Assembly (NCBI RefSeq): GCF_904846705.1
Contig: NZ_CAJHBS010000002.1
Span: 1-64,000, forward strand
Length of the DNA stretch: 64,000 bases
Direction: 5' to 3'
Origin: Psychrobacter sp. Pi2-52
Lineage (GTDB): Bacteria > Pseudomonadota > Gammaproteobacteria > Pseudomonadales > Moraxellaceae
Shown here: in pieces, positions 1-64,000 of the stretch
Numbering within the stretch: position 1 is the first letter of the stretch
Layout: each line of letters begins with the position of its first letter
Translations under genes and position numbers: made by a program
The notes under the pieces: model-generated
Seen by the model: the letters and a program-made list of their open reading frames with translations, nothing else
What the model was told of the DNA's origin: nothing
Databases searched by the model: none

Positions 1-21
1 AATGTCAGATTGAGTAGTCAT
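1..21 (-). CDS. 5' end of an unidentified protein (partial)
   Basis: An ATG at positions 21-19 on the minus strand opens a reading frame MTTQSDI that runs off the left edge. A GGAG ribosome-binding site lies a few bases upstream, just right of position 25. It lies beyond the terminator that ends the radical SAM cluster, so it is probably a separate transcription unit. Seven residues are too few to name a family. The start call rests only on the Shine-Dalgarno match and spacing. Confidence 0.5.
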
Positions 22-101
22 TGCTTATTCTCCAGTTAGTGGATTATAAGCAGTTACACAGTTTTTAGGAAACTCCCTATATAACTGTTCTTTAAAATAA
101 G

Positions 102-126
102 AAGGTGGGCTTAGGCTCACCTTTTT
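102..126. terminator. Intrinsic terminator, probably of the three-gene cluster
   Basis: A nine-pair GC-containing stem (AAGGTGGGC against GGCTCACCTT, one wobble) with a four-base loop. It is followed by a T run on the plus strand and a weaker T-rich tail on the minus strand. It sits between the last gene of the leftward cluster and the next leftward gene. Confidence 0.7.
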
Positions 127-223
127 GTTTGGGCAAATGTAAAGTCATGTTCTTCTAAGTATTTGTCATCTCTCAAATTAGGTATTTCGAAATGATCTGA
201 ATATTATTAGTTCTCAAGAACAG

Positions 224-1018
224 TTATTTTTTGTGTTTAGAAATTTTGTATTTTAAAAGAAGTGATGGCCAGTTTTCATGTATTTCATCAATAACCTTTC
301 TATTGAGATACATTGTTTTAGCATGGTTTTGAACTTCTTGTAAACTCAACCATTCATATTTTTTTGTACCTAGTTTGAATTCTTTATTTTGAATAAGAGG
401 TGATACATCTTCCTCATATACTACATAGTACGAAGAGTAATTATATTGAGTCATTCTGCTAGATGTGGCAGAGTTCTTTTCTTCAACAAAGCAGAGTTCA
501 TCGATTTTTCTTAAGGTAATGGTGTGACTGGGTAAAGAAAGCTCGTATTCTATAAATCGAGATAGCTCCTCCATTGTGAAATCATGATTCAGCTTACAGT
601 AAGGAAGTAGGTAGCTTGACCATTCAATATCATCTGAAAAAAGTATTTTAGTATCTTTAGTACTATCTTCGTTATTAAAATCTTTTATTAATATGAATAA
701 TGCGACATTTCTAACTACGTTTAATGCTTCTTGATTAATTTCAGAAAGCACTGATTCTTTACTGTTTTTAGGCTTCTGAGACAACTCCCATATTATTAAA
801 AATATAAATATAATTATAGATAACATTAATAGCTTTTCAATCATAAAGCTTGATACATATGGACTAAAATCTTTGAATTTATCGACTGATATAAAAGTAA
901 CTATAAGAGCAATCAATATAGAAAATAGAGTCCATGTGTTTTTTATATGTTTTGGATAGTTCCTCTCGATAATTTCATTAAGCTTAGCGCTTTCTATGAT
1001 TATTCTTTTATATTTCAT
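224..1018 (-). CDS. Two-helix membrane protein with degenerate NUDIX-like domain (SMODS-associated NUDIX type)
   Basis: 264 aa. Residues about 25-45 and 60-78 are strongly hydrophobic and look like two transmembrane helices; the rest is predicted cytosolic. The C-terminal part has a W-S-S-Y-L-L-P segment, then S-x-x-S-S-R-M-T-Q-Y-x-Y and Y-E-W-L-S-L-Q-E-V with a final N-R-K-V. That pattern resembles the membrane-anchored SMODS-associated NUDIX domains described with nucleotide-signalling defence systems. No canonical Nudix box (GX5EX7REUXEEXGU) is visible, so it may bind rather than hydrolyse a nucleotide. Its start overlaps the stop of the ThiL-like gene by four bases (ATGA), indicating translational coupling. 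Codon and base use are clearly AT-richer than in the housekeeping genes to the right. The family assignment comes from recalled sequence patterns, not a search. Confidence 0.6.
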   Translation of the reverse strand: MKYKRIIIESAKLNEIIERNYPKHIKNTWTLFSILIALIVTFISVDKFKDFSPYVSSFMIEKLLMLSIIIFIFLIIWELSQKPKNSKESVLSEINQEALNVVRNVALFILIKDFNNEDSTKDTKILFSDDIEWSSYLLPYCKLNHDFTMEELSRFIEYELSLPSHTITLRKIDELCFVEEKNSATSSRMTQYNYSSYYVVYEEDVSPLIQNKEFKLGTKKYEWLSLQEVQNHAKTMYLNRKVIDEIHENWPSLLLKYKISKHKK

Positions 1019-2079
1019 ATCAAGACCGATGCAGTAGTTAGAATGTTATTTAGAAGATAGTTAGTATCGCCAGTACTAGAAATGAATGAGTCATTTTCGA
1101 ACCTCAAAGAGCATGAATACCTTTTAGTATTTTTGTGAAATTCTTTTATGTTACTAGATTTTTTTACCTTTCCTATAACCTTCAATTCATGGTTCTCAAC
1201 ACGTTTTCCTAATATCTTAAAATTTTCTTCAGATATAGTAAATATAGAGTTCCAATCGCCAACATAAAATGCAAAGTTCTCTAAAGGTATATTATGTGAT
1301 TTTGATAATTCTCTGGATTTCTCACTAAACGGTATAGAGTCTAAATAGATTTCGAATCCTAAGTTGTTTTCGATAAACATTTTTGAAAGTATATTACTTA
1401 ATCCGTCACTGTTATCCATTGAAGCAGAAAATAAACTAAGATTGCTGTTAACTACTTCACATTGATCTATAGCAAATCTTGGATAAGATACATAATTAGT
1501 TTCATGGAGTTCTAGTTCAAGGGATTTGAGAATCTTATAGTAAGAAGTAGCAAATTGACCAAATTGACCAGTGCATACTATAAGGTCTGAGGGATGAGAG
1601 CTATTTCTACTCAGGTAGTCTGAGCCTGTAATGATCCCATTAGCAGTACCCACAACTGAGATTTCATTACCTTTTTTAGTATCCCCCCCTAAAAAGGAAA
1701 TACCGTAATATTTACATGCTTCTTGAGCACCTTCAATAATATTTAAAACTTTTTGAGTTTGAATGTTAGCTGGTACAGTTATGGATATTAAAAATGATAG
1801 TCCTTTAGCACCTACAACCAATATATCACTTAAACTGCTTGTTACTGATAAGTAGCCCCAAGCTTTATAAGTATTAAGGTCATCATCAGATAATATTATA
1901 GGTGTTTGAGCTTTATCAATATTAGTTGCTAACAAAGTGTTATGATTTATTTTTAAGATACTTGAATCTTGATTAAGCCCATTAAGGAAATTTTTATCAT
2001 TTCCTCCTAAGATATCAAAAACTTTATCAAGAAATTTTTTCTCACCAACTGTACCTATCATCTGATTTCCGACATCCAT
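1015..2079 (-). CDS. ThiL/AIR-synthase-like ATP-dependent kinase
   Basis: 354 aa, of a size similar to ThiL and PurM family members. The N-terminal half shows the family's nucleotide-binding pattern: an early D-S-S, a T-N-I-D strand, L-S-D-I-x-x-V-G-A-K, G-G-D-T-K-K-G and S-R-N-S-S-H-P-S-D-L-I-V-C-T-G. The second half has M-D-N-S-D-G-L-S, matching the M-D-x-S-D-G-L of ThiL, but V-G-D-W-N-S-I-F replaces the usual G-G-E-D-Y-E-L-L. ThiL phosphorylates thiamine monophosphate. The altered motif and accessory setting suggest a different substrate here, which is inference. The start overlaps the radical SAM gene by 22 bases and the stop overlaps the membrane NUDIX gene by four. The genomic neighbourhood holds no thiamine gene, and the gene is AT-rich like its partners. 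Confidence 0.7.
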   Translation of the reverse strand: MDVGNQMIGTVGEKKFLDKVFDILGGNDKNFLNGLNQDSSILKINHNTLLATNIDKAQTPIILSDDDLNTYKAWGYLSVTSSLSDILVVGAKGLSFLISITVPANIQTQKVLNIIEGAQEACKYYGISFLGGDTKKGNEISVVGTANGIITGSDYLSRNSSHPSDLIVCTGQFGQFATSYYKILKSLELELHETNYVSYPRFAIDQCEVVNSNLSLFSASMDNSDGLSNILSKMFIENNLGFEIYLDSIPFSEKSRELSKSHNIPLENFAFYVGDWNSIFTISEENFKILGKRVENHELKVIGKVKKSSNIKEFHKNTKRYSCSLRFENDSFISSTGDTNYLLNNILTTASVLI

Positions 2080-2885
2080 ATTTTATTCCTATAGTGGGTT
2101 TCCTTTGATTCCCAAAAATTATTCCAACATTCTTCTATACTCTGCTCAAAACAGTTCCCTACGGAACTATAATCTTCACCTTGAGGTAAAAGTATATTTC
2201 CTGCATGGTCAATTAAGAAACAAGAGTCAATATCTTCGCTTTTAGAAGCATATATATTTAAATTAGGGAAAATAGGCCCCAGAGCCTGAACTGATTTGAT
2301 AAACTCCTCATTACTTATTTCATAAATATCTCTATTAATACTACCTTTCATCCTAGGTACAAATTGAAGAATTCTCCATACTTTTGGATTGAATTCAGAA
2401 ATGAATTCACCTATATTAATAATACTCTCGATATTTACACGTGAAAGTACGGTAGTTACCTTTAGTTTATGGGAGTGGGTAGTGCTAACCAGTTTGATGG
2501 AATCAACTACTTTATCAAAGTTTGACAACCTTCCTCTTATTCTTTCAAAATCTATATTGTTACCGGCATCTAATGAAATGCTAATACCTGATAGTTTATC
2601 TAAAACTCTTGATAATTTTTCTGGAAAGTGACCGTTTGTAGATACATAAACATTTTTTCCATCTTTAAGTAAAATGTCAATTATCTCAAAAATATCTGGA
2701 TTAACAAAAGGCTCTCCACCACATAATGTTACGTTAGCAATACTGCTAGTCGAAATTTGCTGAGCGATGCTTTTGAGGATATCTCTACTTTCACTTTCAG
2801 GGTAAGGCCCATAACAGAAGTCACATTTCAAGTTGCATTTCGACGTTACAAACCAGTCTATTGTTTCTGGTATATTCAATTGCAT
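2058..2885 (-). CDS. Small radical SAM enzyme, possibly viperin-like
   Basis: 275 aa. The [4Fe-4S]-binding CxxxCxxC motif is at C17, C21 and C24 (K-C-N-L-K-C-D-F-C-Y). G-G-E-P at about residues 56-59 and S-T-N-G at 82-85 contact S-adenosylmethionine in the family. A later stretch, W-R-I-L-Q-F-V-P followed by I-S-N-E-E-F and S-C-F-L-I-D-H-A-G-N, resembles the order of conserved blocks in viperin/ddhCTP synthases. Viperins usually have C-F-H rather than C-F-C-Y after the cluster motif, so this is at most a remote relative. No SPASM-type cysteine cluster is obvious, although two C-terminal cysteines are present. It is the first gene of the overlapping leftward cluster. An AAGG lies unusually close to the ATG. 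The substrate is unknown. Confidence 0.75.
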   Translation of the reverse strand: MQLNIPETIDWFVTSKCNLKCDFCYGPYPESESRDILKSIAQQISTSSIANVTLCGGEPFVNPDIFEIIDILLKDGKNVYVSTNGHFPEKLSRVLDKLSGISISLDAGNNIDFERIRGRLSNFDKVVDSIKLVSTTHSHKLKVTTVLSRVNIESIINIGEFISEFNPKVWRILQFVPRMKGSINRDIYEISNEEFIKSVQALGPIFPNLNIYASKSEDIDSCFLIDHAGNILLPQGEDYSSVGNCFEQSIEECWNNFWESKETHYRNKIWMSEIR

Positions 2886-2907
2886 AGCCTTATTAGTATG
2901 TTATTTA

Positions 2908-2922
2908 GATCTCACTCAGATC
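2908..2922. promoter_or_regulatory. Short inverted repeat upstream of radical SAM gene
   Basis: GATCT-CACTC-AGATC is a perfect five-base inverted repeat about 22 bases upstream of the radical SAM start codon. It lies in the only stretch that could hold the cluster's promoter or operator. It may be an operator half-site pair or a small leader hairpin; nothing in the sequence decides between them. Confidence 0.3.
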
Positions 2923-3177
2923 GTATTTTATGAAATTTATTTAGTAAAGTAAGATTAGAGCAAGTAAACTATTATAGTTACAATAAATTTTCTTATGCAG
3001 ATTACAGTTAAAGGTTGATTGTTAGTTTGATAGTTTTTAACCACAAATCGCTAAAACTTGACCAACGATGTTATCCCTCGCTAAAGCGATACAGATACAA
3101 TCGTGAAAAAATTGCTCAACCTCATCGAAATTAGTGTTATCACTAACTCAAAATCTAGCGACTGTAACTTGTCAAAA

Positions 3178-4203
3178 TCAATCCCAACTTAAAATCACTT
3201 TACCGCATTGCCCACTTTCCATGATATCAAAGCCTTCTTGAAAGTCATCAATGTGCATGCGATGGGTAATGATAGGCGATAGATCAATACCGCTAATCAG
3301 CATTTGTTCCATCTGATACCACGTCTCCCACATCTCGCGCCCATAAATGCCTTTTAGGGTTAACGCCTTAAAAATAATCTTGCTCCAATCCACCGTGGTG
3401 GTGTTGGGTAAAATACCTAAGAGCGCGATTTTAGAGCCGTTATACATGTTAGTAATCATCGAATCAAAGGCTTGAGGCGAGCCTGACATCTCAAGCCCAA
3501 TATCAAAGCCGTGCATTTTTAACTGATCGATAGCACCTTCGATGGTTTCACCTTTGGCTGGGTTGATGATCATCGTCGCGCCCATTTTTTTGGCAAGCTC
3601 TAGGCGATAATCGCTGATATCACTGACCACGATATTACGTGCCCCTGCGAAGCGGCAAATCGCCGTTGCCATCGAACCAATCAGACCTGCACCTGTGATT
3701 AGCACATCTTCACCAAGGACAGGAAATGAAAGGGCAGTATGAGTAGCGTTGCCAAAGGGGTCCATAATGGCTGCCATCTCATCGCTGATACGCTCATCGA
3801 GCTTGATGACATTATCGGCAGGGATCACCAAATATTCGGCAAACGCGCCATCGCGGTCAACGCCCACGCCGATGGTGTTTTCGCACACATGTAGCTTGCC
3901 ACGGCGGCAGTTTCGGCAATGCCCGCAAGCGATATGGCCTTCGCCTGTGACGCGGTCGCCCACTTCAAAGTGCTTCACGCCATCGCCCATCTCGCTAATG
4001 ATACCGACGTATTCATGTCCGATGATCATCGGCGTCTTGATGGTTCTTTCTGACCACTCATCCCACTTATAAATGTGCAAATCTGTACCACAAATGGCGG
4101 TTTTTTTAATTTTAATTTTAACGTCATTGATGCCAACTGTAGGTTCTGGCATGTCTTGCATCCAGATGCCTTTTTTGGAATGGGCTTTAACCAGTGCTTT
4201 CAT
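3178..4203 (-). CDS. tdh: L-threonine 3-dehydrogenase
   Basis: 341 aa, the same length as the E. coli enzyme. It is a zinc medium-chain dehydrogenase that oxidises L-threonine to 2-amino-3-ketobutyrate with NAD+ in the cytosol. The catalytic-zinc region shows A-I-C-G-T-D and G-H-E-Y-V-G. The structural-zinc loop [15 protein letters not shown] is complete. The nucleotide-binding segment includes T-G-A-G-L-I-G. It lies 58 bases downstream of kbl, whose product cleaves its unstable product, so the two form the classical threonine-to-glycine operon with kbl first. Confidence 0.95.
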
Positions 4204-4261
4204 ATTGTTCTCTTATTTAGCTGCATTTTATTGTTGAATTTAGATAAATACCGAACGACTC

Positions 4262-5452
4262 TTAATCAATCACTTCCATTTGCTTGGCGACTTTGATAAA
4301 AGCGGCGATACACTGGTCGAGCTGCTCGCGAGTATGGGCGGCAGAGAGCTGTACACGAATGCGAGCCTCATTTTTGGGTACGACAGGATAGAAGAAACCA
4401 ATCACATAAATGCCTTCTTCAAGCAGTGCATCTGCCATTTGTTGCGAGACGTTGGCGTCATAGATCATCACCGCACAAATGGCCGATTCGGTAGGCTTGA
4501 TGTCGAATCCCGCCTCTTGCATTTGCTTCACAAAATAGGCAGTATTTTCATGTAATTGGTCTTGTAAGGTATTGTCTTGCGCTAGCATCTCAAACGCTTT
4601 TACCCCAGCCGCAGCCACCATAGGAGGAATAGAGTTTGAAAATAGATACGGGCGTGAGCGTTGACGCAGCATCTCAATCATTTCTTTTTTGCCCGTGGTA
4701 AAGCCGCCAATAGCACCGCCAAATGCCTTGCCTAATGTACCAGTGATCAGCTCGATATCGCCACGTAGATCAAACAATTCAGTCACGCCGCCACCAGTGC
4801 GACCGACCACGCCTGCTGAATGTGACTCGTCAATCATGACCATGGCATCATATTTTTGTGCCAACGTATAAATCTCATCCATTGGCGCTACGTTACCATC
4901 CATTGAAAACACACCATCGGTGACAATCAAACGAAAACGCTGTGCTTGCGCCGCTTGCAATTGCGTTTCTAAATCTTGCATATCCGCATTGGCGTAGCGA
5001 TAACGCGCGGCTTTACACAGGCGCACACCATCAATGATTGAGGCATGATTTAGCGAATCAGAAATAATGGCATCTTCGCTGGTCAGTAATGGCTCAAAGG
5101 CACCGCCATTGGCATCGAAACAGGCCGCATAAAGAATCGTATCTTCGGTATTAAAAAACTTAGAAATTGACGCTTCTAATTGCTTATGCAAATCTTGCGT
5201 ACCACAAATAAACCGCACCGATGACATACCATAACCTGAGTTTTCGATGGCTTGGATCGCCGCCTTTTTAATCTCAGGATGGTCAGACAATCCAAGGTAA
5301 TTATTGGCACAGAAGTTAAGCATCTCACGGCCATCGGCGATCTTGATGAGCGCATCTTGCGGAGAGGTGATAACGCGCTCGTTTTTATACAGTCCTGCTG
5401 CGCGTATATCACTGATTTCTTGTTGTAGGTGTTTTTGAAAGGCTTGATACAT
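4262..5452 (-). CDS. kbl: Glycine C-acetyltransferase (2-amino-3-ketobutyrate CoA ligase)
   Basis: 396 aa, the normal length. It is a PLP-dependent alpha-oxoamine synthase-family enzyme that converts 2-amino-3-ketobutyrate and CoA to glycine and acetyl-CoA. Family hallmarks are C-A-N-N-Y-L-G-L-S-D-H-P near residue 50, the D-E-S-H-S-A-G loop and the PLP-lysine region G-T-L-G-K-A-F-G-G. An AGGAAT ribosome-binding site precedes the ATG. It is followed by tdh in one leftward operon. Together they feed threonine carbon into glycine and acetyl-CoA. Confidence 0.95.
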   Translation of the reverse strand: MYQAFQKHLQQEISDIRAAGLYKNERVITSPQDALIKIADGREMLNFCANNYLGLSDHPEIKKAAIQAIENSGYGMSSVRFICGTQDLHKQLEASISKFFNTEDTILYAACFDANGGAFEPLLTSEDAIISDSLNHASIIDGVRLCKAARYRYANADMQDLETQLQAAQAQRFRLIVTDGVFSMDGNVAPMDEIYTLAQKYDAMVMIDESHSAGVVGRTGGGVTELFDLRGDIELITGTLGKAFGGAIGGFTTGKKEMIEMLRQRSRPYLFSNSIPPMVAAAGVKAFEMLAQDNTLQDQLHENTAYFVKQMQEAGFDIKPTESAICAVMIYDANVSQQMADALLEEGIYVIGFFYPVVPKNEARIRVQLSAAHTREQLDQCIAAFIKVAKQMEVID

Positions 5453-5835
5453 AAATATTCCTTTTTTAGTATTATTGGTATTCGTTTGATAATAGAGATA
5501 TTGGGACTGGTCATAGAACTAGGCTATCAAAGCCAAGCTATCAAATCTGCGCATCATCTCAGCCATCATTAAAACCAACGATAAAACCAAAGATGCAGGA
5601 AGCCAACGAGATGGTGCGAGCAGTGATACTATCTATAACCTTGTGAGCGGTGATTTTATCATTAGCCTATCGCAATAAATAGCCTAAATGGTTGGTAGAT
5701 AGGCCTTCTTTTATAAAGTGATATAGCATTGTTTAGTTGTGATATTGGATTCATAGCGGCTTAGCTATGTCTCAAAACATAAGAAATCAACTTGCGCATT
5801 TTTATATACTTGATTGGTAAGTACTGTCTATCCAG
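5453..5835. other. Intergenic region upstream of kbl
   Basis: About 380 bases without a convincing gene. It should hold the kbl-tdh promoter on the minus strand. A short direct repeat, GCTATCAAA, occurs twice near 5523-5547. I see no strong terminator hairpin or RNA gene. Confidence 0.5.
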
Positions 5836-6039
5836 TTATTCATCTTTGGGACGCTGCTGAGCCTCAGCGATCAACTCATGAATCTTAGCGCTTTCTTTTA
5901 GCACACAAGCATCATAGGCAGAAAGTGGCTCAGGTTCTTGCTCCTCTTTCTTTTCCTGTTCGCTTTCTTGCTCTTGTTTGGCTTTTTCTTCTAGATATTT
6001 TTGTAGGTCGTCTTGTTCATCTTGTTGAGAGTTATTCAT
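5836..6039 (-). CDS. Small highly charged hypothetical protein
   Basis: 67 aa, preceded by a good AGGAG ribosome-binding site nine bases from the ATG. Residues about 5-40 are almost wholly D, E, Q and K, including runs such as Q-E-S-E-Q-E-K-K-E-E, and are probably a single charged helix or disordered. The C-terminal part, A-Y-D-A-C-V-L-K-E-S-A-K-I-H-E-L, looks helical with one cysteine. There is no signal peptide or membrane segment. It follows the amidase gene at about 29 bases and may be co-transcribed. I do not recognise a family. Confidence 0.6.
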   Translation of the reverse strand: MNNSQQDEQDDLQKYLEEKAKQEQESEQEKKEEQEPEPLSAYDACVLKESAKIHELIAEAQQRPKDE

Positions 6040-6068
6040 GGTTTATGTCTCCTGATAGTCTGTATTCT

Positions 6069-6950
6069 TCAATAAAAATCATCCCGACCAGCATATTTCT
6101 TATTTAGCGCCTGCAATATCGCATAGGTCTCGCGATCCATATTACCCGTTGGCTGCTGCGCTCTAAAGTGCAGCTGAAACGCATAGACGACATCGCGACT
6201 GGCCTTGTCCCACGTATCGGTATCGTTGATTTGATAGCCATACTTGCGAAACGCTTGCTTGATTTCAGGTATCGTGGCCGACGCAAATCCATCTTGATTC
6301 ATAAAGAATTGCTTATCAAATTCATCATACCAAGCGCCGATACCGTAATCGAAATACAGTCGCTCCCACGGGAACTTTGCACCAGGGTCTATCTTGCGCG
6401 AGGGTGCCATATCGGAGTGACCAATGATATTCTTCGGTGAGATGTCATAGCGCGTGGTGATATCTTGCACCAGTTGTGCGACTTTTTTAATCTGCAACTC
6501 ATCAAATGCCACATAGTGCTCATAAGGGTGATAGTCGAGCGTGCCATTTTTTAGTGCGTCTCGATATTCAGGCTTGATACCGCTATTGACGATCTCGATA
6601 CCGATAGAGGTATCATTTAATATCGTCCGTCCTGCAAAGCCGCCATCACCTGCATGCCATGCGCGCTCGCTCTCTGGTACGAGGTTATAGATTCTATTGT
6701 CATCGTTGTCTAATACTATATAGTGCGCGCTCACATTGCCTGTGGTCAATGTCTTTATCGAGCGCTCATTATCAGAGACTGTATAGTGCAGGACGATGGT
6801 TTTGATGCGCTCGCTTTTGCCAGTTGCTTGGTAGCTATCGCTATCGATTACATACTGCGGCGTTGACGTTGTTACGCAGCCAACGAGCGATAGCATAGAG
6901 GATGATATTAATACTGATGCCAATGCAATCGAGGAAATGTTTTTTGCCAT
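6069..6950 (-). CDS. amiD: N-acetylmuramoyl-L-alanine amidase, AmiD-like lipoprotein
   Basis: 293 aa from the chosen ATG. That start gives a lipoprotein signal ending L-V-G-C with the lipidated cysteine at residue 25. A longer frame opens at 7019 but would bury the signal and overlap the permease gene. The Amidase_2 zinc fold follows, with V-L-H-Y-T near the front and G-H-S-D-M-A-P-S-R-K-x-D-P-G toward the end of the domain. It cleaves the bond between muramic acid and L-alanine in (anhydro)muropeptides at the outer membrane. The last 70 residues form a peptidoglycan-binding helical domain (I-K-Q-A-F-R-K-Y-G-Y, V-V-Y-A-F-Q-L-H-F-R), as in E. coli AmiD. Confidence 0.88.
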   Translation of the reverse strand: MAKNISSIALASVLISSSMLSLVGCVTTSTPQYVIDSDSYQATGKSERIKTIVLHYTVSDNERSIKTLTTGNVSAHYIVLDNDDNRIYNLVPESERAWHAGDGGFAGRTILNDTSIGIEIVNSGIKPEYRDALKNGTLDYHPYEHYVAFDELQIKKVAQLVQDITTRYDISPKNIIGHSDMAPSRKIDPGAKFPWERLYFDYGIGAWYDEFDKQFFMNQDGFASATIPEIKQAFRKYGYQINDTDTWDKASRDVVYAFQLHFRAQQPTGNMDRETYAILQALNKKYAGRDDFY

Positions 6951-6978
6951 GAAATGCTCTGTGTGGGAATGGTTGCGG

Positions 6979-8331
6979 TTAATTAACGTTAGGATTGACT
7001 GCGATTTTTTTATAGCCAATTGCCCCGAGCAGAATAAAGAATCCTAGCAAGACATAAGCATTGAATGACAGCGCCGCTGGTGAAAATGGTAGTAGCAATA
7101 GCGATATAAAGACCACACTAATTAATACAGAGAGATAATTTAGCAAACCTGCCTGTTTCTTTTTTCGCTCATTGATGAGGTCAGCGGTCGTGACATAAGC
7201 GAAGCCAACCGTAATGCCTAAGGATGCCATTGTCACGATATCGAGTAGGTAGTTTCTACCTAGCCAAGGAGAGAGTAGGCAGACCAAGCATATCAATATA
7301 ACGGTCTTTTGCTTACTAAATTGGTTGTGTTTATCTGTAAATACGCTAGGCAATAACGACGTGTCGCCCATAGATTCTAAGAGCTTAACCGATGACAATA
7401 TAAAGCCGTTGATACCGCTCATTATCGAGCCAATCATAGCGATCGATAGCAGCCAGATGCCGATACTGCCAATCCGATTGTCTATGCCTTCACCTGTCGC
7501 CCAGTGGCTGTCTTTGATTGCTTGATAGTCAAAGCTCATGTTTAGCGCGGTAAAGTAGTTGATTAAAAAGTAAAACAACACACCGGCGATGAGTGAAATT
7601 AGGATAATACTTTTGGTCTTGGTTTTTGAATCACTAATCGCTTTTGAAATCTGCGGTGTGGTCTCAAAACCAACATACGCCCACGGCATAACGGCCAAGA
7701 TAGGTAACCATGCCAGACTGGTGATAGAGCCGCTAGACATATCAGTTGGCAAAAATGCTTGGTTCGTTGGTGTCATCCAAAGTGAGGCAAAAAACAGCGC
7801 GGTGACTGATAGAATCATAAAGAGGGCGATATAGAGTTGGATTTTTGCGCCGACTCGTACACCTTTTAGATTGATATAACTGAATAAAATAATAGCCGCG
7901 CTGCATAAGAACACTTCACTGGCGTAGACTTCCCAACCAGCAATCGTATACAGATAGCCTAATTGTAAGCCGCTAGGTAACAGATAGCGCAGTAGCAAAG
8001 CGACGGCTGATATATTGAGCGCGATAATAGAGATATAGCCTATCGTGACGCCCCAACCATAGATATAGGCATGCTTGCGATTGATGTATTTTTCAATCCA
8101 ATAGATACCGCCTGACTCGTTCTCTGGCGTTTGAGTCAGCAAATTAATATAGGCACGCGCAACCATATAGATGGCTAAAGTACCGATAATAATAGCAACA
8201 GAAGAGCCTAATAGCTGTGACTGTGGCAAAAACAAATCGCCTGGCATGACATAAGCGCCCCAGCCGATGATCGCACCAACGCTAATCGCTATCGCTTGTA
8301 GGTAGCTGATACTTTCTGTCTTTTCACTCAT
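6979..8331 (-). CDS. APC-superfamily amino-acid permease
   Basis: 450 aa from the ATG at 8331, which has AAGGAG seven bases upstream; an in-frame TTG at 8352 lies too close to that site. About twelve hydrophobic segments span the protein. The first carries the family's unwound-helix signature G-A-I-I-G-W-G-A-Y, and helix 3 begins after E-S-G-G-I-Y-W. It is an inner-membrane secondary transporter of the AA_permease_2 group. The substrate cannot be read from sequence. The gene lies just upstream of the AmiD-like gene, so the pair could import or recycle wall-derived amino acids, which is inference. Confidence 0.85.
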   Translation of the reverse strand: MSEKTESISYLQAIAISVGAIIGWGAYVMPGDLFLPQSQLLGSSVAIIIGTLAIYMVARAYINLLTQTPENESGGIYWIEKYINRKHAYIYGWGVTIGYISIIALNISAVALLLRYLLPSGLQLGYLYTIAGWEVYASEVFLCSAAIILFSYINLKGVRVGAKIQLYIALFMILSVTALFFASLWMTPTNQAFLPTDMSSGSITSLAWLPILAVMPWAYVGFETTPQISKAISDSKTKTKSIILISLIAGVLFYFLINYFTALNMSFDYQAIKDSHWATGEGIDNRIGSIGIWLLSIAMIGSIMSGINGFILSSVKLLESMGDTSLLPSVFTDKHNQFSKQKTVILICLVCLLSPWLGRNYLLDIVTMASLGITVGFAYVTTADLINERKKKQAGLLNYLSVLISVVFISLLLLPFSPAALSFNAYVLLGFFILLGAIGYKKIAVNPNVN

Positions 8332-8494
8332 GGAGTGCTCCTTCACGATCAAAGATGGAGAAAGAGAAGGAAAGAGTGTTTATTATGGAACTGACATAGA
8401 ACATGAAAAACCTTGTGACGCCATTACGCAGGGTAGTGGCTATCTTTTATAAATAGAAAAGTCATATTAAAGGTTTTTGTTGAGTGTTACCTTT

Positions 8495-9298
8495 TCAATC
8501 CTGTTGGATTTTTTTAGCCAGAACCTTTTTCCAACTGTCTTCTAAACAGTCAATCGCGAGCCACGGTTCAATAGTATCTGCATCATATTTCTCTTTAGAA
8601 TTGGCCAATTGCCATAACGTCTTTAATGTCGCAAACGGATAAGGGCGCTCAATCAAATATACGGGTAAATCAGCTTCTATAATGCCATCACGGACGACTT
8701 GGAAATACCAGCCAGAGATACCTTGCTTGCTGACCCATGCCGCGATATTTGGTACTTTGGTAAATTGGCCAATTTGGTCGTTGATTTTGTAGCAGGGGCG
8801 TCGCGGTTGGACGATACGTAACTGAACGCTAGCATCATCATTACTAATGTCTTGATCGCTTTCAAAATGCCCACCATATTGAAAAACATCGCCAATACAA
8901 ACCATAGATTCGGTCATTTCAGGCAGACCATTAACGGCTTCAGTCGTAAGGTTTTCTCCTAGCGTACCGACGCGCACTTTTAGACCGAACTCTGCATTGA
9001 TTTTTGCATACGTCGCAGGCGCTAGCTGATGCACGGCTTTTAATGGGCCACCATGATGCTTACGGTCAGCTTGTTCATCAGTGGTTAAGCCCATAAAGTT
9101 GACGGCGACAGGAGATTTGATAGGTGCTTTATCAATGGCGCTCATTTCTTCACGGGCGAATGGCATAGACTTGCCAGCGCGGACACAAGTGAGGGTAGCG
9201 ATATGTAGGGGCAAGTCTTGGTTAAAGTCTGTTAGGGTTTGCTCAGACGATTTTGTTAAGGTTTGCTCAGGTGATGACGTGTTCGATTCTGCGCTCAT
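8495..9298 (-). CDS. yiiM: MOSC-domain protein, YiiM-like
   Basis: 267 aa, with an N-terminal S/T/E-rich extension of about 30 residues beyond the usual YiiM length. The MOSC core shows R-K-H-H-G-G-P-L-K-A-V-H-Q, G-E-N-L-T and the cofactor-ligating cysteine in P-R-R-P-C-Y-K. A C-terminal 3-alpha segment follows. YiiM-type proteins bind molybdenum cofactor and detoxify N-hydroxylated base analogues such as 6-hydroxylaminopurine. AGGAAA precedes the ATG. It appears monocistronic, separated from rsfS by a strong terminator. Confidence 0.85.
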   Translation of the reverse strand: MSAESNTSSPEQTLTKSSEQTLTDFNQDLPLHIATLTCVRAGKSMPFAREEMSAIDKAPIKSPVAVNFMGLTTDEQADRKHHGGPLKAVHQLAPATYAKINAEFGLKVRVGTLGENLTTEAVNGLPEMTESMVCIGDVFQYGGHFESDQDISNDDASVQLRIVQPRRPCYKINDQIGQFTKVPNIAAWVSKQGISGWYFQVVRDGIIEADLPVYLIERPYPFATLKTLWQLANSKEKYDADTIEPWLAIDCLEDSWKKVLAKKIQQD

Positions 9299-9451
9299 AA
9301 GGTTTCCTAATAAGTAGAATAAATAGGCGAGGGCGGCTTAATTTTGGTGGTTTAATTTTAGTGGCTAATAAATACTAAATATGAAATGAGCTTATCTGTA
9401 CTCAATGATGTATCTGATTATACTGGTTCATCAGCATAAAACTTACATAAA

Positions 9452-9483
9452 AAAAAGACCAGAATAAGTATTCTGGTCTTTTT
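9452..9483. terminator. Intrinsic terminator after rsfS
   Basis: A near-perfect stem, AAAGACCAGAATA against TATTCTGGTCTTT, with a tiny loop and A/T runs on both sides. It lies 46 bases past the rsfS stop and upstream of yiiM, and is suited to leftward termination. Confidence 0.9.
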
Positions 9484-9528
9484 GGTGTAGCGTTTCTTAA
9501 TTTTGGACGAATATCGTCACTGACAAGT

Positions 9529-9942
9529 TTATTTGTTTTTGTTACGACGACCCGCAGTTTTCTTTTCGCGCGGCGTAGCAACTAGTTCAGCCAATTGCTC
9601 AGGTGATGACCATAGGCCTTCTAGGTCATAAAACTCACGTGCTTGCGGCGTCATCATGTGGACGACAACTGCGCCCAAATCGATCAACGTCCAGTCAGAA
9701 TCGATGCCGCCTTCACGGCCAAGTGGCATAAAACCAGCTTGCTTAGCTTCAGCGCCGACGCTATCAGCCATCGCACGTACATGACGCTTTGAGGTACCAT
9801 CAGCGATGATGATGCGCTCTGTTACGTCAGTCAACTCTTCTACATTCATTACAGTGATGTTCTTTGCTTTCATATCATCTAGAGCGCTTTGTACTAGGGT
9901 CAAGCATTCTGTTAGGCGTTCTGCAGTCATGGTGTTGGTCAT
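9529..9942 (-). CDS. rsfS: Ribosomal silencing factor RsfS
   Basis: 137 aa from the ATG at 9942. A longer frame to 10017 adds 25 residues with no family match. RsfS binds ribosomal protein uL14 and blocks subunit joining in starved cells. The family core is intact: L-D-D-M-K-A-K-N, I-I-A-D-G-T-S-K-R-H-V-R-A-M-A, D-S-D-W-T-L-I-D-L-G-A-V-V-V-H-M-M and R-E-F-Y-D-L-E-G-L-W. A basic C-terminal tail (R-E-K-K-T-A-G-R-R-N-K-N-K) follows. It lies downstream of nadD, the conserved pairing in many bacteria. Confidence 0.93.
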   Translation of the reverse strand: MTNTMTAERLTECLTLVQSALDDMKAKNITVMNVEELTDVTERIIIADGTSKRHVRAMADSVGAEAKQAGFMPLGREGGIDSDWTLIDLGAVVVHMMTPQAREFYDLEGLWSSPEQLAELVATPREKKTAGRRNKNK

Positions 9943-10073
9943 AAATTTTAATCTCTTGAATCGTAAATATGTAAAATAAAGGGGTAAAACGTCAATTTGT
10001 CTTGTCCGACTGATCATATGTTGTCAGTCACGCATAGAGACAAGATAGGCAAAATGACATAGATAAGGCGATT

Positions 10074-11012
10074 TTAACGGAATTGAGCAGCAGAATATAG
10101 CTGATGGGCGATAATATATTGATAAACAGCAGGATTTAGCCATTTAGCTAATGGATTAGATTCAGTATTGCTAATGATATCATTTATTGATGCTATAGAT
10201 GCGATTTGCCTCTCAGCGACTGGCATTTTATTTGTTTGATCGTCTAATTTCTGTAGTTGTTCACGTATTTGTGTGCTTGATACCGCAGTAATAGGTCGCG
10301 GATCTATATAAATGCGTCCTTGATTGGCGTTTTTCAAGTCAGGGTTACTTGAGCTTGAGTTCGAGCTATCTGTTAGTTGCTGAATGGTTGGAGTTAATAG
10401 CTCGATAGGTGAATCTGTTATATGTGCTTGCAACGACAACGGCAATTGCGATTGTAGAGTAGCAATATCTTGTACGGTCACTGTATTATTTTTAGAAGAG
10501 ATAATACTGTCAGAAAATTTTTCGCCAACACCATCACTCACATCGGTACTGCTCTGACGATTAAATACCCATAGGTTGACATGGTCGGTGAGACGTAAGC
10601 CATCTCTCCATTTATCCAAACTATGGGCGCTGTCCATACCCATGATAAATATCAAGCTGTCATTAGGATATTGCTGTCTTAATGTGCGTACGCTGTCGAT
10701 CGTATAGACAGGCGGCGCTTGCCATAGCTCCAGCTCATTAATCTGTATCGGCGTACTCTCCGTCGCTAGCTTTAGCATCGCTAAGCGATGGTTAGGGTCT
10801 GTACTTTGCGTCTTAAATGGCGAGCGCGCATTGGGTAATAAGGACACATGTAGGGTGCGCTGTAGCTGCGTTGCAATTGGTAGTAGGTGCTGATAGACAG
10901 ACATCGCGACTTCTAAATGACCGTTATGTACGGGATCGAACGAGCCGCCAAGGTAGGCACGAATGGCAGGTGTAGGTGTTTTTTCTTGAGGGCTGTTGCT
11001 CGTATTTGGCAT
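10074..11012 (-). CDS. nadD: Nicotinate-nucleotide adenylyltransferase with an insertion
   Basis: 312 aa, against roughly 210-220 for typical NadD. It adenylylates nicotinate mononucleotide to deamido-NAD in NAD synthesis. The nucleotidyltransferase motif G-G-S-F-D-P-V-H-N-G-H is at residues 22-32. The second motif, S-S-T-Q-I-R, is in the C-terminal third. Between them, about residues 155-235 are a polar S/Q/N/T-rich stretch that looks like an inserted loop, probably explaining the length. The ATG at 11012 is preferred over an in-frame TTG at 11027; neither has a strong ribosome-binding site. It is probably co-transcribed with rsfS. Confidence 0.9.
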   Translation of the reverse strand: MPNTSNSPQEKTPTPAIRAYLGGSFDPVHNGHLEVAMSVYQHLLPIATQLQRTLHVSLLPNARSPFKTQSTDPNHRLAMLKLATESTPIQINELELWQAPPVYTIDSVRTLRQQYPNDSLIFIMGMDSAHSLDKWRDGLRLTDHVNLWVFNRQSSTDVSDGVGEKFSDSIISSKNNTVTVQDIATLQSQLPLSLQAHITDSPIELLTPTIQQLTDSSNSSSSNPDLKNANQGRIYIDPRPITAVSSTQIREQLQKLDDQTNKMPVAERQIASIASINDIISNTESNPLAKWLNPAVYQYIIAHQLYSAAQFR

Positions 11013-11166
11013 AAATAAATGTATCAAAGTAGATAGGGCGCATGTGGTCGTTGATGCCCCTTGCTCTTTTACTGGCTGACCTTTTTAGATTAAATAATTT
11101 GATGATAGCGCTATTGTAGAGGGCAGACGAGCATCTGTCACCACTGTCTGACCCCACAGTACCAAT

Positions 11167-11201
11167 AAAAAACCGACCATCATAATGATAGTCGGCTTTT
11201 T
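11167..11201. terminator. Intrinsic terminator after pta
   Basis: The stem GCCGAC-T-ATCAT pairs with ATGAT-G-GTCGG and is followed by a T run on the minus strand. It sits 32 bases beyond the pta stop codon. Confidence 0.85.
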
Positions 11202-11232
11202 ATAGGACTTTAATTAGCGAGCCTTACAGCGA

Positions 11233-13380
11233 TTAAATCAAATCGCTATACGCTTGGATAGCGGTTAACGCGATAGTATAGACGATATCGTCGACCAAGG
11301 CACCACGTGATAAATCATTCACCGGTTTATTCAGACCCTGTAGCATAGGCCCGACACTGACGACGTTGGCACTACGCTGTACTGCTTTATATGTGGTGTT
11401 ACCAGTGTTGAGGTCAGGGAAGATAAAGACGTTGGCTTGTCCAGCGACAGGTGAGTCAGGTGCTTTTTGCTTACCGACACTCATGACAGATGCCGCATCA
11501 TACTGTAGCGGGCCGTCGACCTTGAGGTCTGGTGCGCGCTCACGAACGATTTGGGTTGCACGGGCGACTTTTTCGACATCCGCGCCAGCGCCTGATGAGC
11601 CAGTAGAGTAGCTGATCATCGCAACTTTTGGATCAATACCAAAGGCAGCAGCAGACTGTGCTGATTGAATGGCAATTTCAGCCAGCTCTTCAGCGTTAGG
11701 ATCTGGGTTAATCGCACAGTCACCATAGACGACCACTTGCTCAGGCAACAGCATAAAGAACACTGATGACACGAGTGAGTATTGTGGCGCGGTCTTAATC
11801 AACTGGAATGCTGGGCGTACTGTATTGGCAGTGGTATGAATCGCACCTGAGACCAGACCATCTACTTCGTCTAGTTGGAGCATGATAGTACCTAAATAGA
11901 CCGTGTCTTTTAGGTATTCAGCAGCGACTTCCGCAGTGGTTTTACCTTTACGACGCTCTACGACAGCGGCGATATATTTGCTCATATCGAGGTTATCAGG
12001 ATCGATAATTTCTAACCCTTCAGGTAGCGTTAGATCACGGTTTTTGGCCACTTGCTCAACGTCACTACGCTTAGCAAGTAGTACGCAGTTGGCGATACCG
12101 CGACTCTGACAGATACAAGCCGCTTCGACGGTACGTGGCTCCGCGCCTTCTGGCAGCACAATACGCTTTTTAGCGTGTTGTGATTTTTTGACCAACTGAT
12201 GGCGAAATGCTGATGGTGACAGACGCGGTTCATGATTGCGGCTGAAGTATTCTTTAATCCAGCTTAGATCCAAATGCGCCGCCACATAACGAGCCACTTC
12301 ATCAGCACGTTCTGTATCATCACTCGGAATCTCAGAACTCATATGCATCAGGCTCTGTACCGTCTCGTAGCTGTCGCTTTCGACACTCATGACTGGAATG
12401 CCAGTTTTGAGCGCTGATTGCCAAAGCTCAGCAACTGTATCGCTTGGGGTGATACCACCTGTCAATACTAGACCTGCCAATGGAATTCCATTGATACAGG
12501 CCAATCCAGCAGCCAATAGCAAGTCATCACGATCGCCAGGCACGACCATTAACGTACCACGCTTAAAGACTTCATTGACGCGCGCCACTGAGCGAGCGGT
12601 TAGGCTGATACGGTTGATACGACGTGTCTTTGCTTCACCAACATTTAACCAAGTCGCATCAAGCTCTGTTGCGATATCCCATGTACGAGGCACAGACAAC
12701 GAGTCACTAAAAGGGACAACACCGATAAGGCGGAACACTTCGGTATTAAACGAAGGCGATAGGCGTTGAACCTCTTGCAGGAAGTTCGGATCTAAGCTGA
12801 CAACGGCCTCGCCCGGTGCGACAGGTTGATTATCAAAGGTGTTCGGCACATCTTGTACCCGCATCAATATCACACCGAGTGTCCGTGAATCGATGACACC
12901 GCCAAACTCACGGGCATGGACATCCAGTTTGTCTGCTAAATAAGCAGGTTTACTGATATCAGCGGTACTGACAAATATAATTTTGGCGTCTAGAGCGTGA
13001 GCAAGTGCACGGTTGATTTGTGAAGCATAAGAGGTCTCAGTGGTTGGCACCAGACCTTCACAGATAATCACGTCATGACCATCATCGATCGTATGAAAAT
13101 TGGCAATTACTTCTTCCATCAAGTCATCAAGATTGTCATCGCCTAGCATACGCTCGACGTGTTGACGGCTGATAGAATCAGGCGGATTTAGGCCAAATGC
13201 GTGCATGGTCAATGCGCTTGAGCTGTCTAAGCTGTGTTGTTTGTCTAGCGTATCATCTTGCAAAAACGGCTTCATAAAGCCCGCTTTGATACCGTTGTAA
13301 TCAAAGGCACGGATTAGCCCTAGCGCGGCTGATGTCACACCGATACCGCGACTAATGGGAACAAGTAAAATGGTTTGCAT
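11233..13380 (-). CDS. pta: Phosphate acetyltransferase
   Basis: 715 aa, the long multidomain Pta form (E. coli 714). It interconverts acetyl-CoA and acetyl phosphate. The N-terminal third is a BioD-like P-loop-type domain (I-L-L-V-P-I-S-R-G-I-G-V-T-S-A-A-L-G). A DRTGG-type middle domain contains L-V-L-T-G-G. The C-terminal catalytic domain starts near residue 395 with K-R-I-V-L-P-E-G-A-E-P-R-T and contains S-Y-S-T-G-S-S-G-A-G and D-G-P-L-Q-Y-D-A-A. It lies 153 bases downstream of ackA in the leftward acetate operon and ends at a clear terminator. Confidence 0.97.
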   Translation of the reverse strand: MQTILLVPISRGIGVTSAALGLIRAFDYNGIKAGFMKPFLQDDTLDKQHSLDSSSALTMHAFGLNPPDSISRQHVERMLGDDNLDDLMEEVIANFHTIDDGHDVIICEGLVPTTETSYASQINRALAHALDAKIIFVSTADISKPAYLADKLDVHAREFGGVIDSRTLGVILMRVQDVPNTFDNQPVAPGEAVVSLDPNFLQEVQRLSPSFNTEVFRLIGVVPFSDSLSVPRTWDIATELDATWLNVGEAKTRRINRISLTARSVARVNEVFKRGTLMVVPGDRDDLLLAAGLACINGIPLAGLVLTGGITPSDTVAELWQSALKTGIPVMSVESDSYETVQSLMHMSSEIPSDDTERADEVARYVAAHLDLSWIKEYFSRNHEPRLSPSAFRHQLVKKSQHAKKRIVLPEGAEPRTVEAACICQSRGIANCVLLAKRSDVEQVAKNRDLTLPEGLEIIDPDNLDMSKYIAAVVERRKGKTTAEVAAEYLKDTVYLGTIMLQLDEVDGLVSGAIHTTANTVRPAFQLIKTAPQYSLVSSVFFMLLPEQVVVYGDCAINPDPNAEELAEIAIQSAQSAAAFGIDPKVAMISYSTGSSGAGADVEKVARATQIVRERAPDLKVDGPLQYDAASVMSVGKQKAPDSPVAGQANVFIFPDLNTGNTTYKAVQRSANVVSVGPMLQGLNKPVNDLSRGALVDDIVYTIALTAIQAYSDLI

Positions 13381-13533
13381 AATATGTCCTACAATTTATT
13401 TTATTTTAGACGACGAGTCATTTTGAGCAGCATAAGAGATGCAGTATAGAAATGCCAAGCGCTTTATCTTATTTGTTTTCAGCTTTTTATAAGCGTCTAG
13501 AATGATAAGCGCTAGGCATTATAATCAATCGTC

Positions 13534-14766
13534 TTATACTAATTTCAATGCTTGACGAGTCTCTTGAGCGATGCGGTATTCTTCATCTGTTGGTATAACC
13601 CACAACTCGACACTGCTACCTTCTGCTTGGAAGCTGCCTTCTTGGCCACCGTACAATCCAGCGTTCTTTTCAGCATCCATTTTGATACCGAAATGACGCA
13701 TGACGGCTAAAATACTTGCGCGCGTGGTGACAGAGTTTTCGCCGATACCACCAGTGAAAACAATACCGGTAAACTCAGGCAGTGCACAGCTTAAGCTGGC
13801 GAGGTATTTACCAGCGCGGTAGCAGAACATCTCGATGGCGAGCTGCGCATCTTTATGGCCTTCGCTCGCGGCTTGCTCAATAGTACGCAAATCATTTGAT
13901 AGACCAGAGATACCAAGCAGACCGCTTTCACTATTCAGCATCTTATCCGTTTCTTCTAGACTAATACCGAGCTGACGTTTCAGATGCATATGTAAGCTTG
14001 GGTCGACATCGCCGCTACGTGTGCCCATCATCAGTCCCTCAAGCGGGGTCAGACCCATGCTGGTATCGAGACTTTTGCCATCATATACGGCAGTTGCTGA
14101 GCAACCATTGCCTAGATGTGCGGTTATCCAGCCATGAGGACCTTTTGCTTCAGTAACCTGGCTAGCACGTTCTGAGACGTATGCATGAGATGTACCATGG
14201 AAGCCATAACGACGGATTTTGTGCTCTTCGTATAGATATTTTGGCAACGCATAGCGAAAGGCAACGGGTGGCATGGTTTGGTGAAAGGCGGTATCAAATA
14301 CCACAACTTGTGGAATGTCAGGGTAAATAGCTTGAACCGCTTCAATACCCAAAGCATTTGCAGGGTTATGTAGTGGAGCCAATATCTTTAGACGTTTCAC
14401 TTCCTCTAACGCATGCTGATCAACGCGAACAGCTTGAGAGTATTCACGGCCGCCATGTACCACACGGTGCCCGACTGCGATAAAGTGATATTGCTCTAAT
14501 AGCTCTAGGATTTTTTGTAAGGCGAGTTTGTGACTACCACCAGGAATAGAGATCTCTAACTTATCGCCATTTAGCGTGGTGTGTTTGATACGGGCTGTAT
14601 CGAGACCTAAGTTTTCGGCAAGACCGGTGATACGAGTAGAATTGTCATCGCTAATCAACGCGTATTTGATAGAAGACGAACCGCAGTTGAGGACTAAAGT
14701 GGGGCTAGTTAGGGTTGATGTTTCGCTATTCTTATCATCAAAAGTGGTACTTAGGTTGGCGCTCAT
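13534..14766 (-). CDS. ackA: Acetate kinase
   Basis: 410 aa, with a short N-terminal extension before V-L-N-C-G-S-S-S-I-K. It converts acetyl phosphate and ADP to acetate and ATP. Family marks include V-G-H-R-V-V-H-G-G, the catalytic-region V-F-D-T-A-F-H-Q-T-M-P, R-R-Y-G-F-H-G-T-S-H and F-T-G-G-I-G-E-N-S. It is the promoter-proximal gene of the ackA-pta pair. The unusually long gap to its right presumably contains its promoter. Confidence 0.97.
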   Translation of the reverse strand: MSANLSTTFDDKNSETSTLTSPTLVLNCGSSSIKYALISDDNSTRITGLAENLGLDTARIKHTTLNGDKLEISIPGGSHKLALQKILELLEQYHFIAVGHRVVHGGREYSQAVRVDQHALEEVKRLKILAPLHNPANALGIEAVQAIYPDIPQVVVFDTAFHQTMPPVAFRYALPKYLYEEHKIRRYGFHGTSHAYVSERASQVTEAKGPHGWITAHLGNGCSATAVYDGKSLDTSMGLTPLEGLMMGTRSGDVDPSLHMHLKRQLGISLEETDKMLNSESGLLGISGLSNDLRTIEQAASEGHKDAQLAIEMFCYRAGKYLASLSCALPEFTGIVFTGGIGENSVTTRASILAVMRHFGIKMDAEKNAGLYGGQEGSFQAEGSSVELWVIPTDEEYRIAQETRQALKLV

Positions 14767-15571
14767 ACTCTATCCTTAGATTGGTTTTTATAAAGGGCAA
14801 ATCAATTATATCGTTCGTTCGATACAAAAAAGACGTCTATTGCCACGTCCTGTTTTATTATCATCAAATGCTACATCGCTGATATCTCAACTGCTGTAGT
14901 AAAGGTCACTGAGACATGATGTCATTATTATATGGAATTGATGAAGTTGATAACCGCCGAGTAAATAAAAATAAGCCATATCTATGCCGATAATATCAAG
15001 CAAGCATATTGGCGATTTTGTTTATACTTGGGCTACTGTTTCTGACAGTGCTATGCATCCATGCTCATGAGGTAATGCGTATGCATCTCAGGCTAGCGTC
15101 CTATTGCTGCCGCAAACTGGGAATATAATGTAACACATTTTTGTTTCTACACCACGACAGGGGTAAGGTTTAAAATGTGTGATTAATAAATGGCTAAATA
15201 CAAAATAAATCAATTATATTCAGTGAGTTATAGAACTATAAATGGATAACTTGTATGGGCGGTAGGACAGGCCTATGACTCACGAAATTGTAAGAAATAT
15301 TGTCGAGACACCCATATGTCATACATTCATATCTAAGCTCGCAGACGATATTACTATAAAAATTCGACTAATGTTTTAGAAAATATCCAACATCACGCAA
15401 ATTTATTCACCAATCATATTCAGTATCCGTACAGCTTTATGTAATAATGCTATGATTAAAATGATCATAACGGCAGTGCTTTCGCTGTCGGTTTGGCTGT
15501 CCATTTGTTTTTTATTTATCACGATTTACTATCGCCATTATGCCGTCGTAAGCTCACAGGTTATCTATTAT
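14767..15571. other. Long divergent intergenic region ackA/lptM
   Basis: About 800 bases between diverging genes. It contains the inverted repeat ACACATTTT ... AAAATGTGT around 15130-15182 and two GTATGCATC/CTATGCATC-like words near 15050-15086. There is also an extended -10 element ahead of lptM. No protein frame in it looks genuine. It could hold a small RNA, but no terminator-like hairpin with a T run settles that. Confidence 0.4.
15451..15456 (+). promoter_or_regulatory. Extended -10 element upstream of lptM
   Basis: TATGAT preceded by TGC gives an extended -10 promoter pattern. The -35 region is weak. It would give a leader of about 110 bases before the lptM ATG at 15572. This also argues against translation starting at 15452. 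Confidence 0.35.
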
Positions 15572-15886
15572 ATGTCTACTATACACAACCCCTCAGCAGC
15601 CAAGCATGCTAGCTCGTTCGCTCGTACCAGTCGTCAGACTGTTGCCACTTTATTTATTGGCAGTGTGGTTATGCTAGGATTGTCAGGCTGCGGGCAAAAA
15701 GGCGATCTATATTTGGCAGACTCTAATAGTCAAACGATAGAGGGCAGTGCGTCTGTACTGGATAGTACTAGCCATCCACAAGATGCAGCCTTTGCGGGTA
15801 TCGACGATGATAACTATCAAAAAAACCGCTACCTAGAAGAGCAAATGGTGCTACCTGAGCCTAGTACCGATCCCAACGACTATTAA
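15572..15886 (+). CDS. lptM: LptM/YifL-type lipoprotein
   Basis: 104 aa from the ATG at 15572, which has an AGGTT site upstream. An upstream in-frame start would add a spurious hydrophobic leader. The signal peptide ends L-S-G-C with lipidated Cys40, directly followed by G-Q-K-G-D-L-Y-L, the hallmark of this family. LptM assists maturation of the LptD/LptE lipopolysaccharide translocon at the outer membrane. The C-terminal part is acidic and low-complexity. The lptM-lysA-dapF-xerC context matches gammaproteobacterial gene order. Confidence 0.88.
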   Translation: MSTIHNPSAAKHASSFARTSRQTVATLFIGSVVMLGLSGCGQKGDLYLADSNSQTIEGSASVLDSTSHPQDAAFAGIDDDNYQKNRYLEEQMVLPEPSTDPNDY

Positions 15887-16071
15887 TTGCTAAGCTATTA
15901 ATTACTAGACTAATAGTTGCTAAGCTAAGCCAATAGTTAGTGGTTAGGTGCTTGTTAATTAACAGTTTAATTGACTGCTTAACTAACCATCGATTCTGTT
16001 ATGGCTAAATAGCTTTGCTACCTAAATTTAAATTTCACCCTTGATAATCTGATTATATTAGAGATGTTTAT

Positions 16072-17448
16072 ATGAGTCATTCTGAACTACCTGCTGACTT
16101 GACCGATTCTGCTACTGGCGAATCCGTTACTATCCAAACTGAGCAAGGGTTGTATGTTGACCCGAAAGCGTTGAGTGCTCACTTGCCAGCGCTAAGCTAT
16201 CGCGGCGATGCGCTGTATATGGAGCAGGTCAGTATCGATGAGTTGGCAAAACAATATGGCACACCATGCTACGTGTATTCAAAGCAAGCAATATTGGACG
16301 TTTATCAAGCCTATACTGATAGCTTTGCCAGTCTGAATCATCAGGTATGCTATGCCGTAAAAGCAAACTCTAACCTTGCTGTGCTTGGTGTCTTGGCACA
16401 GGCAGGCGCTGGGTTTGATATTGTCTCTCGCGGTGAGCTTATGCGTGTGTTAGCGGCAGGTGGCGCAGCATCACGTGTGGTATTCTCAGGTGTGGGCAAA
16501 ACGTATAGTGATATCGAATACGCGCTGACTCAAGGTATTGGCTGCTTTAATGTTGAGTCTATCAGCGAGCTGACTTTAATCAATGACGTGGCAAAGTCAC
16601 TTGACAAGCCTGCGCCAATCTCGTTACGCGTTAATCCTAACGTCGATGCCAAAACCCATCCGTATATCTCAACAGGTCTTAAAGACAACAAGTTCGGTAT
16701 CACTCACGAAGACGCACTAGCGGTCTATCAGCAAGCGGCCGATTTATCACATATCGACATCGTTGGTATTGATTGTCACATTGGCTCGCAGTTGACTGAA
16801 GTAGAGCCGTTTGTTGCAGCATTAGATAAAGTTATTGAGCTGATACATAGCCTGCGTAATGCTGGTATTGAGTTACAGCATATTGATTTGGGTGGTGGTT
16901 TAGGTGTGCGCTATATTGATGAGACACCTGTGTCTATCGATGAGTTTGCCCAAGCCTTATTGCCAAAACTTAGCGAACTTGGTTTGACTGTGTTCTTTGA
17001 GCCAGGTCGTAGTATCGTTGCCAATGCTGGCGTGCTATTGACTCAAGTTGACGTACTCAAGCCGACTGAGTATAAAAACTTTGCTATCGTTGATGCCGCG
17101 ATGAATGACTTGATTCGTCCTGCTTTATATCAAGCTGAAATGGCGGTGATTCCAAGTGTTTTACCTAGTGCTGGTATCGATACGGATGGTACGCAGCCAT
17201 GGGATATCGTTGGCGCAATTTGTGAGACGGGTGATTTCTTGGCAAAAGACCGCCTACTATCACTGGCCACAGGTGATGTATTGGCCATCACGGGTGCAGG
17301 TGCTTACGGCTTTACCATGAGTAGTAACTATAACTCACGCCCACGTGCCAGCGAAGTGATGGTGTCTGGTGATAGTCATCAGCTTATTCGCAAGCGCGAA
17401 ACGATTGAAGCGTTATATGCAGATGAAGCATTGTGGCAGGATAAATAG
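16072..17448 (+). CDS. lysA: Diaminopimelate decarboxylase
   Basis: 458 aa, slightly long because of about 40 extra N-terminal residues. It is a PLP fold-III enzyme that decarboxylates meso-diaminopimelate to L-lysine. The PLP lysine is in C-Y-A-V-K-A-N-S-N. The glycine-rich phosphate loop is H-I-D-L-G-G-G-L-G-V. The active-site cysteine segment is I-C-E-T-G-D-F-L-A, and E-P-G-R-S-I-V-A-N-A-G is also present. It lies between lptM and dapF and has its own terminator, so dapF probably starts from a separate promoter. Confidence 0.97.
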   Translation: MSHSELPADLTDSATGESVTIQTEQGLYVDPKALSAHLPALSYRGDALYMEQVSIDELAKQYGTPCYVYSKQAILDVYQAYTDSFASLNHQVCYAVKANSNLAVLGVLAQAGAGFDIVSRGELMRVLAAGGAASRVVFSGVGKTYSDIEYALTQGIGCFNVESISELTLINDVAKSLDKPAPISLRVNPNVDAKTHPYISTGLKDNKFGITHEDALAVYQQAADLSHIDIVGIDCHIGSQLTEVEPFVAALDKVIELIHSLRNAGIELQHIDLGGGLGVRYIDETPVSIDEFAQALLPKLSELGLTVFFEPGRSIVANAGVLLTQVDVLKPTEYKNFAIVDAAMNDLIRPALYQAEMAVIPSVLPSAGIDTDGTQPWDIVGAICETGDFLAKDRLLSLATGDVLAITGAGAYGFTMSSNYNSRPRASEVMVSGDSHQLIRKRETIEALYADEALWQDK

Positions 17449-17533
17449 CATTGTAAGCCGCGTTAATTGATATGGTCATCGATGGCTGTGTTGATTAAAT
17501 AGCTTTTTAATTATAGCTCTGTTGATTAAAGAG

Positions 17534-17565
17534 AACCCACTGTGGCGATAACAGTGGGTTTTTTT
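17534..17565 (+). terminator. Intrinsic terminator after lysA
   Basis: AACCCACTGT pairs with ACAGTGGGTT around a seven-base loop and is followed by seven T residues, about 85 bases past the lysA stop. Confidence 0.93.
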
Positions 17566-17701
17566 GTGTCCAATGCTAAGTAAGTAGGTCAGTTGTGAGA
17601 TATACATATAACTTGGTATTTGATAGTGGTGATAATTATGATTGTATCTGACAGCGTGCTAATATAAGGCATACATAAAAATAGGATAGGACATCAAAGA
17701 T

Positions 17702-18589
17702 ATGCTAATAGAGTTTACTAAAATGCATGGGTTGGGTAATGATTTCATGGTCATTGATTTAGTGACCCAGCGCTTAGATTTGACCAAGGGTTTGGTGCAG
17801 TTATTGGGCGATCGTCACCTAGGCATTGGTTTTGATCAGCTGCTCGTAGTCGAGCCACCGATGCGTCCTGATGTCGATTTCAGTTATCGTATCTTTAACA
17901 CTGATGGCACCGAAGTCGAACAGTGCGGCAATGGCGCACGTTGTTTTGCGCGTTTTGTGCAGGCACGTAAACTGTCATTTAAGCAGCGTCTACGCGTTGA
18001 GACGGCCAGCGGTATTATTTCTCTGACTACTGATCGTTATGGTTGGGTAGATGTCGATATGGGCAAGCCTAAATTTGAGCCAGATGAGATTCCGTTTAGC
18101 CCAAGAGCCACGACCAAAATCCAAAACACCTATCATCTTGATGTAAATGGTACGCCTGTACAGCTGTACGTTGCCAATATGGGCAACCCGCATGCTGTCA
18201 TAAAAGTCGATGACGTACTTGATGCAGAGGTCGAGACTTTAGGCAAAGCAATTGAATCGCATCCTGCGTTCCCAGACCGCGTCAATGTGGGCTTTATGCA
18301 AGTGATGAATCAGCGCCACATTCGTCTACGTGTGTACGAGCGCGGAGTGGGTGAGACGCAAGCTTGTGGTACGGGCGCGTGTGCAGCAGTAGCCGTTGGT
18401 ATACGTGAAGGCTGGCTCGATGAGGGTGAAGAAGTTCGCGCGCAGCTATATGGTGGCAGCATGATTATCAAATGGCAGCCAGGTTATTCGGTTACGATGA
18501 CGGGTCCGACCGCTTTCGTTTATGAAGGTGTATTTAGTCCAGATGGCCTGATGGCACAAGCAGGCCTTAAACCCAATGCCGAAGGCTAA
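17702..18589 (+). CDS. dapF: Diaminopimelate epimerase
   Basis: 295 aa. It epimerises LL- to meso-diaminopimelate for lysine and peptidoglycan. The N-terminal M-H-G-L-G-N-D-F motif is complete. The two catalytic cysteines sit in E-Q-C-G-N-G-A-R-C and Q-A-C-G-T-G-A-C-A. It lies 46 bases before xerC on the same strand, the widespread dapF-xerC order, so they are likely co-transcribed. Confidence 0.97.
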   Translation: MLIEFTKMHGLGNDFMVIDLVTQRLDLTKGLVQLLGDRHLGIGFDQLLVVEPPMRPDVDFSYRIFNTDGTEVEQCGNGARCFARFVQARKLSFKQRLRVETASGIISLTTDRYGWVDVDMGKPKFEPDEIPFSPRATTKIQNTYHLDVNGTPVQLYVANMGNPHAVIKVDDVLDAEVETLGKAIESHPAFPDRVNVGFMQVMNQRHIRLRVYERGVGETQACGTGACAAVAVGIREGWLDEGEEVRAQLYGGSMIIKWQPGYSVTMTGPTAFVYEGVFSPDGLMAQAGLKPNAEG

Positions 18590-18635
18590 TAACTGTTGTT
18601 AGGCCAATCGTATAAATACCAAGGATGGTTCTAGT

Positions 18636-19658
18636 ATGGTTATGTCTACCAATAAAGACACTCAAGCGGCGAACTCAGCACCTTGGCTGTCTACTGAGTT
18701 GGCCGCCACTGTAGAGTCGGACGCTGCATTGCGAGAGTTACTCGCACCTGTGCATCGTTGGCTCAATACGTTGTCTGTGCGCAACCATTCACCGCATACT
18801 CTGACCGCTTATTTCGCTGGTTTAAATCAACTGGCGTTGTTTTTACGTGGTAAGCATTTGACGTGGACACGCTGTGATAAACGGCAACTTGCCCAGCATA
18901 TTAGTCAACGTCTTGATGAAGACAAGCTAGCGCTTGCCAGTGTCCAGCAAGAGTTGTCTGCGATTCGGCATTTCTATGGTTGGATGATTGAAGAAGCGCT
19001 AGCACGTATCAACCCAACCACTGGCTATCAGCTGAAGCGCAGTCCTAGACCACTGCCTTCTATCGCTGATGTCGATTTACTAACTCAGCTACTCGATCAA
19101 GAGATTCCTGATACACCAGAGCAAGCGCGCTTATGGTTACGTGACAAAGCTATGTTTGAACTGCTCTATAGTAGTGGATTGCGAGTTGGCGAGTTGGTTG
19201 CACTCGATATGGCAGATGTAGATTTGTCTGACTTACGGGTACGAGTCACGGGTAAGGGGAATAAAACACGCCTAGTGCCATTAGGGATAAAGGCTGCAGA
19301 AGCGATTAGTCGCTACCTGCCGCATCGTAACCTTTGGGTAGAGCAGATGGATAGCGCATTATTCATCAGTGAAAAACTCGGCACCAGATTATCAACACGG
19401 GCAGTGCAGCAGCGTTTAAAAGTTGCTGCCGTCCGCGCAGGTATTGCCCAAAACATGTACCCACATCTACTGCGTCATTGTTTTGCATCACATATGCTGT
19501 CAGGCAGTGGTGACTTGCGCGCCGTACAAGAGATGCTCGGGCATAGTAATATTAGCACCACGCAAATTTATACCCACGTTGATTTTGCAAAATTAACGCA
19601 AGTTTATGATCGCGCGCATCCACGAGCAACTCATGCTCAAAATGAAGAATTGCCTTAG
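18636..19658 (+). CDS. xerC: Tyrosine recombinase XerC
   Basis: 340 aa, with about 40 more N-terminal residues than E. coli XerC. It resolves chromosome dimers at dif together with XerD. The SAM-like core-binding domain spans about residues 40-135. The catalytic domain shows S-S-G-L-R-V-G-E-L, H-L-L-R-H-C-F-A-S-H, L-G-H-S-N-I-S-T-T-Q-I-Y-T-H-V and the nucleophile Tyr in the last motif. The neighbouring dapF supports XerC rather than an integron or phage integrase. Confidence 0.95.
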   Translation: MVMSTNKDTQAANSAPWLSTELAATVESDAALRELLAPVHRWLNTLSVRNHSPHTLTAYFAGLNQLALFLRGKHLTWTRCDKRQLAQHISQRLDEDKLALASVQQELSAIRHFYGWMIEEALARINPTTGYQLKRSPRPLPSIADVDLLTQLLDQEIPDTPEQARLWLRDKAMFELLYSSGLRVGELVALDMADVDLSDLRVRVTGKGNKTRLVPLGIKAAEAISRYLPHRNLWVEQMDSALFISEKLGTRLSTRAVQQRLKVAAVRAGIAQNMYPHLLRHCFASHMLSGSGDLRAVQEMLGHSNISTTQIYTHVDFAKLTQVYDRAHPRATHAQNEELP

Positions 19659-19691
19659 CAATTAGGCACGAAATCCACTGAATTCCATAAT

Positions 19692-20561
19692 CTACGCCAA
19701 ACGATGGCAATCAAAGATAGGCAGTTTTTGGCGGCCTTGCTCTTGCGCTTGCTTGTCTAATGACGCCATGACGATGGCATATTGTTTATCCAGTTCGCTA
19801 TCGTCATAGCTTGCGATAACACTACTATCAAACGCTGTAATAGCTGCATGTCCCCATGTCTGGCGGGTACTACCATCTTTGTAGAGATGATTGCCACCTT
19901 GCGCTGCGCCAATGACCATACATTGACTATCTAGAGCACGCGCTCGTAACAGCAGCGACCAGTGTGCTTGCCCAGTCAAGTAAGTAAAGGCAGAAGGGGC
20001 ACTCAACAGTTCAGCACCTGCTTGTCGCAGGCGCTGCGCCAATGCTGGAAAACGCAAATCAAAACATACCATCATGCCGAGTTGATAGACTGTACTGCCT
20101 ACTGCTAGTGGCGCAATTACGGTCTGCGTACCCGGCTCAAAGGTCGCCGCTTCGTTATAGCTGCCATGCTTATCGGCCACAGTTGCGGTAAACAGATGAA
20201 TCTTATCGTAGCGTGCGACGCGAGTGCCATCTGGTGCAAACAGTTGGCTCACTTGGCGTAATCTACCATCAGGAACGACAGTACCATCAGGGCGATAATG
20301 GCAGGGTAACGAGCCTGCTAGTACATGGATACCAGCGGTGCGGGCGTAGTCTGCTATCGTCGCTGATAAGTCATCAAAACGCTCGGCAGTAGCAGATTGC
20401 TGTCCCATACTACAGCAGTTCTCAGGCAATACAACAAGCTCAGCCCCTTGAGTTTGTGCATCTGTGATAGCGGCTTTGATATCTGCTAGATTATCCTCAA
20501 CATTCTGCTGACTGTTCATTTGAATAGCAGCGACGTTAAGTTGATGGTTATTTGAATTCAT
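19692..20561 (-). CDS. Carbon-nitrogen hydrolase, nitrilase family (Nit1/deaminated-glutathione-amidase-like)
   Basis: 289 aa. The Glu-Lys-Cys catalytic triad is visible in V-L-P-E-N-C-C, Y-D-K-I-H-L-F and M-V-C-F-D-L-R-F-P. The Y-D-K-I-H-L-F-T wording and C-F-D-L-R-F-P are typical of the Nit1/YbeM group, which hydrolyses deaminated glutathione as metabolite repair; the precise substrate is inference. It is a cytosolic single-domain protein of normal length. It is convergent with xerC, only 33 bases apart, with no obvious hairpin between them. Confidence 0.85.
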   Translation of the reverse strand: MNSNNHQLNVAAIQMNSQQNVEDNLADIKAAITDAQTQGAELVVLPENCCSMGQQSATAERFDDLSATIADYARTAGIHVLAGSLPCHYRPDGTVVPDGRLRQVSQLFAPDGTRVARYDKIHLFTATVADKHGSYNEAATFEPGTQTVIAPLAVGSTVYQLGMMVCFDLRFPALAQRLRQAGAELLSAPSAFTYLTGQAHWSLLLRARALDSQCMVIGAAQGGNHLYKDGSTRQTWGHAAITAFDSSVIASYDDSELDKQYAIVMASLDKQAQEQGRQKLPIFDCHRLA

Positions 20562-20844
20562 GACAATATTCCTATTGGGTGTGAGCTGTATTGGTCATTC
20601 ACCGTAATTTATTATAATATTTTCGCGGTAATGAGCAGACTGCTCGTATTTATGGGTTGCTCATCCTTGCCAAGATGTTAGTTTACTAGCGATAGCAAAC
20701 CAAACGTATCCGGACAAAACATAAATTATCATAGCAAAATTGTGGCAAAAAATGCTATCGTCATGTGCTGATAAGATTTATGTCGTTACCTTTACTGACA
20801 GAATAAACACAATATCACTAAGATCGGAGTGCAATAAGCCGCCC

Positions 20845-22503
20845 ATGAGTATGTCGTTCGGATTGGCGACCACGCTGAGCAACTCACAAAAGCTAACCCC
20901 GCAAATGCAGCAAGCCATAAAATTGCTGCAGCTCTCTAGTCTTGAGCTCGCACAAGAGGTTCAGGCAAAACTAGATAGTAATCCATTACTTGAACGTATC
21001 GAAAACGATGACGAATACGACAGTGGTGACGATGAAATAGAGGAGTGGAGCGAGCCGTTGACGCTTGATAGCTGGAATCAGAGTAGCAGTGACTCATTCG
21101 ACTCAGTGCCTACTGCCAGTACAGAGTACAACGGCGATAGTAGCGATAGCTTCAGTGATAGTTTGGATAAATTACAACAGCCTAATATCGATGATAGTGC
21201 AATAGATGTAGATAGCTACAGCAGTTCAGATGCCGATAGCTTCAATATAGGTAGCTTTGACACGGGTAACTATGCCTCTACCGCAACAGGCGCTGGCAAT
21301 AGTAGGGGTGATGAAGATTTCGATAGTTACCAAGGCGGTACATCGTCTACCATTCAAGATCATGTGCGCTGGCAGCTGAACTTTAAGCGTTTATCAGAGG
21401 CCGATACGCTGATTGCAGAATATTTAATAGACTCCATGGATGATATGGGCTTTATTCGAATTGATATAGATGAGCTACTTCAGAGCTTTGATAAGATGGC
21501 AAGTTTCTATCAATGGGATGAGCGCGTTGAAAAAGAAGAAGTCTTGACGGTATTACGTATTATTCAGTCCTGTGATCCCGTTGGCGTAGGCGCGCGTCAT
21601 TTAAGTGAGTGCTTATCGATTCAGCTATCCAAACTAGATGCCCACACCGAATACCTACAAGAAGCCAAAGCGTTGCTATCAGCAAGTGAGCATTTAGTCA
21701 GTAATAATATTAAAGCATTGACTGAACGCACAGGGCTTGCACCAGAATACATCACACCTGCGCTTACGCTACTACGTACCTTAAACGCTTCGCCAGGGCT
21801 GCTGTTTCAGTCTAGCCAGCCTGACTATGCCCAGCCGCCTGAAAGCTACGATATTCCAGATGTGTTGGTCACACCTGTTAGAAACAATAAGGCGACAAGT
21901 AACTCTGAAGTAGAAGAGGATGGCTGGTATGTACGCCTCAATCCAGACACCTTACCAAAACTACGCGTAAACCAAGAATATGCCAACTTAGTCAAGCGTG
22001 GCGATGACAGCCCTGACAATCAATATCTACGCGAAAACCTCACCGATGCCCGGCTGTTTATTCGTAGTATCGAAGAGCGCAATCAAAACCTACTCAAAGT
22101 AGCGACCAGCATTGTACGCTATCAACAAGAGTTCCTGCAGCATGGTGCAACCGCTATGCAACCCCTAATATTAAAGGCAATTGCTGAAGAAGTTGACTTG
22201 CATGAGTCTACGGTCTCACGCCTTACCACCAGCAAAACTATCTTGACGCCGCAAGGGTTGTTTTCTTTGAAACACTTCTTCTCCTCTCACGTGAGTAGCG
22301 CTGATGGAGATATCTCATCGACCGCTATCAGTGCCATGATTAAAAAGCTCATCGCTGACGAAGACCCCAAAAAGCCATTATCAGACAGTCGTATCAAAGA
22401 TGAGCTGTTAGCAGATGGTATTGATATAGCCAGAAGAACCGTCGCCAAATATCGTGAAGCAATGAATATTGGCTCGTCTACTCAGCGCAAACAGAAATAC
22501 TAA
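20845..22503 (+). CDS. rpoN: RNA polymerase sigma-54 factor
   Basis: 552 aa from the ATG at 20845; the frame upstream has no family similarity. A GGAG lies 15 bases ahead, rather distant. Region I is Q-K-L-T-P-Q-M-Q-Q-A-I-K-L-L-Q-L-S. It is followed by an acidic, S/D-rich region II of about 130 residues, longer than usual. The core-binding region has S-C-D-P-V-G-V-G-A-R. The DNA-binding end carries the RpoN box A-R-R-T-V-A-K-Y-R-E. hpf follows, as in many proteobacteria, although the lptB gene usual upstream is absent here. Confidence 0.95.
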   Translation: MSMSFGLATTLSNSQKLTPQMQQAIKLLQLSSLELAQEVQAKLDSNPLLERIENDDEYDSGDDEIEEWSEPLTLDSWNQSSSDSFDSVPTASTEYNGDSSDSFSDSLDKLQQPNIDDSAIDVDSYSSSDADSFNIGSFDTGNYASTATGAGNSRGDEDFDSYQGGTSSTIQDHVRWQLNFKRLSEADTLIAEYLIDSMDDMGFIRIDIDELLQSFDKMASFYQWDERVEKEEVLTVLRIIQSCDPVGVGARHLSECLSIQLSKLDAHTEYLQEAKALLSASEHLVSNNIKALTERTGLAPEYITPALTLLRTLNASPGLLFQSSQPDYAQPPESYDIPDVLVTPVRNNKATSNSEVEEDGWYVRLNPDTLPKLRVNQEYANLVKRGDDSPDNQYLRENLTDARLFIRSIEERNQNLLKVATSIVRYQQEFLQHGATAMQPLILKAIAEEVDLHESTVSRLTTSKTILTPQGLFSLKHFFSSHVSSADGDISSTAISAMIKKLIADEDPKKPLSDSRIKDELLADGIDIARRTVAKYREAMNIGSSTQRKQKY

Positions 22504-22862
22504 TTATCTAAGCTCATCTTTCTATAAGCTTAATGGCTACCTGTCTGTATAGTGCAATACAGATATAAAAAATAAAATTTTTTGATTATATAGAAACCAA
22601 GTAGAAATAATAGGTATTGTTACACTTAATTACAATTTAACGGCTTGCTACTAGGCGATTTTCATGACAAATTAGAGTCATACCAACAACGAAAACCAAG
22701 CGCCGATTTATAGTATTTATTTATAACTAATAAAGGAGACGATAAAAGGATACGTCGACACATTACTAGAGGCATTGGTGTAGTTAGTGGTAAGGCAGGA
22801 TGATAAGAGCAAGAATGCTATCTCATCTGTTGATTGTAAGTTACAAATAAAAGGACAACAAT
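22504..22862. other. Intergenic region rpoN-hpf
   Basis: About 360 AT-rich bases between same-strand genes, so hpf probably has its own promoter. I found no clear -24/-12 sigma-54 site and no strong terminator. Two AAGGA/AGGA words lie near 22850, the latter serving as the hpf ribosome-binding site. Confidence 0.4.
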
Positions 22863-23243
22863 ATGAATGTTTCTATCAGTGGTCATCATATCAGCGTTAC
22901 AGAAGCTATGGACACAGCAGTACGCGAGAAGCTTGAAAAAGTAGAGCGTCACTTCGATCAGATACAAAGTATTCAAGTGATTTTATCGTTAGACAATAGC
23001 GGTACTAGTGACGGCGGTAAAAAGAGCCATAAAGCTGAAGCAATTATGCGTGTCTCGGGTCAAGAAATGTTTGTCCAAGCGTATGAAGATGATATGTATA
23101 AAGCCATTAATGAAATGGCAGACAAGCTAGATAGACAAGTACGTAAGTACAAAACCCGTCAAGAGCGCAAAAAGACTCAGGGTGCAGGACGCGATAGTCG
23201 CTATCAGGATCTAACCCCTGCAGAAGCAGTACCAGCAGCATAG
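22863..23243 (+). CDS. hpf: Ribosome hibernation promoting factor
   Basis: 126 aa. The S30AE/sigma-54-modulation fold shows M-N-V-S-I-S-G-H-H-I-S-V-T-E-A, L-E-K-V-E-R-H-F, H-K-A-E-A-I-M-R-V and D-M-Y-K-A-I-N-E-M-A-D-K-L-D-R-Q-V-R-K-Y-K. It is a short-type HPF, a little longer than the E. coli protein, and lacks the long C-terminal dimerisation domain. It inactivates ribosomes in stationary phase by occupying the mRNA/tRNA channel. It is downstream of rpoN and ends at a strong terminator. Confidence 0.93.
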   Translation: MNVSISGHHISVTEAMDTAVREKLEKVERHFDQIQSIQVILSLDNSGTSDGGKKSHKAEAIMRVSGQEMFVQAYEDDMYKAINEMADKLDRQVRKYKTRQERKKTQGAGRDSRYQDLTPAEAVPAA

Positions 23244-23345
23244 TTCGGGTTTAAAACTTTGAACACTATCGTTACAAGCTAGTGAAAGTAGACTAAGAGA
23301 ATAAAAAATTTATAAGTAGCTGCTGCATTAGTTTGTAATTGACAT

Positions 23346-23386
23346 AAAAAAAGACCTCTAACGTGTAATACGTTGAGGTCTTTTTT
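23346..23386. terminator. Bidirectional terminator between hpf and thiS
   Basis: AAAGACCTC and AACGT pair with ACGTT and GAGGTCTTT, with one mismatch/bulge and a small loop, flanked by A and T runs. The genes on either side converge here. Confidence 0.92.
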
Positions 23387-23451
23387 AGTACTCGTAAATT
23401 TAGAACGAAAATGAACTAGCTATCAGCTCAAGCTTATCTGTCTAAACATTA

Positions 23452-23652
23452 TTAACCACCGCCAACAGCCTGTACTACTTCTATATTCATTCCTTCTACG
23501 ATACGTAATTGAGCAAGCTCGCTCTTTGGCATCAGCTCGCCGTCTACTTCTACAGCGTAACGACCCTGACTAAGACCAAGCTCATTGATAACCAGTTGTA
23601 CAGTCTGATGAGTGGTTTGCAAGCTTTTACCATTGACACTAATGGTGCTCAT
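23452..23652 (-). CDS. thiS: Sulfur carrier protein ThiS
   Basis: 66 aa, the normal size. It is a ubiquitin-like fold protein whose C-terminal Gly-Gly is thiocarboxylated and donates sulfur to the thiazole synthase ThiG. The sequence ends V-V-Q-A-V-G-G-G, giving the required Gly-Gly. G-R-Y-A-V-E-V-D-G-E and P-K-S-E match the family. Unusually it is not beside thiG, which lies 24 kb to the right. No TPP riboswitch was recognised upstream. Confidence 0.9.
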   Translation of the reverse strand: MSTISVNGKSLQTTHQTVQLVINELGLSQGRYAVEVDGELMPKSELAQLRIVEGMNIEVVQAVGGG

Positions 23653-23779
23653 ACTAAATACTCCCTACTAAATTAAAATTCCTGTTTATCTGCTATTCAC
23701 TACGTATCTTTCATTTTATTACTGACAATTCATTGCAGCTAATGTAAAGAGCTAAAAATCACAATTACTATCGAGTAGC

Positions 23780-24154
23780 TCAGTTAACTGAATCCTTCAA
23801 TCGAAAGGCGGAAACGGCCAGCCATAGCCAACCTGCAATCATAAGAACGCCACCAATAGGCGTAATCGCACCGAACCAGCGCGGTGCACCAAGCGTCATG
23901 GCATACAAACTACCAGCAAAAATGATAATACCAATTTGTAGTAACCAAGCGGTCGTCTGAGTAATATATTTTAAACGAATCAGTAAGCCAACAAGCAATA
24001 ATCCTAGCGCATGTACGAACAAATACAGCGTTGCCGTATGCCACCACTCGAGCTGCTGTATGCTGACATGACCTTCTAGACCATGCGCACCAAATGCGCC
24101 CAGAGCAACAGCAATAGCCATATTAATTGCTGCAATACCGATCCAATTTATCAT
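23780..24154 (-). CDS. DUF423 small membrane protein (YgdD-like)
   Basis: 124 aa with four hydrophobic helices. The N-terminal segment A-L-G-A-F-G-A-H-G-L and the following E-W-W-H-T-A-T-L-Y-L-F-V-H-A-L-G-L are the DUF423 signature. G-G-V-L-M-I-A-G-W appears near the end. It is an inner-membrane protein of unknown function. It lies 24 bases downstream of rpoH and may be co-transcribed with it. Confidence 0.88.
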   Translation of the reverse strand: MINWIGIAAINMAIAVALGAFGAHGLEGHVSIQQLEWWHTATLYLFVHALGLLLVGLLIRLKYITQTTAWLLQIGIIIFAGSLYAMTLGAPRWFGAITPIGGVLMIAGWLWLAVSAFRLKDSVN

Positions 24155-24178
24155 TGAACAGCTCGTATCATCTTAAGG

Positions 24179-25204
24179 CTACTGAATATCATCTGGCAAA
24201 ATCACACTATCAATGGTCATCGCATCACGGATTTTGTCCATAGCATTTTTCTCGATCTGACGCACTCGCTCAGCTGAGATAGAGTAAACTGCTGCTAACT
24301 CATGCAAGGTGGATTTTTGCTCAGATAACCAACGCTGTTCGACGATATCACGCGAACGATCATCTAAAGTGCCCATCGCAGCGATGAGTGCTGATGAGTT
24401 GTTCTCTTCCCAATCCGCTTCCTCTAGCTGCTCAGCTGGATCAATTCCATCTTCCAAAAATAGCTGAGGGGCATAGCGACCATCATCATCGTCGCTTGAC
24501 TGCGCCTCGAACGAAGCGTCATAAGAAGTCAGACGTGATTCCATTTCTAACACTTGCTTGCGCGTAACATTTAAGTCATTAGCGATAGCGTCCGCTTCCT
24601 CTAAGGTCAGCTGATTATTGGTCTTCTTAAGGCTACGCAAGTTAAAGAACAGTTTACGATGAGCCTTGGTGGTCGCAACCTTGACGATACGCCAGTTGCG
24701 AATCACGAACTCATGAATTTCAGCTTTAATCCAATGTACGGCAAACGACACCAGACGTACGCCTTTATTCGGGTCAAAACGTTTGACTGCTTTCATCAAT
24801 CCTAAGTTACCTTCTTGGATTAAATCTGCTTGAGGCAATCCGTAACCCGAGTAGCTACGTGCGATATGAATTACAAAGCGTAGATGTGACATCACCAGTA
24901 GACGAGCGGCTTCGACATCACCTTCATCATAATAGCGATGCGCCAACTCTTGCTCTTGTACTGGCGTCAAAATCGGGATTTGATGGACAGTATTGATATA
25001 CGCACCCAAGTTGACCCCTGGCGCTGACAGGTGAGTTGGCATAGCTGGTACTAAGTCGCGCGTACTGGTATTGCCCAATGTACTCGCGTCATAGGGAGGT
25101 CGCTGAGCAGCGGCCTTTAATGCAGCATCGCGTGCATCATTTTTTATAGGAGCTGATCCATCTTTTTTATTTGTATTTACAGCATCAGTAGAAGTATTAG
25201 CCAT
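24179..25204 (-). CDS. rpoH: RNA polymerase heat-shock sigma factor sigma-32
   Basis: 341 aa from the ATG at 25204, preceded by AAGGTC; an in-frame start ten codons earlier lacks support. It is longer than E. coli RpoH (284 aa) because of about 60 polar N-terminal residues. Region 2 (Y-G-L-P-Q-A-D-L-I-Q-E-G-N-L-G-L-M-K) and the RpoH box R-K-L-F-F-N-L-R-S-L-K-K separate it from RpoD and RpoS. Region 4 ends S-A-E-R-V-R-Q-I-E-K-N-A. It directs chaperone and protease transcription. Confidence 0.95.
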   Translation of the reverse strand: MANTSTDAVNTNKKDGSAPIKNDARDAALKAAAQRPPYDASTLGNTSTRDLVPAMPTHLSAPGVNLGAYINTVHQIPILTPVQEQELAHRYYDEGDVEAARLLVMSHLRFVIHIARSYSGYGLPQADLIQEGNLGLMKAVKRFDPNKGVRLVSFAVHWIKAEIHEFVIRNWRIVKVATTKAHRKLFFNLRSLKKTNNQLTLEEADAIANDLNVTRKQVLEMESRLTSYDASFEAQSSDDDDGRYAPQLFLEDGIDPAEQLEEADWEENNSSALIAAMGTLDDRSRDIVEQRWLSEQKSTLHELAAVYSISAERVRQIEKNAMDKIRDAMTIDSVILPDDIQ

Positions 25205-25282
25205 ATTCTTGACCTTGGTTAAATAGTTAAGCAAATAGTCAGATAAAAATCTTTATGATTTAATTGTAAAGGATAGCAGCGC

Positions 25283-25738
25283 TTAGTTGCTATCAGTTTT
25301 GGTAATGATGAAGTGATATATTGTAGCGAAACGCTGTAATGATGTGCCATCAACTGACGAGTGGTCAGTACCTTCATTGACCACTAGCTCTAAATAATTT
25401 GCCGACTGTGATTGCTGACTTTGTCTACAAAACGCTGTGATATCAGCTTGCGAGTTAGGGTCGGTTGCAACCACGTACAGTGATTCGCCAACTGTTACGT
25501 CACGTAATGCGACCTTCGTTTTTAACAATGGCATCGGGCATGCAAGACCGCGTCCATCAACGAAGCTTTTTATATTTAGTTCAGATTGCTCTATAGCTAC
25601 GTTATCTGAGCTATGACTTTCAGTCGGTAGCAACTCTAGTAAACTCGCAATATCGTTCTGCTGTGCATCAGTCAAATTCGCTGATAATTGCATAAAGTGC
25701 GATACACGTTTGATGACTAATTCACTAGCAGCGGGCAT
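25283..25738 (-). CDS. TusA/SirA-family sulfur-transfer protein with N-terminal extension
   Basis: 151 aa. The C-terminal 80 residues are a TusA-like domain, with the conserved D-G-R-G-L-A-C-P-M-P-L-L-K-T-K motif containing the sulfur-carrying cysteine. About 60 helical residues precede it (H-F-M-Q-L-S-A-N-L-T-D-A-Q-Q-N-D-I-A-S-L-L), which ordinary TusA lacks. TusA family members relay persulfide sulfur to tRNA thiolation or other pathways. It is upstream of rpoH on the same strand. The specific pathway is not decided by sequence. Confidence 0.82.
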   Translation of the reverse strand: MPAASELVIKRVSHFMQLSANLTDAQQNDIASLLELLPTESHSSDNVAIEQSELNIKSFVDGRGLACPMPLLKTKVALRDVTVGESLYVVATDPNSQADITAFCRQSQQSQSANYLELVVNEGTDHSSVDGTSLQRFATIYHFIITKTDSN

Positions 25739-26243
25739 AACTTAAACCTTGTAGATGTCTATATTTTAATTTGTTCTATTAGTAATGGGCTTTGATATTT
25801 AGTACGAACATAATCCATCAATCATAAATTATGAGGTCGTCATCACAGTCATCTAAACCTACTATCATTGTTGCTTATTATACCAAATAGACGATGTATA
25901 GTTGCAGTTGAATATAATCAACGCTGTGTTCGGTTCACTAGAATCATATAACCAGGAGTTGCACGATTGGCAATTGCCCGATTAATAGTTATACGATTGA
26001 GACTTACTGCATAAATAATATTCCAATGAATAATTACACAGCCATGTTGCGCAATCGTGACGGGTGGCTAAGTTATTGGTAGTTAAGTTCATTGTAGAAT
26101 TGACCTTGTATAAACAAGCTCGTATAGTCGAAAAGACGTCGTCAATCATCTTATAGGATATACACTTGTACCACGCTCATAGAACGAAGCGACCCAACAG
26201 CAACAACTCTTTAATAGCCACCAACTCTGTAGGCTTGCCGATT
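25739..26243. other. Divergent intergenic region
   Basis: About 500 bases between the TusA-like gene (leftward) and bepA (rightward). It should hold both promoters. A GGCAATTGCC palindrome occurs near 25966-25975. No RNA gene or reading frame is convincing. An in-frame TTG at 26166 could extend bepA but lacks a ribosome-binding site. Confidence 0.4.
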
Positions 26244-27848
26244 ATGCTGTCTAAGCAAAAAGGTAAACGTCATTTTATGAGTGTAGCTTTGCCAAATAGT
26301 ATCAAGGTAGGGCTGTCAATGATGCTGCTAGCCATGGCTAGCGGTGCACATAGTCGTGAGAGCCAAACGCTGCCATTTGCTGATAGCTCGTGGCAAGTCA
26401 TAGATCCGCAAACGCTAGATCTACCAAACCTGCGCGGGCAAGGCTTGAGCTTTGCTGAGCAATATCAGAATAAAATGCTTGGCGAGTGGTCATTACAGAA
26501 TATCAATGGCCGCGTCAGAATGGAGCATGATCCTTGGGTACAAGAAACGATAAAAGACATGACGTGGCGTCTCAATGCCCAAGCTCGTCAGCAAGCACCA
26601 CTTGGCGTCGTTATTATTGATAACCCCAGTATTAATGCCTTTGCAGCGCCTGGCGGCGTAATCGGTATCAATACTGGGACGATACTGTCAGCTAGTAGCA
26701 TGGATGAGCTGGCAAGCGTCGTCGCGCATGAAGTTGCGCATATCAGTCAACGGCACTACGAGAGCGGCGCTGACGAACGTAAAAAAGCCTTGCTAATGCA
26801 GCTAGGCGGTATGTTAGCTGCGATTGCTGCCTCAGCTGTCGATGGTGATGCCGCTGCGGCTGTGATGATGGGCAGTCAGACAGCCTCTATGAATAGCAGC
26901 ATGGCGTTTAGCCGCAGTAATGAACGCGAGGCTGACCGAGTAGGGATGCAGATTATGACCCAAGCGGGTTATGATCCTCGGGCGATGCCACGGTTCTTTG
27001 CCACGATGAATCAGCAGAGTCAGTTAAACCAAGTTGAGAATCAATTTTTACCGAGTTTTGTGCGCTCACATCCTCTGAGTAATGAGCGGTTGAGCGAGTC
27101 ACAAAGTCGCGCTCAGCAGTATCCAGCGCTCTCATTGAGCCAACAGCAGCGCCATCAAGCATTGTTTGATTTGTTGTATTGGCGTGTTCAAGTGACTGGT
27201 AAACATGCATCCGAAGTCACACTGACAACAGCTGCCAAAAACAGTCTCGGGGCCAAACTTGCGCTAATGCATTGGTATGGAGAGCAGCAGCGTTTTACAG
27301 ATGCTAATAAGGTATTGGCGGAGATAAATGCGTTATCAAGCACGCAGCGTCAAAATTTAGAGCCTCTATTGTCGATTACCCACAGTCAGTTATTAAATGA
27401 ACAAGGCAAATGGCAACAAACCGTAGATGTCTTAGAGAGCCAACAGCGCCTATATCCTGAGCGCCGTGATTTACGTCTTTATCTGGCCGAAGCGCTGACT
27501 AACAGTAATCAACCGATAAAAGCTCAAGCGCTGTTGAAGCCACTAACAGAACAGCAGCCAAGCGATCGTTATGCATGGCAAAGCTTGCAACTTGCCAATG
27601 AAAAACTTGCTAAGACAACCACCTCACCACAGTTAGCCAATATCGCGACGATTAATGCATTGCGCTATCGTAGTTATGATCAGCTATGGAACGGGCGTTA
27701 TGAGAGTGCGCTGACCTCTTTGACACAGGCCAAACAGTTGACGGAAAATCTGCAAACCACGGATCAAGCCAATAGTGCGCGTCCGTTATTGGCTAATATT
27801 AATGCAGAACTCAAAGCAATAAAAACCGCCAAAGACTTTAAGCCTTAG
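26244..27848 (+). CDS. bepA: BepA-like periplasmic M48 metalloprotease with TPR domain
   Basis: About 534 aa from the ATG at 26244; the ATG at 26277 gives an equally good signal peptide (S-M-M-L-L-A-M-A-S-G-A-H-S). The metallopeptidase M48 core carries V-V-A-H-E-V-A-H-I-S-Q-R-H (HExxH zinc site), the downstream N-E-R-E-A-D-R-V-G and R-S-H-P-L-S-N-E-R-L. The C-terminal half is helical repeats of TPR type. BepA cleaves or chaperones stalled outer-membrane proteins such as LptD at the BAM complex, which suits the lptM gene elsewhere in this window. Confidence 0.9.
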   Translation: MLSKQKGKRHFMSVALPNSIKVGLSMMLLAMASGAHSRESQTLPFADSSWQVIDPQTLDLPNLRGQGLSFAEQYQNKMLGEWSLQNINGRVRMEHDPWVQETIKDMTWRLNAQARQQAPLGVVIIDNPSINAFAAPGGVIGINTGTILSASSMDELASVVAHEVAHISQRHYESGADERKKALLMQLGGMLAAIAASAVDGDAAAAVMMGSQTASMNSSMAFSRSNEREADRVGMQIMTQAGYDPRAMPRFFATMNQQSQLNQVENQFLPSFVRSHPLSNERLSESQSRAQQYPALSLSQQQRHQALFDLLYWRVQVTGKHASEVTLTTAAKNSLGAKLALMHWYGEQQRFTDANKVLAEINALSSTQRQNLEPLLSITHSQLLNEQGKWQQTVDVLESQQRLYPERRDLRLYLAEALTNSNQPIKAQALLKPLTEQQPSDRYAWQSLQLANEKLAKTTTSPQLANIATINALRYRSYDQLWNGRYESALTSLTQAKQLTENLQTTDQANSARPLLANINAELKAIKTAKDFKP

Positions 27849-27890
27849 GCGGTTATTTGTACAGAGTAGCCTGCCAATCAATAGCAAGTG

Positions 27891-28340
27891 CTAGCCTTGT
27901 AGCGCATCTTTGACCATTTTAGAAATCAAAGCAGGATCAGCACGGCCAGCTGTTTTATTCTTTAAGACACCCATGACGCTGCCCATATCGCGCATAGACG
28001 TCGCACCTTGCTCAGCGATTTCAGCATTTACCAATGCCATGATCTCGTCTTGATTCATTTGCTGCGGCATAAACTCGTTGATAATATCAATCTCAAACTG
28101 CTCTTTGGTGGCCAAGTCATCACGGCCATTTTCTGTAAAGATAGTTAGTGACTCTTGACGCTGCTTTAGCTGTTTTTGCAAAACTTCTAATACTTGCGCA
28201 TCATCAAGTTCTGTCTGACGGTCAATCTCGATTTGTTTCACTACTGACTGTACATTGCGCAGTACTTTGACGCGCTCAAGCTCACGAGCTTTCATTGAAA
28301 CTTTGATATTATCTGATAACGTCTGTTTAAGTTGGCTCAC
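27891..28340 (-). CDS. yqeY: GatB/YqeY-domain protein
   Basis: 149 aa, typical length. It is a helical protein with the YqeY pattern: K-A-R-E-L-E-R-V-K-V-L-R, K-Q-L-K-Q-R-Q-E-S-L and G-A-T-S-M-R-D-M-G-S-V-M-G-V-L. The same domain forms the C-terminus of the tRNA amidotransferase subunit GatB, but the free-standing protein's role is unsettled. It lies downstream of rpsU beyond a terminator, the common rpsU-yqeY order. Confidence 0.92.
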   Translation of the reverse strand: MSQLKQTLSDNIKVSMKARELERVKVLRNVQSVVKQIEIDRQTELDDAQVLEVLQKQLKQRQESLTIFTENGRDDLATKEQFEIDIINEFMPQQMNQDEIMALVNAEIAEQGATSMRDMGSVMGVLKNKTAGRADPALISKMVKDALQG

Positions 28341-28468
28341 TGCTATTATCCTTATCGATCTGTTAAATGCTATTCGTTAGAGGTCGTTTGTTAAATTTTT
28401 AGAACCAAACCTGCTGATAGTGGTTTTAATAAAAAATTATGTCAGCAGTAATAACAAAAATTGTAGCA

Positions 28469-28507
28469 TAAAAAACGCCACTGATATCAATTGATAACAG
28501 TGGCGTT
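28469..28507 (-). terminator. Intrinsic terminator after rpsU
   Basis: AACGCCACTG pairs with CAGTGGCGTT, with an inner TATCA/TTGATA pairing, and runs into T residues on the minus strand. It lies 37 bases past the rpsU stop. Confidence 0.9.
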
Positions 28508-28543
28508 AGTGTAGCGCTTGTACTTAACTAATCAGATTACTGA

Positions 28544-28759
28544 TTAGTACATACGAGTGGTACGAATAGTTTCGCGTTGTAACTTCTTCTTATAACGCTT
28601 TACGGCAGCAGCTTTTTTACGCTTACGTACTTGCGTTGGTTTTTCATAAAACTCACGCTTACGTACGTCTGATAATACACCAGCTTTTTCACAAGCACGT
28701 TTGAAACGACGGATAGCGATATCAACTGGTTCGTTTTCTTTAACCTTAACTGCAGGCAT
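28544..28759 (-). CDS. rpsU: 30S ribosomal protein S21
   Basis: 71 aa, the universal size, with the S21 sequence [26 protein letters not shown] and a very basic C-terminus. It binds 16S rRNA near the 3' end and supports initiation. A near-consensus sigma-70 promoter lies 130 bases upstream. It is followed by a terminator and then yqeY. Confidence 0.97.
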
Positions 28760-28891
28760 GAAGACTCCTCGATTAGGATGAGATATAAGGGCATTAGTTT
28801 GGCTGTGTATTAGTATTTAGCCGTAATATCTCAAGATTACAGGCATCAGCTCAAACTAGGACAATTCTCACGCATTAGCGTAAGGGCAGGT

Positions 28892-28920
28892 ATTTTAATA
28901 AAAAATACCAACAAAGTCAA
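28892..28920 (-). promoter_or_regulatory. rpsU promoter
   Basis: On the minus strand, TTGACT (28920-28915) and TAAAAT (28897-28892) are separated by exactly 17 bases. The spacer and -10 form an inverted repeat, GGTATTTT ... AAAATACC (28890-28909). The leader then contains a TTACGC/GCGTGA hairpin. Confidence 0.7.
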
Positions 28921-29130
28921 TGATTTTAAGCATTTATTGCCGATAAGGTATTCAATTAGATAGCTATTTGAATTTGGCTCTCAAACTATGAATTCGACAT
29001 ATATACAACGCTTTATCAATAAAAAATCCCTACCGTCTATAACGGTTTGATTGGAGTTTATGCTATGATAATTCCCATATTATAGTAAGCCTATGAACCG
29101 TTTTGTGTGTATTTTATTGAGGATGTTGGA

Positions 29131-29502
29131 ATGAAAAAAACAGTATTTAACACGGCATTAAGCACCGCACTTATTGTAGCTTTAGGTGTGAGCGTGAGCG
29201 CTTGTAGTGGCGGTGAAGAGCATGAAGAAGTAATGGCAATCGATCGCGTTGACGAAGCTGCTGAGCTTGCCATCAAAAATGCGCCACCAGCTGAAGAAAT
29301 GGAGTTCCCAGAGACAGCACCAATGCCAGCAGCTGATGCAGCGGGTACAGAAGCTGACGCTACGGCTACTGCCGAAGCAGGAACGGCTGACGCTGATACT
29401 GCAGAAGCCGCAGCTACCGATAGTACGGATACAGCCGCTGCTCCTACTGACAGCGCTGATATGGCGGCTACTGACGATACAGCTGCAGCCACTGCTGAGT
29501 AA
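29131..29502 (+). CDS. Acidic Ala/Asp/Thr-rich lipoprotein
   Basis: 123 aa from the ATG at 29131, with a GAGG site upstream. The signal peptide ends V-S-A-C, with the lipidated cysteine at residue 25. The rest is low-complexity and acidic, dominated by A, D, E and T from residue 55 on (A-D-T-A-E-A-A-A-T-D-S), with no folded domain visible. The codons themselves are repetitive. It sits 125 bases before a cytochrome c lipoprotein with the same kind of acidic linker. I recognise no family; a spacer or cell-surface role is a guess. Confidence 0.7.
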   Translation: MKKTVFNTALSTALIVALGVSVSACSGGEEHEEVMAIDRVDEAAELAIKNAPPAEEMEFPETAPMPAADAAGTEADATATAEAGTADADTAEAAATDSTDTAAAPTDSADMAATDDTAAATAE

Positions 29503-29627
29503 TTTAGTGGTCAATGGACTATTAGCTCAATTGAATATTAAGCAGTCGTTGGTCGTATACGTAAGTACTTTAAGCTGATATAACGTATCACTAATTGATT
29601 GCAGACTGATTAAGTAAGGGTAAAACC

Positions 29628-30170
29628 ATGATTGATATACAACCATATATGAACAAGCTGAAATTGTCTGTGATCAGCATGAGTGTGGTATTTGCCGTGA
29701 GTGCTTGTAGCGGTGATAACACAGCTACGGAAGAGTCTGCAGTAGCCGATGAACCTGCTACCGCTATAGAAGAGAAAGCTGTAGCAGAAACAGAAGGCAC
29801 GACACCTGAGTCTATGGTTGAGCCAGAAACAGATACAGATACAGAACCAAAAGCAGCAACAGAGTCTGCTGACATGGCAGATGAAGAAGTGGCAACACCT
29901 GCAACTGATTCTGAGCCTGAAGTGTTGGCCGCAGATGCAGGTGCTAAACTGTATGAATCAAATTGTCAGGTTTGTCATGCTGCAGGTTTGCTCGATGCGC
30001 CAAAGTATGGTGATACAGCGGCTTGGACAGCTCGTCTGACCAAAGATAAAGAAACACTGTACATGCACTCGGCTAAAGGCTTTAATAAAATGCCAGCGCA
30101 AGCAGTAAATGGTGTGACCGAAGCACAAGTTAAAGCGGCTGTTGATTATATGCTAGCGTCGGTAAGCTGA
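29628..30170 (+). CDS. Cytochrome c5-like lipoprotein with acidic linker
   Basis: 180 aa, with AGGG seven bases before the ATG. The lipoprotein signal ends V-S-A-C (Cys27). About 75 acidic, low-complexity residues follow. The C-terminal class I cytochrome c domain has the haem motif C-Q-V-C-H at residues 113-117 and the axial methionine in F-N-K-M-P-A (Met155). It resembles the cytochrome c5 group that carries electrons near terminal oxidases. The linker would let a membrane-anchored haem domain reach partners in the periplasm. It ends at a strong terminator. Confidence 0.88.
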   Translation: MIDIQPYMNKLKLSVISMSVVFAVSACSGDNTATEESAVADEPATAIEEKAVAETEGTTPESMVEPETDTDTEPKAATESADMADEEVATPATDSEPEVLAADAGAKLYESNCQVCHAAGLLDAPKYGDTAAWTARLTKDKETLYMHSAKGFNKMPAQAVNGVTEAQVKAAVDYMLASVS

Positions 30171-30216
30171 TACGATATATATAGAGTATGTCAGCTATTG
30201 AAATTTGCTAAACTGG

Positions 30217-30248
30217 CCGTCATTGTGACTGACAATGACGGTTTTTTT
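30217..30248 (+). terminator. Intrinsic terminator after the cytochrome gene
   Basis: CCGTCATTGT pairs perfectly with ACAATGACGG around a five-base loop and is followed by seven T residues. Confidence 0.95.
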
Positions 30249-30407
30249 ATGCACGTTTTTTGTCATGCCAGTCTGAGAATATACAGCTGTATCAAGCGAA
30301 TTTGAGATAGTGTGTGACTGGCTGTATTCGTCATCCAACTTTTCAAAATGATGTAAGATAAAAGTGCGACAAAAATAGCACGAAAACGAAAGTATAAAGG
30401 CAAAAGT

Positions 30408-31466
30408 ATGAAAGTATTGGGCTTAGAGACCTCTTGTGATGAGACGGGGCTAGCGATTTTTGATAGTGAGCAAATAAATAGCGACAACCAAGGTTTGGTC
30501 GGGCAAGTACTGTACTCTCAGATTGAGCTGCACGCACTTTATGGTGGCGTTGTGCCTGAGCTTGCTAGCCGCGATCATATTCGTAAGCTCGTGCCGTTAT
30601 TGAATGAGCTGCTAGAGCAATGCGATATGAAAAAAAGCGACATCGATGCGATTGCCTATACTAAAGGACCTGGTCTTATTGGTGCATTGATGACGGGCGC
30701 ACTGTTTGGTCGTAGTTTAGCATATGGTTTGGATATCCCTGCGATTGGTATTCATCATATGGAGGGGCATCTTTTGGCGCCGCTTATGGGCGCGAACCCT
30801 CCGGCATTTCCTTTTGTCTCGCTACTGGTATCTGGTGGGCACACGTTACTGATTGCTGCTCACGGTGTTGGGCAATATGAGATATTGGGTGAGTCGATAG
30901 ATGATGCGGCGGGTGAGTGCTTTGATAAAGCGGCTAAAATGTTGGGTCTTCCTTATCCTGGCGGTCCTAATATTGCTAAGCTGGCAGAAGCTGGTAATCC
31001 TGACGCTTACGCACTCCCAAGACCAATGCTCCATCGGGGTCTAGACTTTTCGTTTAGTGGCATGAAAACAGCCGTGCATAATCTGATTAAAGATACACCA
31101 TGCTCGGGAGGGTCGGGTAATGGCGCTGATAGTGATCCACAAGTTCGCGCTGATATTGCTGCCAGTTTCCAGCATGCAGTGGTCGACACGCTAGTGAAAA
31201 AATGTGTCAAAGCACTTAAGCAAGCAGATATGAGCCGTTTAGTAATTGCGGGCGGGGTCAGTGCCAATACTCATCTGCGCGAGACATTAGAAGCGGAACT
31301 GGCTAAGATCAATGCGACGGTCCATTATGCACCGCCTGCGCTGTGTACGGATAATGGCGCGATGATTGCTTATGCAGGTTTTGAGCGCTTGCAAGCAGGA
31401 CAGTCTGATGATTTGGCCGTTAGCTGTATTCCGCGTTGGCCGATGACAGAATTGCCAGCCGTATAA
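30408..31466 (+). CDS. tsaD: tRNA threonylcarbamoyladenosine transferase TsaD
   Basis: 352 aa. It transfers the threonylcarbamoyl group to A37 of ANN-decoding tRNAs, with TsaB and TsaE. The N-terminal [14 protein letters not shown] and the metal-binding H-H-M-E-G-H are intact. [19 protein letters not shown] and A-G-G-V-S-A-N are also present. A short S/G-rich insertion lies near residue 225. AAAGG precedes the ATG. crcB follows 44 bases later. Confidence 0.97.
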
Positions 31467-31510
31467 ATGAGTATTTGGTCCAACACGTTTATATGAATTA
31501 AGGACAGTTT

Positions 31511-31882
31511 ATGCAGTGGCTTGCTATTGGTTTGGGCGCAGCATTTGGTGCTTGTCTGCGAGCTTGGCTATCGCGTTTTAATGCCTTGCACGGTTGGGTG
31601 CCACTCGGTACCCTGAGCGCCAATATCTTAGGCGGACTGCTGATAGGGCTTGCGCTAGTATGGTTTGAGCGCATGGGAAGCAACTTATCTGATCATGTAC
31701 GCGTGTTTGTCATTACGGGTTTTTTAGGTGGGCTGACGACGTTTAGTACGTTTAGTGCAGAGGTATTTGGCTTTATTCATGACGGGCGGTTGCTAGCAGG
31801 TTTAGCACTCATCGGTTTGCATGTTGGGTTAACCTTACTGGCAACCGCGCTTGGCTTTTATTTCTTTAAGCTAGTTTTGTAG
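31511..31882 (+). CDS. crcB: Fluoride channel CrcB/FluC
   Basis: 123 aa with four transmembrane helices, an inner-membrane dimeric fluoride exporter. Typical motifs are [18 protein letters not shown] (the conserved Asn) and [13 protein letters not shown], which lines the pore. AAGGAC lies upstream. It lies just downstream of tsaD. The short gap leaves no room for a crcB-type fluoride riboswitch. Confidence 0.93.
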
Positions 31883-32113
31883 CCGTTAAGAGATATTAAT
31901 CGTTTAATAGTCTGTTATAAGTGGTTCCACTATATCAGTCTGTTATAAGTAGTCTATTAATACGTTTGGAGAGTGAGTTAGCTGGTTCCGTTGGGGTATA
32001 CATTGTTATACTTCTTAATAGTCAGCATTGTTTTCTATATGTGGTGGTACATAGTTAGGGTCATAGTTGGGATAAGCAGGGATCACATTTGCTCTTGCGC
32101 TCTTAGCAAACTA

Positions 32114-32143
32114 AAAAAGGCTTAGTAAACACTAAGCCTTTTT
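32114..32143. terminator. Intrinsic terminator
   Basis: AAAAAGGCTTAGT pairs with ACTAAGCCTTTTT around AAAC. It lies between the convergent crcB and Imm44-like genes and can serve both directions. It is much nearer the Imm44-like stop. Confidence 0.93.
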
Positions 32144-32159
32144 GATACGATCCATGCTA

Positions 32160-32618
32160 TTAATGAGTGGTTATCCAGCCGTTTTTTAGGGCAACGCTTT
32201 GTGTATCTTGACGTAAGCTTTCAATGCCTGCTTCGTTTAGTCCCTTTTCAATTAATAAATCTAGACTTCGCATCAGCATCTCGTAGATCAGCTGTTGCTG
32301 ACGCTTGGCATCTCCATTTACAAATTCAGGGTAGTCAATTTGTAATTTAAAATCCATTTTCTTAGTCTTGGACGAGTATTTTATGATTTCACAATACCGC
32401 TCTTGGTCTGCTTTGTCTTTCATTAAAATTGCTATGCAGCGCCATTTGTCTAAGTCTATATCATAGTCTTTGTCTGCAATTTTCGCATTAATTTCATCTT
32501 CTACAAAGTTTTGTGAAATTCTAAGCTCATCACTTATATCTCCACTATACTCTGCGCTCATCCACAGTTTCATATTACCTGCCTTTAGGCTCAGGTCATC
32601 TTCATTTATATTACTCAT
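32160..32618 (-). CDS. Possible Imm44-family immunity protein (orphan)
   Basis: 152 aa, no signal peptide. The opening M-K-L-W-M-S-A-E-Y, followed by V-E-D-E-I-N, D-K-W-R-C-I-A-I and later L-M-R-S-L-D-L-L, resembles the Imm44 immunity family of polymorphic toxin systems as I recall it. No toxin gene, Rhs element or contact-dependent inhibition gene is beside it. It could be an orphan immunity gene or a housekeeping relative. A weak hairpin-rich stretch of about 280 bases lies between it and metR. The protein is somewhat AT-rich relative to neighbours. Confidence 0.5.
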   Translation of the reverse strand: MSNINEDDLSLKAGNMKLWMSAEYSGDISDELRISQNFVEDEINAKIADKDYDIDLDKWRCIAILMKDKADQERYCEIIKYSSKTKKMDFKLQIDYPEFVNGDAKRQQQLIYEMLMRSLDLLIEKGLNEAGIESLRQDTQSVALKNGWITTH

Positions 32619-32898
32619 ATGACTGTTCTTTCAAATCATTCGCTGAGTTGTCAAAAATAGTGAGCATACAGCCTATAGATCGATTCCTTTGTAGCGCACC
32701 GATCACGAATAGGATATGCATGGTAAGTACACCATGAAGTACACTGCTGTTACTCCAACAACTCGAACCATCGCTACCACTAGCCTACAGCCTAGGATTC
32801 AAGTCCTCACTAGGGAACCATTATTTACCATAACATTCATTACGATATGAAAAGGTGAATAATATTTCATCACTATAAAAAAGTGATTAGTAATGAAA

Positions 32899-33789
32899 CT
32901 ATAACGGCTTCACTATCCCTTCCAATAAGCTCGCAAATCCCTGCATATACGCCGTATCTTTACTTGAGGTACGCGTTGCGGCGTACAGCTGACAATGCAC
33001 ACCTTCTCCTAGTGGCCGCGAGACGACCCAACCTTTTTTCTCGTATTCAGCAACCACCCAATCAGGCAATGCTGCGACACCGCGTTCACTAGCGACCAAC
33101 TGAATCAGCATCGCGGTCAGCTCTGTCGTACGAACACTCTCAAAGCTTACTTGTGCTGGCGTCATAAAATTGGCAATGATATCGAGACGCTTGGCTTCTA
33201 CGGGATAGGCAATCAATGTCTCATTAACCAAATCATCAGGTTCAATAAATTTCTGAGCAGCTAAATCATGTGTTGGTGAAAGCACCAAACGACTCTCGTA
33301 CTCAAATAATGGCTGATAACTGATACCGTCAAGCGGTAAATCACTGGTAGTAATAAGCAGGTCAATATCACCTTCCATCAAAAGATGATGCGGCTCAGGC
33401 TCAAACCCTGTGGCAAAGTCTAGCTCGACATCTGACCATTCTCGGCGATAGTGGTTAAGTATCGGCATGAGCCAATCAAAACAACTATGACATTCAGACG
33501 CTAAGCGTAATCTGCCTGCTTGACCATGCGCTAAGCGTTTAAGGTTGGATTTGGTACGAGTTACTTGCGGTAGGATATTGTCTGCCAATGCCAATACTGC
33601 TTTACCAGCTGGCGTAAAACTAAGCGGGCGCGTCCGACGATTAACCAAACTGATGTCGTAATAGTTCTCAAGCTCTTTTAATTGATGCGAAACGGCGGAA
33701 GCAGTAACGTGCAGCTCATCTGCCGCTGCTGCAAGTGAACCATGCGCCCGTAGCGCGGTTAATGTATTAAGATGACGTAGCTCAAGCAT
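32899..33789 (-). CDS. metR: LysR-type regulator MetR
   Basis: 296 aa. It aligns by eye over its whole length with E. coli MetR: the helix-turn-helix G-S-L-A-A-A-A-D-E-L-H-V-T-A-S-A-V-S-H-Q, then A-S-E-C-H-S-C-F-D-W-L-M-P, and A-A-L-P-D-W-V-V near the end. MetR activates metE, metH and related methionine genes with homocysteine as co-effector. No met structural gene is adjacent in this window. It sits upstream of, and in the opposite orientation to, nothing obvious; potIHG to its right is on the same strand. Confidence 0.88.
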   Translation of the reverse strand: MLELRHLNTLTALRAHGSLAAAADELHVTASAVSHQLKELENYYDISLVNRRTRPLSFTPAGKAVLALADNILPQVTRTKSNLKRLAHGQAGRLRLASECHSCFDWLMPILNHYRREWSDVELDFATGFEPEPHHLLMEGDIDLLITTSDLPLDGISYQPLFEYESRLVLSPTHDLAAQKFIEPDDLVNETLIAYPVEAKRLDIIANFMTPAQVSFESVRTTELTAMLIQLVASERGVAALPDWVVAEYEKKGWVVSRPLGEGVHCQLYAATRTSSKDTAYMQGFASLLEGIVKPL

Positions 33790-33904
33790 AATATAACCTA
33801 ACCGCTAAGGTGAGAAAAATTCATTATAGTCAATATAGCACTGACTTTCACTCATAGTCCGTTATTAATGCTCGGTTAATAAGCAATTAGTCAGCAATCA
33901 ACAT

Positions 33905-34711
33905 CTAGCGTTTGCGTAATAATAACTGTGAGATAACCACTAATACTAGCGAGGCAACTAGCAATAACGTACCAATGGCGTTGACTTCTGGCTTGAGTCC
34001 TACGCGCACCATAGAATAAATGCGTAGCGGTAAAATCTCATAGCTGGGTCCTGTGACGAAGGTCGAAACCACCACATCGTCTAGCGACAAGGTAAAGGCG
34101 AGTAACCAACCTGCCATGACGGCTGGCAAGATAACTGGAATCAATACGGTGCGCACCATGGTTGATTCGTTAGCACCCAAGTCGCGTGCCGCTTCCATCA
34201 AGCGCTCATCTAAACTGCTCAATCGTGCAAAAACGGTAATGACGACGAAGGGTAAGCAAAAAGTAATGTGCGCCAATAGCAGCGAGACAAAGCCCAATTG
34301 CAAACCAATTAATAAAAACAGTGCTAGCAATGAAATAGCGAGTACAATCTCAGGCGACATCATCAGGACAAATAGCAATCCATTTAATAAGCCTTTACCA
34401 CGAAAATTATAACGGTGTAAGGCTAGGGCAGTGAGTGTGCCTATCAACGTTGAGACAGTGGCCGCCACCAATCCTAATACAATAGAGTGCCAAAAAGCAT
34501 CGAGCATCGCTTGGTTGTTAAACAGTGATTCGTACCACTTTAAGCTAAAGCCGCCCCAGTTGTAGCCGATTTTTGATTTGTTAAAGGACATCACCACCAA
34601 GACAATGATGGGCAGGTACAACAAGGCATAAATCAGTCCGAGATAGCCTTTGGCGGCGATACTGCCAATCTTGAGCGTACGAGTTTTTTTATTCGGTGAG
34701 CTATAAGACAT
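33905..34711 (-). CDS. potI: Putrescine/spermidine ABC permease PotI
   Basis: 268 aa with six transmembrane helices. It is the second membrane subunit of a polyamine importer. The cytoplasmic EAA loop, which docks to the ATPase, reads E-A-A-R-D-L-G-A-N. F-N-K-S-K-I-G-Y-N-W-G-G-F-S-L-K-W-Y near the N-terminus is typical of PotC/PotI. The start shares one base with the potH stop (TAATG), so translation is coupled. It is the last gene of the leftward potG-potH-potI operon. Confidence 0.92.
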   Translation of the reverse strand: MSYSSPNKKTRTLKIGSIAAKGYLGLIYALLYLPIIVLVVMSFNKSKIGYNWGGFSLKWYESLFNNQAMLDAFWHSIVLGLVAATVSTLIGTLTALALHRYNFRGKGLLNGLLFVLMMSPEIVLAISLLALFLLIGLQLGFVSLLLAHITFCLPFVVITVFARLSSLDERLMEAARDLGANESTMVRTVLIPVILPAVMAGWLLAFTLSLDDVVVSTFVTGPSYEILPLRIYSMVRVGLKPEVNAIGTLLLVASLVLVVISQLLLRKR

Positions 34712-35589
34712 TAGGCCACCTCGTTAAAGTTAGTCTTGCCAATGCGGCGGCTACTGGCACGGTAAGCAAGTAATAATACTGCCATAGCCAATGTCAACAA
34801 TACGCTAGCTGCTGCGCCAAAGGGCCAATCACGCGCATCCAAAAATTGGTTTTTAATAATATTACCGACCAATAAATTACGAGAACCACCCAAGATATCA
34901 GCCACATAAAACATGCCCATCGCAGGCAATAGTACGAGCAGAACACCAGAAATAATACCAGGTGTCGTTAATGGCAGCACCACATGCCAAAAGGTCTGTG
35001 TTTTAGTTGCACCCAAATCCTGCGAAGCCAGTAGCATGTCATTACGCAAGTCGGTAAATACTGCATATAGTGGCAGTACCATAAAAGGGAACAGCAAGTA
35101 GGTTAAACCTGCAATCACTGCGCCTTGTGTATATAAAATATCGATTGGCGTATCGATTACACCGATGGCCAATAGTAATTTATTAATCAAGCCATTGTTA
35201 GCAAAGAGCAGCTTTAATGCATACGTCCGTACCAAGGAATTGGTCCAAAAGGGCAGTATCAGTAGTAGCATCAGCAGCGGCTGCCAGCGCACTTTTGCTT
35301 TGGAGATCAGCCATGCAAAAGGGTAGCCAAGCAGTAGACAGATAACCGTTGTGATACCTGCCATCCATAATGAGTGGACAAACACTTCAAAATACAACGG
35401 GTCAATCATCCGCACATAGCTGTCGATGCTAACAGGTAAGCTAATAAACGCACTGCTATCACGGGTCAAAAAACTGACAGCGATGACTAGGATATTTGGT
35501 AATAGTGCAAATATCAGTAGCCAACCCCAGATTAGCCAAAGCGTAGCGGTACGAAATGGACTTTTACTGCCTAAGTGGTTGCGAGCCAT
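34711..35589 (-). CDS. potH: Putrescine/spermidine ABC permease PotH
   Basis: 292 aa with six membrane spans. The EAA-like loop is A-S-Q-D-L-G-A-T-K-T-Q-T-F. W-T-N-S-L-V-R-T-Y and I-D-T-P-I-D-I-L-Y-T are PotB/PotH signatures. The start overlaps the potG stop (TGATG) and its stop overlaps the potI start. With PotG and PotI it forms the translocating unit. Confidence 0.92.
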   Translation of the reverse strand: MARNHLGSKSPFRTATLWLIWGWLLIFALLPNILVIAVSFLTRDSSAFISLPVSIDSYVRMIDPLYFEVFVHSLWMAGITTVICLLLGYPFAWLISKAKVRWQPLLMLLLILPFWTNSLVRTYALKLLFANNGLINKLLLAIGVIDTPIDILYTQGAVIAGLTYLLFPFMVLPLYAVFTDLRNDMLLASQDLGATKTQTFWHVVLPLTTPGIISGVLLVLLPAMGMFYVADILGGSRNLLVGNIIKNQFLDARDWPFGAAASVLLTLAMAVLLLAYRASSRRIGKTNFNEVA

Positions 35590-36830
35590 CAGCTACCATC
35601 CTTTTGTACAGTCGTGTCTGGCACAGTTTCAGAGTCTTCTGGCAACACCCATTCCCAGCCATCTACCCATGAGACTTTGACGCCCTCGTTTAGTTTGTAA
35701 TCAAAGCTCGGATCATCTTCATCAAAGAACTCAGAGGCCTTAATGATATGACCATTTGCCAGTTCGATAATCGAGTCTAAGGTACTGCCTTTATAGTTAC
35801 TCTCGATGACACGGCCTAGCAGTCCGCTATGCTCGTTATCTTTTGGATCATATATTCGTAAATCTTCGGGGCGAAGTAGTAAATTGACGATATCGCCCAC
35901 TTGCACGTCATTGGCAAAATTGGGACGACGTAAGTTGCGTAAGGTAGTCGGTCCTTCTTGCGCCTGTGCTTCACAGACTTCGACCTCGATACGTCCGTTG
36001 GTCACTTTACCATCGCGATCTGGCTGGTCTAGGTGGACACCTTTGACCTCAGCTCTGAACAAATTGGTCTCGCCGATGAATTTGGCGGTAAACAAATTGG
36101 CAGGGGTTTCATAAATTTCGATAGGCGCACCGATTTGCTGGAACGTACCGTCTTTCATCACGGCAATACGGTCTGACATCGACAGCGCTTCTTCTTGGTC
36201 ATGGGTCACGAAGACAAAGGTAATGCCTAGCTCACGTTGCAGACGTTTTAGCTCAGACTGCATTTGTAGGCGCAGTTTGTGGTCGAGTGCGGATAATGGT
36301 TCATCAAGCAATAGCAGTTTAGGACGGTTAATCACCGCACGAGCAATCGCAACTCGCTGCTGCTGACCACCAGACAAATCTTGCGGCTTGCGGTTGGCTA
36401 AATGCTCTAGCTGTACCATCGCTAGCATCTCACTGACGCGTCTTTGGATTTCATCTTTTGGGACTTTTTTTAGCTTTAGGCCGTAAGCGACGTTTTGGGC
36501 GACGCTCATGTGAGGGAACAGCGCATACTGCTGAAATACGGTATTGACCGGGCGTTTATCAGCGGACAAGCCTGCCATCTGTACACCATCCAAATATATC
36601 GCCCCAGCGTTCGGCTGCTCAAAGCCTGCAATCAAGCGTAGTAATGTCGTCTTACCACAGCCTGATGGGCCAAGTAGCGTCAGAAACTCACCATGCTTGA
36701 TATCAAGGTTGATGTCTTTTAGGACTTCGGTTTGATCATAGGTTTTTTTTACACCAGTCAGTTGCAGCAGCACCTGATCATCATGAGGTGACGCAGAGGT
36801 GTTATGCGTATTTTGAGATAAATCGGTCAT
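35589..36830 (-). CDS. potG: Polyamine ABC transporter ATP-binding protein PotG
   Basis: 413 aa. Walker A is G-P-S-G-C-G-K-T, the signature is L-S-G-G-Q-Q-Q-R, Walker B is [12 protein letters not shown] and the switch histidine is in V-T-H-D-Q. A C-terminal TOBE domain follows from about residue 300 (L-L-R-P-E-D-L-R). It is the first gene of the operon. The periplasmic binding protein PotF, normally the first gene, is absent here and must be encoded elsewhere. ATG assigned from operon context. Confidence 0.93.
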
Positions 36831-37243
36831 AATATCTGTTCCTAAGCGTCCAATATCTGTATACAGTTGCCAAGGTAACTGGCTGTCATTATAAGGATTG
36901 GCGTAAGCGTAAGCGCGGTCTGAATGCTGCCTGAATGCTGCCTGAATGCTGCGTATTATAACAAACCCTTGATATAATTCAGTGCAAGTTCGTTATAAGT
37001 TACGCGAGTCGGACTATTGTAGCAGCGATATATACAGCTGTATTTTTAGATGTGACTACATTCACCTAGCGATATTTAGACAAATTTTTTTACCGTTTTT
37101 TGGTTTTTATTCCTATACAATCACGTTATGTCTGACAAACATGATTAGCCTGATAGTTTGACGATAATTAGTCAATCTGTGCTTGAATACATGTATGCAA
37201 AACAGCTTATAACTCTAATATTATTGATGATAAAGGATCTCTC
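36831..37243. other. Divergent region potG/can with tandem repeat
   Basis: About 410 bases. It contains three head-to-tail copies of TGAATGCTGCC (11 bp) at 36921-36953, the last imperfect, just after GCGTAAGCGTAAGCG. Near 37075-37100 there is a T-rich stretch. It must hold the potG promoter and the carbonic anhydrase promoter. Confidence 0.5.
36921..36953. repeat. Three-copy 11-bp tandem repeat
   Basis: The word TGAATGCTGCC occurs three times in a row, the third ending GT instead of CC. Its position about 90 bases upstream of potG makes it either a slippage-prone spacer or an operator array. Nothing else in the sequence favours one over the other. Confidence 0.85.
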
Positions 37244-37882
37244 ATGCCTACCGATATACGTCCAACCACAGGTCAAGAAGCGCTTGAGCTTTTAAAAGCA
37301 GGTAACGCACGCTACGTTGATAGCCTCACCAGTACCGATGAGTATATGCAGCGCCGTCCAGAGTTGGTCAAGGATCAAAATCCATTGGCCATTATTTTGG
37401 GTTGCTCAGATGCACGAGTACCAGTTGAGATTGTTTTTGATCAAGGTTTGGGAGATTTGTTTGTTATACGAGTCGCGGGTAATGTGGTTGCACCATCACA
37501 GATTGGTTCAATCGAGTTTGCAGCTGAAGCCTTTGGCACGCAATTGGTAGTGGTACTTGGACACTCAAAATGTGGTGCTGTCACTGCTTGCGTTGAGACA
37601 TTGATTAACCCTGAGCAGAACTATTCACCTAACTTGCAATCTATCGTTGATCGTATTCGCCCAAGCGTTTATAACTTGCACGAACTAGCAACTGCCAATG
37701 GTCAAGACGTCGATGCAGACGAGCTGGTCGATCGCTCTATTCGCGCTAACGTACGTATGTCAGTCAGTCAGCTAAAGCATGGCTCACGTGCATTAGAGGA
37801 TTTAACCAATAGTGGTCAGCTATTGGTAGTCGGCGCTGAGTATGATCTTGAGACAGGAAAAGTGCGTTTTTTAGATAGCTAG
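37244..37882 (+). CDS. can: Beta-carbonic anhydrase
   Basis: 212 aa, normal for the beta class. It interconverts CO2 and bicarbonate in the cytosol. The zinc ligands are seen in G-C-S-D-A-R (Cys, with the Asp-Arg dyad) and G-H-S-K-C-G (His and Cys). F-V-I-R-V-A-G-N and G-S-I-E-F-A lie between them. A GGA-rich ribosome-binding site (AAAGGATC) precedes the ATG. It stands alone, divergent from potG. Confidence 0.93.
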   Translation: MPTDIRPTTGQEALELLKAGNARYVDSLTSTDEYMQRRPELVKDQNPLAIILGCSDARVPVEIVFDQGLGDLFVIRVAGNVVAPSQIGSIEFAAEAFGTQLVVVLGHSKCGAVTACVETLINPEQNYSPNLQSIVDRIRPSVYNLHELATANGQDVDADELVDRSIRANVRMSVSQLKHGSRALEDLTNSGQLLVVGAEYDLETGKVRFLDS

Positions 37883-38068
37883 TCAGTCTTGGATAGCTTC
37901 AGACAACTAGCTAGTTAGGGTGTAAAGACGAACATACCTTGTTCATATTCTTACAAAACCCTATCAGTTATTTCGCCGTTTTTTATTATGATAAGAGAAC
38001 GACACAAATCATGACAATCGTGATTTGCGTGTTTATGCATTTATTTTTTGAATTATATTAGGATAATT

Positions 38069-38632
38069 ATGTCTACTTCATCTAACAACAATAACGACGC
38101 AATAGACCAGCCTGCTAGCAGCGTTAGCACGGATGGTGTTCAGCCAATTTCATCAAAGACGACCGGTTTTACTTTTAACCACACTATGCTGCGTGTCAAA
38201 GACCCTGTTAAATCACTAGAGTTTTACACTGGTGTCTTGGGTATGACCTTGCTTGCCGTTAAGAAGTTCCCTGACATGGGATTCGATTTATATTTCTTGG
38301 CTAAGTTGACCGAAAGCGAGCGTGAAAACTTGCCAACTGGCGATGATCTAGAAATTTTCGCTTTCCGTCAGCGTGGTATTTTAGAGTTGACGCACAACTA
38401 CGGTACCGAGACAAAAGCTGACTTTAGCTATCATGATGGCAATCAAGATCCACAAGGTTTTGGTCATATTTGTTTTAGCGTTCCAAGCTTGGATGAAGCG
38501 GTTGCTTGGTTTGATAAAAACAACGTCGAATTCAAAAAACGTCCAGAAGATGGCAGCATGAAAAATATTGCCTTTATCAAAGATGTAGATGGCTACTGGA
38601 TCGAAATCGTACAGGCCGATTTGATGGGTTAA
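38069..38632 (+). CDS. gloA: Lactoylglutathione lyase (glyoxalase I)
   Basis: 187 aa from the ATG at 38069, which has AGGA six bases upstream; a TTG seven codons earlier is less likely. It isomerises the glutathione hemithioacetal of methylglyoxal. M-L-R-V-K-D-P-V-K-S-L-E-F-Y-T-G-V-L-G-M and the later G-F-G-H-I-C-F-S-V and Y-W-I-E-I-V are glyoxalase I blocks with the metal ligands His and Glu. The about 30-residue S/N/D-rich N-terminus and the longer middle loop match the eukaryotic-like, zinc-type group rather than the short E. coli form. Confidence 0.93.
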   Translation: MSTSSNNNNDAIDQPASSVSTDGVQPISSKTTGFTFNHTMLRVKDPVKSLEFYTGVLGMTLLAVKKFPDMGFDLYFLAKLTESERENLPTGDDLEIFAFRQRGILELTHNYGTETKADFSYHDGNQDPQGFGHICFSVPSLDEAVAWFDKNNVEFKKRPEDGSMKNIAFIKDVDGYWIEIVQADLMG

Positions 38633-38704
38633 TTGTCAGAACGACAGCACCTATTAAGATAAGTGCGTTAATAGAAATAAATAGAATAAAGGAGTATCAC
38701 CCAG

Positions 38705-39682
38705 ATGCCTACCTCTGAGGCAGAAACGACACTGAGTGCTGAGACAGCCGCGCAGGCTACGACGACGGATGGATTAACTTATCAAAGCATCCTTGGTTCG
38801 GCAAATGAGATATGGGTTGGCTTTGTTGAGCGTATCCCATATTTTGTCGCATCAATTATCGTTATCCTGATTTTTTGGTTTTTATCGATTGTTTTCAAAA
38901 AAATCGTTCACAAATTATTAGGCAGTCGTAGTCGGCATCAGAACTTGGTCAAAGTGTTTCAGCGGGTAGGCGGGGCGCTTATTTTCTTTATTGGTTTTAT
39001 GATAGCGATGGTTATTGCGGTGCCGGGGTTCACTCCTGCTAAGTTGATTGGCGCGCTCGGTATTGGTTCCGTTGCTATCGGTTTTGCTTTTAAAGATATC
39101 TTTCAAAACTTGCTCTCTGGTATTTTGCTCCTGATTTCAGAGCCGTTTCGTATCGGTGATCAGATTGTTTCAGGCGACTATGAAGGAACGGTCGAAGATA
39201 TCAAAATCCGTGCAACCACCATCAGAACTTATGATGGCAGGCAAGTGGTGATTCCAAACTCAGATCTTTATACTTCGGCGTTAACCGTCAATACCGCTTA
39301 TAAGCAACGCCGTCTGCAAGTCGCAGTTGGTATCGGTTATGAAGATGACATCGAAGCGGCCAAAACTGAGATTATAAAAGCATTAGATAAGATAGAAAGC
39401 GTCTCGAAGAAAGCAACACCAAGTGTGATTGCTACTGGTTTTGGTGGTTCGTCCATTGATCTAATGGTACGCTGGTTTATCGAAGATGGTACGCAAGCCA
39501 ATAAGGTTGCCTCGATTCATCAAGTAATTGTAGGTATCAAAAACTCATTGGATGTAGCGGGCGTAAACATTCCATTCCCAATACGTACGATTGATTTGAG
39601 TGATCCTTCAGTGAGTGCAATCGTTAATAAAATGAACGAGCAGCAAGACATTGTGGACGTGAATAAAACAGTGGCAGAGTAG
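38705..39682 (+). CDS. mscS: Small-conductance mechanosensitive channel (MscS family)
   Basis: 325 aa. It has three N-terminal transmembrane helices. The pore helix region A-L-G-I-G-S-V-A-I-G-F-A-F-K-D and the F-Q-N-L-L-S-G-I turn are conserved. A cytosolic beta domain follows with F-R-I-G-D-Q-I, G-T-V-E-D-I-K-I-R and V-V-I-P-N-S. It releases solutes on osmotic downshock at the inner membrane. AAAGGAG lies upstream. A terminator follows, shared with the convergent cytochrome gene. Confidence 0.93.
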   Translation: MPTSEAETTLSAETAAQATTTDGLTYQSILGSANEIWVGFVERIPYFVASIIVILIFWFLSIVFKKIVHKLLGSRSRHQNLVKVFQRVGGALIFFIGFMIAMVIAVPGFTPAKLIGALGIGSVAIGFAFKDIFQNLLSGILLLISEPFRIGDQIVSGDYEGTVEDIKIRATTIRTYDGRQVVIPNSDLYTSALTVNTAYKQRRLQVAVGIGYEDDIEAAKTEIIKALDKIESVSKKATPSVIATGFGGSSIDLMVRWFIEDGTQANKVASIHQVIVGIKNSLDVAGVNIPFPIRTIDLSDPSVSAIVNKMNEQQDIVDVNKTVAE

Positions 39683-39743
39683 CGCGCTCGGTGAAATATT
39701 TAATTAGTGTTAAAACTTTGATTTCCACAATATTTAGAAAACT

Positions 39744-39781
39744 AAAAAACCGCCACATCCATTGATATGGCGGTTTTTTTT
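39744..39781. terminator. Bidirectional intrinsic terminator
   Basis: AAAAACCGCCA pairs with TGGCGGTTTTT, with a loosely paired interior and long A and T runs. It lies between mscS and the convergent cytochrome c'-like gene. Confidence 0.93.
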
Positions 39782-39812
39782 ATACGTATCTACTTGCTAT
39801 AAATACAAAGCT

Positions 39813-40289
39813 TTATTCGTCTTTTGCTCTAAAGTCAGTATGGCATGATTTACAGCTTGCACCAACTTGTCCAAAGGCAGGTTTAACATCGTCCATGCTA
39901 GTAGCGTTTTGAGCAGCAGCATTTAGCTCAGCAGTAACCTTTTGGAAGTTTTCAGCTTCAGCACTGAAGCCATCAGCATTAGACCAAACCGCTTCGGTAG
40001 CATTGCCTACCGCTTCTGGGTCTTCAAAATGACTCCAAGGCTTGGCGGCATCTTCTGCCAAGAACGCCGCTTGCTCTTTAAATACATCGGCATCAAATGT
40101 ATCAGGTGCTTTTGCCATATCACCCATGATGCCCATTGCATCACCCCAGTTTTTCATAGTGTCTTGACGGGCTTGCACATCAGGGTTAGATCCTGTTGAG
40201 GTGCTACAGGCCGTTAGACCCAGTGCAGCCGCCATCAAGGTAACGCTAAACAGAGATTTGAAAGATTTGTTGGTATGAACCTGTGCCAT
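39813..40289 (-). CDS. Cytochrome c'/c-556-type lipoprotein
   Basis: 158 aa. The signal peptide ends L-T-A-C, giving a lipoprotein, which is unusual for the normally soluble cytochrome c' family. The mature part is a helical bundle with R-Q-D-T-M-K-N-W near the start and the C-terminal haem motif C-K-S-C-H followed by T-D-F-R-A-K. It would sit in the periplasm on a membrane. Family members bind NO or transfer electrons; the role here is not fixed. AAGGAG precedes the ATG. Confidence 0.88.
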   Translation of the reverse strand: MAQVHTNKSFKSLFSVTLMAAALGLTACSTSTGSNPDVQARQDTMKNWGDAMGIMGDMAKAPDTFDADVFKEQAAFLAEDAAKPWSHFEDPEAVGNATEAVWSNADGFSAEAENFQKVTAELNAAAQNATSMDDVKPAFGQVGASCKSCHTDFRAKDE

Positions 40290-40613
40290 ATGACTTACTC
40301 CTTTAAACTTGGCTAATAGTAAGCGTGATTACAAACGCTCGCTTCGTCGTAAAATATAGTTATACAAAATACTGCCTAAAATTCTTCTGAGCACAGTTGC
40401 TAATAAAGAACGTCTTCTATTGTAACGGTTATCTGGGCGATGGGAATTATATAGTTGTTATATCCTCGTAATATTTTAAATAAGCATACCTTAACTTGGT
40501 TATGGCTACTTATGTTTGCTTATAGTTGATTGTGATGATTGTATAGTAGCTGCACAACGTATTTCTGTACGATAACAACGTGGGAGTAGCTCGTTTGGAT
40601 AGTACTGATAATA

Positions 40614-40644
40614 AAAAAGGCCAGCGATAGTAGCTGACCTTTTT
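40614..40644 (-). terminator. Intrinsic terminator after hemF
   Basis: AAAAAGG-C-CAGC pairs with GCTG-A-CCTTTTT with one mismatch, 42 bases past the hemF stop, and gives a T run on the minus strand. Confidence 0.85.
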
Positions 40645-40685
40645 AGTATTTTCCAAAAATATGAGTATTGCAATATTTACGAAAA

Positions 40686-42432
<1,747 letters not shown>

Positions 42433-43065
42433 TGCTGTCCTACATAAGCCTAAAGTCGTGGCGGTGAAAAGTATGTTATTGCTGTTTGAGATGAGCGCTG
42501 TTAGAGCCGGTTACTGTTCGAGATAACTACTGTTTTCAAGATAGCTATTAGTTGAGATGAGCATGTCACCTAAACTTTACTGCTAAAATTAAGATGATAC
42601 CAGTATAACCTGTTCATAAAGACAGCGTGCTCATTGTATTTTTTATAAAAACACACAAAGTTCACAGACGACGCACGATGATTAAAGCGACAATTAAAAA
42701 AAAATGCTATTATGCCATACTATTTTGACGGATACAGTGACAAGTCTTTACCCTTACATTACTATGTCGTCACTAACATCCGCTATTGATGCAAAATAAT
42801 AGGGCATAATGTCACCCCTCAGTAGTCAATAGTATAAAAGCATCAATATTTTGATATCAAAACGTTGGTATTGGCGCGCAGTCTATTGTGCTAGCGTGTG
42901 TACTGTCGTAAGTAGCGCAGCTATACAAATACGAAAGTTGCATGAATAATTATATGGTCGATTACATCAATAATGATGTAGGTATTATTGACGTCTTTTG
43001 ATTATAGTCACCGCTATATTTTAAAGACACGTCTTGTCAGCAGATTGGTAGGTATCGTACGGTTT
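42433..43065. other. Divergent intergenic region ribA/dxs
   Basis: About 630 AT-rich bases. A possible extended -10 (TGC-TATTAT, 42706-42714) lies to the right of GCGACA. A perfect 14-base palindrome TTTTGATATCAAAA is at 42849-42862. Either could control dxs. An in-frame TTG at 42988 would lengthen Dxs but has no ribosome-binding site or family similarity. Confidence 0.45.
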
Positions 43066-45138
43066 ATGCAGCAGTCACCTCATTCTCCAAAGTCTCAGTC
43101 CCTATCTACATCAGTGCTGGATTCTGCTGCTCAGCTATCGAGCTTACAGCAGACCTATACTGTGATTCCACGTGTGCGTCCTCATACGCCATTGCTTGAT
43201 GCAATTGATACACCCACTGACCTCAGCACGCTTTCGACTGCCAAGCTTATTACGCTGGCCGATGAATTGCGCCTTTTTCTATTGTATTCAGCTGGTCAGA
43301 GCGGTGGGCATTTTGGTGCCAATTTAGGTGTGGTCGAATTGACCATAGTATTGCATTATTTGTTAGAGACGCCGCAAGACCAAATCGTCTGGGACGTGGG
43401 TCATCAAGCTTATGCTCATAAAGTACTGACAGGTCGCCGTGAGCAGCTAGGTACTATCAGGTCTAAAGATGGTCTGACGGCATTTCCTGAGCGCGCAGAA
43501 TCTGTCTACGATACATTTGGCGTTGGGCATTCATCGACCTCTATCTCAGCTGGTTTGGGTATGAGCCTCGCCCTGCGTTATCAAGGCCGCGAGCAAACGG
43601 TTGCTTGCATCATCGGCGATGGTGCAATGACAGGCGGCATGGCATTTGAAGCCATGAATGACGCAGTACAGCAAGATGCTGATTTGTTGGTCGTTCTAAA
43701 CGATAATGATATGTCGATATCTTGCTCTATTGGTGGATTTTCACGACATTTAGCCATGCTTTGGGAATCAGGTTATCAAGTTGATATCTCTGAGTCAGGT
43801 GAGCCTGTACTCTGCCACCGTCCTGATATGCAAGCGTTCGATCGCCGCAAACGTCACAAAGAGATGCGTGATGTTCCGCAGCTAGAAGACAACTTATTCA
43901 AAGCGATTGGTTTTACCTATTTTGGTCCGTTTGATGGGCATAATATTCCTGAGCTACTGCGCGTATTGTCACTGGCGAAGCAAGTAAAAGGCCCAGTACT
44001 AGTGCATATCTATACCACTAAGGGTAAAGGCTTTGCACCAGCAGAATTAGATCCAGTGGGCTATCACGCAATCAGTAAGTTGCCAGTCGAAAATCATAAA
44101 GAGCATGAAGAGTCTAAAGCTAACTCTATAGAGCAGCTAAAAAAACAACCAAGTACAAAGCCAGCATTAAAATATTCGCAAGTGTTTGGCCAGTTCTTAT
44201 GTGATAAAGCGGCCGAAGACGATAAGCTGCTAGCTGTCACCCCTGCTATGGAAGAAGGCTCAGGGATGACGGACTTTGCTCGTCACTTTCCAGAGCGTTT
44301 CTTTGATGTGGCTATTGCTGAGCAACACGCTGTCACGCTAGCGGCTGGGATGGCAACTCAAGGCGTCAAACCTATTGTCGCGATTTATTCAACGTTCTTA
44401 CAGCGTGGATATGATCAGCTGATTCATGACGTGGCTCTACAGAACCTCGATGTTATGTTTGCCATCGATCGCGCGGGCTTAGTCGGTGAAGACGGTGCGA
44501 CGCATGCTGGCGTGTTTGATTTTGCATTTTTACGTTGTGTGCCTAATATGGTGATTGCAGCGCCAAAAGATGAGAACGAATGCTACCACTTGCTCAATAC
44601 TTGCTATGAGTATCCAGGCTGTACGGCGGTACGTTATCCGCGTGGTACAGGCACAGGTGCTGATATTAAGCAGCCAGCCCAAACTTATAAAGTTGGTGAA
44701 GCGGTGGTCGAGTCAGTATTAGGTAAAGCTGATGCACCTTACAAATTGGCATTATTGGCCTTTGGTACGATGGTAGCAACTGCTCAGCAAGCAGCAGAAA
44801 CCCTAACAGATAACGATGCAGCGTTAGATTGCCAGATACAGGTGGTCAATATGCGCTGGGTAAAACCGCTAGATACAGCCATGCTTGAGACGTTACTGGC
44901 GCAAGGGGTCACTCATATAGCAACCCTAGAAGAGCACATGATTATGGGCGGCGCGGGTAGTGCAGCAAATGAATATTTACTCAATGAGTCGGCAGCCTTT
45001 AAGCAAAGTCGTCCAGCTATTGCTAATATCGGTATTCCTGATCGCTTTATTGCTCATGGCTCTCAAGCAGAGCAATTAGCTGATTGTGGTCTAGATGTCG
45101 AGGGCGTGGTTAAACAGCTTAAAACGCTCTTATCGTAA
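43066..45138 (+). CDS. dxs: 1-deoxy-D-xylulose-5-phosphate synthase
   Basis: 690 aa from the ATG at 43066; the upstream frame lacks family sequence. It condenses pyruvate and glyceraldehyde 3-phosphate, feeding isoprenoid, thiamine and pyridoxal synthesis. The thiamine-diphosphate site shows [10 protein letters not shown] with [21 protein letters not shown] near the start and the transketolase-like [12 protein letters not shown] complete the set. The middle has a short K/E-rich linker near residue 350. It is consistent with thiS and thiG elsewhere in the window. Confidence 0.96.
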
Positions 45139-45331
45139 GCGTTACAATATTATTTTAAAAAATTAATGCGCTAAAAAGGCATGAATTAAAACCGATATAA
45201 GCTCTTTAAACAGAGCAAACGCCTGCTAGCCGTAGGTGCTAACTTTTTTACAACTTGCGCAGTTTAGATGATCGCCAAAGTACTGGCTTGGTCAGCGTAA
45301 CGGTTTTTTCATTTTTATCGAACAATTTTAG

Positions 45332-45375
45332 TATAATGCGAGTGTCTTTTATAAGTTTTCGTTTATAAGAGACAC
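45332..45375 (+). promoter_or_regulatory. suhB promoter -10 and leader hairpin
   Basis: A perfect TATAAT is at 45332-45337, with a weak -35. The expected transcript start is at about 45344, within GTGTCTTTTATAA (45342-45354). That segment pairs with TTATAAGAGACAC (45363-45375) over 13 positions with one wobble, so the suhB transcript would begin almost inside a hairpin. Confidence 0.6.
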
Positions 45376-45482
45376 GTTTTTAATCGCATAGATGTGGTGT
45401 GATGCGGCGGCTGTTTGGCATGTTGTGGGCACAAAGTTAGTCTTATTTTTTTATATTCATTCATCAAGCAAATAGGTTATTT

Positions 45483-46310
45483 ATGGAACCCATGGTCGTC
45501 ATCGCAGCGCGTACTGCTGAAAAAGTTGGTAAAGAGATTTTATATGCGCATCAAAACCGCCACAAAATCGAGTTAGATATCGAGTCTAAAGGACTTGATG
45601 GTTTGGTTACCCGCATTGATCGCTTTAGCGAAGAGCTCACTATCGAGACGCTAAAAGCCAGCTATCCTAATCATTCATTTTTGGGTGAAGAGTTTGGTAT
45701 GCAAGAAGGCCGCGGCGAAGATGCTGACTGGTGCTGGATTATCGATCCACTAGACGGCACTAAGAACTTCGTCCACGGTGTACCGCAGTTCTGCGTATCT
45801 ATCGCTGTACAGCATAAAGGTGTTACCCAACACGGTGTGGTCTATGATCCTGTTCGTGATGAGATGTTCTCAGCGAGCCGCGGTAAAGGCGCGCGCTTGA
45901 ACAATCGCCGTATGCAAGTGAGCGAGCGCAAAACCATTGATGGCGGTTTCTTTACGACCGGTCATCCGCTTGAGCGTAAGCGCAATGGCGAAGTTATCTC
46001 TTATGCTAAACAGCACTTTGAGAGCTTACAGAAGATATCTGAGGCAGGTGGTCAGGTACGTCGTATGGGTTCAGCTGCGCTTGACTTATGCTATGTTGCC
46101 GCTGGTCGTTTTGACGGTTATTTTGAGATGTCTATCAAGCCTTGGGACATCGCTGCGGGCGAGCTTATCGTAACTGAAGCACGCGGTGTGGTGGTTGATC
46201 ATACTGGCGCGCACAACTCTATGACATCAGGCTCTATCTTCGCTTGTAATGTGAAATTGCTTAAGCCGTTGATGCAAACAGTTGTCCCAATCTGGGGTGA
46301 CGCAATTTAA
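45483..46310 (+). CDS. suhB: Inositol-1-monophosphatase / Nus factor SuhB
   Basis: 275 aa. The magnesium-dependent phosphatase motifs are present: G-E-E-F-G, W-I-I-D-P-L-D-G-T-K-N-F and I-K-P-W-D-I-A-A-G. SuhB dephosphorylates inositol phosphates and in E. coli also joins the rRNA antitermination complex. It is of normal length. The leader has a 13-pair hairpin near the predicted transcript start. Confidence 0.94.
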   Translation: MEPMVVIAARTAEKVGKEILYAHQNRHKIELDIESKGLDGLVTRIDRFSEELTIETLKASYPNHSFLGEEFGMQEGRGEDADWCWIIDPLDGTKNFVHGVPQFCVSIAVQHKGVTQHGVVYDPVRDEMFSASRGKGARLNNRRMQVSERKTIDGGFFTTGHPLERKRNGEVISYAKQHFESLQKISEAGGQVRRMGSAALDLCYVAAGRFDGYFEMSIKPWDIAAGELIVTEARGVVVDHTGAHNSMTSGSIFACNVKLLKPLMQTVVPIWGDAI

Positions 46311-46377
46311 ACGTTAACCTTAATGCTATTAACGTTTAGCGCCTAGATATAGTTAATATCTAGATTGAGTATGAATG

Positions 46378-46412
46378 AAAAAAGCTGGTTCCGTTATGGA
46401 GCCAGCTTTTTT
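46378..46412. terminator. Bidirectional terminator overlapping the wax synthase 3' end
   Basis: AAAAAAGCTGG pairs with CCAGCTTTTTT, extended by an inner TTCC/TGGA, with A and T runs on both sides. For suhB it is about 70 bases downstream. For the convergent wax synthase it covers the last six codons and the stop. Confidence 0.93.
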
Positions 46413-47833
46413 GTTTGATTATTACCCTTATTGTCATTTTTATCTTCAACGGTAATACCTTTGAATGCTAATTCCTTACTGGTAGTTTCTAGCAACTGCA
46501 ACTCTTCTTCTATCAGCATCAGCATATCTTGTACGCGAGGCAGCGCCTTGCTACAAGCGGTAATACCAAACTCAATCTTATCTAGATAACTGGCTAAAGT
46601 AATATTCATCGCTTGACCATTAAAGACAATAGAAGCGGGGTATAGCGATTGCAAGCGCGCGCCGTTCCAGTACAGTGGCTTTTCAGAGCCAGGAACGTTA
46701 GAAATAATTAGGTTAAAGGCCTGCTTTTTGGGGAATAACCCTGTCGCTAGATTGATACCCTCCCAAGCATAGGCAATCACACTATAGTTGATAACCTGCG
46801 CTTGATTCATGCGGCGAAAGCGACGTTTGCCGTTATTCATACTGCGATGAATCAATTCTATTCTACGTAAAGGATTGTCTAAATGGGTACCCAAATTTGC
46901 CAATACAAATGATAGCTGATTGCCCGAGACGCTCTTATCTGTACGTAGCGACATCGGCACAAAGGCAATCAATGGTTTGCTTGGTAGGGCGTCCATCGAG
47001 ATTAAATAGCGACGAAGGGCACCAGAACAGACGGCGAGTACCACATCATTTTTGCTGATATTCAATCTCTCTGCAATATCGTTAAAGCGTTTGATGTCAT
47101 AGGACTGTGCAGCTATACGACGAGATGCTGAAATGCGCTTATTCAAAATGCTCATAGGCGCATCAAAAGTGCCGACATAGCCTTCATCGCTATAGTTTTT
47201 AAGGTTGTCTAGCAGCTCTGTGAATACAGGTTTGATGGTAGAGATTTGCTCTTTAATGATGCGTTTGACCGATCTTTCAGCTGGCAAGATAGCGTTGACA
47301 TGGTTGCGATGGCGCGCCATCAACGACCACACTGGCAAGGTTACGGGTTCTGTTGCTGATTGCGATAGCGATTTTTGTACCAAACGCATCGCAGCGATGC
47401 CATCTACTAGAGAGTGGTGAATCTTAAAGTACAACGCAAAACGCTCAGGGCTGCCCTCAGTTTCGGGCTCAATACCCTCAACCACATGACATTCCCACAG
47501 CGGCATGGCACGGTCCAACAGACGTCCATGCTCTCGTGAAACGTACATCAATAGCTCACGAGCACGCGCAGGTTTTGGCAATGCGACATGATGGAAATGA
47601 TGTTCGACATCGAAGTTTTTGTCTTTTTTCCAAAACATCAAATGTTCAAGCACTTGGTTGAATGGAAAGCTTGGCGGCACATCAGAGTCTTGCATCTGCT
47701 TGACCAGTTGATAGACAAAATCGCTCCCTGCATCATCTGGCAATTCAAACAAGAATAAGCCACCAACGTGCATGGGCTGTTTACGCGACTCAAGAAGTAG
47801 AAACAACTGGTCGACTGCTGTGAGAAGTCGCAT
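46394..47833 (-). CDS. Wax ester synthase / diacylglycerol acyltransferase
   Basis: 479 aa, the normal WS/DGAT size. The catalytic H-H-S-L-V-D-G (HHxxxDG) is at residues 139-145, preceded by P-L-W-E at 111. N-L-I-I-S-N-V-P-G-S and Y-P-A-S-I-V-F-N-G-Q follow in the C-terminal half. It esterifies acyl-CoA to fatty alcohols or diacylglycerol, making storage lipid at the inner face of the membrane, as in Acinetobacter and Psychrobacter. The stop codon lies inside a terminator stem shared with suhB. Confidence 0.93.
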   Translation of the reverse strand: MRLLTAVDQLFLLLESRKQPMHVGGLFLFELPDDAGSDFVYQLVKQMQDSDVPPSFPFNQVLEHLMFWKKDKNFDVEHHFHHVALPKPARARELLMYVSREHGRLLDRAMPLWECHVVEGIEPETEGSPERFALYFKIHHSLVDGIAAMRLVQKSLSQSATEPVTLPVWSLMARHRNHVNAILPAERSVKRIIKEQISTIKPVFTELLDNLKNYSDEGYVGTFDAPMSILNKRISASRRIAAQSYDIKRFNDIAERLNISKNDVVLAVCSGALRRYLISMDALPSKPLIAFVPMSLRTDKSVSGNQLSFVLANLGTHLDNPLRRIELIHRSMNNGKRRFRRMNQAQVINYSVIAYAWEGINLATGLFPKKQAFNLIISNVPGSEKPLYWNGARLQSLYPASIVFNGQAMNITLASYLDKIEFGITACSKALPRVQDMLMLIEEELQLLETTSKELAFKGITVEDKNDNKGNNQTKKLAP

Positions 47834-47916
47834 AATAAATCCTTTTATGACGATAAGTGTTATGTGAAAATTATAATGAGTAGATATTCAATCAAATAAC
47901 ATTTTTTATTATTTTA

Positions 47917-47981
47917 TAGAGCGTGTTAAGCAATCAACCATAGCACTGACAGCACTATACGTAAATACTCAACACGCTCTA
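47917..47981. repeat. 11-bp inverted repeat around a 43-base loop
   Basis: TAGAGCGTGTT (47917-47927) is the exact reverse complement of AACACGCTCTA (47971-47981), in the 170-base gap between thiG's 3' end and the wax synthase start. The wide loop makes it an unusual terminator. It could be a small mobile repeat or a small RNA stem. Confidence 0.6.
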
Positions 47982-48007
47982 TTATGACATGTCATTTATG
48001 CTTCAAT

Positions 48008-48829
48008 TTATTGAAAGAAATACCCAGTTTGTGGTGAGCTGGCAGTAGCCATCTTACGCATAGGCATACGACCTGCCAAAAACGCAGCGCGGCCTGCCCA
48101 CATAGCATGTTTCATTGCGTGTGCCATCATTACCGGGTTTTGTGCATTGGCAATGGCTGAGTTCATCAGTACGCCATCACAGCCAAGCTCCATTGCAAGT
48201 GCAGCATCAGACGCAGTGCCGACACCAGCGTCAACCAATACAGGTACTTTAGCATTTTCGATTATTAAGCTAAGTGTATGACGATTGAGTAGACCAAGTC
48301 CTGAACCAATCAAGCTGCCAAGCGGCATAATAGCGACACAGCCCATGCTTTCTAATTCTTGTGCGACGATAGGGTCATCTGACGTATAAACCATCACTTC
48401 AAAACCATCATCGATCAATACTTTGGCGGCTTTTAAAGTTTCCATAACGTTTGGATACAAGGTTTTCTCATCACCCAATACCTCAAGCTTAACCAAATTA
48501 TGCCCACCCAATAATTCGCGAGCAAGCTTACAAGTGCGAATGGCTGTTTCGGCGTCAAAGCAGCCAGCAGTATTCGGTAGTATCGTATATTTATCAGGTG
48601 AAATCACATCTAATAAGTTAGGTTCATCACTATTTTGTCCAATATTGACACGGCGAATAGCAACGGTCACGATTTCGGCTGCTGAAGCGGCAATCGCTTC
48701 TCCAGTCTCTGTCATGTCTTTATATTTACCGGTACCGACTAACAGACGCGAAGAAAAGGTACGGCTACCGACAGTAAAGGTATCTTGTAAAAGTGGTGTT
48801 GGATGAGTAGTGCTAACGTTCTCTGACAT
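48008..48829 (-). CDS. thiG: Thiazole synthase ThiG
   Basis: 273 aa from the ATG at 48829, with AGGA nine bases upstream; the frame reaching 48931 adds an unlikely cysteine-rich leader. It is a TIM-barrel enzyme joining 1-deoxyxylulose 5-phosphate, ThiS thiocarboxylate and an iminoglycine. Visible marks are [20 protein letters not shown] (the Schiff-base lysine), [10 protein letters not shown] and [14 protein letters not shown]. Its substrates come from dxs and thiS in this window, though the three are not adjacent. Confidence 0.95.
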
Positions 48830-49155
48830 AACGGAAAATCCTAATATCGAGCGGGAGAAGGGATAGACAAAATATGATGGGTAATCTAAGCAATCTAAAA
48901 GGTGTAATAGACAATGGCAAGCGGTCTGCAAAAAAAGGCATGATATGCTAACTCTGATAGTAATAATATGTGCTGGGCAATAGGTATAAAGCGCCAGTCA
49001 CATAAAATAATACCCGTCTAAAACAAAATGCTATTATAACAAACTCATGCAACCTTACTGGCAGTCTTTTTTGATTCGAACTGTTAAAGACAAGGCATCC
49101 ATCCTGTCTTGGCGTGCGTACTTCTTATCCTCTCCTCACTTATTGGGCCGTCTTT

Positions 49156-50709
49156 ATGATGCAGTTGCCATACAGCTTTGCGAAACGCCATCAGATTTTG
49201 GCCATACTTGCGATAGATCCTGAATTGCCGCCGACATTGGTACTCACCAAAGCGACTCCGTTGTCAGCGATCAACGAAGCGGTACGGTTTTTACAGCAGC
49301 AAGGCATTCGCGGTGTACCCACTTACGAAAGTGTCAGCACGGACGATTTTGAAAAACGTATGAACGCAGCTTATGCTGGCAATACAGGAGAGTCTCAGCA
49401 TATTGCTGCTGGACTTGAGGACCATCCTGATCTCGATAGCTTGGCAGATAGTGTCCCTGAAACTGAAGACTTGATGGATCAACAAGACGACGCACCTATC
49501 ATTCGTTTGATTAATGCATTGTTGTCCGAAGCCATCCGTTTAAGTGCCTCAGATATTCATATTGAGACCTTTGAAAAGCGTTTGGTCGTTCGTTTCCGAG
49601 TTGATGGTGAGCTAAAAGAAATCATCACACCAAAACGACAACTGGCTCCATTGTTAGTCTCGCGTATTAAGGTAATGGCTAAGTTAGATATCGCCGAAAA
49701 GCGAGTGCCGCAAGATGGTCGTATCAGTTTAAGACTGGCAGGGCGAGAGGTCGATGTGCGTGTATCGACTTTGCCATCGAGCTTTGGTGAGCGTGTAGTG
49801 ATGCGTCTATTAGACAAGCAAGCTGGTCGTTTGAATATGACGTATTTGGGGCTTTCTGATAGTGACTATACTGAGCTAAGGCGCTTAATCCATCGTCCGC
49901 ACGGCATTATTTTGGTAACAGGGCCGACTGGCTCGGGTAAAACCACGACGTTATATTCTGCATTGACCGATTTAAATGATCAAACTCGCAATATCTTGAC
50001 TGCTGAAGATCCGATTGAGTTTCAGCTTGATGGTATCGGGCAGACGCAGGTCAATAACAAAGTAGATATGACATTTGCTAAAAGTTTGCGCGCGATGTTG
50101 CGTCAAGATCCCGATGTTGTGATGGTTGGTGAAATTCGTGATTTAGAGACAGCAGAGATTGCCGTACAGGCCTCTTTGACAGGGCATTTGGTATTATCGA
50201 CGCTGCATACCAACACTGCTATTGGCGCGGTCACTCGCTTACAGGATATGGGTGTTGAGCCGTTTCTGTTGTCGTCGTCGCTTATTGGCGTAGTAGCGCA
50301 GCGTTTGGTACGTACTTTATGTTCACATTGTCAAAGCTGGCAGGCTGCCGATACCGAGCAAGCCAAGCTATTTACCGAAATTGGGATTGGGACAACGCTG
50401 AAACGTGATACCAGAGATATAGCGAGTGAGTCGATTCGTTTGCCCAAGCCAGTTGGCTGCGATAAATGTAATCAGTCAGGGTTTAAAGGACGTACTGCTA
50501 TATATGAAGTCGTGCCAATCGACGATACATTGCGCCGTATGATTCATAGCAATACGGCTGAGTATGAGCTAGAAGAATATGCGCGCAAGCAGACCCCATC
50601 GATACGTGCAGATGGTTTGCGTAAGGTCATAGAAGGGCGTACGACATTGGAAGAAGTGCTGCGAGTGACAAAGGAGAGTGCGTTAACGGACGAGACAATA
50701 TTGGTATAA
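49156..50709 (+). CDS. gspE: Type II secretion ATPase GspE
   Basis: 517 aa from the ATG at 49156 (the next codon is also ATG); a GTG at 49114 has no support. It powers the pseudopilus from the cytoplasmic face. The N-terminal GspE-II-like domain covers about residues 1-120. Walker A G-P-T-G-S-G-K-T-T-T, the Asp box D-P-D-V-V-M-V-G-E-I-R-D and the His box are intact. The zinc-binding cysteine loop C-S-H-C ... C-D-K-C marks the GspE rather than the PilT branch. gspF is 8 kb away. Confidence 0.93.
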   Translation: MMQLPYSFAKRHQILAILAIDPELPPTLVLTKATPLSAINEAVRFLQQQGIRGVPTYESVSTDDFEKRMNAAYAGNTGESQHIAAGLEDHPDLDSLADSVPETEDLMDQQDDAPIIRLINALLSEAIRLSASDIHIETFEKRLVVRFRVDGELKEIITPKRQLAPLLVSRIKVMAKLDIAEKRVPQDGRISLRLAGREVDVRVSTLPSSFGERVVMRLLDKQAGRLNMTYLGLSDSDYTELRRLIHRPHGIILVTGPTGSGKTTTLYSALTDLNDQTRNILTAEDPIEFQLDGIGQTQVNNKVDMTFAKSLRAMLRQDPDVVMVGEIRDLETAEIAVQASLTGHLVLSTLHTNTAIGAVTRLQDMGVEPFLLSSSLIGVVAQRLVRTLCSHCQSWQAADTEQAKLFTEIGIGTTLKRDTRDIASESIRLPKPVGCDKCNQSGFKGRTAIYEVVPIDDTLRRMIHSNTAEYELEEYARKQTPSIRADGLRKVIEGRTTLEEVLRVTKESALTDETILV

Positions 50710-50740
50710 ATCTGCAAACTAGATATCGGTATAACAGACA

Positions 50741-50774
50741 AAAAATAGCTGGTGTGAATAGCCAGTTATTTTAG
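50741..50774. terminator. Terminator between gspE and the RidA-like gene
   Basis: AATAGCTGG pairs with CCAGTTATT (one wobble) around a nine-base loop. The T tract is better on the minus strand (AAAAAA at its left edge). Confidence 0.75.
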
Positions 50775-50820
50775 TTTTAACGTTTTTCTAATTGTGGAGC
50801 TTTAGAGTTTTTAGCCGCTA

Positions 50821-51294
50821 TTATTTGGCAGCCATACACTCAATCTCAACGCTTGCTCCAGCAGCCAATTCTGATACGCCAAAGGCTGAGCGTACAGGGT
50901 AGGGCTTTATCATCTCAGCCTTGTAGACTTTGTTGAAGTCATCAAAGTCATCCATATCAGTCAGCATGACCATACATTTAACGATATCAGACTTTCGGTA
51001 GCCGTACTTTAATAGCGTGATATGGATGTTATCGAGCATTTGCTTGGTTTCAGCTTTGATACCGCCTTTGACCAGTTTGCCATCTTTAAAGCCAATTTGT
51101 CCCGACATATATAATGTATTGCCTACGCGTACAGCTTCTGAAAAAGGATAAGTACCGCCATCGCCCAAGAAAGTAGGGCTAGATTTAGCAATGCTGACAG
51201 CTGTCGTTGTGTTGGCATTAGCGCTATGAACAAAACCCAATGAGCACATGGCGGCGAGCGCTAGCGTAGATAAGCAAGTACTAAGTTTGGACAT
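50821..51294 (-). CDS. Exported RidA/YjgF-family protein
   Basis: 157 aa. A clear Sec signal peptide covers residues 1-28 (L-A-A-M-C-S-L-G-F-V-H-S-A-N-A-N). The mature part is a RidA fold: Y-P-F-S-E-A-V-R-V-G-N-T-L-Y-M-S-G-Q-I-G, then P-V-R-S-A-F-G-V and G-A-S-V-E-I-E-C. The catalytic-type Arg of the R-S-A segment and the Glu near the end are present. Cytosolic RidA deaminates enamines and imines; an exported copy may act on periplasmic substrates, which is inference. It is downstream of the hot-dog protein on the same strand. Confidence 0.85.
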   Translation of the reverse strand: MSKLSTCLSTLALAAMCSLGFVHSANANTTTAVSIAKSSPTFLGDGGTYPFSEAVRVGNTLYMSGQIGFKDGKLVKGGIKAETKQMLDNIHITLLKYGYRKSDIVKCMVMLTDMDDFDDFNKVYKAEMIKPYPVRSAFGVSELAAGASVEIECMAAK

Positions 51295-51332
51295 ACTGTT
51301 TCCTCATTGGGTTTGTTATCAATTTTTACTAG

Positions 51333-52058
51333 CTACTTATCAGTACTATTATTTTGAGTAGATGAAGCATTGCTTTCTTCGATTGATGCCTCGGTTTTAG
51401 AGTCATCTTCTGCAACTTTTTCAGACGCTTTACCTTGGCGGCGTGCCTCTAGTTCCGCTTTTGGTATCCATGCCCAGGTCATCTCAACCACAATTGGGTC
51501 ACGATCACTATCAGATTCACGATCTTTGATGACACAAGGAATAATCATCTCACCTTTGGGCGTGTTTAGGATATCCAAACGCTGTTCGTTAGACAAGCTT
51601 GCAATAGCAGCAATTTGACCTTTTTTGATTGGACGATGGAAATTTACCGAGTAAGATTTAATCAGTAGGATACGATCAGAGGGCAAGTTCAAACCCAAAA
51701 TAAAACCCGTTGCTGTCTCAGCCAGTAACGTGATGGCGACTGCATGGATAGAGCCGATATGGTTTTGGACGGCTTTATTATTGTTTAAACTAACGACGAC
51801 TTGGTTTGGTTCTACCGTCTCATAATAAATGCCAGTTGTGCCGACATATGGGACGACCTTGCCAAAGGCTTTAGATAAAATACTTGAGCGTGCACCAGCA
51901 GGCAGATATTTGGTGACTGATAGCAGTTTGGTAAATTGATTGCTAATTGGTTTTAGCGTGCTGCTAGGCTTCTCAACTGATGATTTTGTGCTGTCAGATA
52001 CTTTGGCTGGCAGTTTATTGGTCAACTTGGCGGGTAGTTTTTTTAATAATCCTGACAT
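51333..52058 (-). CDS. DUF4442 / hot-dog-fold thioesterase-like protein
   Basis: 241 aa. The central 150 residues match the DUF4442 type hot-dog proteins: L-P-A-G-A-R-S-S-I-L-S-K-A-F-G-K-V-V-P-Y-V-G-T-T-G, N-H-I-G-S-I-H-A-V-A-I-T-L-L-A-E, and Y-S-V-N-F-H-R-P-I-K-K-G. These fold like acyl-CoA thioesterases, but no activity is established. About 45 K/S/T-rich residues precede and an acidic S/E-rich tail follows the domain. No signal peptide is clear. Confidence 0.75.
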   Translation of the reverse strand: MSGLLKKLPAKLTNKLPAKVSDSTKSSVEKPSSTLKPISNQFTKLLSVTKYLPAGARSSILSKAFGKVVPYVGTTGIYYETVEPNQVVVSLNNNKAVQNHIGSIHAVAITLLAETATGFILGLNLPSDRILLIKSYSVNFHRPIKKGQIAAIASLSNEQRLDILNTPKGEMIIPCVIKDRESDSDRDPIVVEMTWAWIPKAELEARRQGKASEKVAEDDSKTEASIEESNASSTQNNSTDK

Positions 52059-52416
52059 ACAAAATTCCTTAACGTAAATGAGTTGAATGACATTCTTAGC
52101 ATGGCTTTTTATGATAGCGACACAAATATAGATAATGAAAGTCGCTACAAATACTATGGTACATCAACCATTGCCTTCCTACTATTATTAGCATGAACTG
52201 CTGCGCTTACAAAACTATAGTAGCGTGGCTATGTTGCTAGGTTATGTCATCAATTTAGATCGCCACTTAAAGTAGTCTAGGTATCTTATATGTCAGCATC
52301 ATTTGGACAAAGGATGCCTGAGTGGAAGTACTACAAATAGTAGACTAAGCGAGACTGACACCGTATCCAATTTATAGAAGGTTGACTATAGTTACCATGC
52401 CAATAGACAGTCACGT

Positions 52417-52422
52417 TATAAT
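52417..52422 (+). promoter_or_regulatory. -10 element for mcrB
   Basis: A perfect TATAAT sits 15 bases before the first ATG of the McrB-like gene, with only a weak -35 upstream (TTACCA at 19 bases). Transcripts starting here would have a leader of fewer than ten bases before that ATG. The alternative is translation from the ATG at 52479. Confidence 0.5.
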
Positions 52423-52436
52423 GACAAAATGTTAGC

Positions 52437-53954
52437 ATGTCTATTTTAAACCTGTTTTCAATGCCGCTGGATAACGTTATGCCTGATATGTCTACTCATG
52501 AACCGACAAATATTATTTATACGGGCGTTGCTGGTACAGGTAAAACCTATAGATTGCTGCAAATCGCGAAGCAATACACCGACTATCTACCCAAGACTGA
52601 AAATGAAGATTTATTAGAACAACTGCTGCAAGGTTTAAGCTGGCGCGAAGTATTGTGTTTGGTGTTTTTAGATTTACGTGCTGAACAACAGGACTTGTTA
52701 AAGGTACGAGAAATTATTGATCATCCTTTTTTTATGACCAAAGCTGCTCAGAACTCACGTGATAAAAATCTAGATAGTACAGCTTGGTTAGAGCTACGCA
52801 GACATAGTCCTACAAACTCTCAAACAGTCAGTTTTGATAACCGCGCTAGCCAAGCTTATTTTGATAAGGACAATAGTGGGGCATGGTATTTATTGCCAGA
52901 GAGTATGGTGCTACTAGAAGATTTATCGCAGCAATTAGCAGAGTTTCAGCAGGCACAGCGTGACAACCAACCCCATCAAAATCAAAACATTGGTCAGCAA
53001 CGTTTTAGTATGGTGAGCTTCCATCAAGCCTACGGTTATGAAGAGTTTGTAGAAGGTATACGGCCTGTCATGAATGGTGCTGCTCAAGCAAATAACAGCC
53101 CTTCTAAACAAACTCAAATGAGTTACGCGGTGCAAGATGGGGCGTTTTTAAAGCTATGCCAACGTGCCGCCCGCGACCCTCAGCAGCGTTATGCCATGCT
53201 GATTGATGAGATTAACCGTGCTAACGTGTCACGGGTGTTTGGCGAGCTTCTCAGTTTGATAGAGCCTGATAAACGAGCGGACAAGCCGAATGCGATGACA
53301 GTAAGTTTGGCGTATTCTGGGCGTGCTTTTAGTGTTCCTGCCAATGTCGATATTTATGCCACTATGAATACCCAAGACCATTCTTTAGCGCCACTTGATA
53401 TGGCATTACGCCGACGTTTTCGCTTTATGGATTGTCCGCCGCAGCCTAATTTACTATCAACAATTCGAGCCAGCAATGACACCGACACTGGACTGTCTGA
53501 AGACTTAGAAGCAGGTGCGATAGATTTGAGTAAATTACTAACAGGCTTGAATAGACGTATCGTGCAGACACTGGGAGTAGAAGCGCAGTTGGGTCATGCG
53601 TTTTTATTCGCAGTCACTCAGTTAGAGCAATTACAAACGGCGCTCGTCGAACAAATTATTCCTCAATTGGCTCAAGCTGCGGGTGGCCAAATTACAGTGC
53701 TGCAGTATATCTTTGGAGATGAGCAGCAACCGACGAGCAAGCAGTTCGTACAGGACAGTCAAGCGCTAATGAATGACGACTTGTATAATCCGATGAACAG
53801 CCAAAATAATGCTTCCGCTGAACACCAAATGTTTGCAGGGCAGGGTTCTTTTCTTGATCAATCTATGAGTATGAATAGCTATACTATCAATGCCGATCTG
53901 ATCGCTAGGGATGGTGAATTTAATCATGCTGCTATCTATCAGCGTTTGTACTAG
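52437..53954 (+). CDS. mcrB: McrB-like AAA+ GTPase/ATPase of a type IV restriction system
   Basis: 505 aa if it begins at 52437; ATG at 52479, with GGAT upstream, is an alternative. Walker A is G-V-A-G-T-G-K-T at residues 30-37. Walker B is M-L-I-D-E-I-N-R-A-N, followed by the McrB-type sensor A-T-M-N-T-Q-D-H-S-L-A-P-L-D and R-R-R-F-R-F. The nucleotide domain starts almost at once, so the N-terminal DNA-recognition domain of E. coli McrB is missing. An insertion of roughly 150 residues separates Walker A from Walker B. It is paired with the McrC-like nuclease gene 16 bases downstream. Confidence 0.85.
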   Translation: MSILNLFSMPLDNVMPDMSTHEPTNIIYTGVAGTGKTYRLLQIAKQYTDYLPKTENEDLLEQLLQGLSWREVLCLVFLDLRAEQQDLLKVREIIDHPFFMTKAAQNSRDKNLDSTAWLELRRHSPTNSQTVSFDNRASQAYFDKDNSGAWYLLPESMVLLEDLSQQLAEFQQAQRDNQPHQNQNIGQQRFSMVSFHQAYGYEEFVEGIRPVMNGAAQANNSPSKQTQMSYAVQDGAFLKLCQRAARDPQQRYAMLIDEINRANVSRVFGELLSLIEPDKRADKPNAMTVSLAYSGRAFSVPANVDIYATMNTQDHSLAPLDMALRRRFRFMDCPPQPNLLSTIRASNDTDTGLSEDLEAGAIDLSKLLTGLNRRIVQTLGVEAQLGHAFLFAVTQLEQLQTALVEQIIPQLAQAAGGQITVLQYIFGDEQQPTSKQFVQDSQALMNDDLYNPMNSQNNASAEHQMFAGQGSFLDQSMSMNSYTINADLIARDGEFNHAAIYQRLY

Positions 53955-53969
53955 CAGGGTGACCGTTCA

Positions 53970-55499
53970 GTGATAACGAATAATCCATATGACACCAAGC
54001 AACACGCTATTAGGGCAAACAGTCGTCAGACTCGTATCCCTAACAGTAGTGTCGTCACAATGAACGTTATCACCGTGTTTGAGCATCAACGTCTGACCGT
54101 GCATGATTTTTTGAAAGCGTCTGACTTCGATTGGCTAATAGTACAAGAGTTTGCAGCATTTACTATCAAGCGTAAGCAAGGCCAATGGCAGCTCAAGGTT
54201 GGGCACTACGTTGGGATTATTTTACTGCCTAGTGGCATGACGCTTGAGATATTGCCAAAGCTCAATCAGTCTACTCAGACTAGCAATATTGTCCAGACTC
54301 GTCATTGGGTACAGGGTATGCTATCGGATTTGATACATTTTGATACGCGTAACAATCGTAAGCTACCCAATACGAAAAACTTCGGTCAGTTTAACTCCCA
54401 GTCCACTCCTTTACCGTTAAAAGAATTGCCTATATCAGATTGGCTGATTGAGCAGTTTTTGCAGCGTTTAATGGATTATCAACCAACCAAGCATTATCAG
54501 GCTCAGATTGAAAATCAGGCATCCCTGCAAGGTCGACTGCTCATCAAAGAACAACTGCGTCACAATAGTATGCAACCGCATAGGTTCATCTGTGAAAGTA
54601 GCGTATTAAGTCACGACATGTTGGCCAATCGGCTGATTAAGAGTGCATTGGTTTACTTGATGCCTTTATTACCCCAGTTTATTTCTTCAAAACTGTTGCA
54701 GCCATGGCAGCAGGTGTCTACGATCAACAACCGCGAAATGCAGCAGATAGCGGTAATATATGCTCAAGCAAAGCGTCAGCTAGACGCTCAGCCACTTCAA
54801 AAGCAAAAATTGCACACCGCGCAGCAGTTAGTAGACTTGGCATACTGGTTACTAAAACAGGCGACAGCTGCGACAGGTAACGGTATTGATCCAAGTAGAC
54901 AAAATTGCTCTCAGCTAAGATTATGTTTATTGATTGATATGAATCAAGCTTTTGAGCAATGGGCAAGTCAGCGTATTGCATCTATGTTTCAGCAGATTAG
55001 TAGCAATTACCGTCCTTTTTATCAAACCCAAAGTGTCTGGCTAAACGATGCTGAGGGACTAGCGTGCTTGTCTATACGGCCTGATTTGCTGATATTTAAA
55101 ACTGCCTCTGATGATTGTCAAAATCAGAACGATATAGCAGCTCATCAAACTAAAGCCAAAAACAAAACCAGAGGTCGCTACAGTCATGTCATCGATATTA
55201 AATGGAAGTACTTACCGCATGCCGCTGCGATTAGTGCGAGCGACGCTTATCAATTGACCAGCTATGCACAAGCTTACTTGGCGGGGCAGGTCTGGTTGGT
55301 TTACCCAGTGCTAGGTAGTGATAGGCAGCCAGTGGTGCTCAAGCAACAAATTCACTATGGTAGTGATAATAATAAGAGAGACAGTAGCGATAATATTAAA
55401 AACAATGAGTCAGCCGATGCCCATTTATGGTTAATGCCGTTTAATGTTTTGACAGGCACACTTAACGGTGAAGTACTGCCACATTTGGACAAAGCTTAA
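53970..55499 (+). CDS. mcrC: McrC-like PD-(D/E)xK nuclease subunit
   Basis: 509 aa beginning with GTG at 53970, which has AGGGTG eight bases upstream; an internal ATG at residue 31 is possible. The N-terminal part interacts with the McrB motor in known systems. The C-terminal nuclease shows S-I-R-P-D-L-L-I-F followed by H-V-I-D-I-K-W-K-Y, that is D...DxK. It is longer than E. coli McrC (348 aa), with polar insertions. With the upstream gene it makes a McrBC-like DNA-restriction unit, which in this family cleaves modified foreign DNA. Confidence 0.85.
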   Translation: MITNNPYDTKQHAIRANSRQTRIPNSSVVTMNVITVFEHQRLTVHDFLKASDFDWLIVQEFAAFTIKRKQGQWQLKVGHYVGIILLPSGMTLEILPKLNQSTQTSNIVQTRHWVQGMLSDLIHFDTRNNRKLPNTKNFGQFNSQSTPLPLKELPISDWLIEQFLQRLMDYQPTKHYQAQIENQASLQGRLLIKEQLRHNSMQPHRFICESSVLSHDMLANRLIKSALVYLMPLLPQFISSKLLQPWQQVSTINNREMQQIAVIYAQAKRQLDAQPLQKQKLHTAQQLVDLAYWLLKQATAATGNGIDPSRQNCSQLRLCLLIDMNQAFEQWASQRIASMFQQISSNYRPFYQTQSVWLNDAEGLACLSIRPDLLIFKTASDDCQNQNDIAAHQTKAKNKTRGRYSHVIDIKWKYLPHAAAISASDAYQLTSYAQAYLAGQVWLVYPVLGSDRQPVVLKQQIHYGSDNNKRDSSDNIKNNESADAHLWLMPFNVLTGTLNGEVLPHLDKA

Positions 55500-55620
55500 T
55501 ATCATTATCAATGACAGCGTGAATGACTGATGGATAAAGGGTCTTGCTGTCACTATTTTGGCGAAATTGACGTAATTTTAAAAAAATTAGCGATTATTTG
55601 AAATTAATCGAAAATAGGTG

Positions 55621-55649
55621 TTGACACAATCGCCTTTACCCCTTAATAT
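55621..55649 (+). promoter_or_regulatory. Sigma-70 promoter of the tRNA cluster
   Basis: TTGACA and TAATAT are separated by exactly 17 bases. The first tRNA begins 89 bases after the -10. This is the closest match to consensus in the window. Confidence 0.85.
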
Positions 55650-55737
55650 GTGCACCTCGATAGCGAGGAACATTAACAAGTTAGCGGCATTGCCAACAAC
55701 GAGTTGATTAACAAACTATCGTGATAATAGAGAATTT

Positions 55738-55814
<77 letters not shown>

Positions 55815-55822
55815 TCTATTTT

Positions 55823-55845
55823 AAGAGCCTTACAGGCTTTTTTTT
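55823..55845 (+). terminator. Weak terminator-like hairpin between tRNA-Pro and tRNA-Arg
   Basis: AGCC pairs with GGCT around TTACA and is followed by eight T residues. It might attenuate transcription of the two downstream tRNAs. Confidence 0.5.
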
Positions 55846-55919
55846 ATGTATAACGGTTTAGTTTCTGATATAGTAAAATATATCGCAAAGTAAGCTTAGT
55901 ATATAAAAGTCCTCTAAGA

Positions 55920-55996
55920 GCGCCTGTAGCTCAGCTGGATAGAGCATCTCCCTTCTAAGGAGGTGGCCGCAGGTTCGAATCCTGCCAGGCGCACCA
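55920..55996 (+). tRNA. tRNA-Arg (anticodon TCT)
   Basis: 77 bases. GCGCCTG pairs with CAGGCGC and ends ACCA. The D arm is AGCTCAGCTGGATAGAGC. The anticodon loop CTTCTAA reads TCT. It decodes AGA/AGG, codons frequent in the AT-rich left island. Confidence 0.97.
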
Positions 55997-56036
55997 TTTA
56001 GCCTGCAAATCTTGCCTATTCTTTGGCAATAGTTAT

Positions 56037-56113
56037 GGCGGTTGTAGCTCAGTTGGTAGAGCCCCGGGTTGTGATCTCGGTTGTCGTGGGTTCGAGTCCC
56101 ATCAGTCGCCCCA
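56037..56113 (+). tRNA. tRNA-His (anticodon GTG)
   Basis: 77 bases including the histidine-specific G-1. GCGGTTG pairs with CAGTCGC (with wobbles) and ends CCCA. The anticodon loop TTGTGAT reads GTG. The T arm is GTGGGTTCGAGTCCCAT. Confidence 0.96.
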
Positions 56114-56170
56114 TATTTTGTATCTACATACAAATCATATCTTAATCTAAAAATATATCAGTAATAGCAC

Positions 56171-56193
56171 TCGCCCTTGATGGCGATTTTTTT
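56171..56193 (+). terminator. Terminator of the tRNA cluster
   Basis: TCGCC pairs with GGCGA around a six-base loop and is followed by seven T residues. Confidence 0.85.
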
Positions 56194-56549
56194 ATGCCTA
56201 TTCGATTTTATCTCTGCATTATCTTTATAAGATTAATTAGATTGAGTTTGATAACACCTTCAATACTAGATAATCCCCCAAATTCTTATCAACACTTCCT
56301 ATAGCTTTTCCTTAAGGTCTAGCGTGACTGTGTCTACTCTATTATTGTTTAGTAATTCTAATAAGTAAATAGACATGACATTTTAAATGATGCATTATGC
56401 TTAAGTGCTATCACATCCATTATATTTAATAAAAATTATTTATTGGAGCAAGCATTGGCATAGAGGAAACTGACAGAAATTGTTATTAAGAATACTATTA
56501 TTTTTTTAAGATGAATCGTTATTAATCTGCATTATTGAGGAATTGATTG
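56194..56549. other. Intergenic region before the AraC-family gene
   Basis: About 350 strongly AT-rich bases with no reading frame, tRNA remnant or direct repeat of the tRNA ends that I can see. It should hold the promoter of the AraC-type gene. Confidence 0.5.
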
Positions 56550-57485
56550 ATGGACGCACTGAGTGTATTGCTGCAAAACGTGCATTTATTTGAGACTAAG
56601 TATTATCGTCTAAATGGCACTGGCAATTGGTCTTATTCTATTACTAGAAAAGACACCATTTTATTTTACTTAGTAATGTCTGGCGGTTTTTGCATTGATG
56701 TTGGTAATGGTCTAAGAGAAGCTCGCGCTGGCGACATGATCATGATTCCGAATGCGCACAAGCATGTGAGTTACGCACTCAATCACCATGGCGATATTGC
56801 CGAGTCGCTTGATGAACTATTGAGTAATTGCACCGAGCGTACACTTGATATCGATGGCGATGGCGACCCCAATTCTTCTTTGATACTGATCGAATGCAAA
56901 TACGACAAAGAGATGATTAATCCTCTGTTGTCAGTACTGCCACCGATATTGCCAGAGCTCAATGATGCTGCTGACGGACGGTTTGAAGTGATTGATGTAG
57001 AGATAAAGCTGCTAACACTAGAAGCTGAGCGTGAGCGTATGGGCAAAACGGCTGTAATCAATCATTGGGCAAGCATCATGATGATTGAGTGTTTGCGCGT
57101 CTATATTGAAAGCTTGCCTGAAGCCACAGAAAACTGGCTTAAAGCCATGAAGGATCCATTTTTGACCAAGGCACTAGCCGCAATGCATGGGGAACCGAGT
57201 GAAAGCTGGACCATTCATCAACTTGCAGAAGTAGCTGGGATGTCGCGTTCTAGCTTTGCACAGCGTTTCAAAGACACTGTTGGTATGCCGCCATTAACTT
57301 ATCTGATCGATTACCGCTTACGATTGGCAGCTCGCTATTTACGCTTACAGCAAAACAGTATTAGCCGTATCAGCGAGATGGTAGGTTATGCCTCAGACTC
57401 GACTTTTAGTCAGGCGTTTAAACGTGTGTATGGTGTCTCGCCAAAAGCATACCGTCAGCAGTATCGACAGAACAATCTTGCATAG
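56550..57485 (+). CDS. AraC-family transcriptional regulator with cupin N-domain
   Basis: 311 aa from the ATG at 56550, with AGGA eight bases upstream. The N-terminal half is a cupin-like sensor (F-Y-L-V-M-S-G-G-F-C-I, A-G-D-M-I-M-I-P-N). The C-terminal 100 residues are a double helix-turn-helix: L-A-E-V-A-G-M-S-R-S-S-F-A-Q-R-F-K and I-S-E-M-V-G-Y-A-S-D-S-T-F-S-Q-A-F-K. The layout fits the cupin_6 subgroup, whose members often control adjacent oxidoreductase genes. No obvious target is adjacent here. Confidence 0.9.
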   Translation: MDALSVLLQNVHLFETKYYRLNGTGNWSYSITRKDTILFYLVMSGGFCIDVGNGLREARAGDMIMIPNAHKHVSYALNHHGDIAESLDELLSNCTERTLDIDGDGDPNSSLILIECKYDKEMINPLLSVLPPILPELNDAADGRFEVIDVEIKLLTLEAERERMGKTAVINHWASIMMIECLRVYIESLPEATENWLKAMKDPFLTKALAAMHGEPSESWTIHQLAEVAGMSRSSFAQRFKDTVGMPPLTYLIDYRLRLAARYLRLQQNSISRISEMVGYASDSTFSQAFKRVYGVSPKAYRQQYRQNNLA

Positions 57486-57531
57486 CTTCAGTTGCTGTTT
57501 GTTTAAGTTATTCAAGTAAAATCTCGATTAG

Positions 57532-57570
57532 AAGCGCTAAGGTCATCTATATATCCTTGGCGCTTTTTTT
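57532..57570 (+). terminator. Intrinsic terminator after the AraC-family gene
   Basis: AAGCGCTAAGG pairs with CCTTGGCGCTT over 11 positions (one wobble) with a 12-base loop and seven T residues. Confidence 0.93.
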
Positions 57571-57805
57571 AATTTGTGAATACATATTGTTTATAAACGT
57601 TGAGTCACTCATATCTATAAGACCTTTGGTAACTTGCTATGGCTATTTTAGTTAAGGGCAGCTGACATTGAGTCTGTGTTCAGGTACTATGGGTTGATGA
57701 GTCGTCGAGACAAAAGCGTTGATGTTGTAGCGCGTTATATGTCCTTATACGATAGGCATATAAAAGGATCGAGACGATGTTTATTTTCGCTGCTGATGGT
57801 ATGTT

Positions 57806-58867
57806 ATGACTGAACCGACCGCAAAGCTAAATGCAGGAAGCAATGGCCAACAAGAGACCATTACAACTGCTAAAACAGAAAGTAATGTTGATAAAAACAC
57901 TGCTATAGAGAACCCGCATGTCAGCAAAAATGCGCCGAAAAATGAGTCGGTAGAGACACCTGATAAGGCGGCATTATTGACGATGTTTACCTTATCAGAT
58001 GCCGAGGCGGTAGCAACTGAAGCAGTAATATCTGAGTCATCCGATAGTCTTACTGTAGCTGCAAAACCTGTGGCTCAAGAAACTAATGTCGCTACGCAGC
58101 GTGTGGCGCTTTATCGTGCTCAGCATGAGCGTACTCGACTGTTATACATGGCATCTGCCAATACGCGTCCTACTTATTTAGTACAAACCCTGAAGCCGCA
58201 ATTCGCGGAATATCAGCAATATTTACTTGCGCAGCAGCTTAATAAACGTGGGTTGATGGATACGGATACGCTCGAAAGACTCTGGCAGCAGCTGCATGTG
58301 GTCGATGACATTATTGCAGATATCGTGCGTCATATGCCTGCACAGCAGCCCGCCGGTTGGCAGCTGACGACTCAAGATGGTCGCAATCCATTGTGCTTTG
58401 CTACGGTCGGTAAGTTAAAGCACGGCAAGCCAATTCGCGACCAAGGTAGCCTCAATAGTTATGTGCTTGGACATTTTGGCGTGAGTAGCTTTACCTACGA
58501 TCGAGGCTATTATATTGGTCATGTGGTTGGTTATTTATTCAGCTGTTATTATTGTGCTCACTTGTCGATCACTTATGGCGTCACAGCCCTTGGACAGCAA
58601 GTCGTGGCTGACTATGATTACGCCAGTCTTGAAACCCCGCATATGGTTAGGCTATTACAAGGTCTTGACGGTTATTGCAAAAAACGCATTTATCAGTTGG
58701 CCGTTATTTGTGCGCGCTTGAGTGTTTTCGCGAGTGATAAACGTATTGAAAGAATGCTAATCGCTGAGGTCAATGACTTTGATAAAAAGCTACAGCAGCA
58801 GCATTTGGATGTCTTATTATTACAAGGTTTAATGCCTGATAGTAATGACTCAACGCCACTGCTCTAA
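57806..58867 (+). CDS. Unrecognised protein, possibly lineage-specific
   Basis: 353 aa. The first 100 residues are polar and low-complexity. From about residue 105 a compact helical domain begins (R-A-Q-H-E-R-T-R-L-L-Y-M-A-S-A-N-T-R-P-T-Y-L). It contains G-K-L-K-H-G-K-P-I-R-D-Q-G-S-L, F-T-Y-D-R-G-Y-Y-I-G and C-Y-Y-C-A-H-L-S, with four Cys in total. There is no signal peptide; one moderately hydrophobic segment lies near residue 240. It sits 83 bases before gspF on the same strand, so a link to secretion is possible but unproven. The clean long frame argues that it is real. Confidence 0.7.
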   Translation: MTEPTAKLNAGSNGQQETITTAKTESNVDKNTAIENPHVSKNAPKNESVETPDKAALLTMFTLSDAEAVATEAVISESSDSLTVAAKPVAQETNVATQRVALYRAQHERTRLLYMASANTRPTYLVQTLKPQFAEYQQYLLAQQLNKRGLMDTDTLERLWQQLHVVDDIIADIVRHMPAQQPAGWQLTTQDGRNPLCFATVGKLKHGKPIRDQGSLNSYVLGHFGVSSFTYDRGYYIGHVVGYLFSCYYCAHLSITYGVTALGQQVVADYDYASLETPHMVRLLQGLDGYCKKRIYQLAVICARLSVFASDKRIERMLIAEVNDFDKKLQQQHLDVLLLQGLMPDSNDSTPLL

Positions 58868-58950
58868 GCGTTGAATGTCAAATTAATAAATTTCTATTAA
58901 GTCATAAATTATAACTGTCTACCTGTAAGCCTCTTAGGATATCTGTTGCC

Positions 58951-60153
58951 ATGCCTGCCTATCATTTCAAAGCGCTTGACGACCATGGCGTTGTCCAAAA
59001 AGGCTTGCTAGAAGGGGACTCTGCGCGGCAAATTCGCCAGCAGCTGCGTGATAAGCAATGGACACCCGTTGAAGTCAATCCGGTTAATGACAGACAGAGT
59101 CAGAGCAAAAACCGCTACAAAAAACCGTCTGCATACGAGCTGGCATTGCTGACACGTCAGCTATCTGTGCTACTAGCAGCGGGTATCCCACTTGAGGAAA
59201 CCTTGGCAGCGGTTGCTAAACAATCTCCAAAGACTCATATCAAATCCCTAATGCTTGCGGTACGCTCACATGTCTTGGAAGGACTCAGCTTAGCACGTGC
59301 CCTGCAACAAGCCGCTAGCTTTCCACCGTTATATATCGCTACGATTGCTGCAGGTGAAAAATCTGGTCACCTCGATCTTATCCTCAATCAGCTAGCAGAT
59401 TACACCGAAAACCGTTTTGCCCTTCAAAAGAAAATCCAAGGGGCCATGGTCTATCCAATTGTCCTGATGGTAATGGCAATAGCGGTAATTATGGGACTGA
59501 TGAGCTTCGTCGTGCCCAAAATTGTCAAAGTCTTTGAGCAGTCTGAGCAAGCGCTGCCTCTAATTACTCAAATTGTTCTCACGCTATCGAATATCATTAC
59601 TCAGTGGTGGTGGCTAATACTATTGATATTGGCAAGTACCGCATTTTTATTCTACCGTTTTGCCCAAACGCAAGCAGGTAAATTAACAATTGACAGCGTG
59701 GCGCTTAGATTGCCGATACTCGCCAGATTGTCGAAAGGGTTAAATGCTGCGCGATTTGCTAGTACCCTTGCGATACTAGTACGCTCAGGAGTCCCATTGA
59801 TTGAGGCATTACATATTGGGGCTGCGGTCACGACCAATTTGCATATCCAAAAAACCATTATCACTGCGGCTGATAGGGTTACAGAAGGCTCTAGCTTGTC
59901 TAGCCAACTAGAGAAATCTACTTACTTTCCACCGATGATGGTACAGATGATAAAAAGTGGAGAAAACTCAGGCGAGCTTGAAAATATGCTGAGCCGTGCC
60001 GCCAATATGCAGGAGGCAGAAGCAACCAATTTTATCAGTACTTTATTATCACTACTTGAACCTCTAATGCTGGTGCTGATGGGCGTAGTAGTTATGATTA
60101 TTGTGATGGCGGTTATGCTACCTATCGTTAATATGAACGATTTAGCAGGCTAA
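58951..60153 (+). CDS. gspF: Type II secretion inner-membrane protein GspF
   Basis: 400 aa, normal length. It has two T2SSF domains (residues about 68-190 and 265-390), each with the G-x-x-L family helices. Three transmembrane segments follow the pattern of PulF/PilC. Marks include L-A-L-L-T-R-Q-L-S-V-L-L-A-A-G-I-P-L-E-E and A-R-F-A-S-T-L-A-I-L-V-R-S-G-V-P. It links GspE with the pseudopilus. gspG follows after 500 bases. Confidence 0.95.
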   Translation: MPAYHFKALDDHGVVQKGLLEGDSARQIRQQLRDKQWTPVEVNPVNDRQSQSKNRYKKPSAYELALLTRQLSVLLAAGIPLEETLAAVAKQSPKTHIKSLMLAVRSHVLEGLSLARALQQAASFPPLYIATIAAGEKSGHLDLILNQLADYTENRFALQKKIQGAMVYPIVLMVMAIAVIMGLMSFVVPKIVKVFEQSEQALPLITQIVLTLSNIITQWWWLILLILASTAFLFYRFAQTQAGKLTIDSVALRLPILARLSKGLNAARFASTLAILVRSGVPLIEALHIGAAVTTNLHIQKTIITAADRVTEGSSLSSQLEKSTYFPPMMVQMIKSGENSGELENMLSRAANMQEAEATNFISTLLSLLEPLMLVLMGVVVMIIVMAVMLPIVNMNDLAG

Positions 60154-60672
60154 GTTAATTCGCTAGCCGATGATTTATCATTCTTTATGTATAGCTAGCT
60201 GCCAATCTCCAAAACCTCTATTTAGTTCTCTTTTACTCTATTTATATCACCTCACTTGCTTGCTAAGCCTTGGACTAGCTTTCTTAAGGTTTGCTTACTG
60301 TTGTATATTGTTGAACGAACGCTATTTTTGCTATGGCAAACATAAGCGCCGCGCTATAGTAAGCACGAATCAATAGTCATACAGTTGGTGTCATTCAATA
60401 TTTAGCTTCGGCTGAAATAGCAAACTCAAACTAGGCGCAGCGCTGGATAAAAATAAAACCATGGTTTATAGTGACAATAGTTTCAGAACTCATTGATATA
60501 TCATTGATGAGAGCCACAATAGAACGCCACTTTTACTATTTACATAACTGTGATGACCAAAGCGATGACTATGACTGACAAATTCCAAGTAAATATGACG
60601 CCAAAAAGTGCTATTCAGAATATGCAATCCCATTCAAATATTGTAACTGACCATAAGACCGCTTCTTCAGCT
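60154..60672. other. Intergenic region gspF-gspG
   Basis: About 520 bases if gspG starts at 60673, or 400 if it starts at 60550/60553. A 68-codon open frame at 60170-60376 has no ribosome-binding site and an unlikely composition. No terminator is obvious, so gspF and gspG could share a transcript. Confidence 0.4.
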
Positions 60673-61110
60673 ATGCGGCGCAGTGCGATAAAAAAGTCTG
60701 GTCAAGCAGGATTCACTCTTATCGAGATTATGGTCGTTATTGTGATCCTAGCCATTCTTGCTGGATTAGTGGTACCAAAAGTAGTTGGTCAAAGTGATAA
60801 GGCCCGTGTGAAAACAACTGAAACGGCGCTTGCCACTGTCTCAAATGCGTTAGATATGTATAAGGTTGATAATTCACGTTATCCGACGACCGCTCAAGGG
60901 TTAGAGGCGCTTACGACACCGCCTGCTGATGCAAAAAACTATCCTGAAGGTGGGTATATTAAAGGTGGCTATCCAACCGATGGTTGGGAAAATGAGATGC
61001 AATACGTTGCACCAGGTAGTGAAGGGCGACCTTATGATTTGTTTTCGTTAGGTGCTGATGGTCAACAAGGTGGTGAAGGTCAAGATGCGGATCTTTATGC
61101 TCAGCTATAA
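60673..61110 (+). CDS. gspG: Type II secretion major pseudopilin GspG
   Basis: 145 aa from the ATG at 60673, exactly the usual length. The frame extends to 60550, which would give a 54-residue leader. The prepilin cleavage site A-G/F-T-L-I-E-I-M-V-V is followed by a hydrophobic helix. The T2SSG domain has Y-P-T-T-A-Q-G-L-E-A-L and Y-D-L-F-S-L-G-A-D-G-Q-Q-G-G. It is processed by prepilin peptidase and forms the pseudopilus. No strong ribosome-binding site marks either start. Confidence 0.93.
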   Translation: MRRSAIKKSGQAGFTLIEIMVVIVILAILAGLVVPKVVGQSDKARVKTTETALATVSNALDMYKVDNSRYPTTAQGLEALTTPPADAKNYPEGGYIKGGYPTDGWENEMQYVAPGSEGRPYDLFSLGADGQQGGEGQDADLYAQL

Positions 61111-61204
61111 AGCTTAATAACAGACGTATAGTGAACAAATTCTGATACTAATATAGCCTTGTAGAATGAAACATTCGTTCATCCATGCACTTTCAATAAT
61201 TTAT

Positions 61205-61243
61205 AAATATCAACCAATATTCCCTTATTGGTTGATATTTTTT
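61205..61243 (+). terminator. Intrinsic terminator after gspG
   Basis: AAATATCAACCAATA pairs perfectly with TATTGGTTGATATTT (15 pairs) around a six-base loop and runs into T residues. Confidence 0.93.
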
Positions 61244-61355
61244 ATCAGTAGATAAATCGCCTACTGTTCAGTACAAGTTTGATAGTCAGTGCTATAAATA
61301 TATCTAGGCGCTCACCAAAACAGTCATCGCAAACTGCAATCAAAGGTAATCATCT

Positions 61356-61904
61356 ATGTTGATCCAACAGTCTAATAAATACTTTTCTAAAAACCTTTAT
61401 AAATTGGTTCTAACTGTTGCAAGCACTTCATTAGTAACGGTTCTGTCAATGACATCGGTCAGTGCACAAGCAGCAGGGCTAAACGACTTATTTAAAAATA
61501 GCTCCTCGGCAAAATCAAAGTTCTTACCAGTGGATGAAGCCTTTCAGGTGGTCAGTAATACCAAAGCGACTTCCAAAGGCACACGGTTGTCGATCAGTTT
61601 TGAAATTACGCCAGGGCATTATGTTTATAAGGATAAACTTACGTTGAGCTTCCCTAAAGGAATAAGCGCCACACCGTTCACTTTCAATCAATCACCAGTA
61701 TCAATCAATGATCCGACCTTTGGTCAGGTTCCTGTATTTACGCAAAGAAGCGTCATTGCAACCACGACACTGACGACGAGTAATGGTAAGGGCGCTAAAA
61801 ACGCGCCTGTTATTATTGGTTGGCAAGGGTGTGCAACCGCTGGACTATGCTACCCACCAGAAAAAGTTAAAACCAAGATAGACATTGCTGCGACACGCAG
61901 ATAA
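61356..61904 (+). CDS. Free-standing DsbD alpha-domain protein
   Basis: 182 aa. A long signal peptide ends near S-A-Q-A-A. The rest is a DsbD alpha (immunoglobulin-like) domain: F-L-P-V-D-E-A-F-Q-V, P-G-H-Y-V-Y-K-D and the redox cysteine pair in G-C-A-T-A-G-L-C-Y-P-P-E. It closely resembles residues about 45-190 of the DsbD beginning 47 bases downstream, so it looks like a tandem duplicate lacking the transporter and thioredoxin domains. It probably accepts or passes reducing equivalents in the periplasm, which is inference. Confidence 0.88.
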   Translation: MLIQQSNKYFSKNLYKLVLTVASTSLVTVLSMTSVSAQAAGLNDLFKNSSSAKSKFLPVDEAFQVVSNTKATSKGTRLSISFEITPGHYVYKDKLTLSFPKGISATPFTFNQSPVSINDPTFGQVPVFTQRSVIATTTLTTSNGKGAKNAPVIIGWQGCATAGLCYPPEKVKTKIDIAATRR

Positions 61905-61951
61905 ATATCGAGCAGATTGATTAAAATATCGGTAATAATAGGTAGCCATTC

Positions 61952-64000
61952 ATGTCCATCAAGATATCACCAAAGTCCTCATCATTTAGCGTATCTACTC
62001 ATTCGAAAAAATCACATATCTTAGCGCTTGCTATCGCTAGTGGCTCATTGCTGACAGGTTTGTCAACGACATCGACGGTACAAGCGGCAGGGTTAGGCGA
62101 CCTTTTTGGTAGTAGTGAAAGCTCATCGAAGTCAAAGTTCTTGCCAGTAGATCAAGCGTTTCAGGTAAGTACAGATAGTACCCCCGTCAAAGCAGGTACG
62201 CGGTTATCTATTAATTTCGATATCACTCCTGAACATTACGTCTATAAAAAGCAAATCAAGCTTACGCTACCCGCTGGCGTGACGGCTGCACCTTTTACCT
62301 TTAGCCAGACACCATATTCGATAGATGATTCAACATTTGGCAAGGTACTGGTATTTGACCAAGCGAATATGGTCGCTACCACCACACTGACGAACAATAG
62401 TGGCAAGAATATAGAAGACGCCGCTATCGTCGTCGGCTGGCAAGGCTGTGCAAAAGCAGGACTGTGCTATCCACCTGAAAAGATTAATACGACTGTCGAT
62501 ATTGCAGCTGCATCGACGCAGGTATCAGCAGAGAGTGGTGTGAGCTCGACCGATTCAGAGAATAGTGCGACGGCGACGTCAGAAGATATTGATTCAGTAG
62601 AACTTGATAATGCTTTGCCTGATGAGGCGCAAGCACTGACAGACGATGGGGCTATTGATTATGACCTCATTGATGACAGCGCTGTAGAGTATGATTCTTT
62701 AGATAGTAGTGCAGCGACGAATACAATTTCTGCAGCAAATAGCAGCGTAACAGGCGAGACGGCCAATAGCGAAAATACCTTGAGCAACAGTTTCGTCGAT
62801 GGCGATCCTTTTGGCTTAGCCTCTCATCCATGGCTTGCCTTGCTATTGTTGTTTTTGGCAGGTTTGGGCTTGGCACTGACCCCATGTGTATTGCCCATGC
62901 TACCTATTGTGGCCAATATCGTGGCTCGTGAGCAAAACCCAACGGTCAGACGCGGTGTCATCTTGACCACCAGTTACGCGATTGGGGTAGCGACTGCTTA
63001 TGGTATTTTGGGCGCTGTCATTGCAGTATTCGGTGAGTCTTTAGGTATTATTGGTTGGCTGCAGAATCCAATTATTCTCATTAGCTTTGCTATTGTTTTT
63101 ATACTTCTCGCACTATATATGTTGGGTCTTTTCAGTGTGCGATTACCACAAGCGATCAGTCGAAAGATGCAAGGCTTAAGCAAAGCAGGTGACAGTAAGC
63201 TTGGTAGTACAGGCGGCAGTTTAATCGCTGGGTTTTTATCAGCGCTAGTCGTGTCACCTTGTGTTTCTGCGCCATTATTTGGGGCATTATTGGCGGTCTC
63301 TACCATTGGTAGTCCGTTGCTCGGCTTTGCCGCTTTATTTATGCTAGGTTTTGGTTTATCAGCGCCGCTTATCCTAATCGGTGCTACTCAAGGCAAGATT
63401 ATGCCAAAGGCAGGCGAGTGGATGAATTGGGTTAAGCAAGGCTTTGCTTTACTACTGTTTGCCGTGGCACTGCTATTGATTGAGCGCGTCTTTATATCGC
63501 CAGTCATGCTGATGGTATGGGCATTGTGGTTTATGGTCGTGGCAACATGGGCATGGAGTTGGTTAGGTAAAGGTCGTATGCTGACCCAAGCACTAAGCCT
63601 TATCGCTGGTATTTGGGCGGCTTGCCTAATAGTTGGCGCTGCATTGGGCAATGACGATAGCTTACATCCACTAGCGTCATTGGGTGCAGCACCGATGATG
63701 GTGCAGTCAACGTCTGGTCAACCAGCGAATAGTGATAGCACCACTGATAAGACGATCACGACGCTTGCCGAGCTAGATGCCATTGTCGCAGCCAATCCGA
63801 ATGTCATTGTTGATCTGACAGCAGAGTGGTGTATTGAGTGCCGCATTATGGACAAGAACCTGTTTCATAATCGTCCAGCACAGATGCAAGATTGGCAACT
63901 AGTAAAGCTCGATATTACTGAAACGACGGCAGACTCAAAAGCCGTGTTGTCTCGTTACCAACTCTTTGGTCCACCAGCGCTACTGTATTATATTGATGGT
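61952..64000 (+). CDS. dsbD: Thiol:disulfide interchange protein DsbD (3' end beyond window)
   Basis: 683 codons seen, still open at the window edge. After a signal peptide comes the alpha domain with G-C-A-K-A-G-L-C-Y-P-P-E. A roughly 100-residue acidic, S/T/D-rich linker follows, much longer than usual. The membrane domain begins near residue 290, with transport cysteines in L-T-P-C-V-L-P-M-L-P and S-P-C-V-S-A-P. Near residue 627 the gamma thioredoxin-like domain has E-W-C-I-E-C-R. It moves electrons from cytoplasmic thioredoxin to periplasmic partners such as DsbC. Confidence 0.95.
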   Translation, partial: MSIKISPKSSSFSVSTHSKKSHILALAIASGSLLTGLSTTSTVQAAGLGDLFGSSESSSKSKFLPVDQAFQVSTDSTPVKAGTRLSINFDITPEHYVYKKQIKLTLPAGVTAAPFTFSQTPYSIDDSTFGKVLVFDQANMVATTTLTNNSGKNIEDAAIVVGWQGCAKAGLCYPPEKINTTVDIAAASTQVSAESGVSSTDSENSATATSEDIDSVELDNALPDEAQALTDDGAIDYDLIDDSAVEYDSLDSSAATNTISAANSSVTGETANSENTLSNSFVDGDPFGLASHPWLALLLLFLAGLGLALTPCVLPMLPIVANIVAREQNPTVRRGVILTTSYAIGVATAYGILGAVIAVFGESLGIIGWLQNPIILISFAIVFILLALYMLGLFSVRLPQAISRKMQGLSKAGDSKLGSTGGSLIAGFLSALVVSPCVSAPLFGALLAVSTIGSPLLGFAALFMLGFGLSAPLILIGATQGKIMPKAGEWMNWVKQGFALLLFAVALLLIERVFISPVMLMVWALWFMVVATWAWSWLGKGRMLTQALSLIAGIWAACLIVGAALGNDDSLHPLASLGAAPMMVQSTSGQPANSDSTTDKTITTLAELDAIVAANPNVIVDLTAEWCIECRIMDKNLFHNRPAQMQDWQLVKLDITETTADSKAVLSRYQLFGPPALLYYIDG

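Follow-up and report, generated by a model that had tools for sequence, protein, structure and literature searches.

The thmA-thmB-thmC genes of Photorhabdus asymbiotica make the nucleoside antibiotic 4'-thiothymidine (PMC12691670). These adjacent genes encode a radical SAM enzyme, an AbmG/dNK-type nucleoside kinase and a nucleoside triphosphatase; the product was also produced in E. coli, and thmC serves in self-resistance. The prokaryotic viperins, or pVips (PADLOC PDLC02903-02905), are a second point of comparison, and some of them also adjoin kinases; one Sphaerospermopsis pVip adjoins tmk, and one Anabaena pVip a deoxynucleoside kinase. The pairing of a radical SAM enzyme with a kinase is thus already known. 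In the cassette described below, a ThiL-like protein probably takes the place of the kinase, which would be a new variant, and no prior description of the ThiL-like pairing or of the exact trio was found in the open-licence literature searched. The first-pass annotation, which knew of no established system of this composition, holds for the exact trio within these searches, but viperin with a kinase and thmA-C are close precedents.

The window, a stretch of 64,000 nucleotides from Psychrobacter sp. Pi2-52, carries three overlapping genes close to its left end (Table 1), the contig ending 223 bases past the cassette on that side. The ORF coordinates confirm the strand and both overlaps as first annotated, and the AT-richness noted at that time is evident from a GC content of 31% in the cassette as compared to 44% in positions 3001-64000. 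The count of promoter-like sequences does not exceed that of shuffled sequences, and the hairpin with its T-run was missed by the terminator scan. The gene order first proposed, radical SAM, kinase-like and NUDIX-like, is borne out by Pfam and NCBIfam for the radical SAM and ThiL-type domains, but not for the NUDIX label.

Table 1. Features at the left end of the window (feature, positions, strand, remark)
Radical SAM enzyme, viperin-related, 275 aa	2058..2885	-	First cassette gene; CxxxCxxC motif is CNLKCDFC, residues 17-24
ThiL-like (AIR-synthase superfamily) protein, 354 aa, probable kinase	1015..2079	-	
Membrane protein, 264 aa	224..1018	-	Hydrophobic stretches at ~25-49 and ~54-83, followed by a ~180-aa domain
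Radical SAM / ThiL-like overlap, 22 bases	2058..2079	-	
ThiL-like / membrane protein overlap, 4 bases	1015..1018	-	
Hairpin and T-run	78..126	+	
tdh (threonine dehydrogenase)	3178..4203	-	Name given from sequence; in relatives it is conserved and bounds the variable site on the right

A second member of the genus, G140, carries the same trio in the same order, with protein identities of 69, 69 and 51%. As the genes overlap and the unit is conserved in both genomes, we infer that the three proteins act together. The dN/dS values between the two sets of genes (0.15-0.17) point to purifying selection, but are rough because dS is 1.2-2.4, near saturation, and a second method returned no result for two of the three genes. 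DNA identity between Pi2-52 and G140 is 73% in the cassette and 68-78% in the backbone; old presence with loss elsewhere is therefore as possible as recent transfer. The two cassettes are not independent gains, because they lie in a common neighbourhood.

The cassette is present in 2 of 105 genomes of the genus, and the co-occurrence in distant genomes proposed as a check at first annotation was not observed, the trio being seen only in these two members of one genus. A narrow motif scan of the genome collection gave three loci, namely the G140 cassette, a Nocardiopsis locus and a Streptomyces stretch; the last was rejected as a relative, as no radical SAM was recognised among its frames of at least 120 aa and the profile gave no match. 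Among plasmid records, 27 matched the radical SAM protein (20 of them listed), 22 matched the ThiL-like protein, most of these being thiL by annotation or by position, and none matched the membrane protein; no accession was common to the radical SAM and ThiL-like matches listed. The phage search returned three radical SAM matches, all partial. In viral contigs neither patterns A1, A4 and A5 nor the motif scan gave a relative, and a contig found by pattern A2 was discarded as not a relative in kind, since it aligned to query residues 6-71 only and its 347-aa frame ends in a Cys-rich region.

The nearest gene arrangements outside the genus are two E. coli plasmid operons (L012 and L072), in which the radical SAM gene is followed by a deoxynucleoside kinase gene, that of L012 being of the P-loop type, and then by nudI. 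The radical SAM protein of Pi2-52 is 26-28% identical to the E. coli plasmid proteins, and an E. coli protein used as query against 369 class genomes at E<=1e-20 matched the Pi2-52 gene alone. In the actinobacterial class, 26 of 296 genomes gave a radical SAM match at E<=1e-20; Nocardiopsis and three others aligned over nearly the full length, whereas in the remaining 22 the match covered ~160-180 residues of a longer frame; these were set aside, except for two used in the trees. In one actinobacterial locus (L060) a NUDIX gene is overlapped by the radical SAM gene, and in Nocardiopsis (L032) a partial PfkB domain is encoded in a frame 76 bases downstream of it. Some of the actinobacterial relatives adjoin TPR-type genes. 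Around several other plasmid radical SAM genes, two of them labelled viperin, neither a kinase nor a NUDIX gene was found in the displayed stretches.

The compact trio, with radical SAM first, kinase second and a third gene next, is common to the cassette, the E. coli operons and thmA-C, a likeness of composition and order. The cassette differs from both in that its kinase is ThiL-like rather than of the dNK kind and its third gene encodes a membrane protein that gave no NUDIX signal. No support for a NUDIX identity of the membrane protein came from Pfam, NCBIfam, PADLOC, PHROGs or the PDB sequence search. Comparison by hhalign with seven NUDIX proteins (of eight candidates, L071 being omitted as the pattern used missed its box) gave a probability of 0.1 as compared to 95.6-98.4 for each left-out control, the membrane-protein profiles being thin (two rows), such that a strongly degenerate NUDIX fold could escape. 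A NUDIX HMM failed to distinguish the two copies from shuffled sequences, as 343 and 437 shuffles in 1000 scored as well. Two hydrophobic stretches exceed the cut-off in the Pi2-52 copy and one in the G140 copy; the AF2 model built from the two sequences shows helices at 25-43 and 57-80, its pLDDT of 47.1 being too poor for a judgement of the fold. The Pfam Sa_NUDIX search of 185 class genomes is uninformative, because no match was obtained even in control genomes. The NUDIX assignment is accordingly unsupported by the sequence, profile and HMM searches and by AF2.

The chromosomal position of the cassette was compared in relatives. Fifteen other genomes have tdh, and 12 loci were read, G1252, G099 and G1227 being left out as their tdh lies near a contig end. 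The site between tdh and purL is variable in these relatives, and in 9 of the 12 it holds AT-rich cargo of defence-linked families (one holds none and two fell outside the scan), the cargo including one or another of RmrA or RmrT, HD-CE proteins, ResIII helicase, TIR-like with Mrr, and DUF6932/PDC-M63A proteins. The assignment was made by direct scan in six genomes and by similarity to a scanned protein in three; PDC families are candidates only, the HD-CE proteins gave no PADLOC match, and no description of RmrA/RmrT function was found in the literature searched. Cargo GC is 29-35% (10 measured). In 8 of the 12 loci the hairpin with its T-run recurs beside purL or cargo genes, in matches of 28-49 bases that are 84-98% identical. 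Anti-phage defence is the most likely purpose of the cassette, since relatives carry defence-linked genes at the position it occupies; the argument is one of guilt by association. The defence context suggested at first annotation is upheld indirectly by this site in relatives. Our main reading, to which a probability of roughly 0.47 is given, is that the patchily distributed cassette produces a modified nucleoside or nucleotide and activates it, most likely for anti-phage defence.

The nearest rival is a nucleoside-antibiotic cluster like thmA-C, in which the radical SAM enzyme and the kinase make an antibacterial nucleoside, released to act on competitors, while the membrane protein provides immunity or export. 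The gene order of the E. coli operons and of thmA-C agrees with this, and so does the setting of the E. coli copies; the plasmids of both are typed as conjugative, and each copy has toxin-antitoxin genes nearby, with colicin immunity close to one and lasso-peptide genes close to the other. BlsE of blasticidin biosynthesis is also among the structure matches of the radical SAM protein. However, a NUDIX self-resistance gene is absent as far as the tests reach, and the scanned cargo in relatives comprises defence-linked families and no biosynthetic clusters. An antibiotic cluster is a serious but rather unlikely explanation.

The radical SAM domain is recognised by Pfam at 4.5e-19, and the PADLOC pVip model matches at 6.2e-35. 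Foldseek ranks 1 to 4 are viperin or viperin-like structures, aligned over most of the length; the structures of PFL-activase, SuiB and BlsE are close by Z, PFL-activase being first among the non-viperins, and Z alone does not separate viperin from these other PDB entries. The best matches in both sequence and fold are the viperin-like enzymes of Trichoderma virens (PDB 7n7i, 9dfn, 9dgw), although identity in the fold alignment is only 17-21% and, these being fungal, there is no operon for comparison. A true pVip system producing ddhNTPs with an unusual kinase would fit the PADLOC match, the viperin structures at the head of the Foldseek list and an AU test in which a joint clade of pVips and Pi2-52 was not rejected (p 0.232). 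However, the PADLOC score is 119 bits as compared to 319 bits for a true pVip, and the NCBIfam viperin_w_prok score of 101.3 bits is below the cut-off of 180.

In the 23-row tree the pVips form a clade (98/97) with Pi2-52 outside it; Pi2-52 groups with Nocardiopsis (96/95), but this tree does not resolve how it stands to the rows from E. coli, actinobacteria and pVips. When two long branches that met in this tree (SPASM_Macro_L014 and viral_L022) were left out, the resulting 21-row tree joined Pi2-52, G140 and Nocardiopsis with actinobacterial radical SAM proteins and those from the E. coli kinase/NUDIX operons in one moderately supported group (80/89), and placed five pVips in a separate clade (95/92). 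In the 12 of 23 tree rows aligned for residue comparison, an Asn shortly before the cluster motif is present in all four pVips, its place being taken by Asp in all eight other rows, Pi2-52 included; RGG near the C-terminus occurs in three of the four pVips and in none of the eight others, Pi2-52 included. Both markers were chosen here from these four pVips, one of which is without RGG. The protein shares the viperin-like fold with pVips, but lies outside their clade in the best trees (with a joint clade not rejected by AU), scores below the curated cut-off and differs at two conserved positions. Judged from its sequence, it is a relative of viperin that scores well below true prokaryotic viperin, and a true pVip system is improbable.

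ThiL, the thiamine-monophosphate kinase, phosphorylates a phosphate monoester, and its Asp, GGDT and SDG residues have catalytic roles. The second cassette protein has an AIR-synthase domain (Pfam AIRS, 1.9e-17) and is homologous to ThiL over most of its length; in both copies the aligned NID, SD, GGDT and SDG residues are kept, and GDD reads NQD, with Gln for the first Asp, so that most catalytic-motif residues are common to both proteins. However, it matches thiL TIGR01379 (5e-38) with 130.8 bits against a cut-off of 184.15 and model PRK05731.2-2 with 132.1 bits against 301, and is 354 aa long as compared to 305-343 aa for the nine housekeeping ThiLs aligned, all of which have the C-terminal GYQHF. 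The genome of Pi2-52 also encodes its own ThiL. The cassette protein thus appears to be a diverged ThiL in the kinase slot. A metabolic or cofactor operon, for instance for a thiamine-diphosphate analogue or salvage, in which the kinase acts on a thiamine-like product of the radical SAM enzyme, draws on ThiL being the best named match of the kinase and is very improbable, as GYQHF is missing in both copies, the acceptor-side TDTLV stretch reads NIDKAQTP, the radical SAM protein is viperin-like and the presence of the cassette is patchy.

For the nucleotide-modifying defence cassette favoured here, a sequence of three steps can be envisaged. The radical SAM enzyme, of the viperin-related family and fold observed, would abstract hydrogen from a presumed nucleoside or nucleotide substrate and thereby alter it. 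The ThiL-like protein, with its motif residues kept, would then phosphorylate this product with ATP, both the activity and the acceptor being presumed, and would fill the role of the deoxynucleoside kinase in the E. coli operons or of the nucleoside kinase in Photorhabdus. The membrane protein may, as a guess from its position, be a self-protection, export or effector part. The purpose would be a chain-terminating or otherwise toxic nucleotide directed against phages. The first-pass view that the enzyme makes and the kinase phosphorylates a modified nucleotide fits the viperin kinship and the kinase/NUDIX operons of relatives, but neither its NUDIX-like label for the membrane protein nor the nucleotide sensing ascribed to that protein is supported. 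A bolder version, which we hold to be unlikely, sees a viperin-sister enzyme whose substrate is some nucleotide other than CTP, a ThiL-like kinase that was drawn from thiamine metabolism and activates the product, and a new-fold two-TM protein by which this product is then sensed or discharged at the membrane; modular weapons with exchangeable kinases (P-loop, perhaps PfkB, ThiL-like) would then constitute a new anti-phage chemistry.

If the main reading is true, the making of viperin-like nucleotide poisons would be broader than ddhNTPs and paired with unrelated kinase folds, and one chemistry would serve both antibiotics and anti-phage defence. As the cassette comprises only three genes and is movable to laboratory E. 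coli, a connection of nucleoside antibiotics with viperin immunity is directly testable.

The first-pass annotation had described three overlapping genes on one strand in an AT-rich stretch, and both points are borne out: the genes overlap by 22 and 4 bases, and the GC content of the cassette is 31% as compared to 44% at window positions 3001-64000. Position 1 of the window is the first base of the contig. The cassette is repeated in identical order in G140, a second genome of the genus, with protein identities of 69%, 69% and 51% and dN/dS values of 0.15-0.17 per gene at a dS near saturation. The radical SAM profile finds matches in 2 of 105 genus genomes (E≤1e-15) and, at E≤1e-18, in one of 398 phylum genomes, its own. 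The membrane protein profile, run on 369 class genomes, matches strongly in its own genome only; five further genomes have weak matches (5.6e-4 to 0.0098) that are short or interrupted by stop codons.

Coordinates of the features discussed
Feature	Source	Position	Strand	Length
Cassette	window	2885 down to 224	-	
Radical SAM gene	window	2058-2885	-	275 aa
ThiL-like gene	window	1015-2079	-	354 aa
Membrane protein gene	window	224-1018	-	264 aa
tdh	window	3178-4203	-	
Backbone collinear with G140	window	5861 rightward		
ampD-like pieces	L063 (G140)	15111-15635		
Actinobacterial TPR locus	L062	1512-5887		
Treponema plasmid locus	L027	423-4786		
Rhizobium plasmid locus	L074	1-5636		

The membrane protein has one or two hydrophobic stretches above the cut-off, differing by copy, and a 180-residue domain whose fold was not recognised. 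The NUDIX-like character ascribed to it found no support in any sequence test made; its AF2 model, built from two sequences (pLDDT 47.1), is too poor to exclude a degenerate NUDIX fold. The ThiL-like protein has ThiL as its top models, with scores under their cut-offs, and as its top PDB matches, and a separate ThiL is encoded in the same genome. When aligned against nine housekeeping ThiLs, it carries NQD in place of GDD and has lost both TDTLV and the GYQHF motif of the C-terminus, whereas the next Asp and the SD, GGDT and SDG residues are retained. With residue roles that we take to be those of ThiL structures, this pattern suggests a phosphotransferase with a changed acceptor.

Kinase and NUDIX partners recur beside relatives of the radical SAM gene, though not always. 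On two E. coli plasmids the genes for a radical SAM protein, a deoxynucleoside kinase and a NudI-type NUDIX protein are consecutive (domains checked in one); a near search for one of these cassettes (L012) across 5426 E. coli genomes found it only in the one that it came from. In one actinobacterial relative the radical SAM gene and a NUDIX hydrolase gene overlap. In a Nocardiopsis MAG, a frame encoding the final portion of a PfkB domain lies 76 bases downstream of the relative, and two prokaryotic viperins (pVips) adjoin tmk and deoxynucleoside kinase genes. Two further actinobacterial relatives lie near TPR-type genes (TPR checked in one). No kinase or NUDIX gene is present in the stretches read around hits from Macrococcoides, Paraclostridium, Pseudobutyrivibrio, Thiodictyon and Methanomethylovorans, of which the Thiodictyon and Methanomethylovorans ones bear a viperin label, and the hit in Klebsiella is a MoaA-like gene next to moaC-E. 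PMC12691670 reports that thmA-C of Photorhabdus (radical SAM enzyme, nucleoside kinase, nucleoside triphosphatase) suffice for 4'-thiothymidine production in E. coli, and that thmC by itself confers resistance. Synthesis of a nucleoside antibiotic by the cassette is the nearest rival reading, less likely than defence.

Several side observations concern gene neighbourhoods. Actinobacterial viperin-like radical SAM genes (L062, L061) lie close to a TPR protein, a trypsin-like-peptidase lookalike (by eye) and another small protein; the L062 partners gave no PADLOC match. On a Treponema plasmid a viperin-labelled gene follows nucleotidyltransferase-like, PPDK-domain and cysteine-desulfurase-like genes, an unusual viperin neighbourhood. 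A Rhizobium plasmid has two adjacent radical SAM genes with a pyrophosphatase and, nearby, a dTMP kinase, possibly another nucleotide-modifying set.

The radical SAM protein (Pfam Radical_SAM, 4.5e-19) scores 101 bits against NCBIfam viperin, below the cut-off of 180, and 119 bits against PADLOC pVip, where a true pVip scores 319 and a partial MoaA-like frame 72. Among its PDB sequence matches are viperins, viperin-like enzymes, SkfB, MoaA and BlsE. With its AF2 model (three sequences, pLDDT 67.9), the four best Foldseek matches were viperin and viperin-like structures, and VIA-align placed PFL-activase on top (Z 17.1) with viperins tied behind (Z 16.6 and lower). When the E. coli plasmid radical SAM protein was searched against 369 class genomes, the window's gene alone matched at E≤1e-20. 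A 23-row tree gave one group of the window protein with those of G140 and Nocardiopsis (96/95) and another of five pVips (98/97), leaving the remainder unresolved; without two long rows (21 rows), the relatives from E. coli plasmids and actinobacteria fell in with the window group (80/89), with pVips apart (95/92). The AU test did not reject a clade of pVips plus window (p 0.232), nor one that unites every viperin-like row (p 0.421). The residue shortly ahead of the cluster motif is Asn in 4/4 aligned pVips as against Asp in 8/8 other rows. That the cassette is itself a pVip system is improbable. The cassette is viperin-related and probably nucleotide-modifying, and the place of the kinase is taken by the ThiL-like protein. 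The best reading is defence through a modified nucleotide, at slightly under even odds (about 0.47), lowered from even odds because the wider radical SAM group was resolved in just one of the two trees; the antibiotic and pVip rivals were both given more weight at the same revision.

At the insertion site (tdh, purL and ampD being named here from their sequences), tdh was found at E≤1e-100 in 16 of 30 sampled genus genomes, the window's own included; the tdh-side stretch was read in 12 of the 15 others, and a purL match lies within 11 of these. The cargo has a GC content of 29-35% (10 measured) and varies between genomes: RmrA, which RmrT accompanies in G085 and G057 and not in G128; an HD-CE domain protein of roughly 1030 aa (G051, G1221, G080; assigned in the latter two via 55-71% identity over part or whole length), without PADLOC match; a ResIII helicase with a PDC-S71-like protein (G1229); TIR-like with Mrr_cat (G1242); and DUF6932/PDC-M63A (G1196). 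G142 has no AT-rich cargo, G1237 a 126-aa frame and frames resembling by look a toxin-antitoxin pair (unscanned), and the G1201 stretch, unscanned, is cut by a contig end. The three cassette proteins had no match in any of the 12 stretches. In G140 the cassette adjoins purL, the backbone is collinear with the window with insertions present, and the DNA identity of cassette (73%) and backbone (68-78%) indicates similar divergence. Pieces resembling the end of the ampD-like gene and its small neighbour precede the G140 cassette, so the DNA next to the insertion has been locally duplicated or rearranged. In different species of this genus, defence-linked genes are taken up between tdh and purL, and a defence role of the cassette is therefore favoured, short of proof.
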